DNA of 36,509 nucleotides from Gammaproteobacteria bacterium (GCA_021772955.1 JAJFKZ010000107.1:1-36509), one strand, 5' to 3'; shown: positions 1 through 36,509, counted from the first letter of the stretch. Numbers and translations are program-made. The notes: generated by a model not told the origin, from the sequence alone.

Positions 1-651
1 CTGCGATATAACCCGTATGTGCAGACCAACTTCATTCTTGGGCTGGACTGTGATCAGGGACCTGAACCGTTTGAGTTGACCAAGCGTTTCATGCAGATGA
101 CCCCCGGTGCGTACCCGGCGTTTTCGCTGTTTACCGCCTATGGTCGGGCCGCGCCGCTGAATCTGGATCTGCAGCGCGCCGGGCGCGTGTTGCCAGTGCC
201 GTTTCACTTTCTCAACAGCACGCGCGGCATGAACATCAAGCCGAAAAATTACGACTGGGCCGAGTTTTACGGTTATGTGCGTGATCTGACCGCGTTTGCA
301 CACTCCTGGAATCAGGTGCGGCGCCGGTTCCAGGCCGGCAATGGACTGCTGCCCAAAGCCATTGGCGCGTTGCGCGGCGCCACCTCGAAAAAAGTGAGGT
401 ACTACGCATTGATGGAAAAAATGATGCGTGAAGACAGCGGGTTTCGTGCCTATTTTGATGGCGCCAGCAGCAAGCTGCCACAGTTTTTTCGTGAACGCAT
501 TCGTAATGATCTGGGGCCATTCTGGGCGCATTTGCCGGAAGGTGCGCTGGAGCATGATGCCTACGCCTATCTGCAAGGCCATGATGCTGCGCAAGCTGAA
601 CTACAGGCCAGGTCGGCACCCGGGTCAGTGCCGCTGGCGGTGGTTGCCTGA
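1..651 (+). CDS. C-terminal part of a radical SAM (B12-binding-type) protein, 5'-truncated by the window edge
   Basis: Frame 1 is open from base 1 (LRYNPYVQTNFILGLDCDQGPEPFELTKRFMQMTPGAYPAFSLFTAYGRAAPLN...); resembles the C-terminal region of radical SAM/B12-binding proteins. Confidence 0.55.
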   Translation: MRYNPYVQTNFILGLDCDQGPEPFELTKRFMQMTPGAYPAFSLFTAYGRAAPLNLDLQRAGRVLPVPFHFLNSTRGMNIKPKNYDWAEFYGYVRDLTAFAHSWNQVRRRFQAGNGLLPKAIGALRGATSKKVRYYALMEKMMREDSGFRAYFDGASSKLPQFFRERIRNDLGPFWAHLPEGALEHDAYAYLQGHDAAQAELQARSAPGSVPLAVVA

Positions 652-682
652 GCGCAACAACACTGGGAACTGCTCACACCAT

Positions 683-932
683 GCTAGCCCGCCTATTGCA
701 CGAGGACGGACGTTCAGGTAAGAAAAGCGTACGCACACCAATAAGTTATAACGAAATTGATCGAAATTGCAAAAGTACAGTTTGTCCTATTCGGTGTTAG
801 GAAAAATCTGCCGTCGTATTTTGGCACATCCTTCTTGAACCTTAGCCAGCTATGGCTCTGCGGACGATGCACCAAACTACTTTGGCAGATTTCCCCTAAA
901 ATCCGAATCCCTCATGCAATATGCGGGCTAGC
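683..932. repeat. Dispersed MITE-like repeat, family A copy 1 (about 250 bp)
   Basis: Ends GCTAGCCCGCCTATTGCACGAGG and (reverse complement) GCTAGCCCGCATATTGCATGAGG form a terminal inverted repeat; related copies at 23063-23249 and, inverted, 15529-15725. Confidence 0.75.
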
Positions 933-958
933 GGTGAAGCCCGACCGGCTGGCTGCCT

Positions 959-1840
959 TCAGATCTGCTCGCGTTTGGCGAGAATGCCCTCGGAAAGTGC
1001 AAACGAATTAGGGTTGTCGACATCGATGGGGCCAAATGCGTAAGGTAAAAACACCGCTTCCATGCGCAGCCCCAGATTCCGGCCGATGCGGCGTATGAGT
1101 TTTTCGGTGGTGGTGAGTTTGAACTTGTAGAGCAGGAATGGCATCACCCCGAAAGCTTTGAGAATGCGCCAGTGCTTTTTCCCAAACTGTCCGCCAGAGC
1201 GGAATATGTTTACACCGCGCAAGGTTTTACGGTTGTGCAAGAAGTACAGATTGCAGGATGAAAAGCCACCATCTTGCAGCCAGTGCCAATGCAGGCCGGA
1301 ATCAGGAATGGTTGCGGTCACATGCTCTTCTTTGGTCAGGCCCAAAGCAACATCACAATCCAAAGCACTGCTTTGCGTAACAAAGTCCTTAATCAGTTCG
1401 GCTGTGTGCAGGGCATTGTCGCCGGTCGTGATCAACAATGGCCAGTTCGCATCCTCAATCAGCTCGGCGGCAACCAGCACACTGTCGGCCAGATTGCCCG
1501 CGGCTGGAACGGCGACTACCGTTCCGGCCTGCAGCCAATCGCGCAAGCGTGCGCCATCCTGTAATACGGTAGCCTCATCAATGCAGACATAGGCCATATC
1601 CACACAGCCACTGTCCAGCAATGCGGCGATCACTCGTTCGAGCATGATCTGGCCATGAATGTGCAGCATGCATTTGTGCGTTACATCAACATTGGCACAC
1701 AATGGATCAGGCTCGCCTGGGCGGCGGGCCGCCATGATCAGAGCGCTGGCTTTATTCGCCTTGCCACTGGTCTTGCCACTGGTCTTGCCATCAGACTCGG
1801 GCCGGTGAGCGCTGCTGGTCTGTTGTTCTGGCATGTTCAT
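959..1840 (-). CDS. MobA-like NTP transferase / nucleotidyltransferase-like protein
   Basis: ORF with SALIMAARRPGEPDPL, KCMLHIHGQIMLERVIAAL and LLITTGDNAL motifs; ATG at 1840 preceded by AGGAG-like RBS. Confidence 0.6.
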   Translation of the reverse strand: MNMPEQQTSSAHRPESDGKTSGKTSGKANKASALIMAARRPGEPDPLCANVDVTHKCMLHIHGQIMLERVIAALLDSGCVDMAYVCIDEATVLQDGARLRDWLQAGTVVAVPAAGNLADSVLVAAELIEDANWPLLITTGDNALHTAELIKDFVTQSSALDCDVALGLTKEEHVTATIPDSGLHWHWLQDGGFSSCNLYFLHNRKTLRGVNIFRSGGQFGKKHWRILKAFGVMPFLLYKFKLTTTEKLIRRIGRNLGLRMEAVFLPYAFGPIDVDNPNSFALSEGILAKREQI

Positions 1841-1862
1841 TGCTCCTTTTGGTCGGTCTTGC

Positions 1863-3287
1863 TCAAGTTTCAGGTTTGCTGCTGATGCTGGCAAAATAGC
1901 GACTCATGTCACTGCTGTGTGGCAGCTGCGCAAACGTTAGCAGAGCCTGACGCAGCGCCTGTTGATGGTCGGCATCAAGGTGGCCACTGCTACACTCATC
2001 AAACTTGTCCCAGTACTGGGAGGTGGGGAAGGGTGCGTCGATACTGCCCTTGGGCAGCATTGTTTGACTGCGCCAACTGCGGCCATCGTAGCCATGCGCG
2101 ATCAGTACTGTTGGCGTGATGCTTTCCAGTGCGGCAATGGGGTGCAGTTCAATCTTGTCGCAATGCCTGAGTACGCTGCTGCGGTGTACAGCACTGTCGG
2201 TGAAATCATCAAGACGGGCCTGGCCCGTTTCCAGCAGACAAGCCAGTGCGTATTGCATGGAAAACTTGGCCTGCAGGCCGGTCGCGGGTCGGTGATAGAA
2301 CAGATTGTTGAGATTGGCCGCCGGGGCATGCACTTCAATGCGTTGAATCTGATCGCCGCCGAGTTGTTGTTGCTGCATCAAATCCTGCAACAAATCCATG
2401 GCTCGATGCGCGCTGCCGCAGTTGGGAAAGCGTTTCACACGGTAGCCGTGATGGGTGATTAACAATGGCTCACCCACCGGCTCCAGATTAAAACTGAGCG
2501 TTTGACCGTGCTCGGCACCGTTCAGCTCGGCCTTGAGCTGCTCGCGATCGGGACCCACCATCAGCGTGTTCATGCCATGCTTGCCATCCAGCGTGTGCAA
2601 GCCAGCCTGCATGCCCTGCTGTGCCAGCGTGGCTGCCATGATACCGCGCATCGCAGCCAGGCCAGCATGCAACGGTTTGGTCATGGTGCCAAATTGGGAC
2701 ATGAAACCTGACGCCATGCTGCTGGCCAGTGACAGTGCATGCGTGCATTGTGCAGCGTTCAGCCGCAACAGGCGGGCGCAGGCAGCGGCGGCCCCGAACA
2801 CGCCGACTGTGGCGGTAGCGTGCCAGCCGCGGTCGCGGTGGGTCGGATTGACGCCCTGGCCGATGCGACCCATGATCTGCAAACCCACAATATAGGCATC
2901 CAGCACCTGGGCACCTGACGATTGCTCGGCATCGGCCAATGCCAGAATGGCCGGGTACAGCACGGTAGAGGCGTGCGCCTTGGGCGGATCAAAATTGTCG
3001 TCATAATCCAGCGCATGGCCTGCCGTGCCGTTCACCAGTGCGGCCCATGGCGCTGGTAATTTGTTATCCAGGCCGGTGACATAGGCGGATTTGATGGCCT
3101 GTTGACCCGACCACAACTGTACCGATTGCAGTGCTATCCGCGTGGCTGGCTCGACCGCGCCGGGGATCATCACCGCCACGGTGTCGATCAACTCGCGGTG
3201 CGCGCTGATAAGCGCAGCTTGCGGCCAGTCGTTGTCAGCTGAGGCCACCCATTGCGCATAGACCTGAGTCGGGGTCAATTTGCTCAT
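1863..3287 (-). CDS. MmgE/PrpD family protein (2-methylcitrate dehydratase-like)
   Basis: 474-aa ORF; NGTAGHALDYDD, HASTVLYPAILALAD, GWHATATVGVFGAAAACARLL and KPLHAGLAA typical of MmgE/PrpD. Confidence 0.85.
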   Translation of the reverse strand: MSKLTPTQVYAQWVASADNDWPQAALISAHRELIDTVAVMIPGAVEPATRIALQSVQLWSGQQAIKSAYVTGLDNKLPAPWAALVNGTAGHALDYDDNFDPPKAHASTVLYPAILALADAEQSSGAQVLDAYIVGLQIMGRIGQGVNPTHRDRGWHATATVGVFGAAAACARLLRLNAAQCTHALSLASSMASGFMSQFGTMTKPLHAGLAAMRGIMAATLAQQGMQAGLHTLDGKHGMNTLMVGPDREQLKAELNGAEHGQTLSFNLEPVGEPLLITHHGYRVKRFPNCGSAHRAMDLLQDLMQQQQLGGDQIQRIEVHAPAANLNNLFYHRPATGLQAKFSMQYALACLLETGQARLDDFTDSAVHRSSVLRHCDKIELHPIAALESITPTVLIAHGYDGRSWRSQTMLPKGSIDAPFPTSQYWDKFDECSSGHLDADHQQALRQALLTFAQLPHSSDMSRYFASISSKPET

Positions 3288-3293
3288 GATCAG

Positions 3294-4604
3294 TTACAGG
3301 GTCTTGTCGACCAACGCTGGAACCAGGGCCGATTTAATGTCATACACCAGACAAGGCTGGCGACACAGAGAGCGTACCCAGTCGGCACCACGCTGCAGAA
3401 ATTCATCGTGAGGTACCGCCATGATCACACAGTCGTAGTGGTTTTGTGGTGGTTCACCGGCCAGGCTCACGCCCAATTCATGTTCTGAGTCGGCGCTACG
3501 TACCAGCGGATCATAGACGTCGATGGTGCCGACCATACTGACCAGATAACGGTGGATATCCACCACTTTGGAGTTGCGCAAATCTGGGCAGTTCTCCTTG
3601 AAGGTGATACCCAGGATCAGGACATTGGCCTTGGTCACTTCGATATCACGCTGGGTCATCATGCGTGTGACTTTACGCGCGATGTAGGTACCCATGCTGT
3701 TGTTGATGCGACGTCCGGAGATGATCAAATCCGGGTGGTGACCGACGCGCTGGGACTTGTGGATCAGGTAATAGGGGTCAACACCAATACAGTGGCCACC
3801 CACCAATCCTGGTTTGAACGGCAAGAAATTCCATTTCGTGCCGGCAGCTTCCAGCACCTCGTAGGTGCGTAAATCCATGTGGTCGCAGATGATGGCCAAC
3901 TCGTTCATCAATGCAATGTTGACATCACGCTGTGCATTTTCCACCACTTTGGCCATTTCGGCAGTGCGGATCGAGGCGGCCTTGAAGGTGCCGGCCACAA
4001 TGATCTTGCTGTAGAGTGCATCGACAAATTCAGCGCATTCGTGGGTCAATCCTGAAGTGATCTTCATGATGTTCTTGAGCTTGCGGTCCTTGTCGGCCGG
4101 ATTGATTCGCTCTGGGCTGTAACCCAGCGCGAAGTCCTTGCCGGCTTTGTGTCCGGATTGTTCCAGCAGTGGTTGGCACAGCTCCTGCGTAACGCCAGGG
4201 TACACGGTCGATTCATAGATCACGGTGTCGCCGGCTTGCAGGTAACCGGCGATCAATTCAGTCGCACTGATAATGGCTCCCAAATCAGGCTGGTGACTCA
4301 AATCGATGGGCGTCGGCACAGTGACGATGTAAACATTGCACTGGGCAATGTCTTCGGCTGCGGCAGAAAAGAGCAGGTTGTTTGCTGATTGCAGTTCGGC
4401 ACTGGTTGCTTCGCGGGTCAGATCGATGCCTGCACGAAGCTCCTCAATACGCTGCGCATTGATATCAAAACCTACCACCGGGTAATGCTGCTGAAAGGCC
4501 AGCGCCAGCGGCAGCCCTACGTAACCCATACCAACCACGCAGATGCGCAGCTGCGCAGGAAACTGCAGCGAGCTCGCGCCGCCGCCATTGATTGTTTGAT
4601 TCAT
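3294..4604 (-). CDS. UDP-glucose/GDP-mannose dehydrogenase family nucleotide-sugar dehydrogenase (TviB/WbpA-like)
   Basis: CVVGMGYVGLPLALAF NAD-binding motif, YESTVYPGVTQE, GYSPERINPAD, GLVGGHCIGVDPYYL. Confidence 0.9.
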   Translation of the reverse strand: MNQTINGGGASSLQFPAQLRICVVGMGYVGLPLALAFQQHYPVVGFDINAQRIEELRAGIDLTREATSAELQSANNLLFSAAAEDIAQCNVYIVTVPTPIDLSHQPDLGAIISATELIAGYLQAGDTVIYESTVYPGVTQELCQPLLEQSGHKAGKDFALGYSPERINPADKDRKLKNIMKITSGLTHECAEFVDALYSKIIVAGTFKAASIRTAEMAKVVENAQRDVNIALMNELAIICDHMDLRTYEVLEAAGTKWNFLPFKPGLVGGHCIGVDPYYLIHKSQRVGHHPDLIISGRRINNSMGTYIARKVTRMMTQRDIEVTKANVLILGITFKENCPDLRNSKVVDIHRYLVSMVGTIDVYDPLVRSADSEHELGVSLAGEPPQNHYDCVIMAVPHDEFLQRGADWVRSLCRQPCLVYDIKSALVPALVDKTL

Positions 4605-4610
4605 GCTTGC

Positions 4611-5393
4611 TCAGCTGTGAGTGGTAATCCAGTAACCGGATAAAATCCGCTCACCACGTTGACCGGAATCGGTTTCAGACAATACCCGTTTGCCGATGCC
4701 TGATAAATTATTGTCATGCATGCGGTAGTGGAATAATGGTTCGGGGATGTGCAGGCCAGTCCAGCCCTGGTCGACCATGCGCAGCCACTTGTGATGCTTG
4801 GTACCCACCTTGATGCTGGTGTCAAACGGCATGACTGATAAATAGGCTGCGCTGAGACACAGCGCCGGTTCAGGTATGTAGGACATGGTTTTGAGCTTGT
4901 CAGCATCGAAGTCGGTGGAGCGGCCGCGATCAATGACATCGCTGTGCTCATCGATCAGTAAACAGTCACTGTAGACGATGGCCAGGTGCGGATCAGCTTG
5001 CCTGGCTGTGAGCATGGTCTGCAGGGTGCGCTCGATGTAATCCGGCGTCAGCTGATCGTCAGCATCCAGTGTCAGCATGTAGGGTGAGGTAATTTCATGC
5101 ATGACTGCGTTCAAGGCAGACAGTTTGCCACTGTTTGGCGACTGGCGATGAAAAACCGTACGTCGGCTGGCGCTGCTGGGCGGCAAGGTGTCGGTGATCA
5201 CGGCGACGGAATCATCCGTGCTGCCATCATCGACGACGATGATGTCCAGTGCCTGATGGGTTTGCTGCAAGACGCTGTTCAGGGTTTCTGCAATATAGCG
5301 ACCATAATTGTGGTTGGGAATGATCACACTGACACGCTGCTGCGTCGCCTGACTGTGAAGGTCGCTGTTGACCGGTTTTGCGTTGCTGTTCAT
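4611..5393 (-). CDS. Glycosyltransferase family 2
   Basis: VSVIIPNHNYGRYIAETLNSVLQQTHQALDIIVVDDGSTDDS and LTLDADDQL motifs. Confidence 0.88.
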   Translation of the reverse strand: MNSNAKPVNSDLHSQATQQRVSVIIPNHNYGRYIAETLNSVLQQTHQALDIIVVDDGSTDDSVAVITDTLPPSSASRRTVFHRQSPNSGKLSALNAVMHEITSPYMLTLDADDQLTPDYIERTLQTMLTARQADPHLAIVYSDCLLIDEHSDVIDRGRSTDFDADKLKTMSYIPEPALCLSAAYLSVMPFDTSIKVGTKHHKWLRMVDQGWTGLHIPEPLFHYRMHDNNLSGIGKRVLSETDSGQRGERILSGYWITTHS

Positions 5394-5426
5394 AAAATGG
5401 TTCTCTGAGTGCTTTTGGGCGCCAGC

Positions 5427-6671
5427 TTAGCCATGCTGCTGGCCTTGCTCAAGGCCGCATGCGTGGTCTTGTTGGTAGCGAATGTTTTGTGCCGAATTCA
5501 GCATTTGCAGCCAGCTGCTTTGACAGTAGTGGTCAACGCTAGCGATTTGTTGCGCGGTCAGCGCATTGCGCTTTCTGTGGCTGTCATCCTTGAATGAGGT
5601 TGTGTTCTGATCATCCTTGGAGTAGATTTGAAATTGTTCCAGCATCTGCTGTAATTGACCGGCAGAAACTTCCAGGTCAAACGCATCGGCAAGAATCTGC
5701 TGCATGGTATCGGCTTTGAAGTTGGCATAGTTTACCAGCTTGAGGTCAGTCCTGGCATGCATTACCGTGTCAAAACAGTGCGCATAGCAGGCTGACAAAT
5801 ACTCCAGATCAGTCAAGGTTGCCATTTCTGCAGTACTCATACCGCTGAGAAATTCCGCCTGGGGCTTGTTTCGGGCCATCAATATCGCCGTGGTTTCATG
5901 CAATACCGAGGCAATGACTTCTACCGGATTCCGATACATGTACATCATCGGCGTGTCTGGAAAACAAGCTTGAATAAAATCCACGTACAAGGCATTCCAA
6001 CTGATCAGCTTGATGAAAATGTGGCTCTCGCCAGTTCGCCGTTGCTGGCACAGCAGTTCGATCAGATTTCGAAACCGTGTTCGGTTCAGTTCATTGTCAA
6101 AATCGGTAGCACGCTTGTGATCCATCCAGTTGCCAGAAATCCAGGCCCAGAATCCATGTTGCAAGATGGTCGGCTGGTTGATGATGCCGATACCTTCAGC
6201 GCGCGCCAGTGCCTTGCCCAACAGGGTTGATCCACAGCGCGATACATGCAGGATAAAGCCTCTGGGAGCGCGCGCATGCTGCAACAGATGGGGCTCATCC
6301 AGCAGTCTGACCGAGGTGCTGAAGTAGTCGGTGATGCGATCGTCTAGGGCGAGCTGTTGAATACTGTAAATGTGCTGCCATTCCCGATAACGGTAGCTGC
6401 CCAGATCAGCAAAATAGATCAGCTCCAGATCCGGATTGATGGCGATCGGGACCAACTGCGGGTTGGTTCGGATACAGGCGCTGGCCGCGGAGATTGCAAG
6501 CTGCCGTGCTGGCAGTTCTGGCAGCAAGGCCTCCACCACTTGATGTTCCGGTAAGGCGAACAGTGGTGGGTTCAGATTATTGCGGTCATCGAACACCCGC
6601 TCGCCCTCAATCTTCTTGTCACTGACTTCTGACCTGGTGGGGGTCGATGCGCTTGACTTGCTCATGTGCAT
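5427..6671 (-). CDS. Sulfotransferase family protein
   Basis: RGFILHVSRCGSTLLGKALA (PAPS 5'-phosphosulfate-binding-like loop) and FPDTPMMYMYRNPVEVIASVL (3'-phosphate-binding-like). Start placed at MHMSKSS; the upstream extension overlaps the next gene. Confidence 0.7.
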   Translation of the reverse strand: MHMSKSSASTPTRSEVSDKKIEGERVFDDRNNLNPPLFALPEHQVVEALLPELPARQLAISAASACIRTNPQLVPIAINPDLELIYFADLGSYRYREWQHIYSIQQLALDDRITDYFSTSVRLLDEPHLLQHARAPRGFILHVSRCGSTLLGKALARAEGIGIINQPTILQHGFWAWISGNWMDHKRATDFDNELNRTRFRNLIELLCQQRRTGESHIFIKLISWNALYVDFIQACFPDTPMMYMYRNPVEVIASVLHETTAILMARNKPQAEFLSGMSTAEMATLTDLEYLSACYAHCFDTVMHARTDLKLVNYANFKADTMQQILADAFDLEVSAGQLQQMLEQFQIYSKDDQNTTSFKDDSHRKRNALTAQQIASVDHYCQSSWLQMLNSAQNIRYQQDHACGLEQGQQHG

Positions 6672-6795
6672 ATTATAAACCGCTGTTGCTTCTGGCGTAG
6701 GTGCGTTGTCGGCAAAACTTGAACCACCACAAGCGCGGGTGCTGGAGTCACCGCAGTCGATCAGGGGGCGCATGATCCGGGGCAGTGCCTGGTGA

Positions 6796-7587
6796 TCAGG
6801 CCGGATTCGGGGGCAGGTTCTGCAGCAATTGCCGCAGTGCTTGCAAGCCCTGTACCAGTCTCGGGCCGGGCCGCCCCAACCAGGCCTCACTGATGGCATG
6901 GATCTGGCCATTGCGCACGGCCGGAATGGCTTCCCAGTCCTTGCGTCTGGCCACAATATGCGGTCGATAATGACGCACATCGACACCGCACCAGGACATG
7001 ATGATCAGTTGCGGTGCGGCAAGTTGTGCCTGCCGCGTACTGATCTCAAGACTGGCTTGCGCTTGATCTGCCCAGGGGTTGTGGCCACCAGCCATCGTTA
7101 TCAGCTGTGTGGCCCAGGACAGTTGCGCCGGCACGATGACCGGCTTTGGCCACCACTCCAGCAGTACTGGCGCAGGCTGTGTCCGGCGCTCTGCTTCAGG
7201 TACACGCCAGTAATCAATCTGGCGCAGAAAATCATGCGCCAGGCGACGTCCACGATCGGGCACCTGCAAGGCCGTTGCGATGCTGATCATATCCGCTGCA
7301 ATATCGGTAATCGACCGCGGTGCGGTAACCAGCAATGGCAGGTCTCTTGATTTGAGCCTGGCAATCACGCGCTCGTGGCCAGGCACGGTATTGGAGGCAA
7401 TGACCAGATCGGGTTTCAGTGCCGCAACTTTATCCGGGTCCACATCCAGGTCGGCACCAACTCGGGGCAAGGGCGCTACGATGGCCGGCGGGTAGTCCGA
7501 GTGATCATCAACGCCGACCAGCAGCTGTGCACAGCCAAGTGCACAGATGATTTCTGTGTTGGAGCAACTGTGACTAACGACACGCAT
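6796..7587 (-). CDS. Cobalamin-binding protein (BtuF-like periplasmic-binding fold)
   Basis: MRVVSHSCSNTEIICALGCAQLLVGVDDHSDYP, VAALKPDLVIASNT, WWPKPVIVPAQLSWATQLITMAGG; start could also be 7623. Confidence 0.75.
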   Translation of the reverse strand: MRVVSHSCSNTEIICALGCAQLLVGVDDHSDYPPAIVAPLPRVGADLDVDPDKVAALKPDLVIASNTVPGHERVIARLKSRDLPLLVTAPRSITDIAADMISIATALQVPDRGRRLAHDFLRQIDYWRVPEAERRTQPAPVLLEWWPKPVIVPAQLSWATQLITMAGGHNPWADQAQASLEISTRQAQLAAPQLIIMSWCGVDVRHYRPHIVARRKDWEAIPAVRNGQIHAISEAWLGRPGPRLVQGLQALRQLLQNLPPNPA

Positions 7588-7704
7588 CAGCGCAGCGTGG
7601 CAGCGCATGCAGCGCTCATTCAAGTGTGGTCATGGTTGTGGGGTTGTGGAGGCCGCCAGCAGCAGCACATTGCTGCCATAGAGCGCTGGGCCTGGCTGAT
7701 TGGC

Positions 7705-8532
7705 TTATTGTCGGCTTCTGGCCACACCGGCTGACGCGCTTAGTGCCGAGCTACCGGAAGCACCACGAGCGACTCTCGCGGCAGACGTTGGGCTTCGGCC
7801 TGATCGGCTTGATCTGAAGCCGTGGCGATCGTGGCCGAAACGGCGGCGGTCGCCACGGAAGCCATAGCCACCACGGAAGCCGCCATAATAGCCTGGATAA
7901 CCGTAGAATCCACCTCGATAGTGGCCTCCATACAGCCCGTGGCCATAGAAACTGTGACCAAAGCCGCCGAAATACCATGGGTAGGCAAACGCGGACCCGT
8001 AATAGCCATAGCCGTAGTAAGACGGCTGTCGATAGCGGGCCACGTAATAGCCATAGTCTTCCTGGTAGCTGCTGCCGGCGTAATAACCGCCGTTTTGCTC
8101 CGGCCATAGCAACAGCACTTCGGTGGCGATAACGGCATAGCGGTAGTCAAAGTCATTGATCTGGGTGGTTTCGACGGCCTGGATGCGGCCGGTAACCGTG
8201 ACTTCGCGTCCGGCCGCAAAAATAGCCGGATCCAGAAAACCGGATTTGCAGGCCACGAAGCGCCCAGTGCTGATATCCGGTGCAACCGGTCTGGCCAAAC
8301 TTTCATCCAGCGTCTGACCCAACACCTCCATGCAGGAATCATCATCAACGGTGTAGGTCTTGAGGATGGTGCCGCCCCAACGCACCTGTTGGCCAATCAT
8401 GGTCTCGTTTTTGGCCACGTCCGCGGGTTGGATGAAGGCAAAGTCACCAGCCAGCGGTTTGGGCATGGATACGCAACCGCTGATGCCAGTCAACATCATC
8501 AGGGCAGTTAGGTATAACGCTGATCGGATCAT
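7705..8532 (-). CDS. Slp family outer-membrane lipoprotein with Gly/Tyr-rich C-terminal extension
   Basis: Lipobox-like LTGISGC, Slp-like N-terminal core (VRWGGTILKT, GREVTVTGRI), then YYGYGYYG/GGFYGYPGYYGGFRGGYGFRG low-complexity tail. Confidence 0.75.
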   Translation of the reverse strand: MIRSALYLTALMMLTGISGCVSMPKPLAGDFAFIQPADVAKNETMIGQQVRWGGTILKTYTVDDDSCMEVLGQTLDESLARPVAPDISTGRFVACKSGFLDPAIFAAGREVTVTGRIQAVETTQINDFDYRYAVIATEVLLLWPEQNGGYYAGSSYQEDYGYYVARYRQPSYYGYGYYGSAFAYPWYFGGFGHSFYGHGLYGGHYRGGFYGYPGYYGGFRGGYGFRGDRRRFGHDRHGFRSSRSGRSPTSAARVARGASGSSALSASAGVARSRQ

Positions 8533-8572
8533 TAAGTTTGCTCGGGCTCTATACGAATGCTATGACACCGGT

Positions 8573-8905
8573 TCAGTCCATGAGTTCGTTGACTTTTGCG
8601 GCGCAGATGAAGTCGTTTTCAGACAAGCCGTTAATCGCATGCGTGGTGAAGGTGACCAGACAGAAATTGTAGCCGGCACTGAAGTCGGGATGGTGCATCT
8701 GCTGGTTGGCAATCCAGGCCAGGGCATTGATGAAAGCCATGGTCTTGTAAAAGCCCTTGAATTCGAATCGACGCTGAATGGCTTTGCCATCATTTTGTAG
8801 CGTCCAGCCAGTCAGCTGCTGTAGCAGTTTGCTGGCTTGCTCGTTACTTAGTGGTTGGGTGCCGCCTTCGCAGGGCACGCATTTTTGTTGTGCTAAATCT
8901 GTCAT
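8573..8905 (-). CDS. phhB: Pterin-4a-carbinolamine dehydratase
   Basis: MTDLAQQKCVPCEGG...GWTLQNDGKAIQRRFEFKGFYKTMAFINALAWIANQQMHHPDFSAGYNFC; adjacent to phhA. Confidence 0.92.
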   Translation of the reverse strand: MTDLAQQKCVPCEGGTQPLSNEQASKLLQQLTGWTLQNDGKAIQRRFEFKGFYKTMAFINALAWIANQQMHHPDFSAGYNFCLVTFTTHAINGLSENDFICAAKVNELMD

Positions 8906-8934
8906 ACAGGTCTCCTTGGGAATCTTGGCAATGC

Positions 8935-9729
8935 TCAGGCAGCTTGCTTGGGTGGGAACAGTGGTGCAAATTCGCCCATGACCCGGGCCTTGCGAATCCA
9001 TTCGATCAGATCCATGTCGGCCAGATCAAACATATCATGGAAATTGTGCAGCACGTAGTAAACCGGTTGATAAATATCTATGCGGTAAGGTGTGCGCAAG
9101 GCCGAGAGGATATCAAATCGTCGTCGTATGGGCTTGTCGCTCTCCGTGGCAAAAACACACTCGCCGGATGAGGAATTGATGCCGCCGCCGTAGCTGCGGA
9201 TACCGTCGTGAGAGTCGATAAGGCCAAACTCCACCGTGAACCAGTAGAGTCTGGCGAGCATGACCCGGTCCTGTTTGCTGGCATTGAGGCCCGCTTTGCC
9301 GTAGTTCTCGGTAAAGTCGGCAAAGGCTTGATGCGTGAGCATGGTGGCATGGCCGAAAATTTCATGGAAGATGTCGGGTTCCTGCAGGTATTCCATTTCC
9401 TCGCGACTGCGAATGAATGAGGCGGCCGGAAATCGTTTTTCCGCCAGCAGGCTGAAGAAACGATCAAAGTTGATCAGTGCTGGAACCGGCTCGACTCGCC
9501 AGCCAGTTCGTTGCAGCAGTTTCTCCGACACTTCAGCTGGTTGCGGAATGCGATCATGCGGCAAGTCCAGGATTTCCAGGCCTTCGATGAATTCGGGGCA
9601 GGCACGATTCTGGATAATCTGCAGTTGGCGGGTGATCAACTCGTGCCAGACCGCATGCTCATCCTCCGTATAATGGATAATGCCGTTTGCATCGGGGATT
9701 TTGGCCGCATACTTGCTGGATTTACTCAT
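8935..9729 (-). CDS. phhA: Phenylalanine 4-monooxygenase
   Basis: PDIFHEIFGHATMLT Fe-ligand motif, RLYWFTVEFGLI, YGGGINSSSGE. Confidence 0.95.
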   Translation of the reverse strand: MSKSSKYAAKIPDANGIIHYTEDEHAVWHELITRQLQIIQNRACPEFIEGLEILDLPHDRIPQPAEVSEKLLQRTGWRVEPVPALINFDRFFSLLAEKRFPAASFIRSREEMEYLQEPDIFHEIFGHATMLTHQAFADFTENYGKAGLNASKQDRVMLARLYWFTVEFGLIDSHDGIRSYGGGINSSSGECVFATESDKPIRRRFDILSALRTPYRIDIYQPVYYVLHNFHDMFDLADMDLIEWIRKARVMGEFAPLFPPKQAA

Positions 9730-9759
9730 GTATCATCACTTTTGGCGTAGCTGTACAGG

Positions 9760-10042
9760 TTAAGGAACCTCTGATTTATAATGCATGGGCGCGACGGCGC
9801 CTCTGCGGGATGATCCGGTGTGGCTGCGGCGAGTGCTGTTTGCTCATCGCAAATGAGCGAGCCGAAACCCGCCGGAGCGCCCGCAGAGGCCCGTCCCTTC
9901 AGGGTTTCGACGGAAAAGCCGCATCTCACGCAGGGCTCCCTGCGGCCGTAGCGACGGCTACTGTCACTACGGTCGCACCACGCAATCTGCGGCTTTTCCG
10001 GACAAAACGCGCTCCATGCATAATAAATCAGAGGTTCCTTAA
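9760..10042. mobile_element. MITE-like non-autonomous element, family B, 283 bp including flanking TTAA
   Basis: TTAAGGAACCTCTGATTTATAATGCATGG at the left versus reverse complement of right end TTAAGGAACCTCTGATTTATTATGCATGG (28/29); nested internal inverted repeats. Confidence 0.8.
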
Positions 10043-10099
10043 AGATATGGACGTTCACATAGACATGCAAATCGTTGGCTTGCTTGCAAGGCATGGTAC

Positions 10100-11422
10100 A
10101 TGAAAGCACGGCCACAAGACGAGCAGCATGCCGCCGGACAAAGCTGCTATCAGCAACAACTGAATGCCGATCAACGCCAGTATTGTCCGCCACTGAATCA
10201 GGATCTGCAAGTGGATGTGGCCATCATTGGCGCCGGTTTTGCCGGCCTGTCGACAGCGTTCGCCCTGGCAGGTCACGGTTGTCGTAATGTGGCGGTGTTT
10301 GAGGCAGGTGAATTGGGCGCGGGTGCATCCGGGCGCAATGGTGGCTTCATCATGGGCGGCTATTCATTATCACCGGCAGCGCTGTTGCGTCAGTTGGGTG
10401 ATGCACGTGCTCGCGAACTGTATCAACTCACCGTCAGCGCACAGCAATTGATCAAGTCGCGCATGCGTGAACACGCACTTGACTGCGACCTAGTGGATCA
10501 GGGCATTGTGCTGGCAGATCGGTTTGGGCGTCCACAGCGTTTGCGTGCTGTGCAGCAGATCATGAATCAGCGCCTCGGAGCTGACTGGCAATGGCTTGCG
10601 GCTGACGCATTGCGTGACTGGGTTCGTTGCGACCACTACGGCAATGGCTTGCTGGAACCTCAAGGCGCGCATTTTCAGCCATTGGCCTATGTTCACGGTC
10701 TCGCGAGTCTGGTTCAGGATCAGGGAATCAAGGTCTACAGTCAGACGCCTTGCCTTTCGGTACGCCGTGACGGTCGGCACTGGCAACTGAACATGCATAA
10801 CGCCGGGCAGGAATGCGTGCAGGTACGCTGCAAAAAGCTGGTGATCTGTTGTGGCGGCTACATTAAGGGGCTCAATGTGAAGCAGGCCGCTGGCATTATG
10901 CCGATTGCTACCTATATGGTCGCCACCGAGCCACTGGATGATTTGCTGGAACAGCTGCTGCCGGGCGCGGCAGCGGTCTATGACAACAGCTTTGCTTTTG
11001 ATTATTACCGCAAAAGTCCAGATCGACGACTGCTTTGGGGTGGGCGTATCTCGGTACAGCAGCGGTCTGTCGACTGGATTGCGACCCGACTCAAGGCAGA
11101 CATGGTCAGGCTCTATCCGCAACTGGCGCCGGTCAAGATTGACTTTGCCTGGAGCGGTCTGATGGCCTATACGCGTTCCAGCATGCCGGTAATCAGACAA
11201 CACCAGGCCGGGCATTGGTCTGCATTGGGGTTTGGCGGGCATGGTGTGTCCACCACCACACTGGCCGGAGAACTGCTGGCAGCGGGTCTATGCGGGGTCA
11301 ATGAAGATTACCGCCTGTTTGATCACTACCGGGCCCAGCGCACCTACGGAACACTGGGACTTTGTGCTGCGCAACTACTGTATTGGTACCAGCAGATTCG
11401 CGATCTTACATTGCGTAAGTAA
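10100..11422 (+). CDS. FAD-dependent oxidoreductase (DAO family, gamma-glutamylputrescine oxidase-like)
   Basis: VDVAIIGAGFAGLSTAFALAGHG dinucleotide-binding motif, GASGRNGGFIMGGYSL, GFGGHGVSTTTLAGEL. Confidence 0.85.
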   Translation: MKARPQDEQHAAGQSCYQQQLNADQRQYCPPLNQDLQVDVAIIGAGFAGLSTAFALAGHGCRNVAVFEAGELGAGASGRNGGFIMGGYSLSPAALLRQLGDARARELYQLTVSAQQLIKSRMREHALDCDLVDQGIVLADRFGRPQRLRAVQQIMNQRLGADWQWLAADALRDWVRCDHYGNGLLEPQGAHFQPLAYVHGLASLVQDQGIKVYSQTPCLSVRRDGRHWQLNMHNAGQECVQVRCKKLVICCGGYIKGLNVKQAAGIMPIATYMVATEPLDDLLEQLLPGAAAVYDNSFAFDYYRKSPDRRLLWGGRISVQQRSVDWIATRLKADMVRLYPQLAPVKIDFAWSGLMAYTRSSMPVIRQHQAGHWSALGFGGHGVSTTTLAGELLAAGLCGVNEDYRLFDHYRAQRTYGTLGLCAAQLLYWYQQIRDLTLRK

Positions 11423-12027
11423 TTTCCTACAAACCATCAAGCGAATTGACTACACATCGCGTGGATGAATTCGCACTTGTCGCAAGCAAACTGTATGTGA
11501 AACTATGTTCGCCTGAGCTGGTTCGGGCACGTCAGTTGATCAGGGGAATCGCTGACAAAGCGGTGGCGCTTGCGCAGCGTCACCGCTTACCTCTACCTGC
11601 TCCTCTCCCATCTCTTTAGCTTTTCCCAAGCAAATCTTGATTGTGCTGGCTGATCACCCTGGCGTCACTGCTGTTGCCCTGATTTGAGCAGGTTGCCGCA
11701 GGTTGCCTGTTGCGTGTACGGTTTCGACGAGCGCGGTTTGTCCACCGTAAGCGAACCTGGCAAATGAACGACGTTAGCTACTAATAGCGTCTGGACGTAC
11801 TGGCGCGTTCCATGTATCGTTATTCAGAAGTCATTTAGCTTGAGAAAAATCCTGAATATCATTATGATAGCTGCTCAATCTTGAGCATATTCAAACACTA
11901 AAAACCAGGATTTGAGCCGGGTTTTGCGCAAGCTGCGCAATGGCCGCGCAATGCTGTCGTCCTGGCAGCCCGATACTGTTGCTCGAGACTAGCTGTATTC
12001 ACTAATTCTATCAACGGAGAAATTTTC

Positions 12028-12453
12028 TTGAACGAGCGGACCCTATCCATCATCAAACCCGATGCTGTTGCGAAAAATGTCATCGGGGAAATCTACAGCC
12101 GATTTGAACGTGCTGGCCTGGCTGTGATTGCTGCACGCATGCAGCACTTGAGTCGCGATGAGGCGGCCGGATTTTATGAAGTGCACAAGGAACGCCCTTT
12201 CTACAATGATCTGGTGGCATTCATGAGTTCCGGCCCGGTCATGATTCAGGTGCTGGAAGGCGAGCACGCCATCAGCCGCAATCGCGAGTTGATGGGGGCG
12301 ACCAACCCTGCTGATGCAGCGCCAGGAACCATTCGCGCAGATTTCGCCAGTTCCATCGATGCCAATGCAGTGCATGGCTCCGATGGTGCCGACACGGCGG
12401 CATTTGAAATAGGTTATTTCTTTACTGACGACCAGCTTTGTTGCAGAAGCTGA
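12028..12453 (+). CDS. ndk: Nucleoside diphosphate kinase (TTG start)
   Basis: [50 protein letters not shown]. Confidence 0.96.
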
Positions 12454-12469
12454 TCAATACGCGCACTGC

Positions 12470-13570
12470 ATGAGCACTCCTGCCGCATTGACGAATCTGC
12501 TGGATTTTGACCGGGACAGCCTGCGGCAGTGGTTTGTTGCGCATGGCCATAGCGCGTTTCGTGGTGATCAGCTGTTGAAATGGATTTACCACCAACAGGT
12601 TACCGATTTCGCCGCGATGACCAATCTCGGCAAAGACCTGCGTGACTGGTTGCAGGTCAATGCCGTTGTTGCGCCGCCGCAAATTGTCAGCGAGCAACAG
12701 TCCACCGATGGCACCGTCAAATGGTTGTTCGATGTTGGCACCGGTAATGCCATCGAAACTGTGTTCATTCCCGAACCCAGTCGCGGCACGCTGTGCGTGT
12801 CCTCGCAGGTTGGCTGCGCGCTAAACTGCAGCTTTTGCGCAACCGGCGCACAGGGCTTCAACCGCAACCTGAGTACGGCCGAAATCATAGGTCAGGTGTG
12901 GCAGGCCGCCAACCGTTTGGGGCATCAGCGCAACGGCACGCGGCGCATTACCAATATTGTCATGATGGGCATGGGCGAACCGTTGCTGAACATGTCGGCG
13001 TTGTTGCCGGCACTGCGCCTGATGTGCGAAGACCTGGCCTTTGGCCTGGCCGGTCGCCGGGTCACGGTCAGTACTGCCGGTCTGGTACCAGCCATTGACA
13101 CATTGGCGGACAGCGTGGATGTATCGCTGGCTGTTTCTCTGCACGCCGCAGACGATGACCTGCGCAATGAGCTGGTGCCGCTGAACCGCAAATACCCCAC
13201 CGCGCAACTGTTGGATGCCTGCGCTCGTTACTCCCGGGGGCGGGTCAAGCGTACTGTGACTTACGAGTACACCATGATAGATGGTGTCAATGACCAGATT
13301 CAGCATGCGCGCAAATTGATCACTCTGTTGCGCCGGGTGCCCGGCAAAATCAATCTGATTCCATTCAATCCTTTTCCCGGAACCAGGTATCGCTGTAGCT
13401 CGGAGACAGCCATCGCGAAGTTCCAGCAGCAGCTTATGGCGGCTGATTTTATCGCCACGGTCAGGCGCACTCGCGGTCAGGATATCGATGCCGCCTGCGG
13501 TCAACTGGCGGGTGATTTCATGGATCGCACCAGCCGCAGGCAGCGCATCCAGATGCAGGTGGCGGTATGA
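12470..13570 (+). CDS. rlmN: 23S rRNA/tRNA adenine-C2 methyltransferase RlmN
   Basis: SSQVGCALNCSFCATGAQGFNRNL radical SAM motif, NIVMMGMGEPLLN. Confidence 0.97.
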   Translation: MSTPAALTNLLDFDRDSLRQWFVAHGHSAFRGDQLLKWIYHQQVTDFAAMTNLGKDLRDWLQVNAVVAPPQIVSEQQSTDGTVKWLFDVGTGNAIETVFIPEPSRGTLCVSSQVGCALNCSFCATGAQGFNRNLSTAEIIGQVWQAANRLGHQRNGTRRITNIVMMGMGEPLLNMSALLPALRLMCEDLAFGLAGRRVTVSTAGLVPAIDTLADSVDVSLAVSLHAADDDLRNELVPLNRKYPTAQLLDACARYSRGRVKRTVTYEYTMIDGVNDQIQHARKLITLLRRVPGKINLIPFNPFPGTRYRCSSETAIAKFQQQLMAADFIATVRRTRGQDIDAACGQLAGDFMDRTSRRQRIQMQVAV

Positions 13571-13593
13571 ACAGGCAGCTGCGGAGCGGCTTT

Positions 13594-14355
13594 ATGGACT
13601 TAAAAATACTTCTTGTTTTACTTTTATTTATATCTCTAACCGCTTGTTCAAAAAAAGAAAATTTTCAAGGTTCCCTGTCAACTCCAAGCAGAACAGAACA
13701 AGCGTCACGCATCAATACCGAACTCGGGGCAGGTTACTTGCGGCGTGGCAACTACGAGTTGGCGCTGCAGAAATTGCAAAAAGCGATAGCCTATGACCCG
13801 AAGAATGTGCAGGCGCTTTCAACCCTGGCCATCTTGTATGAACAAATCAACAAAACCGACTCAGCCAGACAGTTTCATAAACTGGCGATCGAAGCAGATC
13901 CGGAAGATGCCTCAGCGCAAAACAACTTTGGTGCATTTTTGTGTAAGATAGGTGAATATAAAGAGTCTGAAAAGCATTTTATGCAAGCGGCGGTTAATCC
14001 GTTCTACCAGACGCCGGAACTGGCTCTGGTCAACGCCGGTCGCTGCGCTGCAAAAGTGCCAGATTACCCAAGCGCCGAGCGGCACCTGCGCGAGGCGTTG
14101 AAGTTTGCTCCGGACAACAGCGAGGCTTTGTTCTTGCTGGCGTCGATAAAATACGACATGCAGGAATTCATGAGCGCACGTGGCTTTCTGCAAAGATACG
14201 AAGCAGTAGCAGCGCCAAGCCGATCGAGCCTGGTGCTGGGTTATCGCATAGAGACTGAGTTAAACAATCTTGAGCAGGTAGAGATTTACGCCAGAAAACT
14301 GGAAAGCCTCTACCCCGGTTCAACAGCGATTCTGAGGGATCAGACGATATTTTGA
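13594..14355 (+). CDS. pilW: Type IV pilus biogenesis/stability lipoprotein PilW/PilF (TPR)
   Basis: MDLKILLVLLLFISLTACSKK lipobox, TPR-like repeats, position between rlmN and rodZ. Confidence 0.85.
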   Translation: MDLKILLVLLLFISLTACSKKENFQGSLSTPSRTEQASRINTELGAGYLRRGNYELALQKLQKAIAYDPKNVQALSTLAILYEQINKTDSARQFHKLAIEADPEDASAQNNFGAFLCKIGEYKESEKHFMQAAVNPFYQTPELALVNAGRCAAKVPDYPSAERHLREALKFAPDNSEALFLLASIKYDMQEFMSARGFLQRYEAVAAPSRSSLVLGYRIETELNNLEQVEIYARKLESLYPGSTAILRDQTIF

Positions 14356-14356
14356 C

Positions 14357-15364
14357 ATGAACCAGCCAGCAAATGAAATGACATGGAAATCATTGGGTGA
14401 GAGCCTGGTGAAGATTCGAGTTAAACAGAAACTTGAACTGCATGAGGTTGCAACGCTATTGCGACTGCCGAGCCGAACGATCAGCAACATCGAGCAGGGC
14501 CACTATCAGACCGTGCCGTTGGTGTATCTGAAAGGTCATGTGCAGCGCTATATCAAGCTGTTATCTGAGCACGACAAATCGCTGCAGAATGTTGATCTGG
14601 ATGCTTTGATCAATACAGTGCGATCAAGCAATTCCGCTACTCAGCCTGAGGTCAAGCTGCTGTCGGCAACGCTGCCGGCGCTGCCGCAACATAGGCTATT
14701 CGACAAGGTATTGCGCGTCGCCAGTTATCTGGTGGTGACCGCAGGTGTGGTCATTCCGCTGGTGTGGTGGTTTACCCAGGGGGCGGTGCGGATGTCTTTT
14801 GATGAAAGCCTGATCAGCAACAATGTGCCGACGGTAATGGATAATCTGCAAACAGCCGACCAGTCAGATACCATTGCATCGATTCGCCCTGGTCATCTCA
14901 ATGCATCCGCAGCTCCCTTTGCCAGCATGCGTCCTGTACGCTCATCCGGATCGCAGGATCTGTCAGCGTCGGGTCAGGTATTGCTACCGAGCACTTTGCG
15001 CATGCAAACCGCATGGCCGGGCACCGCAGCACAATCTACGCCGCAGCCGCCGTACCGTTATCACGACCCCGAACTTGGTCTGGAATTGACACCAGGCACA
15101 CCGTACAAGCCCGGTGCGCCGAACCAGTTGGCATTGCGTATGCTCAATGACTCCTGGGTGGAAATCACCGCTGCGGACGGCAAGCGGGTCGAGTTTGATC
15201 TGCTGAAAACAGGCAACCTGCATGAGTATCAGGTGCAGCTGCCGCTGGATATCCTGATCGGTAAGGCCTCGGCAGTCGACCTGATGTTCAATGGACAGGT
15301 CGTTGATCTGAGTCCGCATACCCGGGGCAATGTGGCTAAATTGCATTTAGGCGCCTCTGAATAA
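14357..15364 (+). CDS. rodZ: RodZ-like cytoskeleton protein (HTH, TM, C-terminal DUF4115-like domain)
   Basis: N-terminal HTH (LGESLVKIRVKQKLELHEVATLLRLPSRTISNIEQGHY), TM segment VASYLVVTAGVVIPLVWWF, C-terminal DSWVEITAADGKRVEFDLLKTG. Confidence 0.87.
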   Translation: MNQPANEMTWKSLGESLVKIRVKQKLELHEVATLLRLPSRTISNIEQGHYQTVPLVYLKGHVQRYIKLLSEHDKSLQNVDLDALINTVRSSNSATQPEVKLLSATLPALPQHRLFDKVLRVASYLVVTAGVVIPLVWWFTQGAVRMSFDESLISNNVPTVMDNLQTADQSDTIASIRPGHLNASAAPFASMRPVRSSGSQDLSASGQVLLPSTLRMQTAWPGTAAQSTPQPPYRYHDPELGLELTPGTPYKPGAPNQLALRMLNDSWVEITAADGKRVEFDLLKTGNLHEYQVQLPLDILIGKASAVDLMFNGQVVDLSPHTRGNVAKLHLGASE

Positions 15365-15528
15365 CTGTCCATGACGGGCGTTTTGGTCGGCGCGCAGCGC
15401 AGGGGTTATTGGCCACAGCATCGCTGGTGTTAGTATGACGCTGGCAAGAAACATCCCGATCCTTGTGCAAACTATCCGCATGAACCAGACTTCGGTTTCT
15501 GATCTGAGCACAAGCTGATCGCGCTGTC

Positions 15529-15725
15529 GCTAGCCCGAATACTGCACGAGAGATTCGGATTTCAGGGACAATCTGCCTAAGTGGTTTGTTGCATCGTCCG
15601 CAGAGCCATAGCTGGCTAAGCCTCAAGGAGGACGTGCCAAATTACGACGGCAGATTTTTCCTGAAACCGAATGGACAAACTGTACTTTTACCATTAACTT
15701 ATTGGCGTGTTTAGGCTTTTCCGCA
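15529..15725. repeat. Dispersed repeat family A copy 3 (inverted, more diverged)
   Basis: GCTAGCCCGAATACTGCACGAGAGATTCGGATTT...GCATCGTCCGCAGAGCCATAGCTGGCTAAG...CGACGGCAGATTTTTCCTGAAACCGAATGGACAAACTGTACTTTT matches the reverse complement of 683-932; right end degenerate. Confidence 0.7.
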
Positions 15726-15812
15726 GTAGATCAGCGTTAAGTCCGACAAGCTGCTAGACCTTGCTGACCTCGGCCTGGATCAAACCCGAAACGTCACTAC
15801 ATTGAAACTACC

Positions 15813-17081
15813 ATGACCGAAATCATCCGCAATATCCGCGGCATGCCTGATGTGCTGCCAGAGCAGACCAGATACTGGCGTTGGCTGGAGCAAACCGCAT
15901 TCAGCTTGCTGCAAAGCTATGGCTACGAGGAGCTGCGTCTGCCCGTGCTCGAAAGCACCGAACTGTTCACCCGCTCGATTGGCTCGGTCACCGACATTGT
16001 CGAAAAGGAAATGTACACATTTGCTGATCGTAATGGCGACAGCCTCAGCCTCAGGCCTGAAGGCACTGCCGGTGCCGTGCGCTGCATGATTCAGAGCGGT
16101 CTGCTGCATACACCGGGCGCAAAGGTCTGGTATCAAGGCCCGATGTTTCGCCATGAGCGACCACAACGCGGTCGTCTGCGCCAGTTCAACCAGATTGGTG
16201 TCGAGGCATTCGGTATCAGCGAACCGACCATCGATGCCGAGCTGATCATCATGTCACAGCGGCTCTGGCAGCAACTGGGACTGGCTGAGCAAACGGTACT
16301 CAAGCTCAACAGTCTGGGTAATCGGGAAGAGCGGCAACAATACCGACAGCTGCTACAGGATTGGCTGCAAAAGCATCAACAACACCTGGATGAGGATAGC
16401 CAGAGACGTTTGCTGAGCAACCCGCTGCGTGTTCTTGACAGCAAGAACCCGGCCCTGAGCGATCTGCTGCAGGAAGCGCCTAAACTACTGCAGCACCTGG
16501 GTCCTGCAAGTCGTGCGCATTACGACGAGGTTTGTGAGCTGCTGACCGACAATGGTATTGACTTTGTACAAGATGATCGGCTGGTGCGGGGGCTGGACTA
16601 TTATTCGCATACGGTATTCGAATGGCAGACCGATGCATTGGGCGCGCAGGGCACGCTTTGTGCTGGTGGGCGCTACGATGACCTGGTTGCGCTGCACGGT
16701 GCCAAGCCCACGCCCGGCATAGGCTTCGCCATGGGCGAAGAACGACTGGTGGAACTGTTGCAGTCGCAAGCTCACCAGGCGCAGCAGCCATTGGTTTACA
16801 TGGTGGTGCAGGAGCCGTCTCTGCGGCAGGCGGCGATGCAATTGCTGGAACACTGTCGCGACCGGGTTCCAACAGCGATCTTGTTGCTGGATCACCTTGG
16901 CGGCAGTTTAAAGGCGCAAATGAAGCGCGCCAATCGCAGTCAGACCAGTTATGCTGTGATTATCGGTGCAGAAGAATACGCTCGCGGGGAAGTCAGTGTT
17001 CGGCTAATGCAGCAGCAAGGGCCGCAGTTGCAGTTGTCAGCACAAGAACTTCCTGACTGGCTGGCTGGTCGTAACGCCTGA
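15813..17081 (+). CDS. hisS: Histidyl-tRNA synthetase
   Basis: IRNIRGMPDVLPEQT, LRPEGTAGAVR, QGPMFRHERPQRGRLRQFNQIGVE, LVRGLDYYSHTVFE. Confidence 0.97.
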   Translation: MTEIIRNIRGMPDVLPEQTRYWRWLEQTAFSLLQSYGYEELRLPVLESTELFTRSIGSVTDIVEKEMYTFADRNGDSLSLRPEGTAGAVRCMIQSGLLHTPGAKVWYQGPMFRHERPQRGRLRQFNQIGVEAFGISEPTIDAELIIMSQRLWQQLGLAEQTVLKLNSLGNREERQQYRQLLQDWLQKHQQHLDEDSQRRLLSNPLRVLDSKNPALSDLLQEAPKLLQHLGPASRAHYDEVCELLTDNGIDFVQDDRLVRGLDYYSHTVFEWQTDALGAQGTLCAGGRYDDLVALHGAKPTPGIGFAMGEERLVELLQSQAHQAQQPLVYMVVQEPSLRQAAMQLLEHCRDRVPTAILLLDHLGGSLKAQMKRANRSQTSYAVIIGAEEYARGEVSVRLMQQQGPQLQLSAQELPDWLAGRNA

Positions 17082-17200
17082 AGTGCACGGGATATTCGCG
17101 GCATGATCAACTGCTGATAAAATCAAACCGCTCATGCCCTTGGCCTGTGCGTCTAATTCCACGATAATAGCTGATTGAAACACTTTCTGGAGAGTCCTAC

Positions 17201-18004
17201 ATGGCAGTCGAGTTGTACGACGATATTGAACAGGCCGAACGCGTCAAGAAATGGGTGCGTGAAAATGGCAGTGGCATAGTTATCGGTTTGTTGCTGGCGT
17301 TTGCGGGTATCTTCGGTTTTCGCTACTGGCAACAGTATCAGTTCGATCAAAATTTAAATGCTGCCAGACAGTACACTATCCTGCAGGGCCAGCTCACGAC
17401 ACTTGCCGGCGCCACTGGCGAGACAGCAGAGTCCGCCAAGGTTGCGGTAGAACAGGCGCTAAAAAGCCTGCAGCAGGATTACGGCAAAAACCTGTATGCC
17501 GACCTTGCCAGTTTGCAAGTCGCTGACCAGCACATCAAGGCCGGTGAGCTGGAAGCTGCAGACGCGCAATACGATTTCATCATCAATAACAACGACCAGC
17601 CTCAGCTGGCCAACCTCGCCAAGCTGCGCAAGGCCCGAGTGCTGATAGATCTGGAACAGTATGACGCCGCGATTCAGTTGCTGGACAGCATCAAACCTGC
17701 AGCTCAGTACGCGGCCTTGATCAACCGGGCCAAGGGCGAAGCCTATTATGCCAAAGGTGATCGTGACCAGGCGTTGGCAGCGTTCGAAGCGGTTGCAGCT
17801 GAGTTGGGCGGCACCCCTGATCGCCTGGTGACGCTGCGTCTGCAAGAGTTACAGCAGCCGGATGTTCAAGCACTGCTGTCGCAAACTCAGGGAACCCGTG
17901 GCAGCTTGCCATCCAGTTTACCTCCAGAGCTGCTGCAGCAGCCTGCCGCACCAACGTCACCGGTGGCTGTGGACAATGCGGCTGGTGGCGACGAAACTTC
18001 ATGA
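17201..18004 (+). CDS. yfgM: YfgM family TPR/membrane-anchored ancillary protein
   Basis: YDDIEQAERVKKWVRENGSGIVIGLLLAFAGIFGFRYWQ; conserved position between hisS and bamB. Confidence 0.9.
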   Translation: MAVELYDDIEQAERVKKWVRENGSGIVIGLLLAFAGIFGFRYWQQYQFDQNLNAARQYTILQGQLTTLAGATGETAESAKVAVEQALKSLQQDYGKNLYADLASLQVADQHIKAGELEAADAQYDFIINNNDQPQLANLAKLRKARVLIDLEQYDAAIQLLDSIKPAAQYAALINRAKGEAYYAKGDRDQALAAFEAVAAELGGTPDRLVTLRLQELQQPDVQALLSQTQGTRGSLPSSLPPELLQQPAAPTSPVAVDNAAGGDETS

Positions 18005-19209
18005 TCAAAGCGCTGACTTCAATCGATAATCAGGTGCGTGCCAAACGCTTGGCAATGGTTCCCATGCCACTGCTGTTGCTGCCAGTGCTTTTGCTCACCG
18101 GTTGCGGATGGTTTGGTGGTGATGATCTTGACCCCAATGCGCCGGCTGAACTGGTCGAGTTTGAGCACACCACGCAGCTCAAGCGTATCTGGAGGACCTC
18201 GGTTGGTGCCAGCAGTGGCGTTGTGCCGCTGAATATTGCACCGGTCTACAACGCCGGCAAGGTTTACATCGCCGATCGCAAGGGGGAAATCTTTATCGTT
18301 GCGGCAAACAACGGCAAAGTGGAACAGCGCATCGACAGCAAGCTGCGCATCTCTGCTGGACCTGAAGTCAGCGGTGGCCTGATACTGGTGGGCACGGTGG
18401 ATGGCGAAGTGTTTGCATTCGATAGCGCTGGCGGCAGTGTGCGTTGGCGTGCGCCAGTGTCGTCGGAAGTGTTGAGCAAACCGATTCTGCATGACGGCGT
18501 GGTGGTGGTACGCTGCATCGACGGTCGCATCTTTGGTTTTGATGCGATCACTGGTGTGCGTCGCTGGCTGTATGACCGCAATGTCCCGCTGCTGACTTTG
18601 CGTGGTAACAGTCCGCCACTGGCGCGTGGCGGAGTCATCTACGTGGGCTACGATGGTGGTGAAGTGATCGCTCTGCGTGCCAATGACGGCACGCTGATCT
18701 GGGAGCAGCCGGTCAGCACCCGTGAAGGCAAGACTGACCTGGAACGACTGGCAGACATCGATGGCGATATGGCCATTGTCGCCAGTGATCTGTATGTCAG
18801 TTCCAGCAAGGGTCGATTGGCTGCATTGTCATTGCAATCGGGCCGTATTCAATGGGTCAAGGATGTTGGCTCAGCCAAAGGGCTGGACGTGTCTCGCACC
18901 CGCCTGGCGCTGGCTGACAGCAACAGTCAGGTGTGGCTGGTGGATCGCATCAACTCGGCCACCTTGTGGAAACAGGACAAGCTGTTCAATCGCGACGTCA
19001 CCCGGCCCAGTTTCTATCTCAACTTCACCGTGGTTGGTGATGTAGAAGGCTATCTGCACCTGATTGACACCGAGTCTGGCGAGTTTGCGGCCCGTGATCG
19101 TCTCGACAGTGATGGCATCAGCCGTGCACCGCTGGTGATCGGGACCGACATGTTTATCTATACCGATGCCGGAAATCTCTACCTGTATCGGGCCGGGGCA
19201 GCGATCTAG
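18001..19209 (+). CDS. bamB: Outer membrane protein assembly factor BamB
   Basis: Lipobox LLLTGCGWFGGDD, PQQ-like beta-propeller repeats (VFAFDSAGGSVRWRAPVSSEVLSKPILHDGVVVVRCIDGRIFGFDAITG). Confidence 0.94.
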   Translation: MIKALTSIDNQVRAKRLAMVPMPLLLLPVLLLTGCGWFGGDDLDPNAPAELVEFEHTTQLKRIWRTSVGASSGVVPLNIAPVYNAGKVYIADRKGEIFIVAANNGKVEQRIDSKLRISAGPEVSGGLILVGTVDGEVFAFDSAGGSVRWRAPVSSEVLSKPILHDGVVVVRCIDGRIFGFDAITGVRRWLYDRNVPLLTLRGNSPPLARGGVIYVGYDGGEVIALRANDGTLIWEQPVSTREGKTDLERLADIDGDMAIVASDLYVSSSKGRLAALSLQSGRIQWVKDVGSAKGLDVSRTRLALADSNSQVWLVDRINSATLWKQDKLFNRDVTRPSFYLNFTVVGDVEGYLHLIDTESGEFAARDRLDSDGISRAPLVIGTDMFIYTDAGNLYLYRAGAAI

Positions 19210-19212
19210 TGA

Positions 19213-19351
19213 TCCTGCAACATGATAATGACGGATGCAGTTGGTCTGCCAGCGTTCAGGGCCAGGCGCGGCGCGCGGTGTATGGCACGAGCTCTTTACC
19301 AGCGTGGCAACGCCACAGCAACGCTGAACCTGTCATTATCCTGTTGCAGGA
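19213..19351. repeat. 139-bp inverted-repeat element in the bamB-der intergenic region
   Basis: TCCTGCAACATGATAATGAC (19213-19232) versus reverse complement of 19332-19351 TCCTGCAACAGGATAATGAC (19/20). Confidence 0.65.
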
Positions 19352-19385
19352 CCATTAAGCTATCGACAACAATACACTTGAATGT

Positions 19386-20801
19386 ATGTCACAGCTACCC
19401 GTAGTCACTATTGCCGGACGCCCCAATGTTGGCAAGTCGACACTCTTCAATGCCCTGACCAGAACCCGTGATGCGATCGTTGCCGACCAACCGGGGGTAA
19501 CGCGCGATCGCCAGTATGGCATTTGCACTACGCGTGCCGAAGCCAGTTACCTGCTGGTTGATACCGGCGGCATTGTGGCCCAGGCACAAGGCATCGATGC
19601 ACAAACACTGGATCAGGTCGAGATGGCGCTGGAAGAAGCTCATCTGATCATTTTTCTGGTCGATGCACGCGCCGGGGTGCTGGCCGCCGATGAGGATATT
19701 CTCGCCAACCTGCGCAAGCAGAACAAAACCATATTGTTGGTCGCCAACAAGACCGATGGTATCAATTGGGAGGTAGCGCAGTCAGACTGGTTCAAACTGG
19801 GTTTGGGGCAAGCACTCGCGATTGCGGCCTCGCATCGCCGCGGTCTGGATGACTTGCAGGAGCTGATCGAGGAGACCCTGCAGCCGTTTTTTGACAGCGC
19901 CGAAATAGCCGCAGCGCAAGCTGACCCAAACCTGATCCGACTGGCCCTGATTGGTCGTCCCAATGCCGGCAAGTCAACCCTGACCAACCGCTTGCTAGGT
20001 GAGGAGCGGGTGATTTCCAGTGCCGAGCCAGGGACCACGCGAGACAGCATCGAAGTCAGCATGAGCCGTGACGGCAAGCAGTATCACATCATCGATACCG
20101 CAGGTGTCAGACGCCGCTCAAGAATTCACGATGAAGTCGAAAAACTCAGTGTCATCAAGGCATTGCAGGCAGTCAAAGGCGCAAGCATTGCGATCGTCAT
20201 GATCGATGCACAAGATGGCATGGTGGATCAGGATGCGCATTTGATCGGCCAGGTCATTCAGCTGGGTAAACCCATGCTGCTGGTGCTGAACAAATGGGAC
20301 GGCATGAGTCTGGACGATCGCCAGCGAATACTGTCAGAACTCGATCGCAAGCTGCCGTTTGCGGAATTCGTGCCGCGCATCACCATCTCCGCGCTGCATG
20401 GCAGTGGCTTGCGCGAACTGTTTCGACTGATCAATCACATCCACTCCATTGCCGGCATGCGCTTTTCCAGTAACAAGGTTACCGAACTCATCAAGACCTC
20501 GGTCAGAAACCATCCGCCACCACTGCAGGGCGGTCGCAAGGCCAGCCTGAGTTATGCCCATATCGGTGGTCGCTCACCCTTGCGCATCGTCGTGCATGGC
20601 AACCGCACGGCCAGTTTGCCGGCCAGTTATCATCGCTATCTGTTGAACCAGGTTCGCGAAGCTTTCAAACTGCAGGGCATACCACTGTCGCTGGAACTGC
20701 GTGACGGCAAGAACCCTTTTGCCGGTCGCAAGAATGTACTGACCAAGCGCCAGCAGGACAAGCGTCGCCGACTGCAGCGCCACGTCAAAGGCAAACGCTG
20801 A
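19386..20801 (+). CDS. der: Ribosome-associated GTPase Der (EngA)
   Basis: Two G domains: GRPNVGKSTLFNALT and GRPNAGKSTLTNRLLGEERVISSAEPGTTRDSI, plus C-terminal KH-like region. Confidence 0.97.
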   Translation: MSQLPVVTIAGRPNVGKSTLFNALTRTRDAIVADQPGVTRDRQYGICTTRAEASYLLVDTGGIVAQAQGIDAQTLDQVEMALEEAHLIIFLVDARAGVLAADEDILANLRKQNKTILLVANKTDGINWEVAQSDWFKLGLGQALAIAASHRRGLDDLQELIEETLQPFFDSAEIAAAQADPNLIRLALIGRPNAGKSTLTNRLLGEERVISSAEPGTTRDSIEVSMSRDGKQYHIIDTAGVRRRSRIHDEVEKLSVIKALQAVKGASIAIVMIDAQDGMVDQDAHLIGQVIQLGKPMLLVLNKWDGMSLDDRQRILSELDRKLPFAEFVPRITISALHGSGLRELFRLINHIHSIAGMRFSSNKVTELIKTSVRNHPPPLQGGRKASLSYAHIGGRSPLRIVVHGNRTASLPASYHRYLLNQVREAFKLQGIPLSLELRDGKNPFAGRKNVLTKRQQDKRRRLQRHVKGKR

Positions 20802-21994
20802 TGGCGAAAGCACAGTCATTGCAACAACTGCTGCTTGCTGCGCGCGAACAAATCAGCGAAGTGGACGTTGACCAGGTGCAACAGCTGCAGGATTCCGGCT
20901 GGCAGGTGGTGGATGTGCGCGAAACCGAAGAGCTGCAGCAAGGCATGATCCCAGGTGCTTTGCATTGCTGTCGCGGGCGACTGGAAATGCAATTGCCGGA
21001 CCTGATCAGCACTCCTGAGCAGCCACTGTTACTGACCTGCGCACAAGGCGGCAGATCGTTGCTGGCGGCACGCAGCCTGCAGCAAATGGGTTTTCAAAAT
21101 CTGCTCAGTTTGCGTGGTGGCATGCAGGCCTGGTATCGCTCCGGTCAACGCGTTGATCAGCCAGCCAGTGCGTTTGCCGATAACTCGCTCAGCAGCTATC
21201 AACAGCAGCGCTACGCACGTCATTTGAGCTTGCCGGAGGTGGGGGCGGCCGGCCAGCAGCGACTGCTTGACAGTCGTATGCTGATTATTGGTGCCGGTGG
21301 GCTCGGCAGCCCGGCTGCTTTGTATCTGTGTGCTGCTGGTGTTGGTAGCATCGGCATCGTCGATGATGATCGAATCGAGCTGTCGAACCTGCAGCGCCAG
21401 GTGCTGCACAGCGAGGCCATGTGTGGCGAGCTGAAAACCGAATCGGCACGCGCCCGACTGAAACAGTTGAACCCGCATACACAAATTCAAACACATACGC
21501 TGCGACTGGCCGCCGACAACGTCAGCGATATCATCAATGATTATGATCTGGTTATCGATGGCAGCGACAACTATGCCACCCGTTATCTGCTCAACCGCGC
21601 CTGTGTGCAGCAGCACAAGCCCATGGTCTATGCCGCCGTCGAAGGGTTCAGCGCACAGGTGGCGGTGTTCTGGCCTGCTGCCGCGCGGGATAATCCCTGC
21701 TATCAATGCCTGTTTCCGCGTGCGGGTGATCGGCCATCCTGCGTTGCCGCTGGCGTGCTGGGCGTAGTGCCCGGTTTGGCTGGCATGCTGCAGGCCATTG
21801 AAGCGATCAAAATTTGCCTGCAGCAACCCTGCACACTGACTCGCAAGCTGCTGCAGATCGATACCATGCATTCCGAGTTCCGGCTTAGCAGCATGCGCGC
21901 TGATCCTGCCTGTAGCATCTGTGCCGGTGAATCCGGCCGGACCAGTCAGGCAGCTGCGCAACAACACTCAGCGCAGCCGGGGGTATCGACATGA
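20801..21994 (+). CDS. MoeB/ThiF-type adenylyltransferase with N-terminal rhodanese domain
   Basis: Rhodanese loop LTCAQGGRS, then E1-like MLIIGAGGLGSPAALYLCAAGVGSIGIVDDDRIELSNLQRQ, CYQC and CSIC Cys pairs. Confidence 0.88.
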   Translation: MAKAQSLQQLLLAAREQISEVDVDQVQQLQDSGWQVVDVRETEELQQGMIPGALHCCRGRLEMQLPDLISTPEQPLLLTCAQGGRSLLAARSLQQMGFQNLLSLRGGMQAWYRSGQRVDQPASAFADNSLSSYQQQRYARHLSLPEVGAAGQQRLLDSRMLIIGAGGLGSPAALYLCAAGVGSIGIVDDDRIELSNLQRQVLHSEAMCGELKTESARARLKQLNPHTQIQTHTLRLAADNVSDIINDYDLVIDGSDNYATRYLLNRACVQQHKPMVYAAVEGFSAQVAVFWPAAARDNPCYQCLFPRAGDRPSCVAAGVLGVVPGLAGMLQAIEAIKICLQQPCTLTRKLLQIDTMHSEFRLSSMRADPACSICAGESGRTSQAAAQQHSAQPGVST

Positions 21995-22896
21995 ACCGCG
22001 CCGTGGCGCAAGTGCTTGACGGACGCGCATTGTCTGCGAGCATGCGTGATGACATCAAACTGGCCATCGACCGCCATCTGCAAGGCGCTGACCAGGCATC
22101 GGCATTGCCCGAGAGATTGCCCCGGCGATCGGCTCCCGGATTGGCCGTCATACTGGTAGGCGATGATCCGGCCTCAGCAGTGTATGTGCGTAACAAGCGC
22201 CTGGCTTGTGAACAAACTGGCATTCGCTCGAAATCGTTGCATTTTCCAACTTCGGTCACCACCGCAGAGTTGGTGCAGGCAGTGCATCAGCTGAATCATG
22301 ATGATTCTATCGACGGCATTTTAGTGCAGTTGCCCTTACCATCTCAGGTCTGCGAGCAAGCGGTGCTGGAGTGCATCGACGTGGGCAAGGACGTGGACGG
22401 ATTCAATGCCATGAACATCGGTCGACTGGTGTTGCGTGATCGAGGCATTCGTCCATGTACACCACGCGGGGTGATGGCATTGTTGCATCATCATGGCATC
22501 AGCACGCGCGGTATGCATGCGGTGGTTGTAGGCGCGTCGAATATCGTCGGCCGACCCATGGCGCTGGAATTGCTGCTGGATGGCGCTACGATAACTGTTT
22601 GTCATCGCTTCACCCGCGATCTCGAACATCATGTGCGCCAGGCCGAAATTCTGGTCACAGCGGTTGGCAAAACCGGGATCGTGGATGCCAACTGGCTGCG
22701 CGCTGGCGCGGTGGTGGTGGATATTGCCATGAACCGCGATGCCGACGGTCAGTTGTGTGGTGATCTGGATGCCGAAATCGTGCGGCGCAAGGCCAGCTGG
22801 TATACACCAGTGCCTGGCGGCGTGGGGCCGATGACCGTGACCATGCTGTTGTTGAACACCATCCAGGCGGCGGGTATTGCGATGCCTGCTACCTGA
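21991..22896 (+). CDS. folD: Bifunctional methylenetetrahydrofolate dehydrogenase/cyclohydrolase
   Basis: VGDDPASAVYVRNKRLACEQTGI, DGILVQLPLP, KDVDGFNAMNIGRL, VGASNIVGRPMALELL, PVPGGVGPMTVTML. Confidence 0.97.
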   Translation: MNRAVAQVLDGRALSASMRDDIKLAIDRHLQGADQASALPERLPRRSAPGLAVILVGDDPASAVYVRNKRLACEQTGIRSKSLHFPTSVTTAELVQAVHQLNHDDSIDGILVQLPLPSQVCEQAVLECIDVGKDVDGFNAMNIGRLVLRDRGIRPCTPRGVMALLHHHGISTRGMHAVVVGASNIVGRPMALELLLDGATITVCHRFTRDLEHHVRQAEILVTAVGKTGIVDANWLRAGAVVVDIAMNRDADGQLCGDLDAEIVRRKASWYTPVPGGVGPMTVTMLLLNTIQAAGIAMPAT

Positions 22897-23062
22897 CCGG
22901 TTTTGGCATTGGCCTGATCCCTTGATTGGCCAACTGCCTTACATTGCCAACCCCTCAATTTGCCAGCATCGTTAACTCGCCAAATCCCTTGTTGTTACCA
23001 ATTCCATGCGGTCGAAGTTGTCATTCAACAGCTTGCTGATCGTCTGCGTCAGTGTTGCTCCA

Positions 23063-23249
23063 CTAACCCGCCTATTGCACGAGGACGGACGTTCAGGTAA
23101 GAAAAGCGTATGCACACCAACAAGTTATAACGAAATTGATCGAAACTGCAATAGTACAGTTTGTCCTATTCGGTGTTAGGAAAAATCTGCCAAAGTAGTT
23201 TGGCAGATTTCCCCTAAAATCCGAATCCCTCATGCAATATGCGGGCTAG
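23063..23249. repeat. Dispersed repeat family A copy 2 (internally shortened, 187 bp)
   Basis: Near-identical to 683-932 at both ends; centre replaced by perfect hairpin AAATCTGCCAAA-GTAG-TTTGGCAGATTT (23184-23211). Confidence 0.75.
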
Positions 23250-23360
23250 GCGCTTGCAGTGGGCGTCATTATGGTTTTGCTGTTGGCCATGTGCGCTGGC
23301 ATTTTGCACCATCCGACGTTTTCGGTCCAGGCATGAAACTAAACTGCTGCTGTGGCGCAA

Positions 23361-27526
<4,166 letters not shown>

Positions 27527-27737
27527 TTACGTGCATCATTATACGCATCAGCGCAACGGATATGCTTGCCGTATTGCGCTGTATTTGTGTGCAGTGCAGT
27601 GGCCACGGCCATGGCTTGATGGCGATCCAGCGCCAGTCTTATTCAGGCTCACGATAATCACTGTCAAGACCACTGCGGCCTGGGGATCAGTAGTCCGACA
27701 GACCGTGCTGAGGCTGGGGCGTGGTTGGCTATGCTGC

Positions 27738-27977
27738 TTAGTCGCGCATGAAATAGGGGATGCCCATCAGCGTGACACCGATAGCGATCAGTACCATCAC
27801 ATTGCTAACGAAATACGGGTAGATCATCAAGCTAAATCCACACAGCATGGGCAACATGGCTTGCTGCTTTTTGCCGTAGATGAAGTAACTCAGCCCGATG
27901 GCGCCGAACAAAAACCCCCAAACTAACCAGGCCCCGCTCAAGTCTGACTCACTGCTTGCGTGGTCGGCCATGACCAC
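27738..27977 (-). CDS. Small conserved membrane protein of unknown function
   Basis: 79-aa ORF with WGFLFGAIGLSYFIYGKKQQAMLPMLCGFSLMIYPYFVSNVMVLIAIGVTLMGIPYF, hydrophobic segments typical of a small conserved hypothetical family. Confidence 0.65.
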   Translation of the reverse strand: MVMADHASSESDLSGAWLVWGFLFGAIGLSYFIYGKKQQAMLPMLCGFSLMIYPYFVSNVMVLIAIGVTLMGIPYFMRD

Positions 27978-28119
27978 AGCTCAACAGTTCTGTTATGACG
28001 ACCCTGGACAGATCGCCCCTGGACAAATCAGTAGTGGGCTCAAGCCGGGGGCTTCGCTTGTTATAATGGCCAGTTGATCCCGACATTAATGCATAGCCTG
28101 GACAGGAGAACATGTAACC

Positions 28120-29592
28120 ATGACATCAATCAAGCTAGCCCGTTCCGATTTGTTCAAAAACCAGGCCTATGTGAATGGCCGCTGGCAAAATGCGCCCGCA
28201 GCAGCAACCTTTGCGGTGCATGATCCTGCCACTGGCGAGTTGCTGGCTGAGGTCGCCGATCTGGATGCAGCAGCCACCACTCAGGCGGTTGCTGCCGCGC
28301 GCCAGGCATTTGCGCACTGGAGCAGCATCACGGCCAAGCAGCGCAGTGAGTATTTGCTGGCCTGGTATCAGCTGATCATGCAGCACAGCGATGACCTGGC
28401 CATGCTGATCACGCGCGAACAGGGCAAACCGCTGGCCGAGGCCAAAGGCGAAATAAGCTATGCTGCATCGTTCGTGCAATGGTTTGCAGAGGAGGCCAAG
28501 CGTGCCTATGGCGAGTTGATCCCGTCGCCATGGCCAGGCAGCCGTATACAGGTGCTGCGCCAGCCGATAGGCGTGGTCGCATCGATTACACCGTGGAACT
28601 TTCCGGCGGCGATGATCACGCGCAAGGCCACCCCGGCACTGGCGGCCGGTTGCCCGGTGGTGATCAAGCCTTCAGAAGAAACCCCACTGACGGCATTGGC
28701 GCTGGCCGTGCTGGCGGAACAGGCGGGTCTGCCCGCCGGGGTGTTCAATATCGTTACCAGCAATCAGGCGGCGGCAGTGGGTGAGGTACTGTCTACCCAT
28801 CCTGATGTCGCCATGCTGTCGTTTACCGGCTCCACTGCAGTGGGCAAGTTGCTGATGAAGCAGTGCGCCTCGACCGTCAAAAAGAGCGCCATGGAGTTGG
28901 GTGGCAACGCGCCGTTCATCGTATTTGATGACGCCGATCTGGACGCCGCCGTGGATGGCTTGATGCAAAGCAAGTTCCGCAACACCGGCCAGACCTGCGT
29001 CTGCGCCAATCGCATTTTTGTGCAGGATGCAGTCTACGATAATTTTGCCAACAAACTGCAAGCACGCGTCAGTGAGCTCAAGCATGGGCAGGGCACCGCA
29101 GACAATGTCACGCTGGGGCCTTTGATCAATCGCGGCGGGCTGGACAAGGTCAGCCGCCTGGTGGATGCCGCTGTGCAAGCCGGCGCCGAGTGCCGCTGGC
29201 GCGCGGATATCAATGGCCTGGATCAGCAGCGCTATTACCCGGCCACGCTACTGACCAACGTGCAAACCGGCATGGACATTACCAAAGAGGAGATATTCGG
29301 CCCGGTCGCCGCCTTGATCCGGTTCAGCAATGAGCAAGAAGTTATCCGCGCCGCCAACGACACCCGCGCCGGTCTGGCCGCGTATTTCTATGCCCGTGAT
29401 ATCGGTCGCATCTGGCGTGTTCAGGAGGCACTCGAATATGGCATTGTTGGCGTTAATGCCGGCCTGTTTTCCACCGAGGTGGCACCGTTTGGCGGAGTCA
29501 AGGAATCCGGACACGGCCGCGAAGGTTCGCACCACGGCATGGAAGAGTTCCTGGAAATCAAATACGTGCTGCATGCGGGGCTGGGTGAATAA
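28120..29592 (+). CDS. gabD: NAD(P)-dependent succinate-semialdehyde dehydrogenase-like aldehyde dehydrogenase
   Basis: ITPWNFPAAMITRKATPALAAGCPVVIKPSEETPLTAL, FTGSTAVGKLLM, MELGGNAPFIVFDDADLD, NTGQTCVCANRIFVQ. Confidence 0.9.
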   Translation: MTSIKLARSDLFKNQAYVNGRWQNAPAAATFAVHDPATGELLAEVADLDAAATTQAVAAARQAFAHWSSITAKQRSEYLLAWYQLIMQHSDDLAMLITREQGKPLAEAKGEISYAASFVQWFAEEAKRAYGELIPSPWPGSRIQVLRQPIGVVASITPWNFPAAMITRKATPALAAGCPVVIKPSEETPLTALALAVLAEQAGLPAGVFNIVTSNQAAAVGEVLSTHPDVAMLSFTGSTAVGKLLMKQCASTVKKSAMELGGNAPFIVFDDADLDAAVDGLMQSKFRNTGQTCVCANRIFVQDAVYDNFANKLQARVSELKHGQGTADNVTLGPLINRGGLDKVSRLVDAAVQAGAECRWRADINGLDQQRYYPATLLTNVQTGMDITKEEIFGPVAALIRFSNEQEVIRAANDTRAGLAAYFYARDIGRIWRVQEALEYGIVGVNAGLFSTEVAPFGGVKESGHGREGSHHGMEEFLEIKYVLHAGLGE

Positions 29593-29851
29593 GAGTGCGT
29601 ACGCAATTCTAGAAAACTTAGATCTGAGTATTTGGATATTTCGCAAGCTTTGTCTCTTCGTCGGCATATCAAAACATAAGCTTGCTGGCATTATCTACTT
29701 GATATTTCAATAAAAATATGCGAAGCCAATATATGAAGACCCGTTGACCGGTGCAATCAATAGGCCAAAACCAAATTATAATCAAATGTTAGCAATTTGA
29801 TTTAATGATTCAGATGAGGTAAAAGATGAGATAAAGCAGTGGTCGAGTGAG

Positions 29852-29955
29852 AAATTTAGGGGATGTCCGGTCTTGCGACCGGACAGTGACCCCACGGCAC
29901 ATCAAATGAATGACGGCCTTATTGTAGCAACGGCTCTCACCCCGATTGGCTACAT
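29852..29955 (-). ncRNA. tracrRNA of the type II-C CRISPR-Cas9 locus
   Basis: Minus strand ATGTAGCCAATCGGGGTGAGAGCCGTTGCTACAATAAGGCCGTC...GATGTGCCG...; anti-repeat has 20 continuous bp complementary to crRNA repeat, then a bulge and a second 7-8 bp helix; downstream part resembles the N. meningitidis tracrRNA. Confidence 0.88.
29859..29893 (-). terminator. Rho-independent-like terminator hairpin of the tracrRNA
   Basis: Minus strand GGGG-TCACT-GTCCGGTC-GCAA-GACCGGAC-AT-CCCC then TAAATTT. Confidence 0.7.
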
Positions 29956-29960
29956 GGACA

Positions 29961-29989
29961 ACTATACAGGGAGTGAAGGGAAAAGTGAA
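29961..29989 (-). promoter_or_regulatory. Predicted sigma70-like promoter of the tracrRNA
   Basis: Minus strand TTCACT (29989-29984), 17-bp spacer, TATAGT (29966-29961); predicted start about 29954, at the 5' edge of the anti-repeat. Confidence 0.6.
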
Positions 29990-32900
29990 CAGTTTTGACA
30001 AAAAAACAACTCGCCATTACGTACTCGGCCTGGATATCGGAATTGCATCGATTGGCTGGGCGGCACTTAACAGTAATGACGGTAATGTTGTAGATGGCAT
30101 TATCGATCTCGGTGTTCGAATCTTTGAACGTGGCGAAACGGCCAAGAAAGGTGAGTCACTTAATCTTGCCAGAAGGCTTGCCAGAGGGACTAGAAGGCGC
30201 TTGCGAAGGCGTGCACACCGCATGTTGAGATTGAAAAGATTGCTATTACGCGAAGGATTGGTAAAACAAGAACATCTGGATTCAAGTGGCAATATCAAGT
30301 TCAGCGCAGATCCATGGCGTTTGAGGTCCGAAGGGCTTGACAGACTATTGACACCATTTGAGTGGGCGGGGGTGATCTATCACATGATCAAACACCGCGG
30401 CTATCTTTCGACACGAAAAGCCGACAATAACAGCGCGGATAATGATACCGGCAAGGTATTGGTTGCGCTCAAGGCCATGAACGAGCGTCTGGAAGCGGGT
30501 GGTTGGCGCACAATTGGCGAAATGGCTTATATGGATAATGAAGAGTTTGGCCATGCCATCCGCAACAAACAGGGTGATTACAGGCACTGCTTTGATCGTA
30601 AGATGCTGAGAAGTGAGTTACAGCTTCTGGCTGACAAGCAGCATGCATTTGGCAATCCGCACACAGATGATGCTTTTAGAGAGCAGATCATTACTCTCTT
30701 AATGCAGCAACGTCCTGCCTTATCGGGCAAGAATCTGCTCAAAATGCTCGGTAAATGTACCTTCGAGAAGCACGAGTATCGAGCGCCAAGAGCGAGCTAT
30801 AGTGCGGAAAGATTTGTCTGGCTGTCCAAACTCAATAACCTTCGTCTACTCAACAGTGATCGCAGCCGTCGCTCACTGACCGCAGCAGAAAGACAGGTAA
30901 TCATGGATTTTCCTTACGAGCGTGTCGTTGTCAAGTATGCACAAGTACGCAGAGCCTTAGACCTGCCAGACGATATCCTGTTTGTGGGTCTGCGTTATCG
31001 CGATGACGAGAACGCAGAAAACGAAAAGCTTATCGAACTGAAAGGTTGGCACAAAATGAAAAAAGCACTCTCGGATGCCGGTCTGACAACTGAATGGCAT
31101 GGAATTGCCAGCAGAACCGAAGAGCTTGACGAATTGGCCTACGCATTGAGCGTATTCAAAGACGATAAAGAGATTAGTACCCATTTGCGGGCAAAAGGGT
31201 TTGATGATGTTGTGATTCAAGCCTTGCTGTCTGTCAACTTCAGCAAATTTTCTCACCTATCGTTGCTTGCGCTGCGCAAGCTGATTCCACACCTGGAAGC
31301 AGGTATGCGCTACGACGAGGCGTGTACTGCAGCGGGCTATGATCACAGTTTGCCTATCAATATTGATAAATCTGATCTATTGCCGCCAATCAATGCTGAT
31401 GATGTGCGTAATCCGGTAGTGATGCGTTCACTCTCGCAGGCGCGCAAGGTGATTAATGCCATCATCCGTGAATATGGTCAGCCATTGCGCGTGCATATTG
31501 AATTGGCAAGAGATTTGAGCAAACCAAAGATCGAGCGAAATCGCATAGAGCGTGAACAGAAAAAGTGGCGCGATCACAAAGAAGGCCTGGTCAAGGAATA
31601 CATTGAGAATCTAGGTGCAGAGCCAAGTGGTAAGGACTTGCTGAAATACCGACTTTACAAAGAACAGAACGGCAAGTGTGCTTATTCGCTGCAATCTCTT
31701 GAGCTAGATAGGCTGACAGAAGCCGGTTATGCAGATATCGATCATATTTTGCCTTACAGCCGAACTTTCGATGATTCATTGAACAACAAGGTGCTGGTGC
31801 TCGGCAAAGAAAATCGCAACAAAGGCAATAAAACACCGTGGGAATACTTCGGCAGCAGCGATGAACAGCGCTGGGTGTTCTTTGAGGCCTGGGTTCGCTC
31901 GAACCCTGGGTTTAAACAGGCCAAACGCAATCGCTTATTGAAACGTTCCCTCACTGAAGAAGATCAACAGGATTTTCGCGAACGGCACCTCAATGATACG
32001 CGCTACATCGCGCGCTATCTGAAAAACTTCGTTGAACAAAATCTGCAGCTATCCGGTGATGCTCAACGCGTTCGAGTGGTTTCCGGCAGTTTGACCAGTT
32101 TTCTGCGAGCACGCTACGGCTTGATCAAAAAACGGGAAGAAAGCGACTTGCATCACGCAATGGATGCGGTGGTTGTCGCTGCAACCACCAACAGCATGAT
32201 CAAGCGCTTGTCGGACTACGCCAGATTTGATGAGCTTGATCGGGTCAAAATCACAGGTTATATCGATCCTGAAACTGGCGAAGTGCTGGATATCAGCACG
32301 CTACGGAAGCTGGAGCAGCAGTTCCCTGAACCATGGCCTAATTTCAGATACGAATTGCAGGCCAGATTGAAACCAGACCCGCAACGTGCATTGCGAGCCA
32401 TAGACGGCTGGCAGCACCGGGATATTTCCTGGATTCGGCCGATCACAGTTTCGCGCGCACCTCGACGCAGTGTTACCGGCCCTGGCCATGCAGAAATCAT
32501 TCGCTCTGCCAAACGACTTGACGAGCAGATCAGCTACACCCGCGTACCGTTGACCAAATTGACTTTGCCCATGTTAGAGACGATACATGGTCGTGAACGT
32601 GACAAACCCCTTTACGAGGCATTGAAGTCTAGGCTTTCAGAGCATGACGGCAAGGCGGACAAGGCATTTGCCGAACCGTTTTATAAACCTGCGGCGCCGG
32701 GCAAGCAAGCGCCCAGAGTCACGGCGGTCAAGATTGAGGCCATCCAGAAAAGTGGCATACCAATCCGAGACGGTGTTGCGGATAATTCATCCATGGTAAG
32801 GGTGGATGTCTATCGTAAAAACAACAAGTACTGGCTGGTGCCGGTGTATGCCTGGCAGATAGAAAAAAGCATCATACCGATGCATGCTGTCGTTGCCTAT

Positions 32901-33209
32901 AAACCGGAGCAAGAATGGGAGCCAATGGAAGACAATGCACAGTATTTATATCATTTTCAATATGATGATGTAGTCCAGATTGATACTGGAAAAGTCAAGA
33001 TATTTGGTTATTTTAATGGTATGAATCGTTCCACTGGCGCTATCAATATTGAGGTACATGATAGGAACCAATTGATTGGTAAAAAGGGATTATTCAGGGG
33101 CGTTGGTGTCAAGACCGCAAAATCGCTGCAAAAGTACCAGATTGATGTTCTGGGCAAATACTGGGTGATCAAAAAGGAGGCACCGCCATGGGCTGGCGCA
33201 GTATCATGA
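29985..33209 (+). CDS. cas9: Type II-C CRISPR-associated endonuclease Cas9 (~1074 aa from GTG at 29985)
   Basis: RuvC-I YVLGLDIGIASIGWA, Arg-rich bridge helix (RRLARGTRRRLRRRAHRMLRLKRLL), RuvC-II RVHIELARDLS, HNH YADIDHILPYSRTFDDSLNNKVLVLGKENRNKGN, RuvC-III ESDLHHAMDAVVVAA; ORF track start TTG 29946 is inside the anti-repeat. Confidence 0.97.
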   Translation: MNSFDKKTTRHYVLGLDIGIASIGWAALNSNDGNVVDGIIDLGVRIFERGETAKKGESLNLARRLARGTRRRLRRRAHRMLRLKRLLLREGLVKQEHLDSSGNIKFSADPWRLRSEGLDRLLTPFEWAGVIYHMIKHRGYLSTRKADNNSADNDTGKVLVALKAMNERLEAGGWRTIGEMAYMDNEEFGHAIRNKQGDYRHCFDRKMLRSELQLLADKQHAFGNPHTDDAFREQIITLLMQQRPALSGKNLLKMLGKCTFEKHEYRAPRASYSAERFVWLSKLNNLRLLNSDRSRRSLTAAERQVIMDFPYERVVVKYAQVRRALDLPDDILFVGLRYRDDENAENEKLIELKGWHKMKKALSDAGLTTEWHGIASRTEELDELAYALSVFKDDKEISTHLRAKGFDDVVIQALLSVNFSKFSHLSLLALRKLIPHLEAGMRYDEACTAAGYDHSLPINIDKSDLLPPINADDVRNPVVMRSLSQARKVINAIIREYGQPLRVHIELARDLSKPKIERNRIEREQKKWRDHKEGLVKEYIENLGAEPSGKDLLKYRLYKEQNGKCAYSLQSLELDRLTEAGYADIDHILPYSRTFDDSLNNKVLVLGKENRNKGNKTPWEYFGSSDEQRWVFFEAWVRSNPGFKQAKRNRLLKRSLTEEDQQDFRERHLNDTRYIARYLKNFVEQNLQLSGDAQRVRVVSGSLTSFLRARYGLIKKREESDLHHAMDAVVVAATTNSMIKRLSDYARFDELDRVKITGYIDPETGEVLDISTLRKLEQQFPEPWPNFRYELQARLKPDPQRALRAIDGWQHRDISWIRPITVSRAPRRSVTGPGHAEIIRSAKRLDEQISYTRVPLTKLTLPMLETIHGRERDKPLYEALKSRLSEHDGKADKAFAEPFYKPAAPGKQAPRVTAVKIEAIQKSGIPIRDGVADNSSMVRVDVYRKNNKYWLVPVYAWQIEKSIIPMHAVVAYKPEQEWEPMEDNAQYLYHFQYDDVVQIDTGKVKIFGYFNGMNRSTGAINIEVHDRNQLIGKKGLFRGVGVKTAKSLQKYQIDVLGKYWVIKKEAPPWAGAVS

Positions 33210-34114
33210 TCAGCAAGGGTGCAGATTTGCGCCTGAAGCATGGCCAGTTGAAGATTTGCCGTCAAGATAAAGCGCCCATCACGCTGCCACTGGAGGATAT
33301 TGACAGCATGGTGCTGGATACCGCACAGACAAGACTCAGCGGACAATTGTTGAGTGCCTGCATGGAGCAACAGTCTGCAGTCTACGTCTGTGATAAAAAG
33401 CATATGCCTGCTGGTGTGCTGCTGCCATTTAACAGCCATCACCGCGGCCTCAAGGTCTTGCGGCGCCAGCTGAATATGGGCAAACCATTGCGCAAACGTC
33501 TGTGGCAGCAACTGGTGCAGGCCAAGATCAACAATCAAAGCGAGTTGCTGCTTCGTCAGAAGCATGCAACACAGGCCAGAATGCTGACGAGAATGGCCAG
33601 CAAGGTACGCTCTGGCGATCCTGACAATATTGAAGCCCCGGCTGCGGCAGCCTATTTTCGTGTTTTGTTCGGCCAAGGCTTTGCTCGACGCAAGCCGGTA
33701 TGGATCAATTCTGCACTGAACTACAGTTACTGCCTGATTCGTGGTTTAATCGCAAGGTCGCTGGTGGGTTCAGGTTATCAACCAGCTTTGGGGCTGGGGC
33801 ACAACAACGAACAGAATGCATTCAATCTCGCCGATGATTTGCTGGAGCCCTGGCGTGCCATTGTCGATGGCTGGGTGATCAGATTGATGCAAGAGATGGA
33901 TGATGATGATCAGAGCACAGATTTGCTGCCCGCTCACAAGCAGCAGCTGGTAGCCAACCTGACTGCCGAAGTGATATTGCAAGGCGATTGTTATGGTGTC
34001 AGTGCTGCGGCCAATGAACAGGTCAACAGCCTGAGTCGTGCAATCAAGTGCAAAGATACCAGATTATTGTTACATCCAGAAGCTTTGCAACATGATCTGA
34101 ACGATGGGCAATGA
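33188..34114 (+). CDS. cas1: Type II CRISPR-associated integrase Cas1
   Basis: [21 protein letters not shown] start, [48 protein letters not shown]; overlaps cas9 3' end. Confidence 0.95.
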
Positions 34115-34436
34115 GACGCGACGTTTTATGCGCTTGATGGTGCTGTTTGACCTGCCGACGACATCAGCGGCATACAAGCGCGCTTATGTGCAGTTCCGTA
34201 ATTATTTGCTGAAAGATGGCTATGTCATGGTGCAATGGTCGGTATATGCGCGCATCGTCAATGGTATTGATGCCGCAGAAAAGCATCTGCAAAGGCTGCA
34301 GAAGCACTTGCCCAGAGAAGGCTCGATCCGCTGCCTGCAGATTACCGAGAAGCAATTCACGCAAATGAAGATTCTGTTGGGTGAACGCACAAATCAGGAA
34401 AAAATCGTCAACAATGAACAGTTTCTGTTGTTTTGA
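34104..34436 (+). CDS. cas2: CRISPR-associated endoribonuclease Cas2
   Basis: [43 protein letters not shown]; overlaps cas1 3' end (alternative start 34128). Confidence 0.93.
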
Positions 34437-34460
34437 ACCGGTTTTGCGCGCGGCAAAAGT

Positions 34461-34482
34461 GCTCTGGAGCAAGCTCCAGAGC
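34461..34482. terminator. Perfect hairpin between cas2 and the array, possible bidirectional terminator
   Basis: GCTCTGGAGC-AA-GCTCCAGAGC; on the minus strand followed by ACTTTTGCC. Confidence 0.45.
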
Positions 34483-34499
34483 GGCTTTGCGGGCGAGGT

Positions 34500-36509
34500 A
34501 TTGTAGCCAATCGGGGTGAGAGAGGGAGCTACAACTTCTACGTGCAATCGAACAATCGTTGGTATATTGTAGCCAATCGGGGTGAGAGAGGGAGCTACAA
34601 CATATTCGATCTGCGCTGCTGTCCTTGCTTTATTGTAGCCAATCGGGGTGAGAGAGGGAGCTACAACTCGCAATTCACAAGGAATCAGGCTGGATCGATT
34701 GTAGCCAATCGGGGTGAGAGAGGGAGCTACAACTCCCTGAACAACCTGCAGGACTCAGGGTTCATTGTAGCCAATCGGGGTGAGAGAGGGAGCTACAACG
34801 CATAGCGTTCAGGAACTCCAGCCTTAATGATTGTAGCCAATCGGGGTGAGAGAGGGAGCTACAACGCGCGGCGCGTTGGTCTGTGTGCGCCTGGTATTGT
34901 AGCCAATCGGGGTGAGAGAGGGAGCTACAACAAAGTTCGGCGCAGTCGGATTAACGGACTGATTGTAGCCAATCGGGGTGAGAGAGGGAGCTACAACAGT
35001 GGTGTCGCCGTAGTGACGCATGGCCATATTGTAGCCAATCGGGGTGAGAGAGGGAGCTACAACGGACGATGTGCTGTGCACACTGGACGCCGAATTGTAG
35101 CCAATCGGGGTGAGAGAGGGAGCTACAACGTGATATATTATGTATAAAGCACACAGAGAATTGTAGCCAATCGGGGTGAGAGAGGGAGCTACAACCAGCG
35201 CGGCCACGGTGATCAGCCTCGGCGCATTGTAGCCAATCGGGGTGAGAGAGGGAGCTACAACTTCACCTTCGGAGTAGACCGATGAAAAAAGATTGTAGCC
35301 AATCGGGGTGAGAGAGGGAGCTACAACGCGGTAGATGGTGGGGTCGCTGCCAAACGCATTGTAGCCAATCGGGGTGAGAGAGGGAGCTACAACTATGAAA
35401 GTAAATCTGGCGAAAGAGGAATTATTGTAGCCAATCGGGGTGAGAGAGGGAGCTACAACTTGTGGCATAACATCATAAACATCCGTCTGATTGTAGCCAA
35501 TCGGGGTGAGAGAGGGAGCTACAACGGTTGGTTTACGAAGGTCGCGGCAAGGTGCATTGTAGCCAATCGGGGTGAGAGAGGGAGCTACAACCGCGTGTAC
35601 AGTTATTATAACGGTGACGCGATTGTAGCCAATCGGGGTGAGAGAGGGAGCTACAACGTTAAGCGACTATAAATGGGTGTGGGATACATTGTAGCCAATC
35701 GGGGTGAGAGAGGGAGCTACAACCCTTTTATTACTGTTCAGCCCAAATAAACCATTGTAGCCAATCGGGGTGAGAGAGGGAGCTACAACCACGCCTTTGG
35801 TGCTAGTGTTGGTAAATGGATTGTAGCCAATCGGGGTGAGAGAGGGAGCTACAACCTTGCTGCCGCGCTGGTACAGCCATGCCATATTGTAGCCAATCGG
35901 GGTGAGAGAGGGAGCTACAACAGAAAGTTATGAACATTATGAACATTATTAATTGTAGCCAATCGGGGTGAGAGAGGGAGCTACAACTGTCCAGTTGATG
36001 GCACGCAGTGGCTCGCCATTGTAGCCAATCGGGGTGAGAGAGGGAGCTACAACCACCACATACGGAGTGTGCTTGCCCATCCAATTGTAGCCAATCGGGG
36101 TGAGAGAGGGAGCTACAACGCCGGTGACCCGCGCGGCCCAGCGCTGCAGATTGTAGCCAATCGGGGTGAGAGAGGGAGCTACAACATACTCGGCTTTGCT
36201 GGCAACCAGCTGCAGATTGTAGCCAATCGGGGTGAGAGAGGGAGCTACAACCTTGCGTGTTGCCGTCTGCCGCAAGCTGGTATTGTAGCCAATCGGGGTG
36301 AGAGAGGGAGCTACAACAGTGTCAACTCGCTGAGGCTGAATCGCTTGATTGTAGCCAATCGGGGTGAGAGAGGGAGCTACAACGACACCAGCGCAAGGGT
36401 TGCTGTTGGCCATATTGTAGCCAATCGGGGTGAGAGAGGGAGCTACAACTCAGAATCCGGTGCCCCTTGCATGACGTCTATTGTAGCCAATCGGGGTGAG
36501 AGAGGGAGC
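34500..36509 (-). CRISPR. Type II-C CRISPR array: 30 complete 36-bp repeats plus a partial one at the edge; 30 spacers of 30 bp
   Basis: Repeat (plus strand) ATTGTAGCCAATCGGGGTGAGAGAGGGAGCTACAAC every 66 bp from 34500; crRNA-sense repeat is GTTGTAGCTCCCTCTCTCACCCCGATTGGCTACAAT on the minus strand, inferred from tracrRNA complementarity. Confidence 0.98.

Follow-up and report, generated by a model that had tools for sequence, protein, structure and literature searches.

The window, which is the whole 36,509-nucleotide stretch analysed here, is the full length of contig C10, one of the 176 contigs that make up a 2.63-Mb draft genome of ~88.5% completeness. A CRISPR-Cas locus occupies its rightmost 6.7 kb and is established in content and order as a tracrRNA on the minus strand, followed by cas9, cas1, cas2 and a CRISPR array that extends up to the contig end. 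The cas genes are flanked on one side by the tracrRNA and a complete aldehyde-dehydrogenase-like gene (ORF call, 28120–29592, to the left of the locus), and on the other side by the array. The ORFs read further left are ordinary chromosomal genes (der, bamB, hisS, rodZ, pilW, rlmN, ndk and parC/parE), and we take the gene order from der to parC/parE to be gammaproteobacterial. An earlier sequence-only reading of this DNA described tracrRNA, cas9, cas1, cas2 and a long array within about 6.7 kb, with overlapping cas genes and no cas4 or csn2 between them. Every named component was found, with overlaps of 22 nt for cas9/cas1 and 11 nt for cas1/cas2. Neither csn2, the mark of subtype II-A in our subtype test, nor cas4, the mark of II-B, was seen among the ORFs of the locus between cas9, cas1 and cas2, and the locus is therefore assigned to subtype II-C.

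The cas9 gene (29985–33209, plus strand) begins with GTG and encodes 1074 amino acids without an internal stop. A longer cas9 starting from TTG at 29946 was rejected, as that start falls inside the antirepeat of the tracrRNA. The GTG is preferred because it is preceded by a Shine-Dalgarno-like stretch, GGAGTGAAGGG, and is kept in a congeneric genome, G079. Cas9 matches family model TIGR01865 (E = 3.8e-238, 793.6 bits, cut-off 100), and the PADLOC model agrees on Cas9. Its best solved-structure matches are PDB 6kc8, 8ja0 and 6jdq (998 bits), with Nme1Cas9 aligned over residues 7–1059; the related entry 6JDV is named as Nme1Cas9 in PMC9433092. Relative to the Nme1 sequence printed by the structure-match search, identity is 46.5% over 1072 BLAST columns, or 48% over 1040 globally aligned residues. 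In the alignment to Nme1Cas9 the nuclease residues D17, E506, D586/H587/N610 and H724/D727 map one-to-one onto D16, E504, D587/H588/N611 and H723/D726. The catalytic residues are thus established as kept, bearing out the claim that the RuvC and HNH motifs are intact. The placement of Cas9 in a small, Neisseria-like size class of about 1074 residues likewise agrees with its length and its best solved-structure match, Nme1Cas9.

The two adaptation genes follow directly. Cas1 (33188–34114, plus strand, 308 aa) matches TIGR03639 cas1_NMENI (2.6e-81, 273 bits, cut-off 120), has Cas1_II as its best PADLOC model and is a type II Cas1. It carries the conserved DLLEPWR and a second conserved motif of 18 residues. 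Cas2 (34104–34436, plus strand, 110 aa) matches TIGR01573 (4.2e-25, 87.9 bits, cut-off 24.5) and the PADLOC model Cas2_II.

The predicted tracrRNA (29857–29955, minus strand) lies antisense to the start of cas9 and is composed of an antirepeat, then a stem-loop, then a terminal hairpin. The antirepeat (29922–29954, minus strand) has 33 nt and is 88% complementary to the repeat, which establishes the complementarity of the guide RNAs. It is followed by the stem-loop GGCCGUC...GAUGUGCC and by the terminal hairpin GGGG(GUCCGGUC...GACCGGAC)CCCC. Folding of the 101-nt RNA gave −45.7 kcal/mol, compared to −29.3 ± 3.4 for shuffled sequences (z = −4.84), and the repeat:tracrRNA dimer folds as a long duplex interrupted by a single internal bulge region. 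On the minus strand at 29961–29989, a sigma-70-like TTCACT-17-TATAGT site is positioned with its −10 element ending 7 nt before the antirepeat. It is a single match where 1.3 would be expected by chance in the region, and both hexamers are unchanged in the congener G079; we infer that this site is the tracrRNA promoter. A search for a terminator-like site found none, and no canonical U-tract follows the last hairpin. The terminal hairpin (window 29857–29921) is very stable and unchanged within the genus, with no U-tract behind it. The loci of Accumulibacter (L011) and Pasteurella multocida (L109) share this tracrRNA architecture, layout and orientation but have a U-run after the last tracrRNA hairpin.

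Comparison to G079 indicates which parts of the system are under constraint. The repeat and the tracrRNA are identical in both genomes, and Cas9 is 83% identical over residues 1–501. The tracrRNA is 100% identical from ATGTAGCC to CCCCTAAA, where identity ends sharply and the flanks have diverged. Such identity with sharp ends amid diverged Cas9 codons is strong evidence for the predicted RNA boundaries and for selection on the system. Across cas9 codons 2–501, dN is 0.106 and dS 1.77 by NG86, while YN00 gave 0.104 and 1.26. The resulting dN/dS of ~0.06–0.08 shows that cas9 is under purifying selection in the genus.

The CRISPR array (34500–36509) comprises 30 complete 36-nt repeats and 30 nt of a 31st, with the crRNA strand (GTTGTAGCTCCCTCTCTCACCCCGATTGGCTACAAT) on the minus strand. 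All 30 complete repeats on C10 are identical and separate 30 distinct spacers of exactly 30 nt each, so that the repeat/spacer format is established as 36/30. Rfam CRISPR-DR34 has a minus-strand match at each complete repeat; crRNAs should therefore run towards cas2, making the cas2-proximal end the crRNA 3' end of the array. Both kinds of guide RNA, tracrRNA and crRNA, are antisense to the cas genes. The repeat ends CTACAAT, which we take to be the same as the Neisseria repeat end. By inspection only, a TG lies one base out of register for the extended −10 element TGn-TACAAT. In other II-C arrays, spacer uptake occurs at the crRNA 3' end and promoters lie within the repeats (PMC12638026).

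Contig C10 ends inside a repeat (...GGGAGC / ...GAGAGAGGGAGC), and a second contig of the same genome, C94, probably carries the end of the array. C94 (L009, positions 1–218) starts with the 3' end of an IS3-family-like transposase gene, and this IS-like end directly abuts the last 11–12 nt of the repeat (GGAGCTACAAC). Behind these come a spacer and one perfect repeat, and then a katG-like remnant. The complete repeat on C94 is identical to the 30 on C10, and all 31 therefore agree. A related transposase end is found on contig C28. The repeat ends of C10 and C94 leave an overlap of 3–5 nt, like a target-site duplication of the IS3 family. The simplest reading is that an IS3-like element was inserted in a repeat, with GGAGC (or 3–4 nt of it) as the target-site duplication. 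The C10–IS–C94 junction is absent from the assembly. Short-read assemblies are broken by perfect repeats, and this, together with the unassembled IS–C10 junction and the katG-like flank of C94, would suit a second array with the same repeat on C94 and a C10 contig that stops at unresolved repeats with no IS insertion. We consider this unlikely, however, as the IS-like end on C94 runs straight into the repeat end GGAGCTACAAC, C10 stops at the same repeat position with the 3–5-nt overlap, and the genome has no other array with this repeat beyond C10 and C94. An interruption by an IS3-like element thus remains the preferred reading. The interrupted end also qualifies the description of the locus as complete, with all components for reconstitution. 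The minimal component set is whole and the description is fair for in vitro work, but the contig end falls within a repeat and truncates the array.

Insertion sequences have also affected the congener. In G079 a multicopy IS disrupts cas9 at codon 501 (L025/L088, C19 end); the end of this IS is also present at seven further sites of the genome, most of them contig ends. Neither the 3' half of cas9 nor cas1 was found in the G079 genome, which is 98% complete. Its array lies on a different contig than cas9 and has 27 full spacers, all different from those described here. The pattern fits inactivation, with an assembly gap also possible. The state of cas9 and cas1 in G079 suggests that the system is easily lost in this genus. 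A Cas9 match of any kind was present in 11 of the 249 genomes sampled from the order. Mobile elements have also eroded a II-C locus on the Acidovorax temperans plasmid pEP1 (NZ_CP117194, L110), where Tn3 and ISL3 transposase genes stand between cas9 and cas1, both of which are short.

These losses raise the question of whether the present locus is itself a recently inactivated remnant, with intact-looking genes and an IS-split array but no further spacer acquisition or guide expression. The IS3-like end abutting a repeat on C94, the end of C10 inside a repeat and the fate of cas9 and cas1 in G079 would all be compatible with this. Against it, the three cas ORFs are intact with their catalytic residues conserved, all 31 complete repeats are identical and the tracrRNA is unchanged. 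An IS near the cas-distal end of the array would also spare 30 spacers and the cas2-proximal end. A remnant is therefore very improbable. In this uncultivated gammaproteobacterium, the locus is almost certainly a chromosomal type II-C system for adaptive immunity that belongs to the Neisseria (Nme1Cas9) clade. The type II-C assignment made in the sequence-only reading is upheld by family models, best solved-structure match (Nme1Cas9) and tracrRNA architecture alike.

We infer the working of such a system from its parts and from relatives. Cas1–Cas2 would capture spacers, and new ones would probably enter next to cas2, at the crRNA 3' end, which is the site of uptake described for other II-C arrays (PMC12638026). 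The crRNAs would be transcribed off the minus strand, perhaps starting from a −10-like element where each repeat ends, and would pair with a tracrRNA transcribed antisense to the start of cas9. The crRNA:tracrRNA duplex would then guide Cas9 to double-stranded DNA of mobile elements, where HNH and RuvC would be expected to cut beside the PAM.

The PAM itself was predicted by residue comparison. Nme1Cas9 reads N4GATT with Q981, H1024, T1027 and N1029 (PMC9433092), and the aligned residues are A971, N1014, T1017 and A1019. Three of the four are changed (Q981A, H1024N and N1029A) and only T1027 is kept, leaving the N4GATT residue set incomplete; the PAM is therefore probably other than N4GATT. 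PAMs have been tested for 29 Nme1Cas9 orthologs with 59.6–70.4% identity to Nme1Cas9. Among these, PAM position 5 can be predicted from whether H, N or D aligns with H1024; H or N corresponds to a purine there (PMC9433092). The predicted PAM would probably consist of four free bases and then a purine-led motif, with the purine at position 5. This prediction could be wrong because it extends residue inference to less than 50% identity, the present Cas9 being of the same clade as the 29 tested orthologs but more distant from Nme1Cas9.

Spacer targets were searched for at several levels. The whole array as query gave no protospacers in phage and plasmid records, and the plasmid matches listed are, as far as checked, CRISPR repeats of other arrays. 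Concatenated spacers found no protospacers in 369 genomes of the class and 43 of the family, and exact 20-nt seeds from eight spacers found none in IMG/VR. No self-targeting was seen in the source genome beyond the array itself, and the G079 spacers had no protospacer in either that genome or G079. The best non-self matches reached E ~3e-4 per genome over hundreds of genomes and were imperfect, often spanning two spacers; this is the level expected by chance from so many trials.

Among known systems, that of Nme1Cas9 (N. meningitidis, PDB 6jdq/6jdv/6kc8) shares with this locus the domain order, the nuclease residues, the tracrRNA architecture, a size of ~1080 aa, the 36/30-nt array and the repeat end CTACAAT. 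We also take the UAAGGC after the antirepeat to be common to this tracrRNA and that of Neisseria. The two systems differ in protein sequence (46–48% identity), in Q981/H1024/N1029, which are A/N/A here, and in the terminal tracrRNA hairpin, which here carries an additional GGGG/CCCC stem and lacks a U-tract. The second-best solved-structure match, PDB 8hnt (1055 aa, full length, 933 bits), is a clearly distinct ortholog. It is presumably a Haemophilus-type Cas9 of the same clade, with a host in Pasteurellaceae. The P. multocida locus (NZ_CP020346, L109) has the same cas9-cas1-cas2-array order, an antisense tracrRNA upstream of cas9 and a 66-nt repeat period, while its Cas9 is 46% identical and its repeat core differs (GCACTGCGAAATGAGAGA). 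In a scan of genome contigs, the nearest full-length relative was 43% identical, and two fragments in another genome (G232) were 47–49% identical.

No characterized ortholog near-identical to this Cas9 was found in the collections searched, which exclude UniProt and patents, where a closer ortholog may exist. The BLAST comparison suggested in the sequence-only reading as a check on novelty gave 46–48% identity to Nme1Cas9, and 83% only to the G079 fragment. Cas9 is thus a new ortholog inside a densely sampled subtype, and nothing about its working looks new. The II-C family has been sampled in cultivated orthologs (PMC7606464, PMC9433092) and metagenomes have yielded members of the subtype in their thousands (PMC10278012, PMC11043407). 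The locus contributes a further compact Cas9, together with all its guide components, and the source genome and G079 form a small example of II-C erosion by insertion sequences. The enzyme is a candidate for genome editing, and its practical value would lie in a PAM predicted, from the residues compared, to be other than N4GATT. It is conceivable, if on balance doubtful, that this compact II-C Cas9, with A/N/T/A at the four PAM-reading positions and a fully conserved tracrRNA lacking a U-tract terminator, has a PAM found in no characterized ortholog and would be useful as a genome-editing enzyme.

Elsewhere in the window, the phenylalanine hydroxylase gene was suspected of carrying a repeat insertion (ACPEFIEG peptide); this was dropped, as no such repeat occurs in the genome. 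A 283-bp element (window 9760–10042) with 29-nt terminal inverted repeats (97% complementary) separates the phenylalanine hydroxylase-like gene from an FAD oxidoreductase-like gene. The source genome has 24 matches to it, including many dispersed partial copies with 71–98% identity, and the element represents a MITE-like family.
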